Shown in pieces: positions 1-64,000 of a DNA stretch of 64,000 nucleotides. Source of the DNA: Couchioplanes caeruleus (GTDB lineage: Bacteria; Actinomycetota; Actinomycetes; Mycobacteriales; Micromonosporaceae); contig NZ_CP092183.1 in NCBI RefSeq assembly GCF_023499255.1, forward strand, positions 255,501-319,500, written 5' to 3'. Numbering within the stretch: position 1 is the stretch's first letter; the number at the start of each line of letters is the position of its first letter. The translations under genes were made by a program, and so were the position numbers. Under the pieces are notes generated by a model. The model ran no database searches. It saw only the letters and a program-made list of their open reading frames with translations, and was not told the origin of the DNA.

Positions 1-488
1 AAGCCCGCGCCGAACTCGCCGACCGCGTCCCAGAGGCGGGCGAGGTTGTCGAAGCGGCGGGCCATGGCGTTGTCGCCACCGGCGGTGTTCTCGATGAGGA
101 TGGGGAGCGGGAGGCCACCCTCCTTCTCCGCGTACGCGAAGGTCTTGCGCCAGTTGTCGAATCCGACCGCGACGTCGTCACCCGCATTGACGTGTCCACC
201 GTGGACGATCAAACCGCGGGCGCCGATCGCGGCGGCCGCGCGGGCGTGGGTGAGCAGCAGTTTCCGGCTCGGGATGCGGATGCGGTTGTTCAGCGTCGCC
301 ACGTTGATCACATAGGGCGCGTGGACGTAGACGTCCACGTCGGACGCTTGCAGCGCCTCGGCATCCGGCCGGGCCGCCGGTGCCTTCCAGCCCTGCGGGT
401 CGGCCAGGAAGAACTGGACGGCGTCGGCGCAGCGGGCGGCGGCTGCGTCTAGGGGATCGGCGGGATCGACATGGGCTCCGATGCGCAT
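1..488 (-). CDS. nfo: Deoxyribonuclease IV (endonuclease IV), 3' end missing
   Basis: AP endonuclease of base-excision repair, a TIM-barrel metalloenzyme that cleaves 5' to abasic sites. The 162 visible codons begin MRIGAHVDP and contain LLTHARAAAAIGARGLIVHG followed by GHVNAG, with metal-ligand histidines, and PILIENTAGGDN, which carries the family's conserved Glu in the ENTAGG motif. The ATG at 488 is the first start in frame and matches the usual N-terminus of the family. The gene runs off the left edge, so the C-terminal metal-binding motifs are not visible. It is divergent from the secreted-protein gene at 849, with a tandem-repeat array between them. Confidence 0.88.
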   Translation of the reverse strand, partial: MRIGAHVDPADPLDAAAARCADAVQFFLADPQGWKAPAARPDAEALQASDVDVYVHAPYVINVATLNNRIRIPSRKLLLTHARAAAAIGARGLIVHGGHVNAGDDVAVGFDNWRKTFAYAEKEGGLPLPILIENTAGGDNAMARRFDNLARLWDAVGEFGAG

Positions 489-524
489 GGACCGAGCCTA
501 CGACGCGGGTACGACGCTCACCTT

Positions 525-806
525 CCGTCGCCGCCGGGCCGCCGGGCGCGTCGCCGCCGGGCCACCGAGCGCGTCGCCGCCGGGCCACCGGGCGCGTCGC
601 CGCCGGGCCGCCGGGCGCGTAGCCATCAAACCGTCGTCACGCCGCCGAGCGCATCGCTGCCAGGTCGCCGAGCGTCGCAGCCTGACCGCCGGGCGCGTCG
701 CCGCCAGGCCGCCGGGCGCGTCGCCGCCGGGCGGTCAAGCGTCGTCGAAATGCCCCGGGCGCATCGTCCCCGGGCCGCCGACCGCGTCACCGGCCCGGAC
801 AAGACG
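525..806. repeat. Degenerate 23-bp GC-rich tandem array
   Basis: Unit approximately GCGTCGCCGCCGGGCCRCCG + RGC. Unit starts fall at 525 (diverged), 548, 571, 594 and 617 with exactly 23-bp spacing. Weaker copies start at about 651, 672, 695, 718, 739, 761 and 784 at 21-23 bp. The period is not a multiple of three, so the open frames across it are by-products of GC content. It fills almost all of the 360-bp gap between nfo and the gene at 849; no other gene is visible there. Confidence 0.8.
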
Positions 807-848
807 TCGTTAATCGAAGGATTGCACGACGAATTGGGAGATGGTGGC

Positions 849-1826
849 ATGTCGCGGCAAGTCCGACACCGGGTGACGGCGATCGTGGTAGGCGGGTTTC
901 TGCTGGGCGCGGCGGTCGTCTCCACGGGTACGGCGAACGCCGAGCAGGTCGAGGGAGGTGGCCGCCAGGTCGTGTTCGCCGGCGGCGGGATGCTCGGCCT
1001 GTCGTGCGAGTCCACTCCCTCGGTGGGGTCGATGACCGTGCCGGCGGAGAGCACCGTACGGGTGGTCAACCGCACCGGGCGGCATGCCAACCTGATGCTG
1101 AACGGCGACTCGAAGGGGTCCATTCCGGACGACGGGTCCACCGAGGTCGTGTTCCGCAGGGGTACGACCGCCGTCACGCTCAACCCCAACTGTGCCGTCG
1201 CCGATCGCGCGACGCCGGTGCTCGTCACTGCCACGCCGTCCCCGTCCGCGACGCCGGATCCGACTCCTGTGCCTCCGACCGGCGGTACCGACGGGGCGAC
1301 CTCCACCCCGCCGGGGCCGACGTCGCCCGCCACTTCGAGCGGCGGTGCCTCCGCGCCGGGGTCCGGCCCGGCGACGACTCCGCCGCAGCGTCCGTCGAGG
1401 CCGGGGCCGGCCACCGCGCCGGCGGGCAAGTCGCCCGACACGGTGATCGTGACTCGCGGGCGAGGGAATCAGGCCATGCCGCAGGGCGGCGCGGTGTCGC
1501 GTTCCAGGACCCGGACGACCACGGGTACGACGGGAGCGAACGTTCCCGCGTTCTCGGGGATGCCGCCGGGCGAGGACAAGAAGGTGCTCGCGGGCGTACC
1601 CACGGTGGATCTGTCGTCGACCGCGACGCAGGCGACGGCGGCCCAACCGGCCGGACCGGCGACCCAGATGGCCGCGGCGGAGCCGGTCGCGGCGATGGAG
1701 CCGATGGCCGACTCCAAGCCGCTCGGCTTGCTCACGGTGATTGCGTGTATCTGCGTGGTCGGCGTCGCGACAGGGGCAATTCGGGCAATCGTGTCGCAAC
1801 GTGCATCACGGACAAACATGGCGTAG
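849..1826 (+). CDS. Secreted protein with C-terminal membrane anchor, function unknown
   Basis: 325 residues. The N-terminus MSRQVRHRVTAIVVGGFLLG is a signal peptide with a likely cleavage after TANA (about residue 33). A beta-rich domain follows (about 35-115) with two Cys that could form a disulfide (in LGLSCES and LNPNC). A long Pro/Thr/Ser/Gly-rich low-complexity spacer, typical of wall-spanning stalks, comes next. A C-terminal hydrophobic helix (LGLLTVIACICVVGVATGAI) with a basic tail ends the protein. No LPXTG motif was seen. The ATG at 849 has a GGGAG element upstream. It lies just before the rpsF operon and ends before a strong terminator at 1937. The fold of the N-terminal domain is unassigned; a cupredoxin-like sandwich is only a guess. 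Confidence 0.7.
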   Translation: MSRQVRHRVTAIVVGGFLLGAAVVSTGTANAEQVEGGGRQVVFAGGGMLGLSCESTPSVGSMTVPAESTVRVVNRTGRHANLMLNGDSKGSIPDDGSTEVVFRRGTTAVTLNPNCAVADRATPVLVTATPSPSATPDPTPVPPTGGTDGATSTPPGPTSPATSSGGASAPGSGPATTPPQRPSRPGPATAPAGKSPDTVIVTRGRGNQAMPQGGAVSRSRTRTTTGTTGANVPAFSGMPPGEDKKVLAGVPTVDLSSTATQATAAQPAGPATQMAAAEPVAAMEPMADSKPLGLLTVIACICVVGVATGAIRAIVSQRASRTNMA

Positions 1827-1936
1827 ACTGTCGCCCAGAAGCTCCGCGGGGCGGCCGTTCCAACCTCATCGGTGTGGTCGTTCCTCCCCAGGTCCCACCC
1901 AGCGAATGCGGACCGGACGCCCCGCGGCTCCACGAG

Positions 1937-1970
1937 GAGAGCCCCGTCGCTCAGACGGGGCTCTCTTTTT
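1937..1970 (+). terminator. Rho-independent terminator
   Basis: A 12-bp perfect stem GAGAGCCCCGTC (1937-1948) / GACGGGGCTCTC (1954-1965) with a 5-nt loop, followed by TTTTT (1966-1970). It ends the upstream secreted-protein transcript. Because it sits 148 nt before rpsF it could also act as an attenuator if transcription starts further upstream. Confidence 0.85.
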
Positions 1971-1997
1971 GGTTGCCCAGCTCGGCGCGGGTATGCT
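1969..1997 (+). promoter_or_regulatory. Candidate promoter of the rpsF operon
   Basis: TTGGTT (1969-1974), 17-nt spacer, TATGCT (1992-1997), directly after the terminator stem and about 120 nt before rpsF. The -35 is a weak match and the -10 fits TAnnnT. The choice is by inspection only. Confidence 0.35.
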
Positions 1998-2117
1998 GGC
2001 TCGGTTCGCAGTGACTCGCCGTGGGAGACAGTGCCCGCGGTTTCTTTCTGCGATCGACACAAGACCTCCTGCCACGGAGAGACCGTGGCCGCTAAGCCCA
2101 CAGGAGGTGAGAACGTC

Positions 2118-2408
2118 TTGCGTCATTACGAACTCATGGTGATCCTCGACCCCTCGCTCGAGGAGCGCACCGTCGCCCCGTCGCTCGACCAGTACCTGAA
2201 CGTGATCAGGACCGCGGGCGGCTCGGTCGAGAAGCTCGACGTCTGGGGCCGTCGCCGGCTCTCGTTCGAGATCAACAAGAAGTCCGAGGGCATCTACGCC
2301 GTCGTGGACCTGCAGGCGACGCCCGAGGCCGTGGCGGAGCTGGACCGTCAGCTGCGGCTCAACGAGTCCATCCTGCGTACCAAGGTCATCCGGCCGGAGA
2401 CCCGCTGA
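2118..2408 (+). CDS. rpsF: 30S ribosomal protein S6
   Basis: 96 residues, the usual S6 length, starting (M)[19 protein letters not shown]6 binds the central domain of 16S rRNA together with S18, which is encoded two genes downstream. The start is a TTG at 2118, preceded at 8 nt by a near-perfect Shine-Dalgarno AGGAGGTGA (2102-2110). The in-frame codons upstream carry no better start. First gene of the rpsF-ssb-rpsR-rplI operon. Confidence 0.96.
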
Positions 2409-2474
2409 CCCTCGTTTTTGTCGTAGGGCTCTGAGAGCCTGTGCGCGAACGAGAGAAGCGGCGAGGAGAAGATC

Positions 2475-3029
2475 ATGGCAGGAGAAACCACCATCACGGT
2501 CGTCGGCAACCTGACCGACGACCCTGAGCTGCGCTTCACCCCTTCGGGTGCGGCGGTCGCCAAGTTCCGCATCGCCTCGACGCCGCGGACCTTGGATCGG
2601 CAATCGGGCGAGTGGAAAGACGGCGAGCCACTCTTCCTCGCATGCAACATCTGGCGTGACGCCGCCGAGCACGTCGCCGAGTCGCTACAGCGTGGCGCTC
2701 GGGTGATCGTGCAGGGCCGGCTGCGCCAGCGGTCTTACGAGACCCGCGAGGGCGAGAAGCGCACCGTCTACGAGCTCGAGGTCGACGAGATCGGCCCGTC
2801 CCTGCGCTACGCCACGGCGAAGGTGCAGAAGATGAACCGGTCCGGTGGCGGCGGAGGCGGCTTCGGTGGCGGCGGCGGTGGTGGCAGCCGGCAGCCCAGC
2901 AGCGGTGGCGGCGGCGGTGGAGGCGGCAACTCCTCCTCGTTCGACGACCCGTGGGCGACGGCGGCACCTGCCGGAAACAGCCGCTCCGGCGGCGGCAGCT
3001 CCTCTTTCGACGACGAGCCTCCCTTCTAA
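2475..3029 (+). CDS. ssb: Single-stranded DNA-binding protein
   Basis: 184 residues. The N-terminal OB-fold (about 1-115) begins [20 protein letters not shown] and contains the single-strand-binding core [16 protein letters not shown] glycine/serine-rich flexible linker follows, ending in the acidic tip DDEPPF that recruits replication and repair partners. GAGGAG precedes the ATG. It sits between rpsF and rpsR, the standard actinobacterial arrangement; replication and translation genes share one transcript here. Confidence 0.97.
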
Positions 3030-3068
3030 GCCCCGCAACGGGCTTTCTTGAGTTCAGGAGTTAGAGCA

Positions 3069-3308
3069 ATGGCCAAGGCTGCGGCACTGCGCAAGCCGAA
3101 GAAGAAGGTGAACCCGCTCGACAAGGACGGGATCACCTACATCGACTACAAGGACACCGCCCTGCTGCGGAAGTTCATCTCGGACCGCGGCAAGATCCGC
3201 GCTCGGCGGGTCACCGGCGTGACCTCCCAGCAGCAGCGGCAGATCGCCCGCGCGGTCAAGAACGCCCGCGAGATGGCGCTCCTGCCGTACACCGCGACGG
3301 CTCGCTGA
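3069..3308 (+). CDS. rpsR: 30S ribosomal protein S18
   Basis: 79 residues, [19 protein letters not shown] onward, with the conserved core [15 protein letters not shown] and [20 protein letters not shown]. It contains no cysteines, so it is the zinc-independent form of S18. The ATG at 3069 has AGGAG 8 nt upstream; a further in-frame start at 3048 is less well supported. Operon member between ssb and rplI. Confidence 0.96.
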
Positions 3309-3322
3309 GGGGAGGCACGACA

Positions 3323-3772
3323 ATGAAGATCATCCTCACCCAGGAGGTGTCGGGCCTCGGCACCCCCGGCGACATCGTCGAGGTCAAGGACGGCTACGGC
3401 CGCAACTACCTGCTGCCGCAGGGCTTCGCGATCCGGTGGAGCAAGGGCGCCGAGAAGCAGGTCACGGTCATCAAGCGGGCCCGCGACGCCCGCGAGATCC
3501 GCGACCTGGGCCAGGCCAACGAGGTCAAGGGCCAGCTCGAGGGCCTCAAGGTCACGCTGTCGGCCCGTTCCGGCAACGGCGGCCGCCTGTTCGGCTCGAT
3601 CACCCCGGCGGAGATCGTCGACGCGGTCAAGGCCGCCGGCGGCCCGTCCCTCGACCGGCGCCGCCTCGAGCTGCCCGGCCACATCAAGACCACGGGCTCG
3701 TACAAGGTCCAGGTCAAGCTCCACCCCGAGGTGACCGCGGCGTTCCCCGTGAACGTCGTCGCCGCCAAGTAA
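3323..3772 (+). CDS. rplI: 50S ribosomal protein L9
   Basis: 149 residues, [20 protein letters not shown] with the L9 signature [13 protein letters not shown], the long connecting helix and the C-terminal rRNA-binding domain ([16 protein letters not shown]). GGGGAGG precedes the ATG. Last gene of the operon, followed 12 nt later by a strong hairpin terminator. Confidence 0.97.
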
Positions 3773-3783
3773 GACCGCGCCAC

Positions 3784-3817
3784 GAAAGCGCGCCACCCAG
3801 CCGGGTGGCGCGCTTTC
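3784..3817 (+). terminator. Hairpin terminator after rplI
   Basis: A 15-bp perfect stem starts GAAAGCGCGCCACCC (3784-3798) and is mirrored by 3803-3817, with a 4-nt loop. There is no U-run, which is common in actinobacteria. It closes the rpsF-ssb-rpsR-rplI operon. Confidence 0.8.
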
Positions 3818-4082
3818 CGCATTCCAGGGGCTTTCCCGCGGGGTTTGCTTCTGCGCGGGGTCCGGCTTTGCGCTGGTCCGTCTTTCATCCAGTTACGGCG
3901 CCAGAGGCGAAGCCTTCCGCAGCGGGGCCGGATGCGTGCACGGACAGGGACACGCTCCGTGGCACACCCAGCCTGTCCCGCCGGCTCACTCCGCGGGCTC
4001 GCCTTGGACGCCCGCCAACTGTTGGACCGACGCGAACCGGTTGCCGTGCGAGCCTGACCCGTGCCGTCCCGCCGTGCTGCTG

Positions 4083-4415
4083 CCGTGCCAGCGTTGGGGC
4101 TGTCGCTCCCCGTGCCAGCGTGGGGCTGTCGCTCCCCGTGCAAGCGGGTTTGCCGGTCCGGTGCCAGCGGGGGCTGCCGGTCCTGTGCCGGCGCGGTGCT
4201 GCCGCTCCGTGCCATCGCGGGGGCTGCCGCTGCCGTGCCCCAGCGCCGTGCTGCCCTCCCGTGTCAACGCCGGGCTGTGTTCCCGCGCCGCGGTGCTGCG
4301 CTACGGTCCGCGCTGCCCGCGCGTCGCGATCCCCGCGCATCGCGCTGTCCCGCACGGCGCTTCTCGCACTCCGCGTTACCCGCACTCCGCGTTACCCGCG
4401 CTCCGCACCACCTTC
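4083..4415. repeat. Degenerate 24-27 bp tandem array in a gene-free gap
   Basis: GTGCCAGCG-type unit starts at 4085, 4112, 4138, 4161, 4185, 4209, 4235 and 4261 (spacing 23-27 bp), each followed by a GGGGCTGYCGCTCC-like segment. A 16-bp direct repeat ACTCCGCGTTACCCGC follows near 4370-4400. The whole 3818-4464 gap between rplI and the next gene lacks a convincing coding region; open frames across it encode only Arg/Pro/Ala-rich products. Confidence 0.65.
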
Positions 4416-4464
4416 GCGTAGCGCTCCCTACGCTCCCACCACGCGTCGGCGTGTTTTTTGCTCG

Positions 4465-7400
4465 TCAGCTGAGGGATTGGCCCGTGATCGCCGACGTCAG
4501 CACCGTGGCCAGCCCGCCGCCCATCACCGCCGCCGCCAGCCCCACGCTGGCCGCCTTCCACGATCCGCTCGCCCAGCGCAACCCCACCGCCACCAGCATG
4601 CTCAGCACCAGCGAGAGCCCGAACTGCGGCGCCGCAGCGGCCAGGGTGCTCAGGGCGTGTGCCTGCTGGGCGCCGTTGAGGACCAGCATGTACAGGACGA
4701 ACAGCACGACCGGTACGCCGTACCAGACAACGGTGTAGCCGACCGCCGCCAGGGGGCCGCCCGTGTCCTCCTCGAGCTCCTCCTCGGGTTCGAGGAGGTC
4801 GTTCTGGCGTGCCGCCGCCGACGAGAGGGTGCTCACCGGGCGGCGTTCGTACGTGCCCGCCGGGGAGGTCATGACGGCGCCGCGGGGCGGCCATTCCGTG
4901 TCCGGCGGGTCCTGCCAGCTGGCGCCCGTACGGATGATCTCGGTGGCGCTCGCGGAGGCCGAGTTGGCGGCCGGCACCTTGACCGACGCGGAGGCGCCGT
5001 TCTTCGACGGGGGCCGGAACGGGACGAAGTCGCTGGTGCCGAAGCGCCTGGATTCGCCGTCGGCGAGGTCGCTGGACTCCTTGAGTTCGCGCCGCCAGTC
5101 GGCCGTGCCGGCCTCACGGTAGGGGGCCGTCTGCTCGCGGCCGCGCTGCTGCCAGGGTGCGGCTTCGGCGGCCGGACGGATCTCCGTGGCCGCTTCGCCG
5201 GGGGCGGGACCTGCGGCGATGCCGTCCTCAGCGCGCATCTGGCTGCGCCACGCGTCGGTGCGTGCGGCCGCCTCGCCGGGGGCCGGGTCTGCCGCGAGGC
5301 CGCTCTCGGCGCGCATCTGGCTGCGCCACGCGTCGGTGCGTGCGGCCGGTTCGGTGGGTGCGGGTCCTGCGGCGATGCCGTCCTCGGCGCGCATCTGGCT
5401 GCGCCAGGAGTCCGTGCGGGCCGCCGCCTGCGCCTCGGGCCGCCATGCGCCGGGCTGGGAGGACACCGGACGGGTGGGCGTGGAGGACACCGGGCGGGCC
5501 GGTGTCTGGCCGGGACCTGGCTGCGACGACACCGGGCGTACGGCGGCCTGGCCGTATCCGGGCTGCGTGGCCGGGCCGGCGGGCGGGGACGAGACGGGTG
5601 GTGGCTCTCGGCGGTCCTGCTGCCAGGCCGTGGGTGCCGCGGACACGGGACGGTCATCGGGTACGGCGGAGACCGGACGATCCGCCGCCACGTCCCAGCC
5701 GCCCGGTGCCGCCGCCACGTCCCAGCCGCCCGGTGCCGCCGAGACGGGACGGTCGGTGGGGGCGGTGTTCGGGCGGTCGGCCGGCCCCGCGTCGCGTTGC
5801 CAGGCGGCCGGTCCGGGTTCGAGCTCGCGGCGACCGCCCAGGATCGGCCGGGTGGCGGCGTCGCCGTCCCGGCGGTAGACCTCCGGGTCGAGCGGTGTCT
5901 CGGGGGCGGCGCCGAGCTGCAGCGGGCCTTCCGGGGCGCGCCGGCGGCCCACGCCCGGGCGGCCACCGCCCTGGGGAGCTGAGCCGGGACGGTCGTCGTC
6001 TTCAGTGCGGCGGCGGCGGCGGGGCTCGCCGCTCTCGAGCTCGAGCGGGCCGCCCGGGACGTCGTCGCGCGTACGGGACCGGGGGCCGCGGCGGGGTCGT
6101 CCGTCGTCGTCCCGGTCGTCCTCGTCGTCTTCGTCGTCCTCGACCTCGGCGCGATGCCACTGGCCGGTGTCGCTGTCGCGCAGCCAGACGTCCGACTCCG
6201 GGTCGCGGTGCCAGGCGCCGGACTCGAGCTCGCGGGTCCAGCTGGTGTCGGGCTCGCGCCTGCGGGCGTACGCCGCCGGCCCCTCGCGTCGCGGAATGCC
6301 GGCGCCGCGCTGGGCGTCCAGGCCGCGACGGGGCTCGCGTTGCGTTTCCGGGCCGCGCGGGCGGGCGGCACGGCGTCCGCGGGTGCCTTCCGCCTCACGC
6401 TGCCAGGAGCCGGTGTCGGTGCGGCCGCGCGGTTCGTCGTCGCGCCGCCAGGAGCCGGTGTCGGAGCGGCTGTCCGTACGCGCCTCGTCGTCGGGCTGCC
6501 ACGAGCTGCGGCGGCCGCCGCGCTGCCGCGTACCCGTGTCCGGGTCGTCGTCGTCGCGCTGCCAGGAGCCGGGCTCCGACCGCGCGCCGGATTCGATCTC
6601 CCGCTGCCAGGAGCCGGTGTCCGTACGGTCGGCCCGGCTGCGCCGGCCGCCGTCGCCCGGCCGGGTGCCGGTGTCGCGCTGCCAGGAGCCGGTGTCCGTA
6701 CGGCTCTGCCAGCCGCCACCGTCGCGCTCGCGGGGCTGCAGCGGCAGCGGGATGACGCCGGTCTCCGACGCGCTCTGCGCCCACGGGTCCGAGGCGGGGC
6801 CCGGCTCGGGGTCGCGCCGCCAGGAGCCGGTGTCACGCCGTCCGTCGCGGGTCTGGTCGCCGCTGCGCCAACTGTCGGCCGGCGGCTCGGCGGAGCGCCG
6901 TCCGTCGCGGTCGGGGTCCTGAGCACGCCAGCCGGTGCCCGTCTCGTCCACGCCACGGCGGCTGCCGGTCGTCGGGGCGCTGCTCTGCCAGCTGTTCGTG
7001 GTCGAGGTGGTCCGCCAGCTGTCCGGCTGGTCGTCGGCGTCGCGGCGCCAGCTGGGACTGTCCGCGACCGGGTCCTGGAACGCCGGGATGCTGCCGGTGT
7101 CGGTGTGCCCGGCCCAGTTGTCGGCGTCCGAATGGACCGTCCAGCCGGTGCCTCCGCTCGTACGGGAACCGGGCTCGGCGGCCCGCCGGCGACCCACCTG
7201 GCGTGACCCGTCGTCGAACCCGCTCTGGCGACGCCACTGCGCGCGGTCGTCCTCCCGGACGAGGTGGCGGCCGTCGTCGAAGGTGCCCGGCGCCGACCGG
7301 GTCCCGGTGTACGCGGTCGGCGGCTGCGGATCTTGCCAGCCGGGCGAGCTTTCTGCCGGCCGGTCCGCGGGCGCCTCCCGGCTCGTACCGTTCTCCCGCC

Positions 7401-8613
7401 GGGACGAGCGGCCGGTGTCGGTGAACTGCTGCCAGCTCGGCCGGCCGTCCCACGACGGGCGCGGCGCGTCGGCCGGCTGTTGCCAGGTGGGCGTGGGAGG
7501 GGGCGGGGTCGGCGGTGTGGCGGACGGCGCGGCGAACTGCTGCCACGACGGGCGGTCCTCGGCGGCCTGCCAGCTCGGCGCCGCGTCGGCGGGCCGCTGC
7601 TGCCAGCTCGGCGTGGCGTCTGCGGGCTGCTGCTGCCAGGCCGGAGCCGCGTCGGCGGGCCGCTGCTGCCAGGTCGGCGCCGGGTCCGCCGGTCGCTGCC
7701 AGCTCGGGGCGGCGTCGGCGGGTCGTTGCTGCCAGGTGGGCGGCGGGTCCTCGGCGCGCTGCCACGACGGCGTCGGGTCGGCGGGACGCTCCCACGGCGG
7801 TGCGGCGTCGGCCGGTCGCTGCTGCCAGCTCGGCGTGGCGTCGGCGGGCTGCTGCCAGCTCCGTGCGGCGTCGGCGGGCTGCTGCCAGCTCGGAGCGGCG
7901 TCGGCCGGTCGCTGCTGCCAGGACGGGCTTGCCTCCGGGGCGGACCGGTCGCGTCGCCAGCCGGGAGTGTCGTCGGGGGTGGAGGGCTGCTGCCAGCTCG
8001 GCGTGGGCGGGTCGCCCGACTCGGGAGTCGGCCAGGCGGTGCCGGAGATCGCCGGGAGCCGGGTGGGCGGCTCGACCGGCGGGACGAAGCCGTTGGCGTC
8101 GCCCGACTGCCACGCCTCGGTCGTCGTGCGCCATCCGTGCGTGCCGGACGCGGAGCGCCATTCGGTCGTCTGACGCCAGCGGGCGCTGTCGGTGGACCGC
8201 CACTCCGCTGTCGACGTACGCCATCCGACGCCGTCGGCGGGAATCGGCGGCCGACCGGTCGCGGCGACGTCGGACCAGCGGCTGACCGTGCCGGATCCGG
8301 ACCGCTCGACCGCCTGGTCCTCGTTCTGCGCCCACGCCTCGGCGCGCAACGACCAGGCGACGGCCTCCGGAATCGGCTGCATGCTGCCGGTGTCTGCGAC
8401 CGATCCGGTGCCCCACACGGGCGCGCCGGGCTCGACGATTTGGGAGGAATCGGGACTTTCCGGGCTCTCACGGGTGGACCAGGGCTCCGCGGCGCTCCTC
8501 TCCCGCGGCAGGCGGGCGCCGTAGTCCCACTCCCGTTGGTCCACCTGAAAAGCGTGACGTGCGTTCCCCGGATCTGCAACGCCCTGGGGCGATGGCTTCG
8601 TCACGGGCCGCAC
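4465..8613 (-). CDS. Giant disordered Trp-repeat membrane protein
   Basis: 1382 residues. The first ~1290 are predicted disordered, rich in Arg, Asp, Pro, Ser, Trp and Gly. They contain three repeat families: 10-11-residue units such as PSWQQRPADAA (about 12 copies, DNA 7530-7930), DTGSWQRD-type units (DNA about 6180-6890), and a 26-residue unit in three copies (DNA about 5200-5440). An acidic DDEDDEDDRDDD stretch lies near DNA 6120. The C-terminus has three hydrophobic helices (YTVVWYGVPVVLFVLYMLVL, APQFGLSLVLSMLVAVGL, AASVGLAAAVMGGGLATVLT). The GTG at 8613 has GGAGG about 10 nt upstream; an ATG at 8646 is also in frame. Function unknown. The three-codon periodicity of the repeats and the TM domain support real coding. 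Confidence 0.75.
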   Translation of the reverse strand: MRPVTKPSPQGVADPGNARHAFQVDQREWDYGARLPRERSAAEPWSTRESPESPDSSQIVEPGAPVWGTGSVADTGSMQPIPEAVAWSLRAEAWAQNEDQAVERSGSGTVSRWSDVAATGRPPIPADGVGWRTSTAEWRSTDSARWRQTTEWRSASGTHGWRTTTEAWQSGDANGFVPPVEPPTRLPAISGTAWPTPESGDPPTPSWQQPSTPDDTPGWRRDRSAPEASPSWQQRPADAAPSWQQPADAARSWQQPADATPSWQQRPADAAPPWERPADPTPSWQRAEDPPPTWQQRPADAAPSWQRPADPAPTWQQRPADAAPAWQQQPADATPSWQQRPADAAPSWQAAEDRPSWQQFAAPSATPPTPPPPTPTWQQPADAPRPSWDGRPSWQQFTDTGRSSRRENGTSREAPADRPAESSPGWQDPQPPTAYTGTRSAPGTFDDGRHLVREDDRAQWRRQSGFDDGSRQVGRRRAAEPGSRTSGGTGWTVHSDADNWAGHTDTGSIPAFQDPVADSPSWRRDADDQPDSWRTTSTTNSWQSSAPTTGSRRGVDETGTGWRAQDPDRDGRRSAEPPADSWRSGDQTRDGRRDTGSWRRDPEPGPASDPWAQSASETGVIPLPLQPRERDGGGWQSRTDTGSWQRDTGTRPGDGGRRSRADRTDTGSWQREIESGARSEPGSWQRDDDDPDTGTRQRGGRRSSWQPDDEARTDSRSDTGSWRRDDEPRGRTDTGSWQREAEGTRGRRAARPRGPETQREPRRGLDAQRGAGIPRREGPAAYARRREPDTSWTRELESGAWHRDPESDVWLRDSDTGQWHRAEVEDDEDDEDDRDDDGRPRRGPRSRTRDDVPGGPLELESGEPRRRRRTEDDDRPGSAPQGGGRPGVGRRRAPEGPLQLGAAPETPLDPEVYRRDGDAATRPILGGRRELEPGPAAWQRDAGPADRPNTAPTDRPVSAAPGGWDVAAAPGGWDVAADRPVSAVPDDRPVSAAPTAWQQDRREPPPVSSPPAGPATQPGYGQAAVRPVSSQPGPGQTPARPVSSTPTRPVSSQPGAWRPEAQAAARTDSWRSQMRAEDGIAAGPAPTEPAARTDAWRSQMRAESGLAADPAPGEAAARTDAWRSQMRAEDGIAAGPAPGEAATEIRPAAEAAPWQQRGREQTAPYREAGTADWRRELKESSDLADGESRRFGTSDFVPFRPPSKNGASASVKVPAANSASASATEIIRTGASWQDPPDTEWPPRGAVMTSPAGTYERRPVSTLSSAAARQNDLLEPEEELEEDTGGPLAAVGYTVVWYGVPVVLFVLYMLVLNGAQQAHALSTLAAAAPQFGLSLVLSMLVAVGLRWASGSWKAASVGLAAAVMGGGLATVLTSAITGQSLS
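5200..5440 (-). repeat. Three 78-bp in-frame coding repeats
   Basis: GCGCGCATCTGG recurs at 5231, 5309 and 5387, exactly 78 bp apart. Each unit encodes 26 residues containing ARTDAWRSQMRAE. Copies differ at a few positions, indicating older in-frame duplications inside the Trp-repeat protein gene. Confidence 0.9.
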
Positions 8614-8688
8614 CTTTTTATTCCCTCCACACGCTGGGGACATCAAAAACCCAGGTCACCGGGGTACGCCGGGCAGCATCCCCAAGCG

Positions 8689-8764
8689 TTGTACACAGGC
8701 TGTGCACAGGGCTGCACACAGGTTCGGGGGCATTGTCCACAACTTGTCCCGAGGCTCGTCCACC
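8689..8764 (+). promoter_or_regulatory. Phased array of six DnaA-box-like sites
   Basis: Same-orientation nonamers start at 8689 (TTGTACACA), 8700 (CTGTGCACA), 8712 (CTGCACACA), 8733 (TTGTCCACA), 8744 (TTGTCCCGA) and 8756 (TCGTCCACC). Spacings are 11, 12, 21, 11 and 12 bp, so all lie on one helix face, as two triplets 44 bp apart. TTGTCCACA matches the DnaA box TTATCCACA at 8 of 9 positions; the others match at 5-7. The array lies 76 nt upstream of the Trp-repeat protein start and about 450 nt before dnaB. DnaA control of one or both genes is inferred. Confidence 0.6.
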
Positions 8765-8994
8765 GGCCTGCTTGGGCCGATGACGTGCAGCTTCGTATGG
8801 TTACCCGCGCCGGATCACGCCTCAGGGCCGACCCGGTCCGCGCCAAGCGACGTTTCGGGCGGTTCGGTGGGATGGATCACCCGTCGGTGGGCGCGCTCAC
8901 CCGAAAGTGTCGTACCGGGGTTGTTTGATCGACTCAGGAGGCGCAGGGTGGGTCGGTTTGCGCGGCCCGGGTCGGGTGGACCGGGCGCCGCAGG

Positions 8995-9190
8995 CACGCG
9001 ACGCCGAGCCCGGCGTTGCACCACGACGGGGCGAGCCGGGCGTTGCACCATGGCGGCGAGCTCGGCGCTGAACGCGAGGCCGCGCGCGGCGTTGCAGGAC
9101 GGCGCTGAGCTTGGCGTTGCAGGACGGCGCTGAGCTTGGCGCTGCACGTGGGGTCGCGCTCGGCGTGGCACCACGGCGCCGGGCCGGACG
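8995..9190. repeat. Degenerate 25-bp tandem array upstream of dnaB
   Basis: Two identical adjacent copies of a 25-bp unit beginning GGCGTTGCAGGACGGCGCTG start at 9088 and 9113, and a third begins at 9138. Diverged copies (GGCGTTGCACCACGACGGGG and similar) extend back to about 8995 and forward to about 9190. It ends just before the dnaB Shine-Dalgarno. The rest of the 8614-9216 gap holds the DnaA-box array and no gene. Confidence 0.75.
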
Positions 9191-9216
9191 CTGCACACGA
9201 GGAGGGGGAGGTCGGA

Positions 9217-10659
9217 GTGTCGATCACCGATGACGCACGGCCGGAGTCCCGGCAGCAGTCGCCCGGCGGCGGGCGACCGGCCGGTGGCGGGCGCCCTCCC
9301 GGTGGTGGCGGACCCCCGGCCGACGGCGGCTTCGACAAGACGCCGCCACAGGACATCGCCGCCGAGCAGAGCGTGCTCGGCGGCATGCTGCTGTCCAAGG
9401 ACGCCATCGCCGACGTCGTGGAGATCCTGAAGACCCACGACTTCTACCGTCCGGTGCACGCGACGATCTTCGAGATCATCCTCGACCTGTACGGGCGCGG
9501 AGAGCCGGCCGACGGCGTCACGGTCGCGGCGGCGCTGGCCGACTCCGGTGACCTGCAGCGCATCGGCGGGGTGCCGTATCTGCACACCCTCATCGAGAGC
9601 GTGCCCACCGCGGCCAACGCCGCGTACTACGCGCGGATCGTCTCCGAGCGGGCCGTGCTGCGCCGGCTGGTCGAGGCGGGCACGAAGATCGTGCAGCTCG
9701 GGTACGGCGCGAACGGCCACGGCGGCCGGGACGTGGACGACATCGTCGACCTGGCTCAGCAGGCCATCTACGACGTCACCGAGAACCGGGTCAGCGAGGA
9801 CTTCGCCACGCTGGGCGACATGCTGCAGCCGACCCTCGACGAGATCGAGGCCGTCGGCGCGTCGGGCGGCATGATGACCGGCGTACCCACCGGCTTCGCC
9901 GACCTGGACCGGCTCCTCAACGGCCTGCACCCCGGCCAGCTGATCATCGTGGCTGGGCGTCCCGGTCTCGGCAAGTCGACCGTGAGCATGGACTTCGCCC
10001 GCAACGCGGCGATCCGGTCCAACTGCGCCAGCGCCATCTTCTCCCTCGAAATGAGCAAGATCGAGATGGTGATGCGTCTGCTCTCCGCGGAGGCGCGCGT
10101 ACCGCTGCACTCGCTGCGCTCCGGTCAGCTCTCCGATGACGACTGGACCAAGCTCGCCCGCCGGATGGGCGAGATCAGTGAGGCGCCGATCTTCGTCGAC
10201 GACACCCCGAGCATGAACCTCATGGAGATCCGCGCGAAGGCCCGGCGCCTCAAACAGCGCCACAACCTCAAGCTCCTGGTGATCGACTACCTCCAGCTCA
10301 TGACGTCACCGAAGAAGACGGAGAGCCGCCAGCAGGAGGTCTCCGAGCTGTCCCGAGGCCTCAAGCTGCTGGCCAAGGAGATCGAGTGCCCGGTGATCGC
10401 GGTGAGCCAGCTGAACCGAGGCCCGGAGCAGCGTACGGACAAGCGCCCGCAGCTGTCCGACCTGCGTGAGTCAGGCTCGATCGAGCAGGACGCCGACGTG
10501 GTGCTGCTCCTGCACCGCGACGACTACTACGACAAGGAGTCGCCGCGGGCGGGCGAGGCGGACTTCATCGTGGCGAAGCACCGAAACGGCCCGACCGACA
10601 CGGTGACGGTGGCGGCGCAGCTTCACCTGTCCCGCTTCGTCGACATGGCGATCGTCTGA
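9217..10659 (+). CDS. dnaB: Replicative DNA helicase
   Basis: 480 residues. After a Gly/Pro-rich N-terminal extension (about 1-45) comes the DnaB N-domain (DIAAEQSVLGGMLLSKDAIA). The RecA-like helicase domain follows, with Walker A GRPGLGKST (about 247), IFSLEMSK, Walker B LLVIDYLQLM (about 353), SQLNRGPEQR and SDLRESGSIEQDADVV. It unwinds DNA ahead of the replisome. The GTG at 9217 has GGAGGGGGAG six nt upstream. It is not in the rplI operon: a large divergent gene and a repeat-rich gap intervene. Confidence 0.97.
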   Translation: MSITDDARPESRQQSPGGGRPAGGGRPPGGGGPPADGGFDKTPPQDIAAEQSVLGGMLLSKDAIADVVEILKTHDFYRPVHATIFEIILDLYGRGEPADGVTVAAALADSGDLQRIGGVPYLHTLIESVPTAANAAYYARIVSERAVLRRLVEAGTKIVQLGYGANGHGGRDVDDIVDLAQQAIYDVTENRVSEDFATLGDMLQPTLDEIEAVGASGGMMTGVPTGFADLDRLLNGLHPGQLIIVAGRPGLGKSTVSMDFARNAAIRSNCASAIFSLEMSKIEMVMRLLSAEARVPLHSLRSGQLSDDDWTKLARRMGEISEAPIFVDDTPSMNLMEIRAKARRLKQRHNLKLLVIDYLQLMTSPKKTESRQQEVSELSRGLKLLAKEIECPVIAVSQLNRGPEQRTDKRPQLSDLRESGSIEQDADVVLLLHRDDYYDKESPRAGEADFIVAKHRNGPTDTVTVAAQLHLSRFVDMAIV

Positions 10660-10686
10660 CGAGGTCAGCCGTTCGGCTCGACCTCG
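10660..10686 (+). terminator. Hairpin terminator after dnaB
   Basis: The stem CGAGGTCAGCC (10660-10670) pairs with GGCTCGACCTCG (10675-10686), with one bulged base and a GTTC loop, immediately after the dnaB stop. No U-run. Confidence 0.6.
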
Positions 10687-10811
10687 GCGGGGAGCTGACG
10701 GCGGCCCGCCGGGCTCAGCCAACGGTTCCGATGCCCAAGACGGCATCACACTCCGAGGTGCCCGCGATGCGCGCACGGCCGTGTCGCCGGCGCGCACCGC
10801 GGAGCGACACC

Positions 10812-11234
10812 TCAGTCGAAGAGCTCGCCCAGGAAGCTCTTCCGACGCCGGTAGTGCCCGTGATATCCGCCGTGCCCGTGCCGGTAGTGGCCGTGGTAGC
10901 CGCCGCCGTGGCCGTACTGCGGGGCTCCGTACGCGGCCGCGGCCGGCGGGTAGGCGGGCTGGCCGTATCCCGGCTGCGGCGGGGGCGGCGCGGCGTAGCC
11001 ACCACCCGGGGGCGGCGGGGGCGGCGGGGCGTACCCGCCGGGGGCCTGCGCCGGGCGCGGGGGCGTCGCCGGGGCCGCCTGACGGCTGTTCCAGTTGGCC
11101 TCTGCCTCGAAGAGCTTCTCCAGCTCACCGCGGTCCAGGAAGATTCCGCGGCACTCGGTGCACTGGTCGACCGTGACGCCGCTGCGCTCGTACACCCGCA
11201 TCTCGCCGTGGCACTTGGGACAGGTCATCTGCAT
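10812..11234 (-). CDS. TFIIB-type zinc-ribbon protein
   Basis: 140 residues. The N-terminus MQMTCPKCHGEMRVYER with QCTECRGIFLDRGELEKLFE forms a CxxC-CxxC zinc ribbon of the zf-TFIIB family. It is followed by a Pro/Gly/Tyr-rich tail (GYAPPPPPPPGGG) and a His/Gly/Tyr-rich end that may bind metal or be disordered. The ATG at 11234 lacks a Shine-Dalgarno but has TACCGT ending 7 nt upstream, suggesting a leaderless mRNA. Function unknown. Confidence 0.85.
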   Translation of the reverse strand: MQMTCPKCHGEMRVYERSGVTVDQCTECRGIFLDRGELEKLFEAEANWNSRQAAPATPPRPAQAPGGYAPPPPPPPGGGYAAPPPPQPGYGQPAYPPAAAAYGAPQYGHGGGYHGHYRHGHGGYHGHYRRRKSFLGELFD

Positions 11235-11241
11235 GTCACAA

Positions 11242-11247
11242 ACGGTA
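11242..11247 (-). promoter_or_regulatory. Leaderless-type -10 element (zinc-ribbon gene)
   Basis: TACCGT ends 7 nt before the ATG at 11234, and no Shine-Dalgarno is present. Confidence 0.5.
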
Positions 11248-11257
11248 CAAGCCCGGG

Positions 11258-12532
11258 TCACGGCGTGGTGCGCTCGTAGCTGTGGGTCTGCTGAGGACCC
11301 GCGGGTCGCAGCGCCGGGGACCACACCAGCAACGCCAGCGGGTACAGCAGATAGCCGAACCGGGTGGTCGGCATGAGCAGGATCGCGGCGAGCAGGCCGT
11401 ACCCGCAGAAGAGCGCGGCGGTCGCGGCCGTGCGCGGCGGACGGCGGACGAGCAGCACCGCGATCGCCAGAGCGGCCGCCACCAGCAGGGCCGCCGCGAC
11501 GTAGCGGCCGCCCGGAACCGCCTGGGTGATCAGATAGCCGGGGAACGGGGACTGGGCCGGGCTGGTGACGAGGCCGTGCCCGAGCGGGAAGCGGATCACG
11601 TTCTCGGCGAAGGCGTCGCTGTCGACGGCGGCGGGAAGCAGGGCGATGAGGGGTACGCCGAGAGCGAGAGGCGCGAAGCGGCGCAGGTTGCCCGAGGTGT
11701 ACGCCAGCACCAGCAGCACGGCCAGCACCGGCAGGGCGAAGAGCTTGAGCGCCGCGGCCACCCCGATGGCCAGGCCGGCGGCGGTGAACCGGCCGGACGC
11801 GCAGCACGCCAGCGCCAGCAGGGACAGGGCCAGCACGGGCAGGTCGTCTCCACCCGTGGCCAGCGTCAGGGCGCAGATGGGGAACACGGTGGCGAACTGG
11901 ACCGCCCGTACCGGATGGGAGCGCAGCAGGCGGACGGCCGCGACCAGCGCACCGGCCGTGACCAGCGCGAACCAGACCCGCGCGTCCGTCCACCAGACGT
12001 CGCCGAAGGCGGCGCGGGGCAGACCGAAAACGGCCATTCCCGGCTGGTACGGGGCATAGCCCAGCAACTGCTCCCCCGGCGGCAGCGCGCTGATCGCCTC
12101 CGGCCCGAGATAGGGCGTTCCGGTGTCGGCGAGCCGCTGGCCCATGTGCTCGACCACGAGCACTTCCTCCTGGGCCCGGTCGGCGCGCCCGCCCGCACGC
12201 TGCACCGCCTGCATGACGAGCGGCAGCAGCGCGACACCGGCCCATGCCACCCACGTCAGAGTCATCCGGTGGGCCGGCCGGCGCAGGAGCAGCTGAGCAC
12301 CGGCCACGAGGCACGCGGCGAGGTAGGTCCACGCGGCGACCGCACCCCACGCACGGTGCGGCAGGAGGGTGGAGGTAAGTGCGGTGACCAGGGCGAAGGC
12401 GGCCGAGAGCCCGTAGAGCGCCACGTCCGCGACCAGGCCGCCGGCGGCCCGGTCGAGCCGCGCCACGGGGCCGGCCCGCCGCGGGGTGTCCGGACCGTCC
12501 CCGGCCCGGGTGGTCTGCGCCGGCAACCTCAC
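11258..12532 (-). CDS. Polytopic membrane glycosyltransferase-like protein (GT87/DUF2029 type)
   Basis: 424 residues with about ten hydrophobic helices, for example GLVADVALYGLSAAFALVTAL and LALGVPLIALLPAAV. Extracytoplasmic loops and a lipid-linked-sugar-transferase layout resemble polyprenyl-phosphate-mannose-dependent enzymes; the segment GPEAISALPPGEQLLGYAPY sits in the first large loop. The GTG start at 12532 overlaps the stop of the upstream GGDEF/EAL gene (GTGA), implying translational coupling. No Shine-Dalgarno is close by, so the exact start is uncertain. The substrate cannot be read from the sequence. Confidence 0.65.
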   Translation of the reverse strand: MRLPAQTTRAGDGPDTPRRAGPVARLDRAAGGLVADVALYGLSAAFALVTALTSTLLPHRAWGAVAAWTYLAACLVAGAQLLLRRPAHRMTLTWVAWAGVALLPLVMQAVQRAGGRADRAQEEVLVVEHMGQRLADTGTPYLGPEAISALPPGEQLLGYAPYQPGMAVFGLPRAAFGDVWWTDARVWFALVTAGALVAAVRLLRSHPVRAVQFATVFPICALTLATGGDDLPVLALSLLALACCASGRFTAAGLAIGVAAALKLFALPVLAVLLVLAYTSGNLRRFAPLALGVPLIALLPAAVDSDAFAENVIRFPLGHGLVTSPAQSPFPGYLITQAVPGGRYVAAALLVAAALAIAVLLVRRPPRTAATAALFCGYGLLAAILLMPTTRFGYLLYPLALLVWSPALRPAGPQQTHSYERTTP

Positions 12533-15144
12533 GCGGGCAAGTGTGGCAGAGACCTTCTCGGTGGCCGGCGACGTGGCATGCGGACGACCGAACCGGTGGT
12601 GTGCAGCGGCTCGGCGAGCGCCCCGGGCCGGCCGCCGGAGCCGCGCTGCAGGGCGGCCAGGAAGCGTGCCGCCGCCATCGGGCGCGCGAAGAGGTGGCCC
12701 TGGCCGGCGACGCAGCCGATCTCCCAGAGAGCGTGCCGCTGCGGCTCGCTCTCGACGCCCTCCGCGATGACGGTGAGGTGCAGGCTGCGGGCAAGGTCGA
12801 CCGTCGAGCGGATGACCGCGGCGGCCTCCGCAGACGTCTCCACCGCCACCACCAGATCGCGATCGATCTTGAGTTGGTGCACCGGGATGCGGGACAGCAC
12901 GGGCAGCGACGACACGCCGGTGCCGAAGTCGTCGAGGACCAGCTTCACGCCGGCGTCGCGCAGCTCGCGCAGCGCGCGGTCGACGACTTCGAGCTGGCTG
13001 AGCGTCAGGGACTCGGCCAGCTCGAGCACGAGCCGGTCGGGCGGTACGCCGAGCGCCGCGAGCCGGTCGAGGACGCCGGCCGGGAAGGTGGGGTCGAGCA
13101 GGCTCCGCGGCGACACGTTGACGGCGACGGAGAGGTCGAAGCCCGCCTCGCGCCACGTACCGACCGCGGTCAGGGACTTCTCCAGGACGGCGTCGGCGAA
13201 GGCGGGCAGGTGGCCGGAACGTTCGACGGTCTCGAGGAACTGCAGCGGGGTGAGGTCGGTGTGCTGGGGGTGGTGCCAGCGGGCGATGGCCTCGGCGGAG
13301 ACCACCTCGCCGCTGCTGAGATCGGCGATCGGCTGGAAGTCGACGACGAACTCGCGCCGGGTCACCGCCCGGGTCAGCTCGCCGCCGAGCACGAGCCGGC
13401 CGATGTCCGCGGTGTCGCGGGAGTGCGCGTACGTCGCCGTGCGGCGGCCACCGCGTTTCGCCTCGTACATGGCCACGTCGGCGCGGCGCATCAGCTCCTG
13501 GACGCCGCCGCTGCCGGGCGCCAGCGCGATACCGCCGGCGGCCTCGACGGTGAGCTGCATGCCGTCGACCTCTATCGGCGGCTCGAGGGAGGCGAGCAGG
13601 TCCGTGGCCCGGTGGGTGGCGACCGCCGGGGCCGGCAGGCCGGTGAGCAGCACGGCGAACTCGTCGCCGCCGAGCCGGGCCACCAGGTCGCCGGGACGGG
13701 CGGCGTTCTCCAGCCGGTGCGCGACCTCGCGGAGCACGTCGTCGCCCGCGGTGTGGCCGAGGGTGTCGTTGACCTCTTTGAAGTGGTTGAGGTCGATCAG
13801 CAGCATCGCGAACATGCCGTCGGCTGTGCGCCGGCCGAAGGTGCGGGTGGCCTGGTCGAGCAGCTCACGACGGTTGGCCAGCCCGGTCAGCGGATCGTGG
13901 GAGGCGGCGTACGCGTTCTCGGCGTTGATCCGCTTGAGCTCGGCGTACGCCCGCGCGTTGCCGATCGCGGTGCTCAGCGAGGAGGCGAAGGTCTGCAGCT
14001 TGTACTGTTCGGACTCGTTGAGCTTCACGGGCTTGCGGAACCGCAGCCGGAGAACCCCGAAGCGGCCGTCCGGGTTGTCCAGTCCGGCCTCGATCGTCCA
14101 GCTCTCGGCCTGCGGCGAATCGGCCAACGGCCCGTCGTAGCTCAGGCGTCCGGCGGAGCCGCGGACCAATCCCGGCTCGGCCACGTCATCAAGCTGGATC
14201 TCCGCCTCGTCGGCGGAGAAGAGGTCCGGTGCGAGGGTGACCGCGGCGTGCAGGACGGAGGTCAGATCGGTGACGTTCAGCCGGTCGGTCGTGCTGGCGA
14301 GGCGGTGCCACGCCTCCTGGTCGGAGCGCTGGCGAATCTTGTTCTTGGCGACCAGCTGCAGCGCGATCACCGTGGGCACCATGGTCATGATCAGCAGTGG
14401 CTCCTGCGTGATGACCAGGAAGGTGAGCAAGGCCAGGACGACGTTGACGACCCGGATACGGACGGCCACGTCCAGGTTCTGACGGGCGACCTGGCGCCAC
14501 GGCGTACGCGTCGCGAGGGCCATCACCGTCTTGCCCAGCAGATCGTCCACGACGGCGTAAGCGACCGCCGCCGCCGTCAGGCCGAGGATGAGCACCGGGA
14601 GCGAACCCACCCGGATGTCGAGGTCCGGTGCGGGGCGCACCCCGATGAAGAAGGCGACCGAAGCGGCGGCCGTGGCGGCGACGACGTCCTTCGCCACGTT
14701 GTACACGATTTTGATCGGCTGCTTGATGACCATCTTGGACGCCAGCACACCGAGCGCCGTGCTGATGACCACCCAGGGCAGGGGCACGGTCGCGATGGCC
14801 AGCAGGATGGAGGCCGAGGTCGCCGCGAAGACCCGGCTTTCGGAGCGGATACGCAGCTTGATGAGGGGGCCGCTGGCGAAGCCGATGATGACCGTCAGCG
14901 CGGCGAGGAACAGGAGCTTGCCCGCTGGGACACCGGTCGCGGAGGTCACGGAGGTGGTGAGGCAACCGAGCCCCACCAACGCGACTAGACCGACATACAG
15001 CTCAAGCCGCTTGTCGGTCCTCGCGTCGTTCACCGCGGGCTCCCCATGTCCCCATGGTCCCTCGTTGCCCGCACTGTCTGTCAATGGCCCGTCGTCGGTC
15101 GGTAGCGATCCGACACCCGTGAAGTCAGCTCCAGTCGAAGTCAC
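12529..15144 (-). CDS. Membrane-bound GGDEF/EAL cyclic-di-GMP protein
   Basis: 871 residues. An N-terminal membrane domain has about eight helices (for example VGLVALVGLGCLTTSVTSAT and LLIMTMVPTVIALQLVAKNK). A GAF-like linker region follows (about 290-420). The GGDEF domain (RLGGDEFAVLL, about residue 492) has an RxxD inhibitory site RPGD five residues before GGDEF. The EAL domain carries EAI in place of EAL (about 618), then NVSPRSLL, ELAES, DDFGTG, KIDRD and AEGVES. Both catalytic motifs look intact, so it could make and break c-di-GMP. The GTG at 15144 is preceded by GAGG about 10 nt upstream; an ATG at 15183 is an alternative. Confidence 0.88.
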   Translation of the reverse strand: MTSTGADFTGVGSLPTDDGPLTDSAGNEGPWGHGEPAVNDARTDKRLELYVGLVALVGLGCLTTSVTSATGVPAGKLLFLAALTVIIGFASGPLIKLRIRSESRVFAATSASILLAIATVPLPWVVISTALGVLASKMVIKQPIKIVYNVAKDVVAATAAASVAFFIGVRPAPDLDIRVGSLPVLILGLTAAAVAYAVVDDLLGKTVMALATRTPWRQVARQNLDVAVRIRVVNVVLALLTFLVITQEPLLIMTMVPTVIALQLVAKNKIRQRSDQEAWHRLASTTDRLNVTDLTSVLHAAVTLAPDLFSADEAEIQLDDVAEPGLVRGSAGRLSYDGPLADSPQAESWTIEAGLDNPDGRFGVLRLRFRKPVKLNESEQYKLQTFASSLSTAIGNARAYAELKRINAENAYAASHDPLTGLANRRELLDQATRTFGRRTADGMFAMLLIDLNHFKEVNDTLGHTAGDDVLREVAHRLENAARPGDLVARLGGDEFAVLLTGLPAPAVATHRATDLLASLEPPIEVDGMQLTVEAAGGIALAPGSGGVQELMRRADVAMYEAKRGGRRTATYAHSRDTADIGRLVLGGELTRAVTRREFVVDFQPIADLSSGEVVSAEAIARWHHPQHTDLTPLQFLETVERSGHLPAFADAVLEKSLTAVGTWREAGFDLSVAVNVSPRSLLDPTFPAGVLDRLAALGVPPDRLVLELAESLTLSQLEVVDRALRELRDAGVKLVLDDFGTGVSSLPVLSRIPVHQLKIDRDLVVAVETSAEAAAVIRSTVDLARSLHLTVIAEGVESEPQRHALWEIGCVAGQGHLFARPMAAARFLAALQRGSGGRPGALAEPLHTTGSVVRMPRRRPPRRSLPHLPA

Positions 15145-15586
15145 GCATCTCGCACCTCGCTTTTCGTGAATGGAGTCGTTCATTACTTCCCAAGCCGGCG
15201 ATCTAATCGACTTGACTGCCGCCGGTTCCGTTCTCTGGCACGAGGTTAGGAAAAGAACGCCGGCAACGGAAGAATGATTTGTCGCTCGTTTCACAAAATG
15301 CGAGCATAACACCTTTTGTACCGAATCCGTGACCATGCAATGACGCTGTGCAGCGGCGATATGCCCCGTTCTGGTACTGATAAACAGTGGATCACCTGCT
15401 GCTACTCGCGCAGAGCGGGTTGAATGTACGACGACTCCGGTCGTCCGGACTAATCCGGTGGTCGGTGTACGGATCAATTCGTCGCGTAGAACGGATTGCG
15501 TCTTGAAATCGCTACGGAAAGTGGAGGGATGCTGACTATCCGCCATTGCCGGGCGCGGCGAATTCCAAGACCATCGGGGCCGGCGA
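15145..15586. other. Divergent intergenic region, relatively AT-rich
   Basis: About 440 bp between the GGDEF/EAL gene (minus) and moaC (plus), visibly richer in A/T than its surroundings around 15240-15420. It presumably holds the promoter of the GGDEF/EAL gene. No convincing gene, repeat or RNA element was recognised. Confidence 0.5.
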
Positions 15587-15592
15587 TACCCT
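15587..15592 (+). promoter_or_regulatory. Leaderless-type -10 element (moaC)
   Basis: TACCCT ends 7 nt before the GTG at 15600. No Shine-Dalgarno precedes either that GTG or the ATG at 15618. Confidence 0.5.
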
Positions 15593-15599
15593 GGCCGAT

Positions 15600-16087
<488 letters not shown>

Positions 16088-16091
<4 letters not shown>

Positions 16092-16573
16092 TCCGCGCGC
16101 GGGTGATCGTCGCCTCCAACCGGGCCGCCGCCGGCGTGTACGAGGACACCAGCGGCCCCCTGCTCGTCGCCGGCCTGCGCGACCTCGGCTGCGAGGTGGA
16201 TCCCGCGCCGGTCGTGGTTCCCGACGGTGAGCCGGTCGCGGAGGCGCTGCGTACGGCCGTGGCCGACGGCGTGCACGTCGTGCTGACCAGCGGCGGCACC
16301 GGGGTCACGCCCACCGACCGCACACCCGAGGCGACCCGGCCGCTGCTCGACTTCGAGGTGCCCGGCATCGCGGAGGCGATCCGCGCGTACAGCCGGGACA
16401 AGGTGCCCGCCGCCGCGCTGTCCCGGGGCCTGGCCGGGGTGGCCGGTCGCACGCTGGTCGTCAACCTGCCCGGCTCCACCGGCGGCGCCCGGGACGGGCT
16501 CGCGGTCCTCGGCCCGATCCTCGTCCATACGGTGGAGCAGATCGGCGGCGGCGACCATAGGCTGCACGGGTGA
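16088..16573 (+). CDS. mogA: Molybdopterin adenylyltransferase (MogA/MoaB family)
   Basis: 161 residues. The MoCF-biosynthesis fold has the pterin/nucleotide-binding motifs TSGGTGVTPTDRTPEAT and LPGSTGGARDGL. It activates molybdopterin by adenylylation before molybdate insertion. The GTG start overlaps the moaC stop (GTGA at 16088-16091), and its own stop overlaps the moeA start in the same way, so the three are translationally coupled. MogA and MoaB cannot be told apart by inspection. Confidence 0.92.
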
Positions 16574-17808
16574 GCGCTGACAGCATGCCCGTCGACTGGG
16601 ACAAGGCCCGCAGCCTGGCGTACGAGGCCGGCCGGGCGGCCGCGGGGCCGATGGAGCAGGTGCCGCTGACCGGGGCGGACGGCCGTACGCTCGCCGAGCC
16701 CCTCGTCGCCGTCACCGATCTGCCGGCCTTCCCCACCTCGAGCATCGACGGCTGGGCGGTGCGCGGCGCCGGTCCCTGGCGGCCGGTGGGCCGGGTGCTG
16801 GCCGGCAACACCGCGGAGCCGCTCGCCGAGGACGGCACGTGCGTCGAGATCGCCACCGGCGCGATGGTCCCGGCCGGCACCGCGGCGGTGATCCGGGTCG
16901 AGGAATCGACGCGGGACGCGCAGGGCCTGGTCAGTGGCGCGCCCCGGCCGCAGCCGGAGTGGCGCCTGCCCGGCGACGAGGCGCGGCGTGGCGAGGAGCT
17001 GCTGCCGGCCGGGACGCCGGTCGACCCCGCTGTGCTCGGCATGGCCGCCACCTGCGGCTACGACACGATTCCCGTACGGCCCCAGCCGCGCGCCGCGCTG
17101 CTCGTCTTCGGCGACGAGCTGCTGACCAGCGGGCCACCGGGCGACGGGCGCGTCCGTGACTCGCTGAGCCCTCTCGTCCCGGCCTGGCTGCGCCGGTACG
17201 GGGCCGCCGTCGACCCCGCCGCCGTCCAGGGGCCGGTGCAGGACACCCTCGAGGCGCACGTCCAGGCGATCGAGCGGGGCCTTGCCATGGCGGACGTGGT
17301 CTGCACGACCGGCGGCACGATGCACGGGCCGGTCGACCACCTGCACCCCGCCCTGTCCCGCCTCAACGCCGAGTACGTGGTGAACACCGTGGCCGTCCGG
17401 CCGGGCTTCCCCATGCTGCTCGCACGCGTACCGGGACCGGGCGGCCCGAAGTTCCTCGCCGGGCTGCCGGGCAACCCGCAGTCCGCGGTCATCGCCCTGG
17501 TGTCGCTGGTGGCGCCGCTGCTGGCCGGCCTGCACGGGCGCGACCTGCCGGCGCTGCCCCGGGTCGAGCTGACCGCACCCGTGCCGGGCCGGGGCGGCTT
17601 CACCCACCTCGCCCTGGCCGCCCTGGACGCCGACGGGCGCCGGGCCACGCCGGCCGGCCACGTCGGCTCGTCGATGCTGCGCGGGCTCGCCCGGTCCCAC
17701 GGCTTCGTCGTCGTACGCCCCGCCGGCCATGCCGAAGCCGGAGGAGCCGCGGCCGGTGACCTCGTACCCTTCCTGCCCCTTCCGCTGTATTCCGGGGACC
17801 GCTCGTGA
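16570..17808 (+). CDS. moeA: Molybdopterin molybdotransferase
   Basis: 412 residues. Domains in MoeA order: N-terminal region with the FPTSSIDGWAVRG motif, the VEIATGAMVPAGTAAVIRVE segment, a MoCF domain (LLVFGDELL, VVCTTGGTMHG, LPGNPQSAVIALVSLVAPLL) and a C-terminal beta domain. It ligates molybdate to adenylylated molybdopterin. The usual TTGG(V/T)S.G.(Y/H)D loop is replaced by TTGGTMHGPVDHL, so the active-site loop is divergent and the protein is a MoeA-family variant. GTG start overlapping mogA. Confidence 0.88.
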   Translation: MSADSMPVDWDKARSLAYEAGRAAAGPMEQVPLTGADGRTLAEPLVAVTDLPAFPTSSIDGWAVRGAGPWRPVGRVLAGNTAEPLAEDGTCVEIATGAMVPAGTAAVIRVEESTRDAQGLVSGAPRPQPEWRLPGDEARRGEELLPAGTPVDPAVLGMAATCGYDTIPVRPQPRAALLVFGDELLTSGPPGDGRVRDSLSPLVPAWLRRYGAAVDPAAVQGPVQDTLEAHVQAIERGLAMADVVCTTGGTMHGPVDHLHPALSRLNAEYVVNTVAVRPGFPMLLARVPGPGGPKFLAGLPGNPQSAVIALVSLVAPLLAGLHGRDLPALPRVELTAPVPGRGGFTHLALAALDADGRRATPAGHVGSSMLRGLARSHGFVVVRPAGHAEAGGAAAGDLVPFLPLPLYSGDRS

Positions 17809-17849
17809 CCGAGAGCGCCCATCGTTTGTTCATCGGAGAGCGACCATGA
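17805..17849 (+). CDS. Candidate 14-codon linking ORF between moeA and moaE
   Basis: GTG ACC GAG AGC GCC starts inside the moeA stop (GTGA) and ends in a TGA that overlaps the moaE ATG (ATGA). Its first codons (V-T-E-S-A) nearly repeat the moaE start (M-T-E-S-V). TGACCGAGAGCG occurs at both places, about 40 bp apart, suggesting a local duplication of the moaE start region. It could carry ribosomes from moeA to moaE. Whether the peptide itself matters is unknown. Confidence 0.3.
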   Translation: MTESAHRLFIGERP

Positions 17850-18271
17850 CCGAGAGCGTCCGTATCGCCGAGGTGGGCGACGTCGCCCTGGACCTCGCCG
17901 CGCACGAGAAGGCGGTCGCCGACCCGCGCGCCGGGGCGGTCGTGTCGTTCCAGGGCGTCGTCCGCGACCACGACGGCGGCCGGGGCGTCACGCTGCTGGA
18001 GTACGAGGGTCACCCGACCGCGGCCGCGGTGATCCGGGAGGTGGCCGAGGAGATCGCCGCCGACCCGGACGTGTACGCGGTGGCCGTCTCGCACCGCGTC
18101 GGCACCCTGCAGATCGGCGACGTGGCCCTGGTCGCCGCGGTCAGCACCGCGCACCGGGCGGCGGCGTTCGCGGCGTGCGCGCGGCTGGTCGACGAGGCCA
18201 AGGCCCGGCTGCCGATCTGGAAGCGCCAGGTCTTCACCGACGGCGCCGAGGAATGGGTCAACTGCCCCTGA
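17846..18271 (+). CDS. moaE: Molybdopterin synthase catalytic subunit
   Basis: 141 residues. The MoaE signature runs GAVVSFQGVVRDHDGGR, LEYEGHPTAA, VSHRVGTLQIGDVALVAAVS, HRAAAFAACARLVDEAK and the conserved Lys region PIWKRQVFTDG. It transfers sulfur from thiocarboxylated MoaD to cPMP; moaD lies about 10 kb away at 28443. ATG at 17846 with GGAGAG upstream. The 3' end overlaps the convergent gene at 18258 by 14 bp. Confidence 0.95.
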   Translation: MTESVRIAEVGDVALDLAAHEKAVADPRAGAVVSFQGVVRDHDGGRGVTLLEYEGHPTAAAVIREVAEEIAADPDVYAVAVSHRVGTLQIGDVALVAAVSTAHRAAAFAACARLVDEAKARLPIWKRQVFTDGAEEWVNCP

Positions 18272-19607
18272 CCAGCGGTTCCCGCGGTGGCGGGATCGTG
18301 GCCGTGGCCGGGCGCCGGTTCTGCCACCGGTTCACCGGGAAGGCCGGCGCCGCGGCGGGCCGCCACGGCAGCGCGTTCACCAGCACGATCATGGCGAGCG
18401 CGTAGGAGTTGCGTGAGAACGCGTCGGTCAGGCTCCACATCGGAGCGAGCACGAGCAGCAGGTACGTGAGCCCGGCGGCAGTCGCCAGGCCCGCCCCGGG
18501 AAAGCGGGGGCGCCCCGGTAGCGCGCCGCGTGCCTCCGCCCGTCGCCGCGCCGCGGTGTCGACGAGCACCAGCATCGCGGGGAGCATCCACAGCACCTCG
18601 TGCGTGCCGGTCACCGGGCCCGTCCCGGCGGCGGTGAGCCCGACCAGCGTGAACGCCGTGACCTCGTCGCCGTCCGCGTGCGCCGAGCGGGCCCGGATCA
18701 GGCCGACCGCGACGAGCAGCATGGCGAACGAGAGCCAGACCAGCAGCGGTGTGCTCGCCGAGTCGTACAGCCGCGCGAACACGCCGCCGAGCGACTGGTT
18801 GCCCGGCGCGTCGACGGGCCCGGTGCGGTCGAGGCGCCACAGCACCTCGCCGAACCAGGCGGCGCTCTCGTGCGGGGTGACCAGCACCGCCGCCGTCGCG
18901 GCCGCCGCCGTCGTCGCCAGCGCGGTCACCGCCGGTCGCCACTGCCGGGTCAGCATCAGGTACGCGATGAAGAACGCCGGGCCGACCGTCAGCGCGGTCG
19001 CCAGCCCCACCCCCACCCCGGCCCAGCCGCCGGTGGCGCGCAGGCGGTGCAGCGGCGACCCGGCGAAGGGCCGGTGCCCGGGCCACCACAGCTCCCGGCT
19101 GCGCGCCCAGGCCCCGCGGCGCAGCGCCACGATGTCGGCGGTGACCAGCCCGAACGCCACCAGGTCCAGGGTGCCCAGGCCGAGGGAGGCCCGTACCGGC
19201 TCGATCGTCAGGGCCAGGGCGCCCACGGCGAGCACCACCGGCCAGCGCCTCCGGCCGTACCGGCGGGCGACCGGGCCGGCGAGCGCGACCAGGGCCAGCC
19301 CGAGCGCGGCCAGCCCGGCCAGCGCGAGCGCCCAGCCGGCGACCGCGAGCGGCAGGAAGGCGGCGGGGGCGGTCAGCACGGCCGCGGGCGGGGGCAGGGC
19401 GGTGCCCAGGTGGCTCACCGGCGACCGGTACGCGTACAGCCCGTCGCCGCCCAGCCAGCTGCCGGCCGCCGCGCGGTCCAGGTCCAGGGTGCTGAACCCG
19501 TACCGCTGGGCGATCGTGGTCATCGCGGCCAGGACGCCGACGCACACCAGGGTGACCACCACGGACCGTGCCGTCCCCGGGCGTGCCGGTGTCCGCATCG
19601 CGGGCAT
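18258..19607 (-). CDS. GT87-like membrane mannosyltransferase-type protein
   Basis: 449 residues with about ten to twelve hydrophobic helices. The first loop carries STLDLDRAAAGSWLGGDGLY followed by YRSPVSHLGTALPPPAAVL, the layout of alpha-(1->2)-mannosyltransferases that use polyprenyl-phosphate mannose (PimE-like, GT87). The ATG at 19607 is preceded by GGGAGG with six-nt spacing. Convergent with moaE, overlapping by 14 bp. Acceptor and donor are inferred only from the fold type. Confidence 0.72.
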   Translation of the reverse strand: MPAMRTPARPGTARSVVVTLVCVGVLAAMTTIAQRYGFSTLDLDRAAAGSWLGGDGLYAYRSPVSHLGTALPPPAAVLTAPAAFLPLAVAGWALALAGLAALGLALVALAGPVARRYGRRRWPVVLAVGALALTIEPVRASLGLGTLDLVAFGLVTADIVALRRGAWARSRELWWPGHRPFAGSPLHRLRATGGWAGVGVGLATALTVGPAFFIAYLMLTRQWRPAVTALATTAAAATAAVLVTPHESAAWFGEVLWRLDRTGPVDAPGNQSLGGVFARLYDSASTPLLVWLSFAMLLVAVGLIRARSAHADGDEVTAFTLVGLTAAGTGPVTGTHEVLWMLPAMLVLVDTAARRRAEARGALPGRPRFPGAGLATAAGLTYLLLVLAPMWSLTDAFSRNSYALAMIVLVNALPWRPAAAPAFPVNRWQNRRPATATIPPPREPLVRGS

Positions 19608-19766
19608 GCCCGACCTCCCGTGGCTCGTCCAAGGCGCTCCGATGCGCTTAACGGCGGGACGGCCGGTTTGGTGATTGCGTCACGGGAGTCGACGCACCGC
19701 AGGTCAGCGCCCTGCCGTGCCGATCAGCCCGACAGGACGCCGCAGGTCAGCGGCCCGCCGTGAAGA

Positions 19767-20342
19767 TCAGCCCGGGAGCCGACGGGCGACCGCGGCGGAG
19801 GCGGCGGCGATCTTCGCGTCGCGCTTGGCGGTGCGCACCGCGCGGCGCGCCGATCGCGTCGACCGGTCGACGGCGCGGCTGACCGAGCGCTGCGAGCGGT
19901 CCAGCGCGTGGCTGGTCCGGTACTTCAGGCCGGGCTTGCCCTGCGTGTCGGCCGCCGCGAGCAGCAGCCCGCCGAGCAACCCGAGGTTCTTCAGGAAGTG
20001 CGTCTCGTGCTGAGCGCGCTCCTCCTTCGGGTACGCCCAGAACGGGTGCCCGGCGAAGGTCGTCGGCACCAGTCCGGCGGCGAGCACCACGGCGGCCGGA
20101 CGGGTGAGGCGGCCGGTGGCCAGGAGCAGCCCGGCGGCCACGTCGGCGCCCGCCTTGAGCTGGACGAGGGCCCGGGCGTCGCTGGGCAGCCGCGGGTCCA
20201 TCCTCTCGATCATCGGTGCGACCTTGTCGGTCACCCGCTTCGCGGCGGGGACCTTGGAGTCGGGGTTGAGCACGATGCGAGCTCCGCTGACGACGAAGAT
20301 GGCACCGAGCATGGCGCGGGCGGCGGCACGTACGGGCTTCAT
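19767..20342 (-). CDS. DoxX-family membrane protein
   Basis: 191 residues. The start MKPVRAAARAMLGAIFVVSG fits DoxX, as do the helices AGADVAAGLLLATGRLTRPA, AAVVLAAGLVPTTFAGHPFW and NLGLLGGLLLAAADT. An Arg/Ser-rich basic cytoplasmic tail follows. The ATG at 20342 has TATAAC six nt upstream and no Shine-Dalgarno. Physiological role unknown; the family is linked loosely to redox and sulfur metabolism. Confidence 0.75.
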   Translation of the reverse strand: MKPVRAAARAMLGAIFVVSGARIVLNPDSKVPAAKRVTDKVAPMIERMDPRLPSDARALVQLKAGADVAAGLLLATGRLTRPAAVVLAAGLVPTTFAGHPFWAYPKEERAQHETHFLKNLGLLGGLLLAAADTQGKPGLKYRTSHALDRSQRSVSRAVDRSTRSARRAVRTAKRDAKIAAASAAVARRLPG

Positions 20343-20348
20343 AGCCTC

Positions 20349-20354
20349 GTTATA
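20349..20354 (-). promoter_or_regulatory. Leaderless-type -10 element (DoxX-like gene)
   Basis: TATAAC ends 6 nt before the ATG at 20342; the last base departs from TAnnnT. Confidence 0.4.
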
Positions 20355-20382
20355 CCCGCGTGGGCCGATGTCCACCGGCCAA

Positions 20383-21585
20383 CTACGGCTGGGTACGCAG
20401 GTAGCGCCCGAAATGGGGCACGGTGAACGCCACCGTGCCCCGCTCGCCCGAGTAGATCAGCCCTTTCTTGATCAGCGCGTCGCGGGCCGGTGACAGGCTG
20501 GCCGGCCGCCGGGACAGCGCCGCGGCGATCTCCGAGGTGGGTACGGCGGCGTCCATGTCGTTGCCGGACTCGCCGGAGAGCGCCGCCATGGCCCGCATGT
20601 ACTCGCGCTCGGCCGGGGTGGCCCGCTCGAACCGGGAGCCGAAGAAGCCCACCGCCAGCTCGGCCTCCGCCTCCGGGGCCGCCACCCGGACGTCCTCCGC
20701 GGTGATCGGCGAGGCCGGCGCGTGGTCCCAGGTGGCCTTCCCGTACGCCTGCACGAAGTACGGGTAGCCGCCGGACTTCTCGTAGAGCAGGTCCAGTGCC
20801 TTGGGCTCGTACTCGACGTCCTCGCGGGCCGCGGGCGCGCCCAGCGCGAGGTCGGCCGCGATCCGGTCGAGCCGGTCGATGCGCTGGTAGCGGAAGAGCC
20901 GTTCGGAGTACGACTTCGCCGCCGACAGCACCGCGGGCAGGTGCGGCAGGCCGGCGCCGACCACGATCAGCGGGGCGCCCAGCTGCGACAGCTCGTGGCA
21001 GGCGGCGCAGAGCGCGGACACGTCGGCCGGCCCGAGGTCCTGCATCTCATCGATGAACAGCGCGATGCCGGTGCCCACGTCGGTGGCCAGCGACGCCACG
21101 TCGGTGAAGAGCTCGACCAGGTCGATCTCGATGTCGCCGGAGTCGGCCCGGCCGCGCGCCGGCGGCACGTCGATCCCGGGCGTCCAGCGGTCCCGGAGCT
21201 TCGCGCCGGCGTCGTTGGCCCGCAGCGCGAAGGCCTTGAGCACGCCGAGCACCTCGTCGACCCGCTCGGGGTTGCGGTGGTGCGGGGTCAGCTCGCGGAT
21301 GGCCATGTGCAGCGCGGCCGACACCGGGCGCCGCAGTGACTGGTCGGGCCGGGCCTCGATCTTGCCGGTGCCCCACAGGCGGCCGATCGCCGCCGACCGC
21401 AGCGTGTTGAGCAGGACGGTCTTCCCCACCCCGCGCAGCCCGGTCAGGACGAGGCTGCGTTCGGGCCGGCCCCGGGCCACCCGCTCCAGGACGACGTCGA
21501 ACGCGTCCAGCTCGCGACCGCGCCCGGCCAGCTCGGGTGGGCGCTGGCCGGCGCCGGGAGCGTACGGGTTCCGCACCGGATCCAC
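20383..21585 (-). CDS. AAA/STAND-type ATPase
   Basis: 400 residues beginning MDPVRNPYAPGAGQRPPELA. P-loop TGLRGVGKTVLL (about residue 50), Walker B IALFIDEMQDLGP (about 175), sensor-like LIVVGAGLPHLP, and a C-terminal winged-helix-like region (TSEIAAALSRRPASLSPARD). It belongs to the Orc1/Cdc6-like archaeal-type ATPase group found in actinobacteria; function unknown. The GTG at 21585 has TACGGT 7 nt upstream; a GTG at 21594 is an alternative. A perfect 18-bp palindrome lies about 70 bp upstream. Confidence 0.75.
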   Translation of the reverse strand: MDPVRNPYAPGAGQRPPELAGRGRELDAFDVVLERVARGRPERSLVLTGLRGVGKTVLLNTLRSAAIGRLWGTGKIEARPDQSLRRPVSAALHMAIRELTPHHRNPERVDEVLGVLKAFALRANDAGAKLRDRWTPGIDVPPARGRADSGDIEIDLVELFTDVASLATDVGTGIALFIDEMQDLGPADVSALCAACHELSQLGAPLIVVGAGLPHLPAVLSAAKSYSERLFRYQRIDRLDRIAADLALGAPAAREDVEYEPKALDLLYEKSGGYPYFVQAYGKATWDHAPASPITAEDVRVAAPEAEAELAVGFFGSRFERATPAEREYMRAMAALSGESGNDMDAAVPTSEIAAALSRRPASLSPARDALIKKGLIYSGERGTVAFTVPHFGRYLRTQP

Positions 21586-21592
21586 GGATAGC

Positions 21593-21598
21593 ACCGTA
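21593..21598 (-). promoter_or_regulatory. Leaderless-type -10 element (ATPase gene)
   Basis: TACGGT ends 7 nt before the GTG at 21585. If this is the -10, the GTG at 21594 overlaps it and cannot be the start. Confidence 0.45.
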
Positions 21599-21653
21599 TC
21601 GGGCTGTCTAGCCTGAAAGCTAGAGTCGGCTATTCGAGGCGCCTATAGCACTC

Positions 21654-21671
21654 TCTAGGGATATCCCTAGA
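21654..21671. promoter_or_regulatory. Perfect 18-bp palindrome, operator-like
   Basis: TCTAGGGATATCCCTAGA has no loop, so it is a DNA-binding-site type of symmetry and not a hairpin. It sits 56 bp upstream of the ATPase -10 and 5 bp past the stop of the LppU-like gene. Confidence 0.45.
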
Positions 21672-21676
21672 TGACG

Positions 21677-22372
21677 CTAGTTGCCTCCATACTCGCGAAG
21701 GCAGAGCACGAAGTCGAGGCTGTCCAGCTCGCTGTCGTAGAAGTACCACTTGGTGTACTTGGCCACCTTGCCGCACTTGCTCTCCGCGTCCGCCTCGCCT
21801 GTCGTCCGGCCGTCGACCCGCTTGAGCACCTCGTACGTCCCGCTGGCGCACGACACGATCTTCAGGTCGGGACTGTCGTCGGCGTTGCCCTCGTTGCGCA
21901 CGCACTGGCCCTGCTTCACGAACCGGGCGCCCTCGCTCGTCTGCGGCTCCGGGACGGCCACGTCGTTGGTCACCCGCGTGGTCGGGGTCACCGGGCCACG
22001 CGTCCCGTTCGCGTCCGGCGTGCCGGACCGCGACAGCAGCACCGCGGTCGTGCCCAACCCACCGCAGACCAGCAGCCCGAGCATGACCAGCAGGGCCACG
22101 ATCGGTCCGTTGCGGCGCTTCGGCGGCAGCGGGACCGGCGGCTGGTGCCACGCGGGCGGCGGCGTGTTCAGCGGCGCGGACTGATACGGCGGTGGCGTGT
22201 ATCCCGGCTCGTGCGGCGGCACGGACATCGGCTGGCCACCCCACGCGGACTCCGGCGCCGGATGCGTCGCGGCCTCGCCCCACGGGTCGGCCGGCTCCGT
22301 ATACGGCTCCTCGGCGCCCTGCGAACCCCCGGCCGACCAGCCCTGGCCGGGGTACGGGCCGTTCTGCGACAT
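21677..22372 (-). CDS. Membrane-anchored LppU-like protein
   Basis: 231 residues. The N-terminal ~85 residues are cytoplasmic and Pro/Gly/Tyr-rich (GYTPPPYQSAPLNTPPPAWH). One transmembrane helix follows (GPIVALLVMLGLLVCGGLGT). The extracytoplasmic domain has four Cys (GQCVRNEG, VSCASG, SKCGKV, FVLCLR), likely two disulfides, as in LppU/SCO3897-type proteins. The ATG at 22372 has GGAGG with 7-nt spacing. Function unknown. Confidence 0.7.
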   Translation of the reverse strand: MSQNGPYPGQGWSAGGSQGAEEPYTEPADPWGEAATHPAPESAWGGQPMSVPPHEPGYTPPPYQSAPLNTPPPAWHQPPVPLPPKRRNGPIVALLVMLGLLVCGGLGTTAVLLSRSGTPDANGTRGPVTPTTRVTNDVAVPEPQTSEGARFVKQGQCVRNEGNADDSPDLKIVSCASGTYEVLKRVDGRTTGEADAESKCGKVAKYTKWYFYDSELDSLDFVLCLREYGGN

Positions 22373-22530
22373 CGGATTTCCTCCAGGCGGGGTTCGCTGA
22401 GGCAACCGTAGCGTGGACCTCTGACGCGATCCCTCCCGGAATCGCGCCGACCATGGTCTCAACGCGGTGACAGCCGGGGACACCGCCGCAACTGTCGGCA
22501 ACAAGACGCGCCGGGCCCGCATCCGGCGGA

Positions 22531-22536
22531 TACCGT
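22531..22536 (+). promoter_or_regulatory. Leaderless-type -10 element (prepilin peptidase gene)
   Basis: TACCGT ends 8 nt before the ATG at 22545. Confidence 0.45.
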
Positions 22537-22544
22537 TCCTGCCC

Positions 22545-23243
22545 ATGTCCCTCTGGCTCGTCCTGTGCTCGGCGGTCTTCGGCGCTGCCGCGGCGGCCTT
22601 CGTGCCGCGCGTCGCGCACCGCCTGGCCGTGCCGCGGGGAACCCCGGCCCGCGCGGCTTGCGCTCACTGCGACACACCCTTCACGGATTGGGTACGGGTG
22701 GGAGCGGCATGTTCCTGTGCCGGGGCGCCGGTGTGGACAGTCGCCGCCGGGGCACTCGCCGCGGGCCTGCTGGGCGCCGCGATCGGCCCGTCACCGCTGC
22801 TGCTCGTCGTGCTTCCGGCCACGGTCCTCGGGGTGCTGCTCGCCGTGATCGACATCCGGTGCCTGCGCCTGCCCGACCGCCTCGTGGCCGCGCTCGCGGG
22901 TGTCACGGTGCCGCCTCTGGCCGCGGCGGCGCTGCTCGCCGGGGAGCCCGGGCGGCTCGGGCGGGCGGGCGTGGCGGCGGGGCTCAGCGCCGCGGCGTAC
23001 TTGATCATCGCTCTGCTGCCGGGCCGCGGCCTGGGCCTGGGCGACGTGAAGCTGGCGACGGTCCTGGGTTTCGTCCTCGGCTTCGCCGGCTGGCCGGCGA
23101 CGGCCGTCGGGCTGCTCACGCCGCATTTGATCAACGGACCGGTCGCGCTGGCGCTGCTGGCGTCCCGTCGGGCGGGCCGGCGCACCGCCCTGCCGTTCGG
23201 ACCCGCGCTGCTCGCCGGCGCGCTCCTCGCGCTTACGCTGTGA
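22545..23243 (+). CDS. A24-type prepilin peptidase
   Basis: 232 residues with about seven hydrophobic helices. Both catalytic Asp motifs are present: VIDIRCLRLPD (about residue 108) and GLGLGDVKLA (about 166). It would cleave type IV prepilin-like leaders at the cytoplasmic face. The N-terminal cytoplasmic segment has CAHCDTPF and later ACSCAG, possibly the remnant of the Cys-rich loop. No other pilus genes are visible nearby. The ATG at 22545 is chosen for TACCGT 8 nt upstream; an upstream GTG at 22467 is also in frame. Confidence 0.85.
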   Translation: MSLWLVLCSAVFGAAAAAFVPRVAHRLAVPRGTPARAACAHCDTPFTDWVRVGAACSCAGAPVWTVAAGALAAGLLGAAIGPSPLLLVVLPATVLGVLLAVIDIRCLRLPDRLVAALAGVTVPPLAAAALLAGEPGRLGRAGVAAGLSAAAYLIIALLPGRGLGLGDVKLATVLGFVLGFAGWPATAVGLLTPHLINGPVALALLASRRAGRRTALPFGPALLAGALLALTL

Positions 23244-23329
23244 AGAAGCGCCGGCCGGCGCTGCGGGACGCCGCGGCTGACGCTGCCGGAACGCCGCGGC
23301 CGGCGTTGTGGAGACGTGCGGCCGGTGTT

Positions 23330-26300
23330 TCAGAGGAGCCGGAGCTGGCGGTCCTTGGGGCGGGCCGGGACGGCGTCGCCCATGCGCTCGAACAGTCCGG
23401 CGTCGATCGCCTCCAGGAACGGCGTCGGCGACTGCTCCCGTTCGGTGCCGTGCCGGAACCGCCGCGCCGCGTGGCTCACGTAGAGGCGGTCCTGCGCGCG
23501 GGTCAGGCCCACGAAGAACAGCCGGCGTTCCTCCGCGGTCTCCTCGTCGGTCGGCGTGCCGCCCGGCCAGCGCAGCGGCAGCAGCCCGTCCTCGCATCCC
23601 ACGAGGAACACGACCGGGAACTCGAGGCCCTTCGCCGCGTGCAGCGTGAGCAGGTTGACGGCCTCCGCGCGCGGATCGAGCGCGTCCACCTCGGCGCCCG
23701 TCGCGATCTCCTGGAGGAAGCGCGGCAGGTCGTCACCGATCCGCTGGGCCAGCGGCATGAGCAGGTCCGCCGCGGTCCAGATGTCCTCCGGGGCCAGCTG
23801 CTCGGCGTCCAGCGTGGGGGCCGCGTACCGCTGGGCGAGGATCTGCGCGCTCACCCTGACCCGCGCCGGCAGCGACCCGCCGGGCGCGTCCGCGTGCCGC
23901 AGCTCGCGCGCGATGACCTGCACGCCGGGCCGGTCCCGCAGGCGGTTGTGCGACCGCTTCTGCACCGGTACGCCCGCCCGCGACAGCGCGTCCACCACGG
24001 CCTGCGCCTGCGAGTCCGTCCGGTACAGCACCGCGATGTCCGAGAAGGACAGCGTGCCCGGCGCGACCGCCCGGGAGTCGACGCGCCCGGAGTCGAGAGA
24101 CCGGTGGGAGAGCCCGCCGACCAGCTCGTCGACCGTACGCACGACGAAGTCAGCCTCGTCCGCCACGCTGGCCGCGAAGTACCGGCCGATGAGCGGCGAC
24201 TCGGGATTCACCCGGGCCGGGTCCAGCCGCCGCCCGCTCACCAGCGAACTCGGCGCGATCGCCTGCACGGCGGCCGCGAGGATCGGCGCGGACGAGCGGT
24301 AGTTCCGGGTCAACCGGACCAGCCGCGCGTCGGTGAAGTCCTCGGCGAACCGCAGGAAGTACCCCACGTCGGCGCCGCGGAACGAATAGATCGCCTGGTC
24401 GGGGTCCCCGATCGCGCACAGGTTGCCGTCCGCCGGGCTGAGCAGCCGCAGCAGCTCGTACTGGGTGTCGTCGACGTCCTGGTACTCGTCCACGAAGATC
24501 CACTGCCACTGCCGCCGGTACCGGTCCACCAGCGCCGGGTCGTCGCGCAGCAGCGCGACCGGAAGCGTCAGCAGATCGTCCAGGTCGACCAGGTCCTGCT
24601 GGCGCAAGAGCTTCGTGTACGAGGCGTCGTCGTCGCCGGCCTGCTCCCGCGCGGCGGCCCGCTCGGCGTCGTCCGCGATCCGCCAGCCCGCGCCCAGCCC
24701 GGCGGCCTTCGCGTTCTCCTTCAGGATCGTCAGGCCGACGGCGTGGAACGTACCGACCGTGATGTCCTCGGCGGCGTCACCCATCAGCGCGTCGAGCCGC
24801 GCCCGCATCTCCTCGGCGGCTCGGCGGGTGAAGGTGATCGCCAGGCAGCGGTGCGGGAACACGTTCATCTCCGCACACAGGTACGCGATCCGGTGCGTCA
24901 ACGTCCGCGTCTTGCCGGTGCCCGGACCCGCCACGATCAGCAGCGGCCCGCCCGGCGCGGACGCGGCCACCCGCTGCATGGCGTCGAGGCGGTCGAGCAG
25001 CCCGGTGCCGACCTCCTCCATGCCGGCCAGCATCGGCTCGAACGGCTCGTGCGGCGACGGCGGCGGAGGAATGGGCGGCACGGTCTTGCGGACCGGCTCC
25101 TTCGCCTTGGGCACGGTGGCGCGCCCGACCGCCGGCTCACTGCGCCGCTGCTGCGGCACGGGCACGGGCGCGATGTCGAACAGCGTCTCGGCCTGCGGGG
25201 CGCTCTGCTTCGTACGAAGCTCGCCGGGCTCGAACAGCGTGATGACGCCGTACTCCCCGTCGTATCCGGCAACCCGCCGCACCGCACCGCGTCGCAGCCG
25301 GGTGATCGCCTCCCGCAGGTTCTCCCCGCCGTGCCGCCCGATCTCGTCGACCGGCACCGTCCGCAGAATGTCCAGTTCAGAGCCGAGATTCGCGACGAGA
25401 TGGTGGAGCTGGCCGTCGACGGTCTTCGACTTCGGACCCACCCCGTTGATCTCCCCGAGGATCTCGGCGAGCTGGATCAGATGCTCCACGGACTGCTCAC
25501 GCGGCGCACCGACCTCCCGGTCGGCCAGGTCCTCGACCCGGCTCAACACCCCGACGGTCAACGGCTTGCCGCACTCCGGGCACCGCCCACCGGCCTCCCG
25601 CGTACGGGCAGGCTCCCAGTTCACCCCGCATGCCCGATGCCCGTCGGCGTGATACTTGCCCTCCTCCGGGAAGAACTCGATCGTCCCCGCGAGGGTCCGC
25701 CCGTCCTTCACGGCGAAGTAGTCGGGCGTACCGGAGAAAAGCGTCGCCTCCCGGGCGAGCGCACCCGGGGAATGCGCGTCGGAATTCGAGACCAGCCGGT
25801 ACCGGTCCAGGCTCGACACCCGCCAGTTCATCTCCGGATCGGACGACAACCCGGTCTCGACCGCGGTGATGTGCCCGGCCAGGTCGGCGTAGCAGTCGGC
25901 AATCGCATCGAACCCGGACTTCGAGCCGAGCGTGGAGAACCACGGCGTCCAGATGTGCGCCGGCACGAGATAGCCGTCGGGACTGGCCTCCAGCACGATC
26001 TCGAGCAGATCCCGCGAATCCAGCCCGAGAATCGGCCGCCCGTCGGCGGTGAGGTTCCCGATCCGGCCGAGCGCCGCATTGAACCGTCCGGCGGCCTCCA
26101 GGTCGGGCATGTAGATCAGGTGATGCACCTTGCGCGTACGGTCGTCCCGCTTGTAGATCGTCGAAATCTCGACGCTGAGCATGAACCGCGCCGGAGCGCT
26201 CGCCTGGAGAGAGCCGGGGAGGCGGCGGGTGACGTCCTTCTCGGCCTCGGGGGTGAGGCGGAAAAGGCCGGGTTCCGAGGCGGGACGAAGGGCCTCGCGG

Positions 26301-26488
26301 AGGTGATCGAACCAGGCCGGATGGGTGAAGTCGCCGGTGCCGAGGACGGCGATGCCCTTGCGGCGGGCCCACCAGGCAAGGTTCGGCAGGGTGAGGTCAC
26401 GGCTGCAGGCGCGGGAGTAGCGGGAGTGGATGTGCAGGTCCGCGACGTAGGTGTCGAGGTGGGGGGTGGCGGTGACAGGCTCAGTCAC
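23330..26488 (-). CDS. PHP domain fused to UvrD/PcrA-type helicase
   Basis: 1052 residues. Residues 1 to about 420 form a PHP phosphoesterase-like domain: YVADLHIHSRYSRACSRDLT, LGTGDFTHPAW, VPAHIWTPWFS and RLVSNSDAHSPG supply the metal-ligand motifs. It is followed by a zinc-ribbon-like CGVNW...CPECGKPL and a helix-hairpin-helix-like segment GEINGVGPKS. A Pro-rich linker (about 440-490) leads to a superfamily 1 helicase with AGPGTGKTRTLTHRI (about 520), FTRRAAEEMRARL, FVDEYQDVDDTQYELL, GDPDQAIYSFRGAD, LTRNYRSS, LTLHAAKGLEFPVVFL and VGLTRAQDRLYVSHA. All core helicase motifs are intact. The GTG at 26488 overlaps the stop of a small upstream ORF (GTGA); no Shine-Dalgarno. Confidence 0.85.
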   Translation of the reverse strand: MTEPVTATPHLDTYVADLHIHSRYSRACSRDLTLPNLAWWARRKGIAVLGTGDFTHPAWFDHLREALRPASEPGLFRLTPEAEKDVTRRLPGSLQASAPARFMLSVEISTIYKRDDRTRKVHHLIYMPDLEAAGRFNAALGRIGNLTADGRPILGLDSRDLLEIVLEASPDGYLVPAHIWTPWFSTLGSKSGFDAIADCYADLAGHITAVETGLSSDPEMNWRVSSLDRYRLVSNSDAHSPGALAREATLFSGTPDYFAVKDGRTLAGTIEFFPEEGKYHADGHRACGVNWEPARTREAGGRCPECGKPLTVGVLSRVEDLADREVGAPREQSVEHLIQLAEILGEINGVGPKSKTVDGQLHHLVANLGSELDILRTVPVDEIGRHGGENLREAITRLRRGAVRRVAGYDGEYGVITLFEPGELRTKQSAPQAETLFDIAPVPVPQQRRSEPAVGRATVPKAKEPVRKTVPPIPPPPSPHEPFEPMLAGMEEVGTGLLDRLDAMQRVAASAPGGPLLIVAGPGTGKTRTLTHRIAYLCAEMNVFPHRCLAITFTRRAAEEMRARLDALMGDAAEDITVGTFHAVGLTILKENAKAAGLGAGWRIADDAERAAAREQAGDDDASYTKLLRQQDLVDLDDLLTLPVALLRDDPALVDRYRRQWQWIFVDEYQDVDDTQYELLRLLSPADGNLCAIGDPDQAIYSFRGADVGYFLRFAEDFTDARLVRLTRNYRSSAPILAAAVQAIAPSSLVSGRRLDPARVNPESPLIGRYFAASVADEADFVVRTVDELVGGLSHRSLDSGRVDSRAVAPGTLSFSDIAVLYRTDSQAQAVVDALSRAGVPVQKRSHNRLRDRPGVQVIARELRHADAPGGSLPARVRVSAQILAQRYAAPTLDAEQLAPEDIWTAADLLMPLAQRIGDDLPRFLQEIATGAEVDALDPRAEAVNLLTLHAAKGLEFPVVFLVGCEDGLLPLRWPGGTPTDEETAEERRLFFVGLTRAQDRLYVSHAARRFRHGTEREQSPTPFLEAIDAGLFERMGDAVPARPKDRQLRLL

Positions 26489-26688
26489 GACGTCACCGTT
26501 CCGGTCGCAGCTGCGGTGCGGTTCGCGGTCCGGCCGCGGGTGGTCACCGTGTCACCGCCGTCGCCGGCAAACCGCAACGGCGCGACGTCCGTGTCCGCGG
26601 CAACCGAGGACCCTGCGCTGTCCGAGGGCACGCTGCATCCTGTCACGACGGCGCGGCACGCATGAAGCCGCCACGCGCGAAGTGACAT
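26485..26688 (-). CDS. Small ORF coupled to the PHP-UvrD gene
   Basis: 67 codons starting MSLRAWRLHACRAVVTGC. The VTGC could be a lipobox, but the preceding segment has Arg residues and is only weakly hydrophobic, so a lipoprotein is doubtful. Its TGA overlaps the GTG of the helicase gene, the same coupling seen elsewhere in the window, which is the main reason to list it. The rest is Thr/Ala/Asp-rich. No Shine-Dalgarno or TAnnnT was seen. Confidence 0.3.
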   Translation of the reverse strand: MSLRAWRLHACRAVVTGCSVPSDSAGSSVAADTDVAPLRFAGDGGDTVTTRGRTANRTAAATGTVTS

Positions 26689-26696
26689 AACCGATC

Positions 26697-26711
26697 CACG
26701 ATTGAATCGTG
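26697..26711. promoter_or_regulatory. 15-bp palindrome between divergent small ORFs
   Basis: CACGATT-G-AATCGTG, perfect 7-bp arms around a central G. It lies 9 nt from the ATG at 26688 and 2 nt before a perfect Shine-Dalgarno on the other strand. Operator-like; regulator unknown. Confidence 0.4.
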
Positions 26712-26725
26712 CGGAGGTGATGATC

Positions 26726-26806
26726 GTGGCTCGGTGGAACGGCGCAAGATTCACTTCCAAGGGGTACGCGGAACGGCCGGGTCGCAGCCATGCCGGGGTT
26801 GTGTGA
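26726..26806 (+). CDS. Candidate 26-residue small protein
   Basis: GTG at 26726 (MARWNGARFTSKGYAERP...), preceded by a perfect GGAGGTGA at 26713-26720 with 5-nt spacing; an ATG at 26720 is in the same frame. Basic peptide ending HAGVV. Third-position GC is lower than in neighbouring genes. The strong ribosome site is the only support; no homologue recognised. Confidence 0.3.
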   Translation: MARWNGARFTSKGYAERPGRSHAGVV

Positions 26807-26904
26807 CGTGCGGCGTCCTCGCCGCGTGCGGAGTCTTCGACCGGCGCGGGGCGTCCTCGGTCAGGGGGTGGCATGGGTGAAGCGTGCGGTGTCCTGGTCA
26901 GGGG

Positions 26905-27010
26905 TTGCAGCGTCCTCGGCCGGGGCTGGGGCGTCCTGGGTCAGAGCTGGGGCGTCCTCGGCCGGGCCTGGGGCGTCCTGGGTCAGGGCTGGGGCGTCCT
27001 CGGTCAGGGC
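26905..27010. repeat. 21-bp tandem array at a gene's 3' end
   Basis: CGTCCT recurs at 26911, 26932, 26953, 26974 and 26995, exactly 21 bp apart, in units such as CGTCCTCGGCCGGGCCTGGGG. Looser copies extend back towards 26820. The stop codon of the phosphoesterase gene (27004-27006) lies inside the last unit. Read on the minus strand the array would encode DAPALTQ repeats, but that frame has no start of its own. Confidence 0.8.
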
Positions 27011-28440
27011 GTGCGGAGTTCGATGAGGGTGACCTGTGGGGGCGCGCCGACCCGGACCGGCGGCCCCCAGAACCCGGCGCCGTTCGTCACGTACACCGGC
27101 ACCCCGTCGACCTTGCCGTAGCCGCTCACGACCGGCTGCTCCAGCTTGACGAGAAGGTTGAAGGGCACCATCTGCCCGCCGTGGGTGTGCCCGGAGACCT
27201 GCAGGTCGACCCCGTACTCGGAGACGTGGCGCGCGACCACGGGCTGGTGGGCCATCAGCACGACCGGCCGGCCGGTGTCGCGGTTGCCGAGCGCCCGCTC
27301 GTAGTCGGGCCCGTCGCCGAACTCCGTCCCACCCAGGTCGTTCACACCCGCCAGGTCCAGCCCGTCGAGCTCCAGCCGCTCGTTGCGCAACGGCCGCATC
27401 CCCAGCCGCGCCACCTCGTCCACCCACTGCTTGTACCCCGAGTAGTACTCGTGGTTCCCGGTGACGAAGTACGCCCCCCGCCGCGAACGGATCCCGGCTA
27501 GCGGAGCGGCGGCCCGCCCCAGCTCGGCGACGCTCCCGTCCACGAGGTCGCCGACCACGCACACGACGTCGGCGTCGACGGAGTTGATGAGGTCGACGAT
27601 CCGCTGGGTGTGCCGTACGCCGGTCAGCGGCCCGAGATGGATGTCGGACACCACGGCCAGCCGCGTGCCGTCCATCGCCCGTGGGAGCTTCGCGATCGGG
27701 ATCTGGACGCGGTCCAGGCGCGGGCCACCGAGCGCGGTCTTGACGCCGTACCCGGTGATGCCGGCGGCAGTGAGGCCGGCGAAGATCGCGGCACCGCGGG
27801 CGAGCACGAGCCGCCGGTCCACGCCCGGTTGCCGCTCCGCTCCCGCGGCCGAGGTCTCGGAGCCGGCAGGAACGCCCGAATCATCGGCTGTCGCAGCACC
27901 CTCGCCCGCAGCACCTCGGCCCGTCGCGGCTCCGCCCGTAGTGCTTCCGTCCGTCGCGGTTCCGCCCGTAGCGGTCCCGGTCGTCGCACTCTCCGCCGTC
28001 GTGGTTGCAGCGGTCGCAGCTACTGCTCCCGATGTGGCAGCCGTTGCAGCCCGCGGCACGTCGCCGAGGCGCGCGTCCCCGTCGCCCTCGGTCCCGCGAT
28101 GACCCGAGACATCAGCACCGCCATCGGCAGGCACGGTCCGCTTCGCCCGGGCCCGCAGCCACAGGTTCGCGATCAGGCGCGGAATCTCCAGCACGGCGAG
28201 TACGACAAGCAGATAGAACATCAACGCCAGCCACAGGTAGCCCGGCCAGGCGAGCCACTTCGCGAAGCCGGCGCGCGTACCGATCAAGGTGGCAGGGATC
28301 AGCAGCGCGAGCACGACCGCCGCGGCGGCGCCGATGCGGGAGGCGCGGCCTCTGCCGAAGGGGTCCCGGACGAGGCGTTTCCACAGGTAGAGATGAATCA
28401 GGCCGATGACGACGAAGACCAGCGCGACTAGCCCGAACAA
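27004..28440 (-). CDS. Membrane-bound metallophosphoesterase
   Basis: 478 residues. Three N-terminal helices (LVALVFVVIGLIHLYLWKRL, AAAAVVLALLIPATLIGTRA, YLWLALMFYLLVVLAVLEIP), then an Ala/Thr/Gly-rich low-complexity linker (about 115-205) and another hydrophobic segment. The calcineurin-like domain carries VVSDIHLGPL, VCVVGDLVDG, VTGNHEYYSG, LMAHQP and VSGHTHGGQM, a complete metal-ligand set. The TTG at 28440 is supported by GGAGG six nt upstream, which lies in the end of moaD. Probably co-transcribed with moaA-moaD although unrelated in function. Confidence 0.85.
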   Translation of the reverse strand: MFGLVALVFVVIGLIHLYLWKRLVRDPFGRGRASRIGAAAAVVLALLIPATLIGTRAGFAKWLAWPGYLWLALMFYLLVVLAVLEIPRLIANLWLRARAKRTVPADGGADVSGHRGTEGDGDARLGDVPRAATAATSGAVAATAATTTAESATTGTATGGTATDGSTTGGAATGRGAAGEGAATADDSGVPAGSETSAAGAERQPGVDRRLVLARGAAIFAGLTAAGITGYGVKTALGGPRLDRVQIPIAKLPRAMDGTRLAVVSDIHLGPLTGVRHTQRIVDLINSVDADVVCVVGDLVDGSVAELGRAAAPLAGIRSRRGAYFVTGNHEYYSGYKQWVDEVARLGMRPLRNERLELDGLDLAGVNDLGGTEFGDGPDYERALGNRDTGRPVVLMAHQPVVARHVSEYGVDLQVSGHTHGGQMVPFNLLVKLEQPVVSGYGKVDGVPVYVTNGAGFWGPPVRVGAPPQVTLIELRTP

Positions 28441-28442
28441 GC

Positions 28443-28685
28443 TCAGCCTCCGGCAAAGGGCGGCAGGACGTCGACCGTCGCCCCGGCGGGCAGCGCCGCT
28501 TGTCGATCATGGCAGGCGAGGCCGTCGACGAGGAAACTCGCGGCCTTGAGGACGACGGCGAGTCGTTCCCCGTGCCGGGCGGTCAACTCGGCCACCAGCT
28601 CGTCCACTGACGTCGCGTCGGCGGCTTCCTCGCGTACACCCCCGGCTGCGGCGCGGGCGCCCGCGAAGTATCGGATCTGAGGCAT
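28443..28685 (-). CDS. moaD: Molybdopterin synthase sulfur carrier subunit
   Basis: 80 residues, ubiquitin-like, MPQIRYFAGARAAAGG...VDVLPPFAGG. The C-terminal Gly-Gly is the site of thiocarboxylation, and the protein works with MoaE (17846-18271). ATG at 28685, 5 nt after the moaA stop, so the two are one transcript; the downstream phosphoesterase uses a Shine-Dalgarno inside its last codons. Confidence 0.92.
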   Translation of the reverse strand: MPQIRYFAGARAAAGGVREEAADATSVDELVAELTARHGERLAVVLKAASFLVDGLACHDRQAALPAGATVDVLPPFAGG

Positions 28686-28690
28686 GCCGC

Positions 28691-29794
28691 TCAGCCCCCG
28701 ATCGCCGACATCGGGCGGACAGGCTGGAGGAAGGACGGGTCATCGATCCCGTGGCCGGCCTTCTTGCCCCACATCGCCGCCCGCCAGGCGTCGGCGACCT
28801 CTTCGTCGGAGGCGTCGCCGCGTACGAGCCCGCGCAGGTCCGACTCCCCCGTGGCGAACAGGCAGTTGCGCACCTGGCCGTCGGCCGTCAGCCGCGTACG
28901 GTCACAGTCCCCGCAGAACGGCCTGGTCACACTGCCGATGACGCCGACCCGCGCGGGGTTCCCCGCAGCGTCCACGTACCCCGGCACCAGCCAGGTCTCG
29001 GCCGGCGCTGTTCCACGTGAAACCGGATCGGGCATCAACCCGTACGGCTCCAGCGACTCCAGGATCGCCGCCGCGGTGACCATCTCGTGCCGGTCCCACT
29101 TGTGCTGGGCATCCAACGGCATCTGCTCGATGAACCTCAGCTCGTACCCGTGTTCCAGCGCGAACTGCAGGAGAGCCGGCGCCTCGTCGTCGTTGATGCC
29201 CCGCATCAGCACGGTGTTGATCTTCACCGGGGTGAGCCCGGCCTCCGCGGCGCCGGCCAGGCCCTTCAGCACGTCGGCGTGCCGATCGCGGTGCGTGAGC
29301 TGCTGAAACCGGGCCGGCGACAACGTGTCCAGCGAGACGTTGACCCGATCGAGCCCGGCGTCTCGCAGCGGGCGCGCCAGCCGCTCCAGCCCGATCCCGT
29401 TGGTGGTGATCGACAGCCTCGGACGGGGGAGCAGCTCGGCTGCGGCGGCGACGATGCCCAGCATGCCCCGCCTGATCAGCGGCTCGCCGCCCGTGAACCT
29501 GATCTCGGTGACGCCCAGCTGCTCCACGGCGATCCGCAGGAGCCGTCCGACCTCGCCGTCGGTCAGCTGCTGCTCCTGCGGCATCCACGCGAGCCCTTCC
29601 TCGGGCATGCAGTAGGTGCACCGCAGGTTGCAGCGGTCGGTCAGCGAGACGCGGAGGTCGGTCGCCACCCGCCCGAAGCGGTCGGTGAGCATCCCACCGC
29701 GCCCCGGACGGTGCGGGACGGACGGCGGGAGCTCAGGCATGCCTCCGTGCTCGGACGCCGGCTGCGGAACGGCAGGTACGGCAAGCTCGGTCAC
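28691..29794 (-). CDS. moaA: GTP 3',8-cyclase (radical SAM)
   Basis: 367 residues. Radical SAM cluster CNLRCTYC (Cys55, Cys59, Cys62), SAM motif EIRFTGGEPLIR, LSITTNGIG and the C-terminal GTP-binding cluster PFCGDCDRTRLTADGQVRNC. It ends in Gly-Gly, as functional MoaA proteins do. First step of molybdenum cofactor synthesis. GTG at 29794 with TAGGTT six nt upstream (leaderless type). The N-terminal ~35 residues are a Pro-rich extension. A parS-like site lies within the coding sequence at 29010. Confidence 0.95.
   Translation of the reverse strand: MTELAVPAVPQPASEHGGMPELPPSVPHRPGRGGMLTDRFGRVATDLRVSLTDRCNLRCTYCMPEEGLAWMPQEQQLTDGEVGRLLRIAVEQLGVTEIRFTGGEPLIRRGMLGIVAAAAELLPRPRLSITTNGIGLERLARPLRDAGLDRVNVSLDTLSPARFQQLTHRDRHADVLKGLAGAAEAGLTPVKINTVLMRGINDDEAPALLQFALEHGYELRFIEQMPLDAQHKWDRHEMVTAAAILESLEPYGLMPDPVSRGTAPAETWLVPGYVDAAGNPARVGVIGSVTRPFCGDCDRTRLTADGQVRNCLFATGESDLRGLVRGDASDEEVADAWRAAMWGKKAGHGIDDPSFLQPVRPMSAIGG
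29010..29023. promoter_or_regulatory. parS-like ParB-binding site inside moaA
   Basis: GTTCCACGTGAAAC matches the bacterial parS core GTTTCACGTGAAAC at 13 of 14 positions. Confidence 0.6.
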
Positions 29795-29800
29795 TGCTCG

Positions 29801-29806
29801 AACCTA
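29801..29806 (-). promoter_or_regulatory. Leaderless-type -10 element (moaA)
   Basis: TAGGTT ends 6 nt before the GTG at 29794. Confidence 0.5.
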
Positions 29807-29876
29807 GCGCCTGGATACGACAATTGCCGCTGCCCGATCCGTACTGCGGTGCATGTCATGCGGCTCCGCGGAGGCC

Positions 29877-30773
29877 CTATCCTCCGAGAACGGAGTTCGC
29901 CGCCGAGCGCACTGCCCCGCGGTACGCCGCTCCGAACGCGGCCGTGTGCACGAGCAACAGGTGCAGCTGATGCAACGCGACACGGTCCCGCCACCCCTCG
30001 CTCAACGGCCACACCTCCTCGTACGCCGAAAGGGTGGTCGCCAGGTGCGGCGCTCCGCCGAAGAGCGCCAGCTGCGCCAGATCGGTTTCCCGGTGCCCAC
30101 CATGCGCGGCCGGGTCGACGAGCCAGGCGCGCCCGTCCGCCGCCCACAACACGTTTCCCGGCCACAGGTCGCCGTGCAACCGCGCCGGCCGCTCGTCCCC
30201 GCCGTACGAGTCGATGCGCTCGATGATCCGGTCGACGGCCGCGACATCGTCCGGTGACAGTGCGCCCTGATCCGCCGACATCCTCAGGTACGGCCGCAGC
30301 CTCCGCTCGCCGAACCACGAGCCCCACGGCCCCTCCGAGGGCGTGTTGTCCTGCTGCAACGGGCCGATGAACCCAGGCCATGACGCACCGAAACTGTCGG
30401 CCCCGGCGCGATGCATGCCGGCGAGGTCCCGCCCGAAGCGCTCCGCCGCGGCCGCCGTGGCTGAGCCCGGTTCCACCCATTCGAGGGCGAGCATCTCGTC
30501 CATCGCCACGAACACCTCCGGAATCGGAACCGTGCCCGCCTCCCGAAGCCACGACAATCCGGCTGCCTCGGCGCCGAAGAAGTGTTCCGGCGGCCTGCCG
30601 GAGGGCCAGGTCTTGGCGAACAGCGAGAAGCCGTCGTCCAAGGTCAGGCGCGATGCGGTGCATACGTGACCCCCTCCGACAGGCGTCTCACGTATCCGCT
30701 GGTGCGTGAGAAATGTCGGGAGGTGCTGCGGGTGCGCGCGTAGGTACGGCAGATCCACCGCCTTATCTTCCAC
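29877..30773 (-). CDS. Fructosamine kinase family protein
   Basis: 298 residues. Protein-kinase-like fold of the fructosamine/ketosamine-3-kinase group: SLFAKTWPSG (ATP-binding Lys), LALEWVEPG hinge, catalytic ARLHGDLWPGNVLWAADG and metal-binding WLVDPAAHGGHRETDLA, ending in the family-typical FGGAPHLATTLSAYEEVWPL. It would phosphorylate glycated amines to trigger deglycation. GTG at 30773; a GTG at 30758 is also possible. Divergent from the GNAT gene. Confidence 0.88.
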   Translation of the reverse strand: MEDKAVDLPYLRAHPQHLPTFLTHQRIRETPVGGGHVCTASRLTLDDGFSLFAKTWPSGRPPEHFFGAEAAGLSWLREAGTVPIPEVFVAMDEMLALEWVEPGSATAAAAERFGRDLAGMHRAGADSFGASWPGFIGPLQQDNTPSEGPWGSWFGERRLRPYLRMSADQGALSPDDVAAVDRIIERIDSYGGDERPARLHGDLWPGNVLWAADGRAWLVDPAAHGGHRETDLAQLALFGGAPHLATTLSAYEEVWPLSEGWRDRVALHQLHLLLVHTAAFGAAYRGAVRSAANSVLGG

Positions 30774-30814
30774 TTCGGGTTACGGCGCCTCCCAATCGGA
30801 GTCAAAATGTCGGC

Positions 30815-31318
30815 ATGACACCTGTCGCTGTGCGTTCGTACCGGCCGAGCGATCACAGTTCCGGCCGCCGCCTGTGGGCGGAGCTGTCGGCTCAGCACAA
30901 CCAGATGTACGGCGACGCCTCGGACGACGGCGGCGCGGGCTTCGAGGAATACCTCACCCGGTTGGACCTGGGCGGGCTCTGGGTCGCCGACCACGCGGAC
31001 GACGGAGTGATCGGGCTCGTCGGGCTGATCATGCGGGGGCGTGCCGGTGAGGTGGAGCCGGTGGTCGTCACGGCTTCGCACCGCCACAAGGGTGTGGGCC
31101 GCAAGCTGCTGCGCCACGTCGCGCAGGAAGCGAAGAAGCGCAACATGCTCTCGCTCACGATCTCGCCGGCCTCCAGGAACGTGGACGCGATCCGCAGCCT
31201 GCACGCGGCCGGCTACGACGTCGTGTCGTCGATCGAGCTGACGATGGACCTGGACCGCCACACGCACGAATGGCAGCAGGACGGCCTGGAGCTGCACGAA
31301 CTTCAATTCCGCTCCTGA
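30815..31318 (+). CDS. GNAT-family N-acetyltransferase
   Basis: 167 residues. The acetyl-CoA-binding core VTASHRHKGVGRKLLRHVAQE matches the R/Q-x-x-G-x-G/A motif A. Flanking strands include IGLVGLIMRGRAG and MLSLTISPASRNVDAIRSLH. Acceptor substrate not identifiable. The ATG at 30815 lacks a close Shine-Dalgarno; CAAAAT lies six nt upstream and may be a weak leaderless -10. Confidence 0.85.
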   Translation: MTPVAVRSYRPSDHSSGRRLWAELSAQHNQMYGDASDDGGAGFEEYLTRLDLGGLWVADHADDGVIGLVGLIMRGRAGEVEPVVVTASHRHKGVGRKLLRHVAQEAKKRNMLSLTISPASRNVDAIRSLHAAGYDVVSSIELTMDLDRHTHEWQQDGLELHELQFRS

Positions 31319-31422
31319 CTCTCGTGACGCACGGGACAAAGATCGAGTTGGCTGCGTAGGCGGGAGCCGGCGGCGCCACCTCTGCCCGGGCAGCCTGCCA
31401 GGCCCGGCGGACTCCTCGCCGG

Positions 31423-31471
31423 TTGTCCACATCAGGGCTTCCCGCCTGTCATGATCTTGGAGTTATCCACA
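31423..31471 (+). promoter_or_regulatory. Two DnaA boxes upstream of the DUF4192 gene
   Basis: TTGTCCACA (31423-31431) and the exact consensus TTATCCACA (31463-31471), same orientation, starts 40 bp apart, 54-102 nt before the ATG at 31525. Confidence 0.5.
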
Positions 31472-31524
31472 GGCCGGCCGATTCGGCACGCGGCGTCCGG
31501 GCGCTCTGGGCCAGGCTGCCCGGC

Positions 31525-32631
31525 ATGACGAAGCTCAAAGTCCGCACGCCGGCCGAGTTGATCACCGCGGTTCCATACCTGATCGGTTTCCATCCGTCGG
31601 ACAGCCTGGTCGTGGCCGCGGTCAAGGAGAGCCGCCTGGCTTTCGCGGCCCGCATCGACCTGCCGGAAGCCGGCGTCCCCGACACCGAGGCACGCGCCCC
31701 GGTGTTGCACCTCGCCACGGTCGTGGCAGAGCAGGAGCCCGAAGGCGTCACGATCATCGGGTACGGGGACGGCGAGCGGGTGACGCCGTCCGTTCAGCAT
31801 CTCGCCCGCGCGCTGACCGGGGCGGGTGTGCGGATCCTCGACGAGTTCCGGGTGGCTGACGGGCGCTACTGGTCCTACCTGTGCACCAAGCCGGCCTGCT
31901 GCCCGGCGGAGGGCAAGCCGTGCGACCCGCCGGACAGCGTGCTCGCGGCGGAAGCGACCTTCGCGGGGGCGGTCGCTCTGGCAAACCGCGGGGTGCTCGA
32001 GCAGAGGCTGGCCGCGGCCACGGGCGACGAGCGGCAAGCAATGGACGCAGCGGATGCACGAGCGCTGTCCCGGTTCCGGGAGCTGAAAGGTGCCGGACCG
32101 GCGAAGCATGACGTCGAGCTGGTACGCGCCGGCCGCGCAGCGATCCGGCACGCCGAGCGCACCGCCCGGGCCGGTGGACGCCTCACCGACGACGAGGTCG
32201 CCTGGCTCGGCTACCTCATGACCTCCGTGCGGGTCCGGGACTACGCGTGGATCCGCAGCGGTACTGCGGACCGGGACGTATCGCTCTGGTCGGACGTGGT
32301 TCGCCGCGTCAACCCGCTGCGGGTCCCGGCGCCCGCGTCTCTGCTCTCTTTCATCGCGTGGCGAGCGGGCATGGGCGCCCTCGCCACCATCGCCGTCGAG
32401 CGTGCCCTGGACGCCGACGACACCTACTCGATGGCCCTGACGATGATCAGCACCCTGCACGCCGCTGTCCCGCCGTCGGCGTTGGCCGGCTGGCCCAAGC
32501 GTCTGCGCAGGCTCGAAGGCAGTAAGAACGGTGGCGGGAAAGCAGGTCGCCGCGAGACACGCGTCAAGCACAGACCCGACGACGGGTCGGCAGCCCGCAA
32601 GGCTCGTTACCGTTCCCGCCGCCGGGTCTGA
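31525..32631 (+). CDS. DUF4192 family protein
   Basis: 368 residues beginning MTKLKVRTPAELITAVPYLI, then GFHPSDSLVVAAV, the hallmark N-terminus of actinobacterial DUF4192 proteins. Other conserved parts: VADGRYWSYLCTKPACCPAE, WLGYLMTSVRVRDYAWIR, HAAVPPSALAGWPKRLRRL. The tail is basic. Function unknown; the gene is widespread in actinobacteria. The start was chosen by the family N-terminus; no Shine-Dalgarno. Two DnaA boxes precede it. Convergent with phoD, 22 bp apart. Confidence 0.8.
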   Translation: MTKLKVRTPAELITAVPYLIGFHPSDSLVVAAVKESRLAFAARIDLPEAGVPDTEARAPVLHLATVVAEQEPEGVTIIGYGDGERVTPSVQHLARALTGAGVRILDEFRVADGRYWSYLCTKPACCPAEGKPCDPPDSVLAAEATFAGAVALANRGVLEQRLAAATGDERQAMDAADARALSRFRELKGAGPAKHDVELVRAGRAAIRHAERTARAGGRLTDDEVAWLGYLMTSVRVRDYAWIRSGTADRDVSLWSDVVRRVNPLRVPAPASLLSFIAWRAGMGALATIAVERALDADDTYSMALTMISTLHAAVPPSALAGWPKRLRRLEGSKNGGGKAGRRETRVKHRPDDGSAARKARYRSRRRV

Positions 32632-32653
32632 CGCGATGGCACCCCGTTGGTTG

Positions 32654-34306
32654 TCAGGGGCGCTCGGTCTCCTGCCGTACGGTCGCCGCGCCCAGGTCAC
32701 CCGCGCGCAGGGCGGAGGTCGAGCCGCCGGGCGTCGGGTCGTCGGCGGTCTGGTGCAGCCCGGGCACCCGATCCTCGATGACGAACGTCGCCCGGGTGTG
32801 CGCCGGCGCGCCGGCACGGCTCACGTACGGCACGACCCGGAAGTCGGCCGTCAGGGAGTCGGGCGTGATCGTCGTGCGGACGTACCCGCGCTGGTTGTTG
32901 TAGAAGCGAAGGTGCGGGTTCCAGGCCGCCCAGGGGTGGGCTCCGGGCGCCACGTCCGCGCCGTCGCCCGTGGAGGTGATCGACGAACACACCAGCTCGG
33001 TCCCGACCGTCCGCGACGTCGGGTCGGTCCAGTCCAGCTTCAGCTCGTCGGCCCAGTGCGCGTGGACGTCGCCGGTCAGCACGACCGGGTTCCGTACGCC
33101 CGCGTCCACCCAGCCCCGCGTGATGCGGTCGCGCGACGCGGCGTACCCGTCCCAGCTGTCCATGCTCACCACCTTGGCCGTCCCGGAGTTGTTGTCGCGC
33201 TGGCCGAAGAAGACCTGCTGGCCGAGCACGTCCCAGCGGGCCGACGAGCGGTGGAACCCGTCGATCAGCCACGCCTCCTGCCGCGCACCGGTGATCGAGC
33301 GGGCCGGGTCTGTGGCGGCCGGGCAGTCCTTGTACCCGTCGTCGCACCCCTGATCGTCGCGGAACTGCCGGGTGTCGAGCATGTGGAAGGTGGCGAGGCG
33401 TCCCCAGTGCAGGCGGCGGTACAGCTGCATGTCGATGCCGCGGGGAACCGAGGTCCGGCGCAGCGGCATGTTCTCGTAGTACGCCTGGAAGGCCGCGGCG
33501 CGACGGGCGAGGAAGTGCGGGTCCGGCTGCTCCGGCACCTCGTCGGCCCAGTTGTTCTCGACCTCGTGGTCGTCGAAGACCACCGCCCACGGCGCCACGG
33601 CGTGCGCGGCCTGCAGGTCCGGGTCGGACTTGTACTGCGCGTGACGCTGGCGATAGTTGGCGAGGGTCACCGTCTCCGGGCCGGCGTGATCACGCGGGTT
33701 GCCGGTCGGCGCGTTGTAGGTGTGCGGCGCGTACTCGTACTGGTAGTCGCCCAGGTGCAGCACCAGGTCCGGCTGGTCTTCCGCCAGCCGTCGGTACGCG
33801 GTGAAGTAGCCGTGCTCGTACTGCGAACACGAGACGAACGACATCGCCAGCGCCTTCGGGAACGCCCAGCGGGACGGGGCCGTACGCGTCCGGCCGACCG
33901 GCGACACGTACTTCTCGGCCTTGAAACGGTAGAAGTACTCCCGTGCCGGCAGCAGCCCGTTCAGCTCCACGTGAACGGTGTGGGCAGCCGACGCGCGCGC
34001 CGCGGCGACGCCCCGCCGCACGATCTTGCGGAAGCGCGCGTCCGCGGCGACTTCCCAATGCACGGGCACGTCCCGCGACGGCATTCCGCCGAGCCCGTCC
34101 GCTGCCAGGGGTACGGGGGCCAGCCGGGTCCAGAGCACGAAGCCGTCGGCGTCCGGGTCGCCGGACGCGACGCCGAGGGTGAACGGATCACTGCGCAGAG
34201 GACCGCGGTACGGGGCTGCGGATGCGGCCAGCGGCCAGCTCGTGGCGGCGGTGGCCGCGCCGACCGCCGCGCCGCTGAGCAGGAGGGTACGTCGCGACAG
34301 TGCCAT
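32654..34306 (-). CDS. phoD: Alkaline phosphatase D, Tat-exported
   Basis: 550 residues. Twin-arginine signal MALSRRTLLLSGAAVGAATA with cleavage near AASA. Then the PhoD N-domain (PFTLGVASGDPDADGFVLWT) and the metallophosphatase domain: VSCSQYEHGYF, LVLHLGDYQYEY, FDDHEVENNWAD, LTGDVHAHWAD. A Ca/Fe-dependent phosphodiesterase/monoesterase acting outside the cell. ATG at 34306 with GGGAG and 6-nt spacing. Confidence 0.93.
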   Translation of the reverse strand: MALSRRTLLLSGAAVGAATAATSWPLAASAAPYRGPLRSDPFTLGVASGDPDADGFVLWTRLAPVPLAADGLGGMPSRDVPVHWEVAADARFRKIVRRGVAAARASAAHTVHVELNGLLPAREYFYRFKAEKYVSPVGRTRTAPSRWAFPKALAMSFVSCSQYEHGYFTAYRRLAEDQPDLVLHLGDYQYEYAPHTYNAPTGNPRDHAGPETVTLANYRQRHAQYKSDPDLQAAHAVAPWAVVFDDHEVENNWADEVPEQPDPHFLARRAAAFQAYYENMPLRRTSVPRGIDMQLYRRLHWGRLATFHMLDTRQFRDDQGCDDGYKDCPAATDPARSITGARQEAWLIDGFHRSSARWDVLGQQVFFGQRDNNSGTAKVVSMDSWDGYAASRDRITRGWVDAGVRNPVVLTGDVHAHWADELKLDWTDPTSRTVGTELVCSSITSTGDGADVAPGAHPWAAWNPHLRFYNNQRGYVRTTITPDSLTADFRVVPYVSRAGAPAHTRATFVIEDRVPGLHQTADDPTPGGSTSALRAGDLGAATVRQETERP

Positions 34307-34411
34307 GTCAGGCTCCCAGCGATTCCGAGGGTACGGACGCTGGACAGCCTCATGACCGTGAATGTCCGGGCCGGGTGGCGCAGATTAATGCCCGCCGAAG
34401 ACGGAACGAAC

Positions 34412-35239
34412 TCAGACGGTGACCCGCTGTGTTCCGGTGTAGACGTTCATCGACGACCCGCGCAGGAAGCCGACCAGCGTCATTCCCGCCTCGTCGGCCA
34501 GCTCCGCGGCGAGCGTGCTCGGGGCGGACACCGCCGCCAGCAGCGGAATGCCCGCCATCCACGCCTTCTGGGTGAGCTCGAAACTGGCTCGCCCGGAAAC
34601 CATCAGGACGTGCCCGGCGAGCGGCAGCCGGCCGTCCCGCAGAGCCCACCCGATGACCTTGTCGACCGCGTTGTGCCGCCCAACGTCCTCCCGGAGAACC
34701 ACCAGGTCGCCGTCGGCGGTGAAGAGCCCGGCCGCGTGCAGTCCGCCGGTACGATCGAACGTCCGCTGCGCGGCCCGCAGCTTGTCCGGCAGCTCGGCCA
34801 GAACCGCGGCGGCGACCATCACCTCGTCGGCGGACACGTCGAACCGCGACCGGGTGCGCACGGCGTCGATGCTCGCCTTCCCGCAGACGCCGCACGAACT
34901 GGTCGTGTAGAAGTTGCGGCTCGGGTCGGTGTCCGGCGGCGGCACGTGGGCGCCCAGCACGACATCCACCACGTTGTAGGTGTTCGGCGTGTCCGTCCCG
35001 GCGCACAACTGTGCGGTGACGACGTCGTCCGCGGCGTGGATGATGCCCTCGGTGAGCAGGAAGCCCATCGCCAGGTCGATGTCCTGACCGGGCGTACGCA
35101 TCGTGACGGCGAGCGGCTCCCTGCGCAGCCGGATCTCGAGCGGCTCCTCGGCTGCGAGGTCATCGGACCGCCGCCGAGGCGCGCCCGACCCGTCCAGGTC
35201 GATCTTCATGACCGGTCGCCGGTTCATCGTGCGCGCCAT
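34412..35239 (-). CDS. fdhD: Formate dehydrogenase accessory sulfurtransferase FdhD
   Basis: 275 residues. Conserved [33 protein letters not shown], the catalytic Cys pair [38 protein letters not shown] and [20 protein letters not shown]. FdhD passes sulfur to the molybdenum cofactor of formate dehydrogenases. No dehydrogenase gene is in the window. ATG at 35239 with TACGCT six nt upstream; a second ATG follows at 35227. Divergent from mobA. Confidence 0.95.
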
Positions 35240-35245
35240 TCGTCG

Positions 35246-35251
35246 AGCGTA
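35246..35251 (-). promoter_or_regulatory. Leaderless-type -10 element (fdhD)
   Basis: TACGCT ends 6 nt before the ATG at 35239. Confidence 0.5.
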
Positions 35252-35422
35252 GGCCGGTGCGCCCGATTGCACCGGGTGGCGCCGACGGCCGCCCACCCGG
35301 CCGCACTCGCGGTGAACCTGCACAGTGGCCCAGAACACCCGCGACCAGCACGAAAGCCCCTCGAAGTTCCAGGCCCCCGCGGTGTCGGGCTCCGCACAGT
35401 CACGCTCGACGGCTCGGCGGGA

Positions 35423-35428
35423 TACGGT
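35423..35428 (+). promoter_or_regulatory. Leaderless-type -10 element (mobA)
   Basis: TACGGT ends 6 nt before the GTG at 35435. Confidence 0.5.
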
Positions 35429-35434
35429 ACGTAC

Positions 35435-36034
35435 GTGGGGGGATTCGCGGCGGTGGTGCTGGCCGGCGGTGCAGCGCGTCGGATGGGTGGAGCGGACAAG
35501 GCTGCCATCCCGGTCGCGGGGCAGTCGATGCTGACCCGGGTGCTCGCCGCGGTGCACGACGCCGACCCTCAGGTGGTCGTCGGCCGCGTACCCCCCGACC
35601 TCCCCGTCCAGGTGGCCTCGACCACCGAGGACCCGCCCGGCGGTGGGCCGGTGGCGGCCACCGCGGCCGGGCTCGCGCTGGTTCCCGAAGGCGTCAGCTT
35701 CACGGCACTGCTCGCCGCCGACCTGCCGCTGCTCACCGGCGAGGCGATCGACGTCCTGCGACTCACGGTGGAGTCCGCGCCCCTGCAGGGCGCGGTCTAC
35801 CGGGACGCCGAGGGCCGGCGGCAGACGCTCTGCGGGGTGTGGCGTACGACCGCCCTGCGCGAGGCTGTAGCCAAGCTCGCCGAGGAGCGCGGCGGCCTGC
35901 ACGGCGCCTCGATGCACGCCCTGCTGGACCACCTGCGCTTCATCGAGGTGTCGTGGCGCCGGCCCGGGCCGCCGCCCTGGTTCGATTGCGACACCGACGA
36001 CGACCTGCGAACCGCGGAGGAGTGGGCCCGATGA
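35435..36034 (+). CDS. mobA: Molybdenum cofactor guanylyltransferase (MobA-like)
   Basis: 199 residues. Nucleotidyltransferase start [20 protein letters not shown] with the LAGG.(S/A).RMG..KA motif, then [20 protein letters not shown] and [17 protein letters not shown], which holds the metal-binding Asp. It attaches GMP to the cofactor. The GTG at 35435 is the start that gives the family N-terminus and has TACGGT upstream. It overlaps the next gene by ATGA. Divergent from fdhD, forming one molybdenum block. Confidence 0.9.
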
Positions 36035-36273
36035 ACGTCCTCGAAGGGTGGATCAAGCTGGCGTCCGCGGAGCTGGGCCTCTCCCCTGCCGACCTGGACC
36101 AGCAGGCGGTGCTCGACGTCGCCCGGGACGTCGCGCACAACGTCGTGCGCCCCGGTGCGCCGGTCACGGCGTACCTGATGGGCATCGCGGTCGGTCGCGG
36201 CGCGGACCCGGCAGCGGCCGCCGCCCGCCTGAGTGAGCTCGCACTCAAATGGCCGAGCAACCACACAGACTGA
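36031..36273 (+). CDS. DUF6457 family small protein
   Basis: 80 residues, [20 protein letters not shown], mostly helical, with [20 protein letters not shown]. Its ATG overlaps the mobA stop (ATGA), so it is translationally coupled. The same pair occurs in other actinobacteria, which suggests a role in cofactor guanylylation or delivery, but none is established from sequence. Confidence 0.75.
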
Positions 36274-36520
36274 CGACCGCCCCGGGCGACAGGGCTCGCC
36301 ACCGCCCGCAGTGACAAGGCACGCCAACGCGTGCGACAGTGCGCAATCGCCCACGACCAGGCTCGCATCCACCCGACGCAATCCCTGCGGCCGGCCGCGA
36401 AGATTTCGAGCATCGGACCGCTGAGGGCACCCCTCGAAAGCCCCCACAACCGTCGGGAATGAGACGCGGCCGGTGGGCGTACGGTTCGCTCGATAGGGTG
36501 GCGGGGCGGAGGTGACGATC

Positions 36521-37609
36521 ATGACGGCGGAGAACATGGCCGAGCAGCCGGAGGGTGTGCTGCTCGATGAGCCGACCACGGCCGACCTACGGGCCAAGGT
36601 GACCGAGGCTTGGCGGGAGTTCGCTGCGGCCCTGGCCGGGTTGCTGCCCACCCTCGAGCCCGGCGCGCACGTCGATCTCACCCTTGATCCGACCGCGTCC
36701 GGGACCGGCACCGCCGTGTACTCGGTGAGCATCCGGGTGCTGCCCGACGGTGTCATCGAGGCGCTGGCGGTCGGCAACGCGGGCCTGCCCGAGGGGTACA
36801 GGATGGATCGCGCCTCCGTGGCGGGCCTGGTGGCCCTGGGCTGGTCGCCTCCGGGGGTGCTGCCCGGTTCCGGCGACTCGTTCGGCCTGCGGACGACGGC
36901 CGGCGCGGCGAAGCAGCTCGCGACCGTCGTCTCTCGCACGCTGCGTGACGTGTACGGCGCCCCGCACCCGGCCTTCCTCGTCTACCTGGTGCACGACGAG
37001 GAGGACGAGCCGATCGAGACCGCTCCCCTGGCCACGGCCCGGCACGAGCCCTCGATCGACGAGGAGCTCAGCCTCGACGACCTCGACGAGGACGGCGTGC
37101 TGTCCGAGGCCCTCGCCAACGCCGCCGACGAAGTGGTGCCGTTGGAGGAGCGCGTCCGCACGGTCGTCGCGACCATGTCCAAGACCACTGTCGATCAGCT
37201 GCAGGTCGACACCGACGGTGACATCGGCATCCGGGCCGGCTCGGCGATGGTCTTCGTGCGCGTCCGCGACAACCCGCCGCTGGTGGACGTCTTCTCGCCG
37301 ATCCTCACCGAGGTCGAGCCCACCGAGCAGCTGTACGTGAAGCTGTCCGAGCTCACCAACCGCATGCCGATCGGCCGCCTGTACTGCGCCCAGGACACGG
37401 TGTGGGCGTCCATCCCGGTGTTCGGCCGCAACTTCCAGGCGACGCACCTGATGCTGGCCGTCCAGGTGATGACCGGGCTCGCGGACGAGCTGGACGACCG
37501 TCTGCACGGCGAGTTCGGTGGCAAACGGTTCTTCGGCGAGGGCGACAAGCCCGCCCCGGCCAAGGCGGCCACGGAACCCGGCGACCACCGCCCCGGCATG
37601 TACCTGTAG
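36521..37609 (+). CDS. YbjN-like chaperone-fold protein
   Basis: 362 residues with two alpha/beta modules. The first (about 15-145) includes VDLTLDPTASGTGTAVYSVS. The second (about 190-330) includes TTVDQLQVDTDGDIGIRAGS, AMVFVRVRDNPPLVDVFSPI and LMLAVQVMTGLADELDDRL, similar to the YbjN/T3SS-chaperone-like fold. An acidic linker (EELSLDDLDEDG) joins them. The ATG at 36521 has GGAGGTGA with 5-nt spacing. The 247-bp gap before it holds no recognised gene. Confidence 0.7.
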   Translation: MTAENMAEQPEGVLLDEPTTADLRAKVTEAWREFAAALAGLLPTLEPGAHVDLTLDPTASGTGTAVYSVSIRVLPDGVIEALAVGNAGLPEGYRMDRASVAGLVALGWSPPGVLPGSGDSFGLRTTAGAAKQLATVVSRTLRDVYGAPHPAFLVYLVHDEEDEPIETAPLATARHEPSIDEELSLDDLDEDGVLSEALANAADEVVPLEERVRTVVATMSKTTVDQLQVDTDGDIGIRAGSAMVFVRVRDNPPLVDVFSPILTEVEPTEQLYVKLSELTNRMPIGRLYCAQDTVWASIPVFGRNFQATHLMLAVQVMTGLADELDDRLHGEFGGKRFFGEGDKPAPAKAATEPGDHRPGMYL

Positions 37610-37715
37610 CCCGCGAACACCCGGGCCCGCCGAACCGAACCCGGAAAAGCGAGCCCCCGCCCGGGAGCGCCGAGCCCCGGGAGGCCCAAGCCCTGGGAGC
37701 GCCGAGCCGCGGAAA

Positions 37716-37740
37716 GGGCCGGCCCTGAGAAGGCCGGCCC
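37716..37740. terminator. Hairpin between convergent genes
   Basis: GGGCCGGCC (37716-37724) / GGCCGGCCC (37732-37740), perfect 9-bp stem with a 7-nt loop, between the YbjN-like gene and the lipoprotein gene. Symmetric, so it may serve both. The preceding 100 bp are GC-rich imperfect repeats (GGGAGCGCCGAGCC-type). Confidence 0.6.
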
Positions 37741-37755
37741 GAGAACCCCCAGAAC

Positions 37756-39642
37756 CTAAGCGTTCGGCAACCAGGCCACCCGTTCCATCGTGGACAGCCG
37801 CGACCCCCGCAACCCGTCGTCCGACAACGTCCACAGCACGTCTCCCACCACCAGGGACCGCCGTACCGTTGCCTGATCGATCATTCCGATCTCCTCGAGC
37901 CCACTAGCCGTCACCCGCAGCGCCACGGCGCCGCCCGTGGGCGTGCCTCGGTCGAACGTCGGCCAGGCTGTCAGCGGTACGACCAGCAGGTTCGTCGCCG
38001 GCCACCAGAGCAGCGCGTGCGGGTCGTACTCGGCCTCCGACTGTCCGGCCGGGATCTGATGCTGTGCCAACCGGGCCGGGTGCGTCGGGTCGGACACGTC
38101 GAACAGGGAGATCTGGGTGCCCTGGATGCGGCCGTTGCCGTCGGCTTCCTGCCCGACGCCGATCAGTCTGTTCTCCCCGGCCGGCTGCAGGTGCGCCGAG
38201 TACCCGGTGATCTTCAGTTCGCCGGTGGCGCGGGGGTGGGCCGGGTCGCTGAGGTCGAGGCTGTAGAGCGGGTCGGTCTGGCGGAACGTCACCACGTAGC
38301 CGCGCGGGCCGATGAAGCGTACGGAGTAGATGCGTTCGCCCTTGCCGAGGCCGTCGACCTCCCCGGTCTGCACCAGCCTCCCCCCGTCCTGGCGGAGCAC
38401 GCGTACGGCGGACTGGCCCTTGGTCTCGTCGGTCGTGGCGACGCGCAGGTGCCCGTTCCATTCGCTGAGGGCGTACTGATTGATCAGGAAGCCGGGGACG
38501 TGACCGGCCGCCGCGTAGACGGGAGGCTGGTTGCCGGTCGTGGTGAAGCGGTAGAGGTCGGTCTCCTGGCGGACCGGCTCGGCGGCGCGGCCCTTGAACC
38601 AGTCGAGCCGCCAGCGTTGGTCGCCGGCCAGGTAGAGGCTGTCGCCGGTGGCGTAGACGGTGTCGCCGTCCGCGACGACCGTGACCGGGTCGCCGGTGCC
38701 GAGCGCGGGCCGGGTCAGGTCGAACGTCAGGATGCTGACCATCGAGGCGGCGGAGTAGTCGGTGGGCCGGCTGACGCGACCGCAGTCGACGGTGCCCTTG
38801 CTGGTCGTGCCGTCCGTGGTGATCTCCCAGGAGGGCAGCCAGGCGTCGGCGGGGGCGGCGTCGATGGCGGCGCGGTTGGCGCTGATGCGGTCGGCGTCGT
38901 CGTCGGTCGGCCGGTTCAGCGGGAAGGTGATGCGCGGCGACGTCTTCAGGACGACGCGGGCCGTGGTGCCGGTAAGCCGGGCGTCGACCAGCGTTCCTTC
39001 GCCCTTGTAGCGGCTGATGACGCGCGGTGGTCCGCTGATGTCGACCGACAGCAGCTGCGGCCCGGTGGATCCCGGCGTTCCGTCGTCGGCGCCGTACCGG
39101 GTCATGCCGCCGGACGCGAGCACCAGCGCCACGTTGCCGGAGAGCAGCAGGTCAAGCTGGTTGCCGGCGAGCGGCAGGCCCAGGTCGAGCTTGCCGATGA
39201 GCCGCTGGGTCGCCGCGTCGAACAGCCGCAGCGTGCCGTTCTGGACCGTGACGATCCGCCGGCCGTCGGTCTTCACTATGTCCGGCTCGTCGGCGTCCTG
39301 CTCGTGGTTGTTCGTGCCCGAGAAGGCCGGTGCTGGAGCCGCCGCGCCGGCGCTGTCAGCCATCGTGCGGGCCCCGCCGACGGCCACCGCCTCGGGGACG
39401 GCGGCGCTGCCGGGGAAACCGTACGGTCCGACGCTGGCCTTGGCCGCCCGTTTGAGGTCGGCGGCGAGGCGTTGACACGAGTCGAAGGCGACGAGCTGCA
39501 TCGCCCCGGACGAGACGGGGGCGGGTGGCGGCAGCGGCTCCGGTCCCGGGTCGGAGGTGCATCCGGCGAGCGGGAGCGCGACGGCGAGGGCGGCGCAGAG
39601 CAAGGAACGGCGCGACATGGGGGTGGGACGGCCCGTGCCCAC
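37756..39642 (-). CDS. Secreted beta-propeller lipoprotein
   Basis: 628 residues. Signal peptide SRRSLLCAALAVALPLAGC with lipobox LAGC, so lipid-anchored outside the membrane. The rest is a beta-propeller of the Beta_propel family: NNHEQDADEPDIVKTDGRRI, GNQLDLLLSGNVALVLASGG, GLGKGERIYSVRFIGPRGYV, VTFRQTDPLYSLDLSDPAHP, LLWWPATNLLVVPLTAWPTF. Function unknown. The GTG at 39642 has GGGGA about 7 nt upstream; the ATG at 39618, next to the twin Arg, is an alternative. Confidence 0.82.
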   Translation of the reverse strand: MGTGRPTPMSRRSLLCAALAVALPLAGCTSDPGPEPLPPPAPVSSGAMQLVAFDSCQRLAADLKRAAKASVGPYGFPGSAAVPEAVAVGGARTMADSAGAAAPAPAFSGTNNHEQDADEPDIVKTDGRRIVTVQNGTLRLFDAATQRLIGKLDLGLPLAGNQLDLLLSGNVALVLASGGMTRYGADDGTPGSTGPQLLSVDISGPPRVISRYKGEGTLVDARLTGTTARVVLKTSPRITFPLNRPTDDDADRISANRAAIDAAPADAWLPSWEITTDGTTSKGTVDCGRVSRPTDYSAASMVSILTFDLTRPALGTGDPVTVVADGDTVYATGDSLYLAGDQRWRLDWFKGRAAEPVRQETDLYRFTTTGNQPPVYAAAGHVPGFLINQYALSEWNGHLRVATTDETKGQSAVRVLRQDGGRLVQTGEVDGLGKGERIYSVRFIGPRGYVVTFRQTDPLYSLDLSDPAHPRATGELKITGYSAHLQPAGENRLIGVGQEADGNGRIQGTQISLFDVSDPTHPARLAQHQIPAGQSEAEYDPHALLWWPATNLLVVPLTAWPTFDRGTPTGGAVALRVTASGLEEIGMIDQATVRRSLVVGDVLWTLSDDGLRGSRLSTMERVAWLPNA

Positions 39643-39667
39643 GCCGGGTTCCCCGAACTGCAGAGGA

Positions 39668-40120
39668 TCAGCTCGGCGCGGGCACCGGGGTGGGCGTCTC
39701 GACCAGCCGGGACAGCACCACCATGCTGCGCGTCGACGTCACGAACGGCTCCGCGCGCAGTCGCTCGAGGGCCTGCTCGAGATGTCCGATGTCCGCCGCG
39801 CGCAGGTGCACGAGGGCGTCGGCCTCGCCGGAAACCGTGTAGGCACCGACCACCTCGGGATGCCGGCGCGTCGCCACGGTGATCTGCGCCGGGGTCGTGC
39901 GGCCCGTGCAGAACAGCTCGACGAACGCCTCGGTCGTCCATCCCACCGCCGCGGGCTCGATGACGGTCGTGAATCCCTTGATGACCCCTTCGGCGCGGAG
40001 CCGGTCGACCCGTCGCTTCACCGCCGGCGCGGACAGGGAGACCTTCGCGCCGATGTCCGCGTACGACGAGCGCGCGTCGGCCACGAGCAACGCAATGATT
40101 CGCTGATCCACCGCGTCCAT
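39668..40120 (-). CDS. Lrp/AsnC-family transcriptional regulator
   Basis: 150 residues: N-terminal helix-turn-helix (MDAVDQRIIALLVADARSSYADIGAKVSLSAPAVKRRVD is the helix pair region, residues 1-39) and a C-terminal RAM ligand-binding domain (VGAYTVSGEADALVHLRAAD). Such proteins sense amino acids. It is divergent from the dimethylargininase gene 74 bp away, making that gene a likely target with arginine-type compounds as possible ligand. A TTG two codons upstream (40126) has GAGAGG seven nt before it and is an alternative start. Confidence 0.9.
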   Translation of the reverse strand: MDAVDQRIIALLVADARSSYADIGAKVSLSAPAVKRRVDRLRAEGVIKGFTTVIEPAAVGWTTEAFVELFCTGRTTPAQITVATRRHPEVVGAYTVSGEADALVHLRAADIGHLEQALERLRAEPFVTSTRSMVVLSRLVETPTPVPAPS

Positions 40121-40180
40121 GCGCAACGATTAGCCTCTCGCGGACAAGGGATTGAGCTGTTTCCTGCGTGCCAGCGTACC

Positions 40181-40186
40181 TACGCT
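40181..40186 (+). promoter_or_regulatory. Leaderless-type -10 element (dimethylargininase gene)
   Basis: TACGCT ends 8 nt before the ATG at 40195. Confidence 0.45.
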
Positions 40187-40194
40187 TTACCTCT

Positions 40195-41022
40195 ATGAGC
40201 CACACGGAACGCTTGCCGCGAATCAGGACATACCTCATGTGTCCGCCTGAGCACTTCACGGTCGAGTACGCCATCAACCCGTGGATGGACACCACCGTCC
40301 CGGTCGACCCGGCCCTCGCGCTCAAGCAGTGGCAACTGCTCCGGGACACCCTGACGGATCTCGGCCACACCGTCCACGTCCTGGAGGCGCGCCCCGAGCT
40401 TCCCGACATGGTGTACGCCGCGAACGGCGCGTTCTCGGTCGACGGCAAGGTGTACGGGGCTCGTTTCGCGTACCCGCAGCGTGCCGCCGAGGCCGCGGCC
40501 CACCGCCACTTCTACGTCTCCGGCTCGTGGGAGTTCACCGACCCCGAACACGTCAACGAGGGCGAGGGCGACTTCGCGTACCTGCCCGACGCGTACGGCG
40601 GCCTGATCCTCGCCGGGTACGGCTTCCGCACCGAGCCGGTCGCGCACACCGAGGCGCAGGAGGTGCTCGGCCGTCCGGTGATCTCCCTGCAGCTCGTGGA
40701 CCCGGCGTACTACCACCTCGACACGGCGCTCGCGGCGCTCGACGACCGCAACGTCACGTACTTCCCGGAGGCCTTCTCCCCCGCGTCGCAGCGCGTCCTG
40801 GCCCAGCTCTTCCCGGAGGCGGTCATCGCCGACCGGGCCGACGCGGAGGCCTTCGGCCTGAACCTGGTCAGCGACGGCCGCCATGTGGTGCTCAACACGG
40901 AGGCCACCGCGATGGGCGAGAAGGTACGCGCGGCCGGCTACACCCCGGTGCACGTCGAGCTGGGCGAACTCAAGCGCGGCGGCGGCAGCGTGAAGTGCGC
41001 GGTCGCCGAACTCCGCCCCTGA
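40195..41022 (+). CDS. ddaH: Dimethylargininase-like amidinotransferase-fold hydrolase
   Basis: 275 residues. Guanidino-group-modifying enzyme fold: LPDMVYAANGAFSVDGKVYG, EGEGDFAYLPD, active-site His in GLNLVSDGRHVVLNTEATAM and C-terminal nucleophile Cys268 in SVKCAVAELRP. It would hydrolyse methylarginines or a related guanidino compound to citrulline; arginine itself cannot be excluded. Divergent from the AsnC-type regulator. arcA, a second member of the superfamily, lies at 51268. Confidence 0.85.
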   Translation: MSHTERLPRIRTYLMCPPEHFTVEYAINPWMDTTVPVDPALALKQWQLLRDTLTDLGHTVHVLEARPELPDMVYAANGAFSVDGKVYGARFAYPQRAAEAAAHRHFYVSGSWEFTDPEHVNEGEGDFAYLPDAYGGLILAGYGFRTEPVAHTEAQEVLGRPVISLQLVDPAYYHLDTALAALDDRNVTYFPEAFSPASQRVLAQLFPEAVIADRADAEAFGLNLVSDGRHVVLNTEATAMGEKVRAAGYTPVHVELGELKRGGGSVKCAVAELRP

Positions 41023-41073
41023 CACAGGGGGCCTGGGAAGGCAGCGTGGACCATGCGAGGGAAGATGGTTCGC

Positions 41074-41643
41074 ATGACCGACGAGACCCGTACCGCAGAC
41101 AACCAGGACGACGGCTCCGTCATCGTCGTGGGCCCGGACGGCCGCCCCATGGGCACGGTGGAGGCCGACGGCACGATGAAGGCCGAGGAGCCCGGCAATC
41201 TCATCGAACAGCCCGCGAAGGTCATGCGGATCGGCAGCATGATCAAGCAGTTGCTCGAGGAGGTCCGCGCGGCGCCGCTGGACGAGGCGAGCCGGGGCCG
41301 GCTGCGGGAGATCCACCAGCGTTCGATCAAGGAGCTGGAGGACGGCCTCGCGCCCGAGCTGCAGGAGGAGCTGGAGCGGCTGTCGCTGCCGTTCGACTCC
41401 GAGACACCGCCGAGCGAGGCGGAGCTGCGCATCGCCCAGGCCCAGCTGGTCGGCTGGCTGGAGGGGCTGTTCCACGGCATCCAGGCGGCGCTGGTCGCGC
41501 AGCAGATGGCGGCGCGACTGCAGCTGGAGCAGATGCGCGGCGGCCAGGGACGCCCGGCGCTGCCGATGGGGCCGAACGGGATCATCCCGGGGATGCCGGG
41601 GCAGGGTGGCGACGGCAGCGGCCGCACGGGCCAGTACCTGTGA
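41074..41643 (+). CDS. bpa: Bacterial proteasome activator (Bpa/PafE, DUF2587)
   Basis: 189 residues: disordered acidic N-terminus, SVIVVGPDGRPMGTVE, then a helical core (KVMRIGSMIKQLLEEVRAAP; EIHQRSIKELEDGLAPELQE; AQAQLVGWLEGLFHGIQAAL) and a Gly/Pro-rich tail ending GQYL, the motif that docks into the 20S proteasome. It opens the gate for ATP-independent degradation of unfolded proteins. Start at the ATG with AGGGAAG 9 nt upstream; ATGs at 41053 and 41065 are also in frame. No proteasome genes in the window. Confidence 0.92.
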   Translation: MTDETRTADNQDDGSVIVVGPDGRPMGTVEADGTMKAEEPGNLIEQPAKVMRIGSMIKQLLEEVRAAPLDEASRGRLREIHQRSIKELEDGLAPELQEELERLSLPFDSETPPSEAELRIAQAQLVGWLEGLFHGIQAALVAQQMAARLQLEQMRGGQGRPALPMGPNGIIPGMPGQGGDGSGRTGQYL

Positions 41644-41647
41644 GGCG

Positions 41648-42457
41648 CTAGAGCTCGAACAGCTTCTCCAGGTAGACGGCGACCCCGTCCTCGTCGTTGG
41701 TGAGCGCCACCTCGTCGGCGACCTCCTTCACGGCGGGGTGGGCGTTGCCCATCGCCACGGAACGGCCTGCCCACGCCAGCAGGGGCAGGTCGTTCGGCAT
41801 GTCCCCGAACGCCACGACCTCGCCGGCCTCGATGCCCTCGCGCTCGCAGAGCCAGGCCAGGCCGGCCGCCTTGGTCACCCCGGCGGCCGAGATCTCCACC
41901 AGCGCCGACGAGGACGAGTGGGTGGCGGTCGCCAGGTCGCCGAGGGTACGGCTGACCAGCTCCGCGAACTCGTCCGGCTCGTGCCGCGCCGACCGGGCCA
42001 GCAGCTTCACCGCCGGTACGCTCGTCAGCTCCTCCGGCGTGGAGAGCGCCCGTACGGTGTGGTGCTCCCCGTCCCAGTGCAGCGGCCACTTCTCCTCGTA
42101 CCAGAAGCTTCTGCCGTCATCGACCTCGACGGCAAGGGTGACGTCGGGCACGGCCTCGCGCAGCCGCTCGGTGACGTCGAGCAGCAGCTCGGTGGTGAGC
42201 GGGGCGGCCCGCAGGATCTCGTCGGTATCAGGGTCGTAGACCACGGCGCCGTTGGCGCAGACGGCGGGCAGCGGCTCGGCCATCTGGTCGTAGAGCTGGC
42301 GCAGCCAGCGCACCGGCCGGCCGGTGACCAGCACGGTGGGGATGCCGCCCTGCTGGAGGCGGTCGAGGGTCTCGATGGTACGAGGGCTGAGCGAACCGTC
42401 GCCGCGGATCAGCGTGCCGTCGATGTCGGAGGCGACGAGGCGGAATGGCGCATGCAT
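41648..42457 (-). CDS. HAD-superfamily (Cof-type) phosphatase, copy 1
   Basis: 269 residues. HAD motif I VASDIDGTLIRGDG, motif II PTVLVTGRPV, the conserved Lys in GVTKAAGLAWL, and motif IV VVAFGDMPNDLPLLAWAG, then MGNAHPAVKEVADEVALTND. Class IIB cap, as in sugar-phosphate or FMN phosphatases. The ATG shares one base with the stop of the upstream paralogue (TGATG), so the two are coupled. Confidence 0.9.
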   Translation of the reverse strand: MHAPFRLVASDIDGTLIRGDGSLSPRTIETLDRLQQGGIPTVLVTGRPVRWLRQLYDQMAEPLPAVCANGAVVYDPDTDEILRAAPLTTELLLDVTERLREAVPDVTLAVEVDDGRSFWYEEKWPLHWDGEHHTVRALSTPEELTSVPAVKLLARSARHEPDEFAELVSRTLGDLATATHSSSSALVEISAAGVTKAAGLAWLCEREGIEAGEVVAFGDMPNDLPLLAWAGRSVAMGNAHPAVKEVADEVALTNDEDGVAVYLEKLFEL

Positions 42458-43269
42458 CACCTCGACAGTAGCCGGTCGAGGAACACGGCCACGCCGTCCT
42501 CGTCGTTGGTCAGCGTGACCTCGTCGGCGACCGCGAGCAGCTCCGCGTGTGCGTTGCCCACGGCCACCCGTCCCCAGCCGGCCCAGGCGAACATCGGCAG
42601 GTCGTTGGGCATGTCGCCGAAGACGAGCACGTCCGCGGGGTCGACGCCGACGGCCTGCGCGACCACGGCCAGGCCGGTGCCCTTGTCGACGTCCGGCGGG
42701 CAGATCTCGACGTAGTTCAGGCCGGCCTGGGTGACCGATGCCACGTGCGCCGGTACGACCCGGCGGGCGGCCGCGAGCAGGTCGTCGACATCGCGGTCGA
42801 AGGAGCGGGCGAACGCCTTGATGACGTCGCCGGTCAGGCACTCCGCCCGGGCACGCCGCTCCAGGGTCACCGGGTAGCGCCAGGTCGGGTCGTAGTCGCC
42901 CCACAGCGGGGAGTCCTCGTGCTCGAGCGCCTCGACCATGACGGAGAGGGGGCCGACCTCGGCCTCGAGGTTCTCCAGTGCGATGCCCAGGTCCCGGCCG
43001 GGCAGCCGGGCGCTGCGCAGCACCTGCGACTCGTTCTGGTCGATCACCCAGCCGCCCTGGGCGAGCACGAGGAAGTCGGCGGCCCGGATGTCGTTGCGGG
43101 TGAGCTCGGTCAGCCGTGGCCCCCGGCCGGTGGCGCCGACGATGCGGATGCCGGCGGCGCGGACCCGGTCCAGCACCGCGTGGGTGTAGTCGGACACCGT
43201 GTCATCGCTGCGGACCAGCGTGCCGTCGAGGTCGGTCGCGATGAGCTTCGGCAGACCGGGCTTCGCCAT
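42457..43269 (-). CDS. HAD-superfamily (Cof-type) phosphatase, copy 2
   Basis: 270 residues. Motif I IATDLDGTLVRSDD, motif II IVGATGRGPR, Lys in DVDKGTGLAVV, motif IV VLVFGDMPNDLPMFAWAGWG and the tail VADEVTLTNDEDGVAVFLDR. The C-terminal third is nearly the same as in copy 1, pointing to tandem duplication, while the cap regions differ, pointing to different substrates. ATG with GGAGG and 5-nt spacing. Downstream of serS on the same strand. Confidence 0.9.
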   Translation of the reverse strand: MAKPGLPKLIATDLDGTLVRSDDTVSDYTHAVLDRVRAAGIRIVGATGRGPRLTELTRNDIRAADFLVLAQGGWVIDQNESQVLRSARLPGRDLGIALENLEAEVGPLSVMVEALEHEDSPLWGDYDPTWRYPVTLERRARAECLTGDVIKAFARSFDRDVDDLLAAARRVVPAHVASVTQAGLNYVEICPPDVDKGTGLAVVAQAVGVDPADVLVFGDMPNDLPMFAWAGWGRVAVGNAHAELLAVADEVTLTNDEDGVAVFLDRLLSR

Positions 43270-43377
43270 GGGAACCTCCGTGGGTCACGAGACCCCCGCG
43301 GAGGGCGGAAGGAAAACGTTACACCGGCCCGGCGACCAGCGGCTATGACTTCTGGTAGCCGGGCGGTGTATTCACCG

Positions 43378-44640
43378 TTAGCGAACAGGTTCGAGAATGT
43401 CGCGGCCGCCGAGGTACGGCTGGAGCGCCTTCGGTACGCGCACCGAGCCGTCCGGCTGCTGATGGTTCTCCAGGATCGGGATCAGCCAGCGGGTCGTCGC
43501 GAGCGTGCCGTTGAGCGTCGCCGCGGTCTGGGCCTTGCCGTCGGCGTCCCGGTAGCGGATGTTGAGCCGCCGCGCCTGGAACGTGGTGCAGTTCGACGTC
43601 GAGGTCACCTCGCGGTAGCGGCCCTGCGACGGCACCCACGCCTCGCAGTCGTACTTGCGGACCGCGCTGGAGCCGAGGTCGCCGGCCGCCACGTCGATCA
43701 CCCGGTACGGCACCTCGACCTTGGCGAGCATCTCCTCCTCCATGGCGAGCAGCCGCTGGTGCTCGGACTGCGCCTCCTCGGGCCTGCAGAAGGAGAACAT
43801 CTCGACCTTGTCGAACTGGTGCACGCGCAGGATGCCGCGGACGTCCTTGCCGTGCGAGCCGGCCTCCCGGCGGAAGCACGACGACCATCCGGCGAACCGT
43901 TCCGGGCCGCCCTCCAGGTCGATGATCTCGTTCGAGTGGTACGCCGCCAGCGGCACCTCCGACGTGCCCACGAGGTAGAGGTCGTCGGCCTCGAGCCGGT
44001 ACACCTCGCTCGCGTGCGAGCCGAGGAACCCGGTGCCCTCCATCGCCTCGGGGCGGACCAGCGACGGCGTGATCGACGGCGTGAAGCCGCGCTCGACCGC
44101 CTGGGCGATGGCCATCTGCAGCATGCCCAGCTGCAGCAGCGCGCCGACGCCGGTGAGGAAGTAGAACCGTGACCCCGAGACCTTCGCGCCGCGCTCGGTG
44201 TCGATCGCGCCGAGCGCCTCACCGATCTCGAGGTGGTCCCGCGGCTTGTCGATGGCGGGACGTTCACCGACCTCGCGGAGCACGACGAAGTCGTCCTCGC
44301 CGCCGGGCGGCACGCCGTCCTCCACCAGGTTGGGAATGGCCAGGTGGGCCCGGCGCAGCGTCTCGTCGGCCGTGCCCGCCGCGGCCTCGGCGGCCTTGAC
44401 CTCGGCCGCGAGCTCCTTGGTGCGGGCCAGCAGCGCCGCCCGTTCGTCGCCCGAGGCCTTCGCGACCTGCTTGCCGAGGGACTTCTGCTCCGCCCGTACG
44501 GCCTCGAAGCGCTGGGTGGCCGATCGGCGCTGCTCGTCGGCGCGCAGCAGCTCGTCCACCTTGTCGGCGGACTCGCCGCGCAGCCGCTGGCTGGCACGGA
44601 ACAGCTCGGGGTCCTCGCGGAGCAGACGCAGGTCAATCAC
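43378..44640 (-). CDS. serS: Seryl-tRNA synthetase
   Basis: 420 residues. N-terminal tRNA-binding coiled coil (about 30-105, [20 protein letters not shown]...), class II catalytic core with the [19 protein letters not shown] substrate loop, motif 2 [20 protein letters not shown] and motif 3 [20 protein letters not shown]. The GTG at 44640 ([12 protein letters not shown]) has TAGGCT 8 nt upstream and no Shine-Dalgarno, giving a leaderless start. Confidence 0.97.
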
Positions 44641-44648
44641 GATTGATG

Positions 44649-44654
44649 AGCCTA
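44649..44654 (-). promoter_or_regulatory. Leaderless-type -10 element (serS)
   Basis: TAGGCT ends 8 nt before the GTG at 44640. Confidence 0.45.
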
Positions 44655-44674
44655 CCGGCGGCGCTGTCCGATCT

Positions 44675-45454
44675 TCACCCGGATATGCCGGGGTCCGCCT
44701 TGTCGCGGCTGTCGTCCGAGGCGGTCCACGGCTTGACCGGCGCGACGGTCAGGTCGAACGGCGCGTCCGGGGTCTCGTCCTCGGCGGGCGGGCGCCGCCA
44801 CGACCACACCGGCTCCGCGGGCTCCCCGGCCGCGCCGGCTGCCGGCGCCTCCCCCGGGGCGGCAGCGGGCGCCGGAAGCCCACGCCCGGCCAGCCACGCC
44901 GCGAGCGTGACCAGCGCGACGCCGACCCCCGCGCACCACACTCCCCGCCCCACCGACACCTGCATCTGGTCGTCGTCCAGGGTCATCGCGTCGATCTGCC
45001 CGACGATCCGGCTGGTCTCCCCCAGGTACGACCACAGCGTCACCACCACGGCCAGCAGCAGCCCGCCGGCGCTCAGCGCGGTCAGACGCGCGTACGCCCG
45101 GCCCGCGGCGGGGCCGAAGAGCGTGAGCACGGTCGCGGCCACCAGCAGGAACAGCCCGGCCAGGTAACCGCCGCCCCAGCCGCCGAGATCGGCGATCGTG
45201 GTCGTGAACGGTCGCTCGCCGGTGTCGGCCCCGCGCAGGATCGTCGCGTCGATGGCGGTGATCTGCCACTCCGAGATCAGCGAGCCGAAGAGCGCGAGCG
45301 CACCGAGTGCCGCGGCGACCGGCACGAGCCGGCGGTCCCGGAGGGTCCCGGCGAGGAAACCGCCGATGCCGGTGCGGCGGCGCGGCGGCCCGTCGTCGCC
45401 GGCGGGGCCGAACTCGACCACGGCTTCCTGGCTCTGCGACATGCCACCCATCAT
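44675..45454 (-). CDS. Four-helix integral membrane protein
   Basis: 259 residues. Four hydrophobic helices ([79 protein letters not shown]) between a cytoplasmic N-terminus and a C-terminal tail rich in Ala/Pro/Glu with WSWRRPP. Not recognised. Upstream of serS on the same strand and divergent from OsmC. Of three close ATGs (45454, 45451, 45442) the first is given; the true one is unsure. Confidence 0.65.
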
Positions 45455-45496
45455 GTCCCGCGGGCCGTCCGCCGACCAGCGACGCGAGACATGGAC

Positions 45497-45502
45497 TAGC
45501 GT
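45497..45502 (+). promoter_or_regulatory. Leaderless-type -10 element (osmC-like gene)
   Basis: TAGCGT ends 7 nt before the ATG at 45510. Confidence 0.5.
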
Positions 45503-45509
45503 CGTCGGT

Positions 45510-45938
45510 ATGCCTATTCGCACTGCTTCCGCCCGCTGGTCGGGCAACCTCACCGAGGGCTCCGGAACCGTCAAGACCGGAAAGGGCGGGTACGAGGGGA
45601 ACTACTCCTTCAAGTCCCGCTTCGAGGAGGGCGAGGGGACCAACCCCGAGGAGCTGATCGCCGCCGCGCACGCCGGCTGCTTCTCGATGGCGTTCTCGAA
45701 GGCTCTTGCGGACGCCGGTTTCACCCCCACCTCCGTCGACACCACCGCCAAGGTGCACCTCGACAAGACCGACGCCGGCTTCGGCGTCACCCGCATCGAG
45801 CTGGAGACCGTCGGCGACGTGCCGAACGTCGACCCCGACACGTTCCAGAAGCTCGCCGAGGGCGCGAAGGAGAACTGCCCGATCTCGCGGCTGCTCTCCC
45901 CCGGCGCCGAGATCACCCTCAGCGCCACCCTGGCCTGA
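45510..45938 (+). CDS. osmC: OsmC/Ohr-type peroxidase (OsmC)
   Basis: 142 residues. RTASARWSGNLTEGSGTVKT, SRFEEGEGTNPEELIAAAHA, first active-site Cys in AHAGCFSMAFSKAL and second in AKENCPISRLL. The two-Cys pair reduces organic hydroperoxides, and the family is usually induced by osmotic or oxidative stress. ATG at 45510 with TAGCGT seven nt upstream. Followed by an 11-bp hairpin terminator. Confidence 0.93.
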   Translation: MPIRTASARWSGNLTEGSGTVKTGKGGYEGNYSFKSRFEEGEGTNPEELIAAAHAGCFSMAFSKALADAGFTPTSVDTTAKVHLDKTDAGFGVTRIELETVGDVPNVDPDTFQKLAEGAKENCPISRLLSPGAEITLSATLA

Positions 45939-45950
45939 CGCACGCGCGTA

Positions 45951-45977
45951 CTCCGCCCGCCTTCCGGGCGGGCGGAG
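45951..45977 (+). terminator. Hairpin terminator after osmC
   Basis: CTCCGCCCGCC (45951-45961) / GGCGGGCGGAG (45967-45977), perfect 11-bp stem, TTCCG loop, 12 nt after the stop. Confidence 0.75.
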
Positions 45978-46015
45978 CCCGCGCGGGCACCGCGGGCCGC
46001 CCGCGATGGAGCACA

Positions 46016-46378
46016 ATGGGCGGCGTGCCGGTCGAGATGAGCCGTGAACGCTTCGAGGAACTGGTCGGCGAGGCCCTCGACGAGGTGCCGGCCGAGCTGC
46101 TCAGGACGATGAACAACGTGGTGATCCTGGTCGAGGACCTGCCGCCCGACGGCAGCATGGACCTGCTCGGGCTCTACCAGGGCATCGACCTCACCCGGCG
46201 CGGCTGGGACTACGCCGGCGTGCTGCCCGACACGATCACGATCTATCGCCTGCCGACGCTGAACGTCTGCGAGACGGAGACCGACGTCATCGACGAGGTC
46301 GCCATCACGGTGGTGCACGAGATCGCCCACCACTTCGGCATCGACGACCACCGGCTGCACGAATTGGGATGGGGCTGA
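46016..46378 (+). CDS. Zincin-like metallopeptidase domain protein
   Basis: 120 residues. TVVHEIAHHFGIDDHRLHEL carries HExxH (His101-His105) and the downstream GIDD typical of the small actinobacterial zincin family (MTD2-like). Upstream are LLGLYQGIDLTRRGWDYAG and LPDTITIYRLPTLNVCETET. Probably a cytoplasmic protease of unknown target. Start uncertain: the ATG at 46016 is given; a GTG at 46025 and an ATG at 46037 are in frame. Confidence 0.85.
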   Translation: MGGVPVEMSRERFEELVGEALDEVPAELLRTMNNVVILVEDLPPDGSMDLLGLYQGIDLTRRGWDYAGVLPDTITIYRLPTLNVCETETDVIDEVAITVVHEIAHHFGIDDHRLHELGWG

Positions 46379-46444
46379 ACGTCCGAGCCCCCGCCGTTGC
46401 TCTCCGGCCCTACCCTGGTACTCCACGCTTACAGGAGGACCTTC

Positions 46445-47179
46445 ATGCGCAGCGAACTGTTCTCGGCGGAGAACCTCGAGAAGGAGTCGGCCCAGCCCGG
46501 TCTCCGGCTGCAGAATTCGAAACTGCTCAAGGCGGAGCTGAACGGCGAGTTCATGGCCCGGGTCGGCTCGATGGTCGCGTACCAGGGGCAGGTGCAGTTC
46601 GAGGCGCTGGGCTCGGGCGGCATCGGCAAGTTCCTCAAGCAGAAGCTCACCGGCGAGGGCGTACCGCTGATGCGGGTGTCCGGCCGCGGTGACGTCTTCC
46701 TCGCCGAGCGCGCCGCCGACATCCACCTGATCGACCTCGAGCCCGGCGACGCCCTGTCGATCAACGGCGCGAACGTGCTGGCCTTCGACTCGTCGCTCAC
46801 CTACGACATCAAGATGGTGCAGGGCGCCGGCATGATGTCCAACGCGGGCCTGTTCAATTGCGTCTTCTCCGGCCACGGCCGGATCGCGGTGACGACGAAG
46901 GGCACGCCGGTCGTGCTCACCGTCGACCAGCCCACCTACGTGGACCCGCAGGCGGCGATCTGCTGGTCGGCCGGCCTGCAGACCGGCTACCACCGCGCCG
47001 AGCAGCTCGGCCTGGGCACGCTGCTGGGCCGCACCACCGGCGAGCGCTTCACGATGAGCTTCGCCGGCCAGGGCTTCGTGGTCGTGCAGCCGTCGGAGGA
47101 GCCGCCGGGCGGCCTCGCCGGCGCCGCGCAGGGCCAGCAGCAGCAGGGCGGCATCCTCGGCAACCTGCTGGGCGGCTGA
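46445..47179 (+). CDS. AIM24 family protein
   Basis: 244 residues of beta-helix-like AIM24 fold: MRSELFSAENLEKESAQPGL, VAYQGQVQFEALGSGGIGKF, VPLMRVSGRGDVFLAE, LVQGAGMMSNAG-type core (KMVQGAGMMSNAGLFNCVFS), VDQPTYVDPQAAICWSAGLQ and FAGQGFVVVQPSEE, ending in a Gln/Gly tail. The family resembles TRAP/phage tail-like trimers; function in bacteria is unclear. ATG with AGGAGG and 6-nt spacing. Confidence 0.88.
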   Translation: MRSELFSAENLEKESAQPGLRLQNSKLLKAELNGEFMARVGSMVAYQGQVQFEALGSGGIGKFLKQKLTGEGVPLMRVSGRGDVFLAERAADIHLIDLEPGDALSINGANVLAFDSSLTYDIKMVQGAGMMSNAGLFNCVFSGHGRIAVTTKGTPVVLTVDQPTYVDPQAAICWSAGLQTGYHRAEQLGLGTLLGRTTGERFTMSFAGQGFVVVQPSEEPPGGLAGAAQGQQQQGGILGNLLGG

Positions 47180-47244
47180 ATCCAGATCAAGAGCTTGATG
47201 TCGTAGCTCGGTGGGTGGTGCGGACCGTCGCTCCCGCCGAGGCC

Positions 47245-47277
47245 GGGCCGGGGCCCAGCATTCGCTGGCCCTGGCCC
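47245..47277. terminator. Imperfect hairpin between convergent AIM24 and pheA genes
   Basis: A stem of about 14 pairs between 47245-47259 (GGGCCGGGGCCCAGC) and 47264-47277 (GCTGGCCCTGGCCC), with one bulged C, one G-U pair and an ATTC loop. Confidence 0.5.
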
Positions 47278-47296
47278 TTCATTCTGCGTGAGTGGC

Positions 47297-48253
47297 TCAG
47301 GAAGGCTCGCCGGCCCGCAGCCGGGCCAGCCACGCCGAGCTGTCCGCGAAGTCCGCATTGGTCAGTCCCGGCTGCGTGGGCAGCGGCTCCTCCTGCGCCT
47401 GCCTCGACCAGCGGTGCCGCGGGTACGACCCCAGGAAGCGCACCTCCGCGCAGATGCGGCGCAGGCCCTGCAGCGCCTCGCCCAGCCGTGGCTCCGCGAC
47501 GTGGCCGGTGCAGTCGAGGAAGAAGACGTACACGCCGAGCTGCTCGCCGGTCGGCCGGGACTCGATGCGGGACAGGTTGATGCCCCGGACCGCCAGCTCG
47601 GTGAGCACCGACAGCAGCGCGCCCACCCGGTCGTGCGCGATCATCACGGCCAGCGACGTCACGTCGTCCCCGGTCGGCGGCGCGGGCGCGGCCGGGCGGG
47701 ACAGCAGCGCGAAGCGGGTCACCGCGTCGGCGTGGTCGGCGATCTTCTCGGCCAGCACGGTCAGGTTGTTGCGCGGAATCCCGATCGGTGCGCAGATCGC
47801 CGCGTCGTACTCCCCCGCCGCGGCGGCCGCGGCGGAGGCGGCGTTGGACAGCATGTCGACGACCACCGCGTCGGGCAGGTTGGCGCGCAGCCAGTTGCGG
47901 CACTGCGCGGAGGCCTGCGGGTGCGCGGCGACCGTACGGATGGCCGCGAGCGGCGTCAGCGAGGCCGATCCGAGCACGAACTCGACCGGCAGCACCACCT
48001 CGCGGGTGATGACCAGGGGGCTGCCCGTGCCGAGCTCGTCCAGCGTGACCGGCACGGCCCCGCCGACCGAATTCTCGAGCGGCACCAGAGCGGCGTCGGC
48101 CTCCCCGGTGCGTACGGCCTCCAGCGCCTCGGGGACGCTGCGGGCCGGGGTACGGATCCCCCGTTCGGCCGCGGGGATCGTCCGCAGCGCCTGCTCGGTG
48201 AAGGTCCCCTCGGGACCGAGGTAGACGAATCGGGTCGGTGGGGTGCCGGGCAT
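47297..48253 (-). CDS. pheA: Prephenate dehydratase
   Basis: 318 residues. Start RFVYLGPEGTFTEQAL. Prephenate-binding segments ALVPLENSVGGAVPVTLDEL and the essential Thr in DAVTRFALLSR. A C-terminal ACT regulatory domain has RVGALLSVLTELAVRGINL and SRIESRP, the Phe-binding GAL and ESRP motifs. Makes phenylpyruvate for Phe synthesis with feedback by Phe. ATG at 48253 with TAGGGT six nt upstream. Monofunctional (no chorismate mutase). Confidence 0.96.
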   Translation of the reverse strand: MPGTPPTRFVYLGPEGTFTEQALRTIPAAERGIRTPARSVPEALEAVRTGEADAALVPLENSVGGAVPVTLDELGTGSPLVITREVVLPVEFVLGSASLTPLAAIRTVAAHPQASAQCRNWLRANLPDAVVVDMLSNAASAAAAAAGEYDAAICAPIGIPRNNLTVLAEKIADHADAVTRFALLSRPAAPAPPTGDDVTSLAVMIAHDRVGALLSVLTELAVRGINLSRIESRPTGEQLGVYVFFLDCTGHVAEPRLGEALQGLRRICAEVRFLGSYPRHRWSRQAQEEPLPTQPGLTNADFADSSAWLARLRAGEPS

Positions 48254-48259
48254 GCCACC

Positions 48260-48265
48260 ACCCTA
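48260..48265 (-). promoter_or_regulatory. Leaderless-type -10 element (pheA)
   Basis: TAGGGT ends 6 nt before the ATG at 48253. Confidence 0.5.
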
Positions 48266-48289
48266 TGGCGAACCGTCCCCCAGCCGCCG

Positions 48290-48430
48290 CACGCGGCCAC
48301 CGCGCCGCTCGGCCTCATCCGCCCGCAGGCGCACGGCACCGCTCGCCTCAGCGGCCCGCAGGCGCCCACCGCGCCGCTCGCCTCACCCGCCCGCAGGCGC
48401 GCCGCGCCGCTCCGCCTCAGGCGCCGCAGG
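48290..48430. repeat. Degenerate 33-35 bp tandem array
   Basis: CGCAGG recurs at 48324, 48357, 48392 and 48425 (33, 35 and 33 bp), each following a CGCCGCTCGCCTCA-like segment. It fills the gap between the pheA promoter and the lipoprotein gene and runs into the last codons of that gene (stop at 48417). Confidence 0.7.
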
Positions 48431-49049
48431 CGCGCACCCGGATGCCCGCGGGAGCGTCGTTCTGCACCTGCTGGCTGCATACGTCGGTGCCGGCCTCGAC
48501 GAGCCGGAGCGCCGACGGCGTGCCGGTGGACACGACGAACAGCGGCTCGTACTTCTGCTCGGAATGCCGGGCCACGATCTCGATGGTCGAAATTTGCCAC
48601 GTACCCGAGCAAAAAGGTCCGTCGATGACCTTCAGCTCCCGGTCCGGGATGCCGGGCGTGCCCTTCACCACGGCGATCACCTGCGCGGCGCTCGGACCGG
48701 CGGTGCACTTCGGCGCCCCCGGCGGCCCGGACGTCCGCGGCGTCGTGGTCGCCGGCGTGGCACCCCTGGTCGCCGGCGGCGTAAAAGGCGTGTACGGCGT
48801 GTACGGCGTGTACGCCGGCGGCACCCCACCGGTGGGCAGCCCCGCCGTGGGCAGCCCCGTCGTCGGCACGGTGGGCACCACACCCGGCGCGTACGCCGAA
48901 GCCGACGCCGCGGCGCTGGAGCTGCCGGTCGGCTCGGGCGGGGAGCTGGACGGCGGCGCGGGCGGCTCACCGCACGCGGCGAGCGCCGTCATCACAGCCA
49001 CGAACGGCAGCAGCCGCCGGGCGGCCCGGCGTCGAACATCCCGCAGCAC
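48417..49049 (-). CDS. Lipoprotein, function unknown
   Basis: 210 residues. Arg-rich n-region and signal RLLPFVAVMTALAAC with lipobox LAAC. A Pro/Ser/Thr-rich stalk includes repeats YTPYTPYTPFTPP and GLPTAGLPTGGVPP. The C-terminal domain has four Cys (KCTAGPSAAQVIAVVKGTPG, GPFCSGTWQISTIEIVAR, TDVCSQQVQ, VRACGA). The GTG at 49049 has TACCAT six nt upstream. Domain not recognised. Confidence 0.75.
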   Translation of the reverse strand: MLRDVRRRAARRLLPFVAVMTALAACGEPPAPPSSSPPEPTGSSSAAASASAYAPGVVPTVPTTGLPTAGLPTGGVPPAYTPYTPYTPFTPPATRGATPATTTPRTSGPPGAPKCTAGPSAAQVIAVVKGTPGIPDRELKVIDGPFCSGTWQISTIEIVARHSEQKYEPLFVVSTGTPSALRLVEAGTDVCSQQVQNDAPAGIRVRACGA

Positions 49050-49055
49050 GCGCTC

Positions 49056-49061
49056 ATGGTA
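49056..49061 (-). promoter_or_regulatory. Leaderless-type -10 element (lipoprotein gene)
   Basis: TACCAT ends 6 nt before the GTG at 49049. Confidence 0.45.
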
Positions 49062-49113
49062 GGTCGTCCGGGGCCCGGACAAAGGTCTCGATCCGGTCGC
49101 GGTGCGCGGACCG

Positions 49114-49503
49114 TCAGACTGTGATGCGGTGACCCACGGCTGAGAGCGTGTCGATCGCCTCGCTGAGCCGCACCCGCGGCACCAGCAGATAGTCCGTGTC
49201 GTACGTCGAGAAGGCGATGATGTTGACCCGGGCGTCGGCCAGCGGGGTCACGAGCGAGGCGAGAACTCCGGTCAGCGCCAGGTCGAGCGGGCCCACCACG
49301 CGCAGGCACCGCCAGGCCGCCTCCACCGTGGCGCCGTCGGGCACCCGGTCGCTCGGGCAGATGATCGACATCTCGTCCGGCGCCCAGGTCACCGAGATGA
49401 CGCTCTTGTCGTCCGGACCGTTGCTCAGGGAGGCGGGCAGGGGGGAACCGGCGGGCAGCCGGCACACCGCGTACTCCTCCGGGAGCAGGTCGAGATCGAG
49501 CAT
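49114..49503 (-). CDS. ACT-domain protein
   Basis: 129 residues in two ACT-like halves: EEYAVCRLPAGSPLPASL and DLALTGVLASLVTPLADARV followed by NIIAFSTYDTDYLLV, the pattern of ACT_7/CASTOR-type amino-acid sensors. No enzyme domain, so a regulatory or binding role is inferred. ATG at 49503 with TAGTCT six nt upstream. Confidence 0.82.
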   Translation of the reverse strand: MLDLDLLPEEYAVCRLPAGSPLPASLSNGPDDKSVISVTWAPDEMSIICPSDRVPDGATVEAAWRCLRVVGPLDLALTGVLASLVTPLADARVNIIAFSTYDTDYLLVPRVRLSEAIDTLSAVGHRITV

Positions 49504-49509
49504 GAGGGA

Positions 49510-49515
49510 AGACTA
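49510..49515 (-). promoter_or_regulatory. Leaderless-type -10 element (ACT gene)
   Basis: TAGTCT ends 6 nt before the ATG at 49503. Confidence 0.5.
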
Positions 49516-49580
49516 CGGTCCGAACCCCCGTCACCCCAATGGGTGATGGGTGCGGTGATCACCACATGGGTGACCGCGGG

Positions 49581-50051
49581 TCAGTACCGGATAGCGGAGA
49601 AGAACGTCAGCGAGGCGACGACCCGGCCGGTCTCGGAGATCGGCGTGGCGATCGCGTCGACGGTGACGTGCCGTTTCCCCTTGGGCGGCTGGATGCGCAT
49701 CAGGCCCCTCGCGAGCCGCTCCGAGGTCAGCGCCAGCAGCGGCGGGATCTTCTCGATCTCCTGCTCGCTGAGGTCGCCCCCGCCCGCCGTGAAGTCGATG
49801 AGGCGCAGCGCCCCGTCGCCGCCGAGCAGGGGGCGGCCGACGACCTCGGCGCCCTTGGCCAGGCCGAGCAGGTCGCTGGCGGACGGCGACACGGCGACGA
49901 TGGTGGAACTCACGTCGAGCACCAGGCACGGCTCGACGGCCTGCCAGACCGTCGCGGCCCACCGGTCGATGTTCGAGACGAACTCGGATTCGACCGGCGT
50001 ACGCGCCTGCGGCACGAACGCTCCCGAGAGTGAGAGCTCGACGTGCGCCAC
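49581..50051 (-). CDS. PAS-domain protein
   Basis: 156 residues. Single PAS-like fold (about 45-150): WQAVEPCLVLDVSSTIVAVS, PSASDLLGLAKGAEVVGRPL, HVTVDAIATPISETGRVVAS. No output domain, so it probably signals through a partner. The GTG at 50051 was chosen because GGGAGG lies 5 nt upstream; an in-frame GTG at 50132 would add 27 residues. Confidence 0.7.
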   Translation of the reverse strand: MAHVELSLSGAFVPQARTPVESEFVSNIDRWAATVWQAVEPCLVLDVSSTIVAVSPSASDLLGLAKGAEVVGRPLLGGDGALRLIDFTAGGGDLSEQEIEKIPPLLALTSERLARGLMRIQPPKGKRHVTVDAIATPISETGRVVASLTFFSAIRY

Positions 50052-50199
50052 CCGCACCTCCCTGATCTGCGTGCCGTCCGGCGGACCCGACTCCGGCCGG
50101 ACCGCGAGGGCTCGAGACTCCAACGGTCTCACACCTCGAGTGTCCGGCCGGCGTCGCTCGCGTCAAGCCTCGACGGCGAGCGGTGCACTGCAGGGAACG

Positions 50200-50940
50200 T
50201 TACCGGCGGGTTGCCCGCTTGTCAGCGGCCGTTTGGCTGCCCGGGTACCAGCGGTAGTCGCCGGCCGGCCGGTACGGCGCGTTGGCCCAGGTGGCGGGGT
50301 GTTGTGCCACGGCTGACAGTTTGCTGGCGGTGGCCGGCGAGATGCGGGCGCCGCCGGCGATGAGCAGCCGGTCGAGCTCCTTGTGGGTGGCCACCAGGCA
50401 GTCCTTCGGCAGGCCGTGCACGCTGATCACACCGGAGCCCACGAAGGCCAGCACGGGCGTGACCGGCACGGTGATGCCCACGGCGGAGCTCATCGCCCGG
50501 CCGGCGCGCTTGGCGTCACGGCGGGCCTCGGACACGTACGCCGGGCGCTTGCCGTTGATCTGCACCACGTCACCGGCGATCAGCACGCGGGCGCGGCCGT
50601 GGTCGGCGACGGTGACGGCGTACACGCCGCCGGGGCCGATCGCCAGGAAGCCGGCGCGGTTGTCGCTGGGGTCGTACTCGTACGTCTGCGAGTCGGTGCG
50701 CGGCCAGTCGACGATGTGCCACGCGGGGCCCAGGCGGTCGAGGCGGGTCAGCGCGCGGGCGCCGGCGGCCTCGAGGCGGCGTGCGTCACGTTCGGCGCGG
50801 CGGCGGCGGGCCCACTCGACGGGGCTGGGCCGCACCGGCTCCAACGCCGCGGGCGGTGCGTCGCGACGGGGTTCCAGAGCGGGGGGATAGCTGCGGTGCG
50901 GAGCGGGAAGGGCGGGTGGGCGGGCGGGGAAGACAGTCAC
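50200..50940 (-). CDS. NERD-like (nuclease-related) domain protein
   Basis: 246 residues. A Pro-rich N-terminus is followed by a basic helix (VEWARRRRAERDARRLEAAG). The NERD-like core has IVDWPRTDSQTYEYDPSDNR, LAIGPGGVYAVTVADHG, NGKRPAYVSEARRDAKRAGR and VTPVLAFVGSGVISVHGLP. NERD resembles nuclease folds, but catalytic residues are not confidently placed. The GTG at 50940 has GGAGG with 5-nt spacing, stronger than the ATG at 50964. Confidence 0.6.
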   Translation of the reverse strand: MTVFPARPPALPAPHRSYPPALEPRRDAPPAALEPVRPSPVEWARRRRAERDARRLEAAGARALTRLDRLGPAWHIVDWPRTDSQTYEYDPSDNRAGFLAIGPGGVYAVTVADHGRARVLIAGDVVQINGKRPAYVSEARRDAKRAGRAMSSAVGITVPVTPVLAFVGSGVISVHGLPKDCLVATHKELDRLLIAGGARISPATASKLSAVAQHPATWANAPYRPAGDYRWYPGSQTAADKRATRR

Positions 50941-51156
50941 TGCGACCTCCGGCAAAAGGTCCATCGGGCTCTCTTTCCACTACGGTAAGTGTTGGACCCG
51001 GTACTCAAGCAACCCGTGGGACAGGAGAGAAAGCGGAATGAGTGGGGATGAATGCCGCATTCACGCACAAGCTCTTTTTCCGTATGGTGCATCACGCGAC
51101 CTAGGGCTCCCCTGCGATCCGAAACGTCCTCCGTCAAGTTAGCCGACCCTTAGCAG

Positions 51157-51208
51157 GTCTGCATCCGTCTCCCGGATCTTGGCGCTATGTCACAGGACGG
51201 ATGCGGAC
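51157..51208. promoter_or_regulatory. Long inverted repeat upstream of arcA
   Basis: GTCTGCATCCGTC (51157-51169) and GACGGATGCGGAC (51196-51208), 12 of 13 complementary, 26 bp apart, 47-98 bp before the arcA -10. Possible regulator site or RNA hairpin. Confidence 0.4.
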
Positions 51209-51254
51209 AGTGGAGACAAAATCGGCTCACCGCGCTGGATCCGGCCGCAGGATC

Positions 51255-51260
51255 TAGGCT
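51255..51260 (+). promoter_or_regulatory. Leaderless-type -10 element (arcA)
   Basis: TAGGCT ends 7 nt before the GTG at 51268. Confidence 0.5.
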
Positions 51261-51267
51261 CGACGGC

Positions 51268-52494
51268 GTGGCCCCATACGTCGACAGCGAGGTCGGCCGC
51301 CTCGCCACCGTGATCCTGCACCGGCCCGGCGCCGAGCTGGCCCGGCTCACCCCGCGCAACAACGACTCCCTGCTCTTCGACGGCATCCCCTGGGTCGGCC
51401 GGGCGCAGGAGGAGCACGACCGGTTCGCCCAGGCCCTGCGCGACCGCGGGGTGGAGGTCCTCTACCTGGGCGGGCTGCTGGAGGAGACGCTGGCCGTGGC
51501 CGAGGCCCGGGCCGAACTCACCCGCAGCGTCCTCGAGTCGACCCGGCTGGGCGACACCCTGCGCGAGCGCGTCGCCGCCCACCTGGCCGACCTCGGCCCG
51601 CGCGACCTGGCCCACGTGCTCATGGCCGGCCTGGCGCACGAGGAGGTCAAGCCGGGCCCCGGCCGGACCGGCGGCCTGGTGTACGAGCTGATGGACCGGC
51701 ACGACTTCGTCATCGACCCGCTGCCGAACCTGCTGTTCACCCGCGACTCGTCGGTGTGGGTACGCGACAAGGTGGCGGTCACCAGCCTCGCGATGCCCGC
51801 GCGCAACCGCGAGACCACGCTGACCCGGGCGATCTACACGCACCACCCCCGGTTCGCCGGCACCGAGCTGCTCTACACGCCCGGCCTCGAGCACGTGGAG
51901 GGCGGCGACGTGCTGCTGCTCGCCCCGGACGTGCTCGCGATCGGCGTGGGGGAGCGCACCACGCCCGCGGGCGCCGAGCGGCTGGCCCGCCGGGTCTTCG
52001 CGGCCGGCCTGGCCGAGACGATCCTGGTGGTGCCGATCGCGCAGGAGCGCGCCACGATGCACCTCGACACCGTCTGCACGATGGTCGACGTCGACGCCGT
52101 GGTGATGTATCCGAACGTCGCCGACGCGCTGCGGGCGTACCCGGTGACCAGGGGTTTCGATGGTGAACCCGTCGTCGGGGAGGGCCGGCCGTTCCTGGTC
52201 GCCGCGGCGGAGGCGATGGGCATCGACCGGCTGCGCATCATCGACACCGGCCTGGACCCGGTGACCGCCGAGCGGGAGCAGTGGGACGACGGCAACAACA
52301 CGCTCGCGCTGGCCCCGCGGCTGTGCGTGGCGTACGAGCGCAACGTCGAGACCAACGCGCAGCTGGAACGCGCCGGCATCGAGGTCATCGCGATCAGCGG
52401 CTCCGAGCTCGGCTCCGGCCGCGGCGGCCCGCGCTGCATGTCCTGCCCGGTCGAGCGGGCGCCGCTCAGTCCCCCCGCACGTGCGGGGGGATGA
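51268..52494 (+). CDS. arcA: Arginine deiminase
   Basis: 408 residues. [80 protein letters not shown] and the nucleophile Cys390 in [13 protein letters not shown] are the complete GME-family catalytic set. Converts arginine to citrulline and ammonia. There is no arcB/arcC nearby, so the full deiminase pathway is not shown. GTG at 51268 with TAGGCT seven nt upstream. The stop lies next to a perfect palindrome. Confidence 0.95.
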
Positions 52495-52780
52495 GCGGCG
52501 GAACGGCCGCCGGACCGCCCGGCTCCTCCGTGGCGACCAGCAGATCCTCACGGAACGGCTGGCCGCCGACGGAACTGCCGACCGGCCCGGAGAAGCTCGC
52601 GCTCTGCACCGCCGAGACCCGCAGCGGCCCGGCGTGCGTACGCTCGCACCCACAGCCCCTGCTCCGGCGGGATGCTCAGGGTCAGTTCGCCGTCGCGCAC
52701 CCGGTAGGTGGCCGCCGACGCCTCCCGCGGAGCAGCCACACGTCCCGGCCGAGGTCGCTCCCGCCGAACGAGTCCTCCAT
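52466..52780 (-). pseudogene. Frameshifted remnant, GH16-like beta-sandwich protein
   Basis: Three frames in succession carry one recognisable protein. From the ATG at 52780: MEDSFGGSDLGRDVWLL. After a shift near 52730: EASAATYRVRDGELTLSIP, PEQGLW. After a second shift near 52640: HAGPLRVSAVQSASFSGPVG, then QPFREDLLVATEEP, before an unrelated Pro-rich end. This order resembles glycoside-hydrolase-16-like proteins of actinobacteria, but only the first third survives and part of the middle is missing. Family name from memory of the motif pattern; decay itself is clear from the frame changes. Its 3' end overlaps arcA. Confidence 0.55.
52470..52491. terminator. 22-bp perfect palindrome at the arcA stop
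   Basis: TCCCCCCGCAC (52470-52480) / GTGCGGGGGGA (52481-52491), directly before the arcA TGA. It would form a C/G-rich hairpin in RNA and may terminate arcA; no U-run. Confidence 0.5.
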
Positions 52781-52791
52781 GGCCGCGGGCG

Positions 52792-53679
52792 TCAGCGCAG
52801 GGTGAGCTGGCGGCCGACGAGGCCCTGCTTCGCGCGCCGGGCGGCCCCGTCCAGCGGCGCCGTCTCGGCGAGGGTGTCGGCGTACCGCTTGGCGAAGTCG
52901 GCGAGCGGCGCCTCCCAGTCGCCGGCCTCCGGCTCGCCCGGGACGTCCCACACCGGGACGAGCAGCCCGTGGGCGCGGAACATGCCGGCGAACTTCGTGT
53001 CCTCGCCGAGCAGCAGGTCACCCGCGGCCGACAGGCGGGCCAGTGCGTCCAGCGCGGCGTCCTCCGGGTCGGGCAGGACCCAGCGCACGTGCGCCTTGTC
53101 CGGTACCCGGCACCAGTACGCCGCATGCGCCGCGGACATCCGTACGGTCGGGTAGATCGACGCGTTCGCCCGCTCGAGGGACGCCTTCACGTTGGCGTCC
53201 TCGGCCTGCTCGGCGTCGAGCCAGTACTCGAAGCCCTCGTGCATGCTGATGTCGAGCGGGCCGTCCTCGAGGATGTCCTGCAGGCGGGGACCCTCGCCGG
53301 GCAGCGCGGGAACCGCGACGGTGTCGCCCGGCTGGGTACGCAGCGCGCACAGGACGGCCTCCGCGACATCCCGGGACACGTCACCGGACTGCAGGTGGCG
53401 CTGGAGGCCGACGAAGACCCTCCCGTCCTGGCGGGTCATGGCCGGCCACGCCATCGGCAGCACGGTGGAGAGGGTGACCGGGCGGTCGCCGTACTCCTCG
53501 ATGATCTCCGGCTTGAGGGTCAGCGGCGCGGAGGCGGCCGGGACGAGTTCGCGCAGCGCGATCCACTCGGTCTCGTCGGCCAGGCCCTCGAACGGCCGGG
53601 CGACGAAGACGTCACGCACCTTCTGGCGCTTGGGCGCCGCGTCGGCGGCGGCTCGGGGGTTCTTTCGACGCTTGCTCAC
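52792..53679 (-). CDS. DUF5926 family protein
   Basis: 295 residues beginning (M)SKRRKNPRAAADAAPKRQKV followed by RDVFVARPFEGLADETEWIA. Other conserved parts: ELVPAASAPLTLKPEIIEEY, LPMAWPAMTRQDGRVFVGLQ, HEGFEYWLDAEQAEDANVKA. Basic N-terminus; sometimes labelled SecA-like in annotations without good reason. Function unknown. GTG at 53679 with TAGGGT eight nt upstream. Confidence 0.85.
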   Translation of the reverse strand: MSKRRKNPRAAADAAPKRQKVRDVFVARPFEGLADETEWIALRELVPAASAPLTLKPEIIEEYGDRPVTLSTVLPMAWPAMTRQDGRVFVGLQRHLQSGDVSRDVAEAVLCALRTQPGDTVAVPALPGEGPRLQDILEDGPLDISMHEGFEYWLDAEQAEDANVKASLERANASIYPTVRMSAAHAAYWCRVPDKAHVRWVLPDPEDAALDALARLSAAGDLLLGEDTKFAGMFRAHGLLVPVWDVPGEPEAGDWEAPLADFAKRYADTLAETAPLDGAARRAKQGLVGRQLTLR

Positions 53680-53687
53680 GACGAACC

Positions 53688-53693
53688 ACCCTA
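53688..53693 (-). promoter_or_regulatory. Leaderless-type -10 element (DUF5926 gene)
   Basis: TAGGGT ends 8 nt before the GTG at 53679. Confidence 0.45.
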
Positions 53694-53744
53694 GGCGGTA
53701 CCGGGCCGCCGCGGGTGACGCGGGCCACCGTGTCCGGGTGGGAG

Positions 53745-54965
53745 TCAGGCGCGGGGCAGGCTGACCTCGGCAACCGTGCCGCCGCCGTCGCGCGGGCGCA
53801 ACGACACCCAGCCGCGCTGTCGTTCCACGATGCGGCGGACGAGGTACAGCCCGAGGCCGGCGCCCGGGTTGCGCCCGTCGGCGTCCGGGTCGCCCTGCCA
53901 GTAGCGCTCGAACGCCCGCTCGACGTGCTCCGGACCGACGCCGATGCCCCGGTCGGCGACCCGGAACGTGACCGTCGAGTCGTCGGCGGCCGCGGTCACG
54001 GTCACCTCGGTGTCGGGCGGCGAGTACTTGTCCGCGTTGGTGGCCAGCTCGGTGAGGATCGTGGCGAGCGACTCCCGGTCCCCGAAGGCCTTGGGCAGCT
54101 CGGCGGGCAGCTCCGCGACGAGCCGGGGGCGCAGGTCCGCCGGGAGCTCCGCCACCGCCGCCCGCAACGCGTCCACGAGGTCGAACGGGCCGGGCGGGGA
54201 GCCACCGGTCCCCCCGTCGTCGCTGGTGGCCGAGAGCAGCCGGTCGACCAGGCGGGCGAGCTCCCCGGCGCGGGCGCCGACGACGCGTACGGCCTCGCGA
54301 CGCCCCTTTTCGCCGAGCGACTCCCAGTGGTTGGTCAGCGTGTCCGCGTACCCCTTGATGACCGTGACCGGCGTCCGCAGCTCGTGGCTGGTCACCGCCA
54401 CGAACAGGTCGCGGTCCTCGTGCGTGCGTTTCCCGCCGGTCGCGGATTGCTGACCGCCGGCCGGGGTGAGCCAGGCGCCGGTCGCCTCCGGGCTGTCGCC
54501 GTGGACGGGCAGGCCGGCGCGGTCGCCGTACAGGTGGGCGGCGTGCGCGGCGAGGAGGTCGAGGACCGTGTGGTGCTCGGGGCCGGGCGCGTCGTCGGAC
54601 TCGGCGTAGGCGACGTACAGGAAGCCGATCAGCACGTCGCCGACCGCGCAGCGCGTGATGAGCAGGTGGTCCGTGCCGGTGCCGTCGTCGGTCGGCTCGA
54701 CGGGCAGGTAGACGGCGTGGTCGTCGGTCAGCCGGTCGTGGTCGACCCGGCGGCCCAGCGCGTGTTCGCAGACGCCGGCGCCCGCGATGATGCGGCCGTG
54801 CCCGGCGCCGCACTCGGCGAAACCGGCGCCGCTGCCGCCGAGCACCTCCAGCGCGAGCCGGACGAGGTGCTGCAGGGCGGCGAGGCCGGTCTCGCCCGTG
54901 TCGATCCGTCTCAGGAGCGCGAGCTGCCCCCGCGCCAGCGCGGTGTAGTCGGGTCCATCCGGCAT
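53745..54965 (-). CDS. Soluble GAF-domain sensor histidine kinase
   Basis: 406 residues. GAF-like sensor domain (about 20-150, no membrane helices), HisKA with phospho-acceptor His194 in VTSHELRTPVTVIKGYAD, then HATPase: N box ELATNADKYSPP, G1 VADRGIGVG, F/G2 ERYWQGDP...GAGLGLYLVRRIVE. No response regulator is adjacent, so it is an orphan kinase. ATG at 54965; no clear Shine-Dalgarno. Confidence 0.92.
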   Translation of the reverse strand: MPDGPDYTALARGQLALLRRIDTGETGLAALQHLVRLALEVLGGSGAGFAECGAGHGRIIAGAGVCEHALGRRVDHDRLTDDHAVYLPVEPTDDGTGTDHLLITRCAVGDVLIGFLYVAYAESDDAPGPEHHTVLDLLAAHAAHLYGDRAGLPVHGDSPEATGAWLTPAGGQQSATGGKRTHEDRDLFVAVTSHELRTPVTVIKGYADTLTNHWESLGEKGRREAVRVVGARAGELARLVDRLLSATSDDGGTGGSPPGPFDLVDALRAAVAELPADLRPRLVAELPAELPKAFGDRESLATILTELATNADKYSPPDTEVTVTAAADDSTVTFRVADRGIGVGPEHVERAFERYWQGDPDADGRNPGAGLGLYLVRRIVERQRGWVSLRPRDGGGTVAEVSLPRA

Positions 54966-55050
54966 GTCTGCGAGTGTGCCTCGCTTCCGGCGGTTTGGGC
55001 AGAGCGGAGAGTGTGGATCTTGTCGCTGATCGGGCTCGGAGTGTCCCGTG

Positions 55051-55854
55051 TCACACCGGTCGTGCGCTTTCCAGGCGTTCGATCACGAACCCCGGGCGGT
55101 CGGTGATGATGCCGTCCGCCCCGGCCGCGAGCACCATGTCGAGATCGCGCTCCTCGTTCACCGTCCAGACGTACGTCTGCAGCCCCGCCGCGCGCAGGGT
55201 CGGGATGAGGTTGCGGCGCGACCGGACCAGCCCGACGCCCGGCCCGGCGATGCGGGCGCCGAACGGCAGCCGCCCCCGGCTGACCCCCGGAGGCAGGATC
55301 TCCAGGAGGTAGACGGTGGGAATGCGGGGGGCTAGCGCGCGGATCCGGCGCAGGGCCAGCGCGGCGAAGGACATGACGGTCACCTGTACGGGCGAAGCCG
55401 GCGACTGTTCCAGCAGCCCGTGCCGGCGCAGCGTCTCCACCAGCTTGCGCTCCACCTCGGCGCCGTACCGCGACGGGTGTTTCGTCTCGATGAGCAGCCG
55501 GACCGGGAGGTTGCGCTCACACAGCGCCTCGAGCAGCCGGTCGAGGGTCAGCAGCCGGGTGTGCTCGACCAGCTCCTCCTCGGCGACGTCCGCCGCGGCG
55601 GCGTGCCAGGAGCCGAAGTCGAGCTCGTCCAGCTCGGCGAGGGTCTTCCTGCTCACCCGGCCGGTGCCGTTGCTCGTCCGGTTCAGCCGCCGGTCGTGGA
55701 CGCAGACCAGATGCCCGTCACGGGTCAGCCGGACGTCGCATTCCACGCCGTCGGCGCCGTCGGCAAGTGCCCGAAGGTACGCGGCCAGCGTGTGCTCGGG
55801 CAGCGCGTCCGCGCCGCCGCGGTGTGCGAAGACCAGGGGACGCGGGGGTCTCAC
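55051..55854 (-). CDS. glpQ: Glycerophosphodiester phosphodiesterase
   Basis: 267 residues. FAHRGGADALPEHTLAAYLR and GADGVECDVRLTRDGHLVCV give the GDPD catalytic His/metal residues; HDRRLNRTSNGTG, LLIETKH and WTVNEERDLDMVLAAGADGI follow the family order. No signal peptide, so cytoplasmic. GTG at 55854 overlaps the rhodanese stop (GTGA), hence coupled. Confidence 0.92.
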   Translation of the reverse strand: MRPPRPLVFAHRGGADALPEHTLAAYLRALADGADGVECDVRLTRDGHLVCVHDRRLNRTSNGTGRVSRKTLAELDELDFGSWHAAAADVAEEELVEHTRLLTLDRLLEALCERNLPVRLLIETKHPSRYGAEVERKLVETLRRHGLLEQSPASPVQVTVMSFAALALRRIRALAPRIPTVYLLEILPPGVSRGRLPFGARIAGPGVGLVRSRRNLIPTLRAAGLQTYVWTVNEERDLDMVLAAGADGIITDRPGFVIERLESARPV

Positions 55855-56186
55855 AGCACGCGGGCCGGCTGACCGTTCTCGCTGACGACCTCGCGGCCCT
55901 CGGCGGCCCAGGCCTGCATGCCGCCGTCGAGGTTGCGCACGTTGTCCCAGCCGTTGCCCATGAGGTAGGAGACGACCTGGCCGGAGCGGCCGCCGGAGCG
56001 GCACACCACGACGACCTCGGTGTCGGCGGGGATCTCCGCGATCCGGGCCGGCACCTCCATCATCGGGAGGTGGTGGGCGTGCGGGGCGTGACCCGCCTGC
56101 CACTCGTCGGGCTCGCGCACGTCGAGCAGATAGGCCGACGGCTCGACCTGCGCCGGGGTCACGCTGGGTACCTGAGGTCCGAACAC
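55851..56186 (-). CDS. Single-domain rhodanese
   Basis: 111 residues. AYLLDVREPDEWQAGHAPHA and the active-site loop VVVCRSGGRSGQVVSYL with Cys62; RNLDGGMQAWAAEG near the end. Sulfur transfer to an unknown acceptor. GTG at 56186 with TACCCT six nt upstream. Its TGA overlaps the start of the phosphodiesterase gene. Confidence 0.93.
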   Translation of the reverse strand: MFGPQVPSVTPAQVEPSAYLLDVREPDEWQAGHAPHAHHLPMMEVPARIAEIPADTEVVVVCRSGGRSGQVVSYLMGNGWDNVRNLDGGMQAWAAEGREVVSENGQPARVL

Positions 56187-56192
56187 GCCACC

Positions 56193-56198
56193 AGGGTA
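56193..56198 (-). promoter_or_regulatory. Leaderless-type -10 element (rhodanese gene)
   Basis: TACCCT ends 6 nt before the GTG at 56186. Confidence 0.5.
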
Positions 56199-56201
56199 GA
56201 A

Positions 56202-57395
56202 CTACTTCTCGTTGGCGACGACGTCCGGGTTGGCCAGGATGAACTGCGAGAGCTTGTCCTGCCGGACCGCCTTGTACATCTCCATGCTCTTCGGCGTGAT
56301 CGTCTCGCGGCCGTTGCCGTTGCCGGCGAAGGTGCCGTTGTTGGTACGCAGCAGCACCATGTCGTTGGCTGCCACGCCCTTGAGCGCGAAGATGAAGTCG
56401 ATGACCGGGACGTTGCCGGTGTCCAGCACGAACGCCTTGCCCGCCGCCTTGATGAGGCTGTTCACCTTGAGCGGGTTGGTCAGCACGCCGCTGCTCGCCG
56501 CCTTCTTGGCGATCGCCTTGATCAGCTGCTGCTGGTGGCGCTGGCGGTCGTAGTCGCCGTTCTTGAGGCCGTACCGCTGGCGGGCGTAGTCGAGGGCCTC
56601 CCAGCCCTCCATGTCCCGGCAGCCCTTCTTGTGCACGACCGGCTCGTGGGTGCCGGCGGTCTTGCGGGCCTCGGCCAGGTACATCGGCTTGCCGTTGACG
56701 ATCTGCATGTGGTGCGACTTGACCTCCTGGTCGACGCACATGTGTACGCCGTTGAGAGCGTCGATCACGCTCTTGAAGCCGTTGAAGTCGATGATCGCCG
56801 CGCCGTCGAAGGTCATCCCGGTGTTGGTCTTGATCGTCTGCGCCATGAGCTGCGCGCCGCCCGCCCAGCCGCCGCCGTTCTGCGCGCCGTGGAAGAACAC
56901 CTCGGTGGCCTTCGCCGTGCCGCCCGGGTACTTCGCCTTGGGGAACGCCGGGACCTGCATCTCGGTGTCCCGCGGGATCGACACCAGGTACGCCTGGTCG
57001 TGGCTGGCCGGGATGTGCAGCGCGATGATCGTGTCGGAGCGCAGGTCGTCGACCGCCCAGCGCTTCCGCGCGTCGACGCCCATCAGCAGGATGTCGATCG
57101 GCCCCTTGATGTCGCCGCCGCCCTCGGCGGTGCCCTTCTGGTTGCCGCCGAGCAGGTTGTCCTGGGTGACCGCGTCGGTGGCGTTGCTGACCAGCCACTT
57201 GGTGCCCGCGATGCCCGCGCCGCTGCCCATCATCAGCACCGCGCCGAAGACGACGGTGAGCTTGGCCCACATCGGGTCCTTGCGCTTCCTGCGCTTGGGC
57301 GGCGCCGCCGATGCGGACGGCCGGGTGCTGTGTGGGGGAGTGCGACTGCCGTCCCGCTCCGGCGACGAGGGACGCCGGGTGGTCTGGACGGTCAT
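56202..57395 (-). CDS. LytR-CpsA-Psr (LCP) protein, copy 1
   Basis: 397 residues. Cytoplasmic basic/Pro-rich N-terminus, one TM helix (LTVVFGAVLMMGSGAGIAGT), then the LCP domain: IDILLMGVDARKRW, RSDTIIALHIPA, AYLVSIPRDTEMQVP, AIIDFNGFKSVIDALNGVHM and GWEALDYARQRYGLKNGDYDR, containing the conserved Arg/Asp set. LCP enzymes attach polymers (teichoic acids, capsule, arabinogalactan-like glycans) to peptidoglycan. The ATG at 57395 has GGGAG with 5-nt spacing. Tandem with a second LCP gene at 57561. Confidence 0.93.
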   Translation of the reverse strand: MTVQTTRRPSSPERDGSRTPPHSTRPSASAAPPKRRKRKDPMWAKLTVVFGAVLMMGSGAGIAGTKWLVSNATDAVTQDNLLGGNQKGTAEGGGDIKGPIDILLMGVDARKRWAVDDLRSDTIIALHIPASHDQAYLVSIPRDTEMQVPAFPKAKYPGGTAKATEVFFHGAQNGGGWAGGAQLMAQTIKTNTGMTFDGAAIIDFNGFKSVIDALNGVHMCVDQEVKSHHMQIVNGKPMYLAEARKTAGTHEPVVHKKGCRDMEGWEALDYARQRYGLKNGDYDRQRHQQQLIKAIAKKAASSGVLTNPLKVNSLIKAAGKAFVLDTGNVPVIDFIFALKGVAANDMVLLRTNNGTFAGNGNGRETITPKSMEMYKAVRQDKLSQFILANPDVVANEK

Positions 57396-57504
57396 GTGCT
57401 CTCCCAAGCGCGCTAGGGGCCAACGGCGGATGTCACTGTACGTTCAACTTCGATCTCGTGCGAGGCCTTGAGAGTTTCAGGTCGGTGACACCCTGCGTTC
57501 ATGC

Positions 57505-57543
57505 AAACGGCGCGGGTGGCGATTGCACCGACCCGCGCCGTTT
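57505..57543 (-). terminator. Hairpin terminator between the two LCP genes
   Basis: AAACGGCGCGGGT (57505-57517) / ACCCGCGCCGTTT (57531-57543), perfect 13-bp stem, 13-nt loop, 17 nt past the stop of the upstream LCP gene. Confidence 0.75.
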
Positions 57544-57560
57544 GACCGATTCCTAGGGGT

Positions 57561-58904
57561 TCAGCCGCCCGCTTGCGCCGATTTCGGGTTGTTCGCCGCC
57601 ATCCACTCGCCCATCTTGTCGGCAGAGATCGCCTTGTACATAGCCAAAGCCTTCTCCCGATCGGAGACGACGACGCTCTGCCCGGCGATGGTCGCGCTGC
57701 CCTTGTTGGGGCTGGTGATGAAGGTGAGGTTCTCGCCGCGCAGGCTGCGGAACTGCAACGCCATGTCGGTGAGCGAGAAGTCCTGGTCGGCGGTGACGGC
57801 GTTGGTGACCGCCTTGAGGAAGCTGTTCAGCTTCGCCGGGTTGGTCAGCGTGCCGGTGCCGGCCGCCTTGTCCATCAGCGCCTTGAGGAACTCCTGCTGG
57901 TGACGCATCCGGGCGAAGTCGCCCTGCGGGAACTGCTTGCGCTGACGGATCCAGTCGAGCGCCTCGGTGCCGTTCATGTGCATGGTGCCCTTGGTGAACG
58001 TGCGGTGCGGCTTGTGGATCGAGGTGATGGACTGCTCCACCTTCAGGTCCACGCCGCCGAGGGCGTCGGTGACCTCCTTGAAGCCGCCGAAGTCGATCGC
58101 GAGCACGTGGTCCAGGTGCACGTCGGTCATGCACTCGACCGTACGGACGGCGCGGGGCAGGCCGCCGAAGGCGAACGCGGCGTTGATCTTGGCTCGGCTA
58201 CCGCTGCTGCAGTCGGCGTCGTTCGCGGACGGGATCTGCACCCACAGGTCACGCGGGATCGACACCAGCTGGGCGGATTTGTGGTCCGCCGGGATGTGCA
58301 TGATGATCAGCGTGTCCGCGCGCCAGGCGTTCGTCGTCTCCTTGGAAGCGTCCGGGTCCCGGGAGTCGCTGCCGACCAGCAGGATGTTCAGCGCGCCGTC
58401 GACCGTCTTGACCGGCCGCCCCTTCGTCAGGTCGGCGAAGGCGTCGGTGCGCTTGAGGTCGCCGTTGAGCCCGTTGGCGTAGCCGTACAGCGAGATGCCG
58501 GCGACCAGGCCGAGCACCAGCACGGCAGCGCCGGCGACCAGGGCGATGCGGCCCCAGCGCGGCTTGCGCCGTCCCTTGTACGGGCGCCCGCCGGGCCGTC
58601 CGCCACCCGGTCCCCGCGGCGGTCCCGAGGGGCCACCCGGTCCGCCCCCGGCGCCGCGCGGCGGCCAGTCGTCCACGCCGTCGCTGTACGAGCGTCCGGC
58701 GGGCCGATCACTGCCCCCGTACGCGCGGCCCGCGCCGGCAGCGGGGCGGTCGCCGTACGTGCGGCCGGAGCCGGGACGGCTGGTGCCCACTCGACCGGAG
58801 GAGCCGGGCATCGAGGCGCGGTTCATGGCGCCCGGAATACCCACCGGACCCGGCACCGAAGCCCGGCCGGCGGGGCTACCCCAAGGGGACGAGATCGCAG
58901 ACAT
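57561..58904 (-). CDS. LytR-CpsA-Psr (LCP) protein, copy 2
   Basis: 447 residues. Long Gly/Pro/Arg/Ser-rich cytoplasmic N-terminus (about 1-115, GGGPGGPSGPPRGPGGGRPG), TM helix IALVAGAAVLVLGLVAGISL, then the LCP domain: LNILLVGSDSRDP, RADTLIIMHIPADHKSAQLV, SIPRDLWVQIP, GPINAAF-type KINAAFAFGG, AIDFGGFKEVTDALGGVDL, TEALDWIRQRKQFPQGDFAR. ATG at 58904 with TAATCT six nt upstream. Similar to copy 1 in the C-terminal half. Confidence 0.93.
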   Translation of the reverse strand: MSAISSPWGSPAGRASVPGPVGIPGAMNRASMPGSSGRVGTSRPGSGRTYGDRPAAGAGRAYGGSDRPAGRSYSDGVDDWPPRGAGGGPGGPSGPPRGPGGGRPGGRPYKGRRKPRWGRIALVAGAAVLVLGLVAGISLYGYANGLNGDLKRTDAFADLTKGRPVKTVDGALNILLVGSDSRDPDASKETTNAWRADTLIIMHIPADHKSAQLVSIPRDLWVQIPSANDADCSSGSRAKINAAFAFGGLPRAVRTVECMTDVHLDHVLAIDFGGFKEVTDALGGVDLKVEQSITSIHKPHRTFTKGTMHMNGTEALDWIRQRKQFPQGDFARMRHQQEFLKALMDKAAGTGTLTNPAKLNSFLKAVTNAVTADQDFSLTDMALQFRSLRGENLTFITSPNKGSATIAGQSVVVSDREKALAMYKAISADKMGEWMAANNPKSAQAGG

Positions 58905-58910
58905 GAGTTC

Positions 58911-58916
58911 AGATTA
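58911..58916 (-). promoter_or_regulatory. Leaderless-type -10 element (LCP copy 2)
   Basis: TAATCT ends 6 nt before the ATG at 58904. Confidence 0.5.
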
Positions 58917-59014
58917 CGAGCCGTGATCGACGCAAACCGTGCATCCACACCGGCTCGGCACGAACGTGGGAGACAATTACCGTTCGTGAAACGTTCACTA
59001 CTGCGGCGGATTGC

Positions 59015-59980
59015 TCACTTCGCGAAGAACTCGATCGTCCGGCGCAGACCCTCCTCGGGACTGACCTGCGGCTCGTAGCCCAGCAGCGTACGGGCCAGCG
59101 TGAGGTCGGGGCGCCGCCGCTCCGGGTCGTCGGCCGTACGCTCGAGCAGCTCGATGCGCGACTCGCTGCCGGCCAGCTTCACGATCAGCTCGGCGAGCTC
59201 CAGCATCGTCAGCTCGTGCTCGGTGCCGCAGTTGATCGGCCCGGTCTCCGTCGAGTCCAGCAGCAGCAGGATGCCGCGGACCAGGTCGTCGACGTACGTG
59301 ATCGAGCGGGTCTGCGTCCCGGTCCCGTGCACGGTGATGGACGCGTTGCGCAGCGCCTGACTGATGAAGGTGGGGATCGCCCGGCCGTCGTCCGGCCGCA
59401 TGCGGGGGCCGTACGTGTTGAAGATGCGCACGATGGCCGTGTCGAGCCCGTGGAAGCGGTGGTACGCCATGGTGGCCGCCTCGGCGAAGCGCTTGGACTC
59501 GTCGTAGACCGCGCGGACGCCGATCGGGTTGACGTTGCCCCAGTAGCTCTCCGGCTGCGGGTGCACGGCCGGGTCGCCGTACGCCTCGGAGGTCGACGCC
59601 ATCAGGAAGCGCGCGTGGTCGGCGACGGCGCGGTCGAGCAGCGCCAGCGTGCCCGCCGAGCCGACCTTGAGGATCTCCACCGGCAGCTTCGCGAAGTCGG
59701 TCGGGCTGGCCGGGGACGCCATGTGCAGGATCGCGTCGAAACGCTCGGTCATCGCGGGGTGGGCCGGCAGACCGGCGGTGACGTCGGCCTCGATGAGCGT
59801 GAACCGCGGCTCGGTGGCCAGGTGCGCGACGTTCGCGGCCGAGCCGGTGACGAAGTTGTCGACGGCGACGACGGTGCAGCCCCGCGCGAGGAGGGCGTCG
59901 ACGAGATGCGACGGCACGAAACCGGCCCCGCCGCTGACCAGAATCCGATGTCCCTCGCCGAACCGCTGCTGCACTGACAT
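59015..59980 (-). CDS. NDP-sugar SDR, UDP-glucuronate decarboxylase-like
   Basis: 321 residues. Extended SDR: ILVSGGAGFVPSHLVDALLA (NAD-binding GxxGFxxSH), VVAVDNFVTGSAANVAHL, ASPASPTDF, ASTSEAYGDP with YDESKRFAEA (catalytic Tyr-xxx-Lys), IVRIFNTYGPRMRPDDGRAI. The ASPASP and FNTYGPRM features fit UDP-xylose synthase/dTDP-glucose 4,6-dehydratase-like enzymes. Next to LCP genes, so a cell-wall glycan precursor role is plausible. ATG at 59980 with TAAAGT seven nt upstream. Confidence 0.9.
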   Translation of the reverse strand: MSVQQRFGEGHRILVSGGAGFVPSHLVDALLARGCTVVAVDNFVTGSAANVAHLATEPRFTLIEADVTAGLPAHPAMTERFDAILHMASPASPTDFAKLPVEILKVGSAGTLALLDRAVADHARFLMASTSEAYGDPAVHPQPESYWGNVNPIGVRAVYDESKRFAEAATMAYHRFHGLDTAIVRIFNTYGPRMRPDDGRAIPTFISQALRNASITVHGTGTQTRSITYVDDLVRGILLLLDSTETGPINCGTEHELTMLELAELIVKLAGSESRIELLERTADDPERRRPDLTLARTLLGYEPQVSPEEGLRRTIEFFAK

Positions 59981-59987
59981 GCAGGCC

Positions 59988-59993
59988 ACTTTA
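59988..59993 (-). promoter_or_regulatory. Leaderless-type -10 element (SDR gene)
   Basis: TAAAGT ends 7 nt before the ATG at 59980. Confidence 0.5.
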
Positions 59994-59998
59994 GGCGA

Positions 59999-60033
59999 GA
60001 GGGGCCGACACGCAATTCGCGCGTCGGCCCCTC
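59999..60033 (-). terminator. Hairpin terminator after the symporter gene
   Basis: AGGGGCCGAC-type stem (59999-60009) pairs with 60023-60033, an 11-bp outer stem plus a 3-bp inner stem, 40 nt past the symporter stop and just before the SDR promoter. Confidence 0.65.
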
Positions 60034-60072
60034 GGCGTTCACTTTCGCCCGTACGGAACCTCGGTGAACTTT

Positions 60073-61752
60073 TCAGTGGGCGCCGTGCCCGGTCAGCGAC
60101 CGGACCTCGAGCTCGGCGTACTTGTCGGCGTCCGACTCCTTGGAGAGCATCGTGCCGATCCAGCCGCAGAGGAAGCCGATCGGGATCGAGATGATGCCCG
60201 GGTTGGAGAGCGGGAACCAGTGCCAGTCGCTGTCCGGGAACATCGCGGTGGGCGAACCCGACACGACGGGCGAGAAGAACACCAGGAACACCGCGCTGAT
60301 CAGGCCGCCGTAGATCGACCAGAGCGCGCCCGAGGTGTTGAACCGCTTCCAGAACAGGCTGTAGAGGATCGCCGGCAGGTTGGCGGAGGCCGCCACCGCG
60401 AACGCGAGCGCCACGAGGAACGCCACGTTCAGGCTCTGCGCGAAGATCGACAGCACGATCGCGATCGCGCCGATGACGAAGGCGGAGATGCGGGCGACCC
60501 GTACCTCGTCCCGCTCGCCGGCCTGGCCGCGCTTGATGACGCTGGCGTAGAAGTCGTGCGCGACGCTCGACGACGAGGCGAGGGTCAGGCCGGCCACCAC
60601 CGCGAGGATCGTGGCGAACGCGACCGCCGCGATGATCGCCAGCAGCACCGCGCCGCCGGTGTCTCCGCCGAGGTAGTCGATGCCGAGCTTCTGGGCGAGC
60701 TGCGGGGCGGCCGTGTTGCCCGCCTTGTCCTGCGCGGTGATCTCCTTGCCGCCCACCAGGGCCGCCGCGCCGAAGCCCAGCGCCAGGGTGAAGAGGTAGA
60801 AGGTGCCGATGATGCCGATGGCCCAGAGCACGCTCTTGCGGGCGATCCGGCTGGTCGGAACCGTGTAGAACCGGGTCAGGATGTGCGGCAGGCCGGCCGT
60901 GCCCAGCACCAGCGCGATGCCCAGCGAGAGCAGGTCCATCTTGCTGTAGAAGGTCTTGGCCGCGTCGCCCGCCGTCTCGACGCCGTACCGCAGGCCCGGT
61001 TCGAGGAAGGCGGAGCCCTTGCCGGACCGCGCCGCCGCGTCGCCGAGCAGGGACGACAGGTTGAACTTGTAGTGCGCGAGCACCAGGATCGTCATCACGA
61101 GCGCGCCCGTCATCAGCAGGAACGCCTTGACGATCTGCACGTACGTGGTGCCCTTCATGCCGCCGACCACGACGTACACGATCATCAGGGCGCCGACCAG
61201 GATGATCGTCGCGATCTTGGCGGTGTCGGCGTCCATGCCCAGGAAGGTCTGGCCGGGCTTGATGCCGAGCAGCAGGGACACGAGCGCGCCGGCGCCGACC
61301 ATCTGCGCGATCAGGTAGAAGATCGACACCACGATGGTGGAGACGGACGCGGCCGTGCGTACCGGGCGCTGCCGCATGCGGAACGCCAGCACGTCGGCCA
61401 TCGTGTACCGGCCCGAGTTGCGCAGGAACTCCGCGACCAGCAGCAGCGCGACGAGCCACGCGACCAGGAAGCCGATCGAGTAGAGGAAGCCGTCGTAGCC
61501 GTACAGGGCGATGAGGCCGGCGATGCCCAGGAAGGACGCCGCCGACATGTAGTCGCCGCCGATCGCCATGCCGTTCTGGAAGCCGGAGAACTGCCGGCCG
61601 CCGGCGTAGAAGTCGGTGGCCGTCTTGGTCTGGCGGCTGGCCCAGATCGTGATCGCGAGGGTGATCGCGACGAAGACCAGGAAGAGGGAGATGGTCAGCG
61701 TGCGGCTGGTCGAGGTGGTGGCCTCGGCGGCCAGCAGGGAGTGACTCTGCAT
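60073..61752 (-). CDS. Sodium:solute symporter, ActP/MctC-like
   Basis: 559 residues with about 13 TM helices. FYAGGRQFSGFQNGMAIGGD, MSAASFLGIAGLIALYGYDG, LRNSGRYTMADVLAFRMRQR, TFYTVPTSRIARKSVLWAIG and FATILAVVAGLTLASSSSVA match the SSS family, acetate/monocarboxylate branch. The DUF485 gene directly upstream is the classic yjcH partner of actP. ATG at 61752 shares one base with that gene's stop. Acetate as substrate is inferred from family and neighbour. Confidence 0.92.
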   Translation of the reverse strand: MQSHSLLAAEATTSTSRTLTISLFLVFVAITLAITIWASRQTKTATDFYAGGRQFSGFQNGMAIGGDYMSAASFLGIAGLIALYGYDGFLYSIGFLVAWLVALLLVAEFLRNSGRYTMADVLAFRMRQRPVRTAASVSTIVVSIFYLIAQMVGAGALVSLLLGIKPGQTFLGMDADTAKIATIILVGALMIVYVVVGGMKGTTYVQIVKAFLLMTGALVMTILVLAHYKFNLSSLLGDAAARSGKGSAFLEPGLRYGVETAGDAAKTFYSKMDLLSLGIALVLGTAGLPHILTRFYTVPTSRIARKSVLWAIGIIGTFYLFTLALGFGAAALVGGKEITAQDKAGNTAAPQLAQKLGIDYLGGDTGGAVLLAIIAAVAFATILAVVAGLTLASSSSVAHDFYASVIKRGQAGERDEVRVARISAFVIGAIAIVLSIFAQSLNVAFLVALAFAVAASANLPAILYSLFWKRFNTSGALWSIYGGLISAVFLVFFSPVVSGSPTAMFPDSDWHWFPLSNPGIISIPIGFLCGWIGTMLSKESDADKYAELEVRSLTGHGAH

Positions 61753-62243
61753 TACTTGGCCGCCTCCGGGTCCGTGGTGGTGGTCGTGGCCGGGGTGGTG
61801 GCCGCCTCCGGAGCGGTGGCCGCCTCCGTGGTGGTGGCCTCCGTGGTGGTGGTCGCGGCCGGGGCGGTCGTCGTCGCCTCCGTGGTGGTGGTCGCGGCCG
61901 GCTCAGCCGAGCGCCGGGTGAGGGCGCCGTCCAGCTCGGCACCGATCTTGTCGGCGGTCGGGTCCAGCTCCCGCGCCGCGTAGCGCGAGTAGTACCAGGC
62001 GATCAGGAACGTCGAGAGGAACTGCAGCAGCCCGAACAGCAGCGCGACGTTGATGTTGCCCAGCAGCTTCACCGACATGAAGCCACGGGCGTAGGCGGAC
62101 AGCAGGACGTACAGGGCGTACCAGACGAAGAAAGCGATCGTCATGGGAAAGACGAAGTTGCGCAGCTTGCGGCGCAACCCCGCGAACTCTTCGGAACGCT
62201 GGACCTCGAGATACCTGTCGGTCGAAGTCGTTTCGGTTGTCAA
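61752..62243 (-). CDS. DUF485 membrane protein with Thr/Ala/Glu-rich tail
   Basis: 163 residues. DUF485 core: SEEFAGLRRKLRNFVFPMTI, AFFVWYALYVLLSAYARGFM, LLQFLSTFLIAWYYSRYAAR (two TM helices). The last ~50 residues are a Thr/Ala/Glu-rich repeat tail (TTTTEATTTAPAATTTTEAT...), unusual for this normally ~100-residue family. TTG at 62243 with GGTGAG 5 nt upstream. Couples to the symporter gene (TAATG). Confidence 0.88.
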   Translation of the reverse strand: MTTETTSTDRYLEVQRSEEFAGLRRKLRNFVFPMTIAFFVWYALYVLLSAYARGFMSVKLLGNINVALLFGLLQFLSTFLIAWYYSRYAARELDPTADKIGAELDGALTRRSAEPAATTTTEATTTAPAATTTTEATTTEAATAPEAATTPATTTTTDPEAAK

Positions 62244-62352
62244 CGTGGCTCACCACCTTCGTAGGGGCGGGTCTTTCCGGCACCGTACGAAGCAGTGGCG
62301 TCGATCACTGGCCGCCGGTCGCAAGGTGCGCCGAGCGGCAGTCAGGGTGCGC

Positions 62353-62889
62353 TCACCGGTCGAGTGATCGATAGCGGCCCCGGAAATGCATCAGGGGTCC
62401 GGCGTCCGCCTCGCCGAAGCTCACCGTCTCGATGGTGGCCTCCACGAGCAGGGCCCAGCCGTACGGCCGCTCGCCGTCGAGCCGGCAGCCCGCCCACGTC
62501 CCGGCGCCGGCAGGCACCGGCCCGTAATCGGTCTCCACCCAGTCCCCGCTCGCGAAGAGTCCGCCCGGGGCGGGCATCAACCCGGCGAACTTGTCCGCCA
62601 GCTGCTGGTCGCCGGGGCGCAGCGGCGTGACCGTGAAGCGCTTGGCGGTGGCGACGGCGTCCCAGAAGTCGCTCTCCTCGTCGACGAGGCCCAGGACACG
62701 GCCCGGATCGCCGTCCGCCACGAGCATCGAGGAGACCGTGAGCCCGGCGGGTCCCGGGGTCGTCCACAGCGTGACCGGCGCGGCGAGGCGCCCGCGGAGC
62801 CGGCGTACCGGGGACTTGTCCCGGTCGGGCGTGGCGAACGGGTCACTGGAGTGGATGTGCGCGCCGGGCTCAGGATTCACGTGAAACAT
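62353..62889 (-). CDS. Flavin-reductase-like (split-barrel FMN-binding) protein
   Basis: 178 residues. RRLRGRLAAPVTLWTTPGPA, GLTVSSMLVADGDPGRVLGL, DEESDFWDAVATAKRFTVTP, HMxNLF-type KFAGLMPAPGGLFASGDW: split-barrel fold of the flavin reductase-like family, with the TVSSxL motif. The ATG at 62889 is weakly supported and lies inside the end of the upstream membrane-protein gene; a GTG at 62880 is an alternative. A parS-like site covers the start codon. Confidence 0.72.
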   Translation of the reverse strand: MFHVNPEPGAHIHSSDPFATPDRDKSPVRRLRGRLAAPVTLWTTPGPAGLTVSSMLVADGDPGRVLGLVDEESDFWDAVATAKRFTVTPLRPGDQQLADKFAGLMPAPGGLFASGDWVETDYGPVPAGAGTWAGCRLDGERPYGWALLVEATIETVSFGEADAGPLMHFRGRYRSLDR

Positions 62890-63277
62890 TCTGCCGCCGC
62901 CCGCGCCGGACGGTGCGCAGCCGGACCACGGCGTACCGGACGGCGAGCGCGATCCAGACCGGCGACGCGGCCGCCGCCCACGATTCCGGGGCCCGGAGTA
63001 CACCGCGGAGGATGAGGATGGCTGCGCCGACGAGCACCGCAAGGACGGCGTACGTGTCCCGGCGCGTCCACGCCGGGTCGTCACGGCGGGAGTCGGTCCG
63101 CAGCATCGCGGCGGCCACGGTGACCAGAACCACCGCCGCCCCGAGGAGGGCCAGACCCATCAGTTCGCCCCGCCCCAGCTTCTCCAGGGCGGACGCCGCC
63201 GCCCACGCGCCGAACCACGACGTGAGGAAGAGCCGCCCGGACCGCTCCGCCGGAGAATCCGGATCGGTCACCGACAT
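62870..63277 (-). CDS. Small integral membrane protein
   Basis: 135 residues. SGRLFLTSWFGAWAAASALE, LALLGAAVVLVTVAAAMLR, YAVLAVLVGAAILILRGVL and SPVWIALAVRYAVVRL give three to four hydrophobic helices; tail is basic. Not recognised. ATG at 63277 with TACCGT six nt upstream. The 3' end overlaps the flavin-reductase-like gene by 20 bp. Confidence 0.7.
   Translation of the reverse strand: MSVTDPDSPAERSGRLFLTSWFGAWAAASALEKLGRGELMGLALLGAAVVLVTVAAAMLRTDSRRDDPAWTRRDTYAVLAVLVGAAILILRGVLRAPESWAAAASPVWIALAVRYAVVRLRTVRRGRRQNVSRES
62874..62887. promoter_or_regulatory. parS-like ParB-binding site
   Basis: GATTCACGTGAAAC matches GTTTCACGTGAAAC at 13 of 14 positions. It overlaps the start codon of the flavin-reductase-like gene and the end of the upstream gene. 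Confidence 0.6.
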
Positions 63278-63283
63278 GCCCAC

Positions 63284-63289
63284 ACGGTA
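63284..63289 (-). promoter_or_regulatory. Leaderless-type -10 element (membrane protein gene)
   Basis: TACCGT ends 6 nt before the ATG at 63277. Confidence 0.5.
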
Positions 63290-63317
63290 TCCACGCACGG
63301 CGAACCGGGACCGTGGA

Positions 63318-63323
63318 TATGCT
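63318..63323 (+). promoter_or_regulatory. Leaderless-type -10 element (trpS leader)
   Basis: TATGCT ends 6 nt before the leader GTG at 63330; transcription would begin at or next to the leader start codon. Confidence 0.55.
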
Positions 63324-63329
63324 GGACCC

Positions 63330-63368
63330 GTGAATTCCGCGCGCGTGCAGAGCTGGTGGCCGTCCTAG
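63330..63368 (+). CDS. trpS leader peptide with tandem Trp codons
   Basis: GTG-started 12-residue peptide MNSARVQSWWPS with TGG TGG at 63354-63359, followed by TAG. Ribosome stalling at the Trp pair when charged tRNA-Trp is scarce would change folding of the RNA just downstream. It lacks a Shine-Dalgarno and has a -10-like TATGCT six nt before the start, so it is probably translated from a leaderless transcript. Located 96 nt before trpS. Confidence 0.7.
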   Translation: MNSARVQSWWPS

Positions 63369-63409
63369 AGGACGGCTGACCCCACGCGCACGGGCCGTCC
63401 GACCGGACG
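63359..63409 (+). promoter_or_regulatory. Transcription attenuator of trpS
   Basis: Hairpin 1:2 is GCCGTCC (63359-63365) / GGACGGC (63370-63376) with loop TAGA, overlapping the second Trp codon and the stop. The 2 arm can instead pair with a second GCCGTCC (63394-63400). That copy can otherwise form CGTCC/GGACG (63396-63400/63405-63409). These are mutually exclusive structures in the style of classical amino-acid attenuators. A third GCCGTCC is at 63434. The 3:4 hairpin lacks a clear U-run. Confidence 0.55.
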
Positions 63410-63463
63410 ACCCGCTTCTGTATCTCCCTCGGGGCCGTCCACGACACTCGAGGAGAACAGATC

Positions 63464-64000
63464 ATGACCACCACTACGAGCACGCTCGAGGATCGGATCG
63501 ACGCGGCCCCGCAGGACTTCCGCGTGCTCACCGGCGACCGGCCCACCGGCCCGCTGCACCTCGGCCACTACTTCGGGACGCTGCGCAATCGCGTACGCCT
63601 CCAGCAGCGCGGGGTCGACATGTTCGTCATCGTGGCCGACTACCAGGTGCTGACCGACCGCGACGTGGCCGAACGCCTCGGCGAGACCGTGGACGGGCTG
63701 CTGCTCGACTACCTGGCCGCCGGGATCGACCCCGACCACGCCACGATCTTCACGCACAGCTCCGTGCCGGCGCTCAACCAGCTGCTCCTGCCGTTCCTCA
63801 GCCTGGTCAGCGTGCCGGAGCTGCAACGCAACCCGACCGTCAAGGACGAGATCGCACACTCGCGGCAGAGCACGGTGAGCGGGCTGATGTTCACGTACCC
63901 GGTGCACCAGGCCGCGGACATCCTGTTCTGCAAGGGCAACCTCGTACCCGTGGGACAGGACCAGATGCCGCACATCGAGGTCACGCGTACGGTCGCCCGG
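63464..64000 (+). CDS. trpS: Tryptophanyl-tRNA synthetase, 3' end missing
   Basis: The 179 visible codons: VLTGDRPTGPLHLGHYFGTL with the class I HIGH-type motif (HLGH), MFVIVADYQVLTDRD, LNQLLLPFLSLVSVPELQRN, HSRQSTVSGLMFTYPVHQAA and DILFCKGNLVPVGQDQMPHI. ATG at 63464 with GAGGAG upstream. The KMSKS region lies beyond the window. Expression is probably controlled by the Trp-Trp leader attenuator. The GDRPTG variant fits the trpS group found in actinobacteria. Confidence 0.95.
   Translation, partial: MTTTTSTLEDRIDAAPQDFRVLTGDRPTGPLHLGHYFGTLRNRVRLQQRGVDMFVIVADYQVLTDRDVAERLGETVDGLLLDYLAAGIDPDHATIFTHSSVPALNQLLLPFLSLVSVPELQRNPTVKDEIAHSRQSTVSGLMFTYPVHQAADILFCKGNLVPVGQDQMPHIEVTRTVAR

Follow-up and report, generated by a model that had tools for sequence, protein, structure and literature searches.

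In Mycobacterium tuberculosis, DnaA binds upstream of the replicative helicase gene dnaB in vitro, and that site is one of five regions found to be highly enriched; ChIP-seq in Mycobacterium smegmatis recovered the homologs of all five, and an M. tuberculosis DnaA variant with reduced binding under-expresses dnaB (passages of PMC7738170). According to the authors of that paper, the mycobacterial result agrees with Caulobacter, a member of a distant phylum in which DnaA is likewise bound upstream of the helicase gene. The control of dnaB by DnaA is therefore known in kind, although the passages of PMC7738170 considered here give neither a phased array of boxes nor a promoter geometry for dnaB.

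Here we describe a locus of Couchioplanes caeruleus in which six putative DnaA boxes stand in helical phase in front of dnaB. Relative to those passages on mycobacteria, loci of this Micromonosporaceae type add an array of six to seven boxes with a step of 11 to 12 bp and a fixed distance to the promoter, and box clusters beside dnaB extend class-wide. DnaA boxes away from the origin are shared with Escherichia coli datA/DARS and the clusters of Bacillus subtilis, which act on the activity or level of DnaA and are not known to be tied to a dnaB promoter, and with Streptomyces, for which clusters outside oriC, one of them affecting replication, were reportedly described by Smulczyk-Krawczyszyn et al. 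in 2006. No description of a phased array at a fixed promoter distance was found in the literature surveyed, an incomplete search, and both the phasing and the constant promoter geometry seem to be new detail. From the letters of the locus and its relatives, we consider that the array is probably the upstream regulatory region of the dnaB promoter, on which a DnaA filament, probably an activating one, would assemble.

Putative DnaA boxes upstream of dnaB

The window (the whole stretch of DNA analyzed, 64,000 nucleotides, C1:255501-319500 of the 8.42-Mb genome) carries dnaB in ORF 9136-10659, with Pfam matches to DnaB_C (E 3e-106) and the DnaB N-terminal domain (E 2e-35). With dnaB as query, the 80 best of 238 relatives were gathered as named loci (L032-L111), and all 80 were counted; among these, the closest named dnaB belonged to Pseudosporangium ferrugineum (98%), ahead of Actinoplanes-type Micromonosporaceae. 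Per-box counts required the expected place within 1 bp and at most two mismatches, which 1/400 control placements attained. The features of the region, in window coordinates, are as follows.

4465-8613, - strand: divergent Trp-rich repeat gene; the start codon is our choice.
8623-8631, + strand: upstream DnaA-like box, CCCTCCACA, three mismatches here; 66 bp before box 1.
8635-8643, - strand: inverted DnaA-like box, ATGTCCCCA, two mismatches; at most two mismatches in 39/80 relatives versus 4/400 control placements.
8689-8697, + strand: putative DnaA box 1, TTGTACACA; at most two mismatches in 80/80 relatives, at most one in 70/80.
8700-8708, + strand: putative DnaA box 2, CTGTGCACA; at most two mismatches in 78/80, identical to CTGTGCACA in 63/80.
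8712-8720, + strand: putative DnaA box 3, the weakest, CTGCACACA; at most two mismatches in 28/80, at most three in 72/80.
8733-8741, + strand: putative DnaA box 4, TTGTCCACA, a perfect actinobacterial box; at most two mismatches in 80/80, at most one in 51/80.
8744-8752, + strand: DnaA-like box 5, TTGTCCCGA; at most two mismatches in 78/80, identical in 60/80.
8756-8764, + strand: DnaA-like box 6, TCGTCCACC; at most two mismatches in 72/80; 7 bp before the -35 element.
8772-8777, + strand: -35 element TTGGGC of the inferred dnaB promoter; position conserved in relatives.
8796-8801, + strand: -10 element TATGGT of the inferred dnaB promoter; columns conserved.
9217-10659, + strand: dnaB, replicative helicase (480 aa), the inferred target; the start codon is our choice.

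The six nonamers of the array all lie on the + strand, with starts at 8689, 8700, 8712, 8733, 8744, and 8756. Start-to-start steps are 11, 12, 21, 11, and 12 bp, and box 4 begins 44 bp after box 1; the two triplets described in an earlier note on this DNA were thus recovered, each nonamer where it had been placed. In order, the boxes show 1, 2, 3, 0, 2, and 2 mismatches to TTRTCCACA. The note had called TTGTCCACA an 8/9 match, which is true only against the E. coli box, since Table 1 of PMC4285127 lists this nonamer as the high-affinity box of M. tuberculosis and Streptomyces coelicolor; against the actinobacterial box, the match is perfect. Absent from the note were the conserved pair at 8623 (+) and 8635 (-), a weak match at 8676 (three mismatches), and the promoter-like element at 8772-8801. 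Versions of the 8623 box nearer the consensus, TCGTCCACA or TTATCCACA, occur in relatives, and at its offset (±1) a box with at most two mismatches was present in 43/80 relatives versus 1/400 control placements.

With a free-spacing chain score whose permitted steps (10-13 or 20-24 bp) were picked after the array had been seen, the array was the top six-box chain in 400 kb of the genome, with 10 mismatches in 54 positions. The runner-up chains had 12 mismatches (at 209283, in the oriC-like cluster treated below, and at 328972) and 14 mismatches (at 209443), whereas 17 to 20 mismatches remained in the top chain of every one of 25 first-order Markov simulations, each 400 kb long. This score is the one to trust, a fixed-spacing template score being post hoc. 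Because of the way the step set was picked, conservation is stronger evidence than the chain score.

Other groups of boxes were seen in the same genome. Within the window, exact boxes at 31423-31431 (TTGTCCACA) and 31463-31471 (TTATCCACA) lie on the same strand, 40 bp apart, beside ORFs. Outside it, C1:328944-329012 holds four - strand boxes, three of them exact, and is the best chain after the dnaB array in the 400 kb examined, the oriC-like cluster aside. A further cluster, also outside the window, at C1:224262-224431, is interleaved with two copies of TTTCACGTGAAAC, which resembles a parS site; given this interleaving, DnaA and chromosome-partition sites may share that region.

Conservation of the array and of a promoter-like element

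The earlier note had suggested looking in relatives for boxes that are kept while their surroundings drift, and this pattern was found, so that the case named there as refuting, nonamers that relatives do not conserve, did not arise. Across the 80 loci, the box positions align with hardly a gap, whereas anything from 94 to 593 bp separates box 4 from the dnaB match. All six boxes were present with at most three mismatches in 70/80 loci versus 0/560 control placements in the same loci, although the 80 loci are related and hence do not count as 80 independent witnesses. Eight of the 10 loci that failed did so at box 3 only; the other two were L064 (box 6) and L093 (box 2). In 15 further genus loci, outside the 80, the anchor formed by boxes 4 to 6 was found throughout (15/15; 0 to 4 mismatches of 31), and the six-box test was passed by 11/15. 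A strict version of the box 4-6 pattern (at most three mismatches) has a single occurrence in the Couchioplanes genome; of 121 genomes of the order, 12 carry it, each of them one of the 15 own-family genomes in that draw, the remaining 3 of which lack the pattern.

Variation within the array was also seen. In 14/80 loci, several of them Micromonospora, the register of the gap between boxes 3 and 4 is filled by a box-like nonamer with at most two mismatches, mostly CTGTCCACC. In L043 and L070, an exact TTGTCCACA precedes the ATGTCCACA of box 4 by 32 rather than 44 bp, and L070 has box 5 twice, 11 bp apart. Some of these spacing changes preserve the helical phase.

After a 7-bp gap, box 6 is followed by a promoter-like element that faces dnaB, TTGGGC-18 bp-TATGGT (8772-8801). 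The form TTG-(16-18)-TAnnnT was present in 80/80 loci, its position against box 4 deviating by at most 1 bp (a count made without a shuffled control), and 71/80 matched the window exactly in both placement and spacer length. A near-consensus sigma-70 promoter scan of positions 8500-9300 returned 0 matches, which fits the weak -35 hexamer yet lends the promoter no support; its assignment is based on conservation instead. Transcription would start near 8808, relative to which the box centers fall at about -48, -60, -71, -92, -104, and -115. As expected of a DnaA-regulated promoter, at least two boxes lie beside the promoter thus placed by conservation, and the boxes are conserved together with the target gene in relatives.

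The dnaB leader itself is strongly variable in length among relatives. Between the inferred promoter and dnaB it contains a GC-rich tandem repeat (8996-9196; unit of about 25 bp, 7.8 copies), and a search of 8400-9400 against Rfam (E ≤ 1) gave no RNA element match. A second conserved leader element, GTGTCGTAC-8 bp-TTTGAT, lies at 8907-8929, its 16-base core being found with at most two mismatches in 31/80 relatives, a count made without a control. The mycobacterial damage-inducible promoter has the form TTGTCRGTG-8-TAnnnT, to which we take this element to bear a faint likeness, and it is possibly a second dnaB promoter. Within the coding sequence, the dnaB match is interrupted behind approximately residue 255 or 424 in one long frame in G012, G008, G024, G154, and other genomes, as would be expected from inteins.

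Proposed regulatory role of the array

We propose that DnaA, probably in its ATP form, would occupy the strong boxes 1 and 4 and then extend by cooperative binding to the weaker boxes 2, 3, 5, and 6, which are in phase. The resulting short filament would lie on one face of the DNA, end 7 bp before the weak -35 hexamer, and contact RNA polymerase from upstream, thereby increasing dnaB transcription and tying the supply of DnaB to DnaA activity and replication initiation. Activators typically touch RNA polymerase from upstream positions like those of the box centers. Six phased boxes upstream of the likely start signal of dnaB, together with layouts that recur in relatives, suggest that DnaA probably controls the supply of this helicase, which DnaA itself loads. 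Activation is the most likely mode, since the boxes stop short of the -35 element and the M. tuberculosis variant lowers dnaB expression. Among the options raised in the earlier note, control of dnaB emerged as the best supported, as the array abuts the dnaB-facing promoter-like element and mycobacterial DnaA binds upstream of dnaB (passages of PMC7738170).

The array could instead be a titration or timing site that soaks up DnaA once this early-replicating region is duplicated, its closeness to a promoter being secondary, a reading that we regard as possible but would adopt only tentatively. TTRTCCACA is over-represented in the genome, with 87 sites versus 16 for the reversed pattern. By hand count, 77/87 of these sites versus 7/16 control sites fall in the origin-proximal half (origin near 0.21 Mb); DnaA boxes thus form a gradient toward the origin, and other clusters exist near oriC. 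Both observations favor titration, for which the DnaA-box clusters of B. subtilis and E. coli datA are precedents. A pure sink, however, needs no fixed promoter distance, and this distance is kept within 1 bp in 80/80 loci; moreover, box 4 is the only exact TTRTCCACA of the array. Titration may take place alongside control of dnaB.

Negative feedback, in which DnaA would repress dnaB from the array, appears unlikely to us. DnaA represses several promoters, including its own, and a weak - strand match with three mismatches at 8796 overlaps the -10 element. Against this, all six boxes lie upstream of the -35 element, and no box with at most one mismatch is found between the promoter and dnaB at the Couchioplanes locus. 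In addition, dnaB expression goes down, rather than up, with the weaker-binding M. tuberculosis variant (passages of PMC7738170).

The earlier note had named dnaB and/or the divergent Trp-repeat gene as the target. The array lies about 75 to 150 bp upstream of the likely start of the latter, and the conserved pair at 8623/8635 is nearer to this gene than the array is. Part of the gene sits between rplI and dnaB in most relatives (its C-terminal 200 residues matched in 68/80 loci and its N-terminal 110 in 35/80), the C-terminal match being nearer dnaB in Micromonospora, where the gene is shorter; the ORF concerned (4465-8646) had no match in Pfam. In five Salinispora loci (L071, L075, L076, L105, and L106), however, neither part of the gene matched, and rplI ends about 450 to 530 bp before the dnaB match. 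These loci nevertheless retain the array (5/5; box 1 at -250), which argues that the array goes with dnaB, and the distance of the array to the dnaB-facing promoter is fixed. The Trp-repeat gene is therefore set back as the main target and is probably a neighbor. The dnaB half of the claim stood, a role for the Trp-repeat gene is not needed (though control of this neighbor may be added at other loci), and we rate control of this gene, or of both genes, as rather improbable.

It is very doubtful that the sites belong to another DNA-binding protein and resemble DnaA boxes partly by coincidence, above all at boxes 2, 5, and 6. Box 2 and the next G form a perfect palindrome, CTGTGCACAG, that is kept in most relatives; the palindrome also makes box 2 readable as a box on the - strand. 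Box 5 is poor as a DnaA box and has no ACA end, yet it is nearly invariant and among the most conserved columns, so that another protein could share this site. On the other side, boxes 1 and 4 have at most two mismatches in 80/80 loci (the best 80 of 238), the step of 11 to 12 bp is DnaA-like, and binding of mycobacterial DnaA upstream of dnaB is in print (passages of PMC7738170).

As to replication origins, the single DnaA family match of the genome (DNA-binding signature GGRDHTT) is at C1:210862-211344, about 53 kb from the array. We took as oriC a 12-box cluster at C1:209086-209552, about 55 kb from the array, with which it shares the box type and in-phase runs; the cluster differs in having both box orientations, an AT-rich stretch inside, and dnaA beside it. 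The array has a GC content of 60.5%, and the lowest-GC 31-mer of positions 8600-9216 is 48% GC, compared with 35% within the oriC-like cluster. Although its phased boxes adjoin a replication gene, a secondary or former origin at the array is thus extremely improbable, as it has no AT-rich unwinding element, neither dnaA nor dnaN is adjacent, and an ordinary oriC-like cluster exists elsewhere. The earlier note had correctly described the array as lying away from dnaA/dnaN and lacking such an element, and its preference for regulation or titration over an origin is borne out.

Reach across Actinomycetes and significance

For a wider view, 40 loci were chosen from 148 genomes for family spread and a usable upstream stretch, before any boxes were counted. 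The counts cover 39 loci, drawn from 15 further families of the class; L132, an f1 locus of the same family, was left out, and L177 comprises 666 bases only. Boxes with at most one mismatch numbered 141 in the 21,450 bp beside dnaB and 18 in 43,139 bp of more distant upstream DNA, the reversed motif giving 9 near and 5 far. At least two boxes lie beside dnaB in 37/39 loci. A promoter of the same form starts no more than 60 bp after a box in 22/39 loci, versus 20/1950 random placements drawn further upstream in the same loci, where the base composition may differ from that of the dnaB side; in the other 17/39, no same-form promoter follows a box. An inverted box is followed 5 bp later by the promoter in 8/8 loci of family f19 and 4 bp later in 5/5 of family f18.

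Outside the class, 20 loci were selected from 60 by the same rule (family spread and usable upstream stretch), again before counting. Here, 18 boxes were near dnaB versus 1 far (reversed control, 2 and 4), and their occurrence was patchy, with at least two boxes in 5/20 loci; conservation of dnaB box clusters across the phylum was accordingly rejected.

Tentatively, and with the odds against it as a general rule, an orisome-like filament whose end lies a constant few bp upstream of the -35 element could gate dnaB transcription across Actinomycetes, the helicase being made once ATP-DnaA fills the weak boxes. If true, this would be an ancient feed-forward loop from initiator to helicase, built, as origins are, from strong anchor boxes and weak filling boxes. 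A comparable arrangement shared by Micromonosporaceae and no fewer than two further families (f19, f18) would mark an old link in actinobacteria, a group that includes antibiotic producers. With its roughly 130 bp, the region also offers a compact test bed for the way in which DnaA filaments communicate with RNA polymerase, and natural variants exist in the extra box of some Micromonospora and in the box 1 of L043 and L070, which is displaced by close to one helical unit. Were DnaA to switch on dnaB from a fixed, phased filament, the initiator would set both the timing of replication and the amount of helicase that is ready for it.
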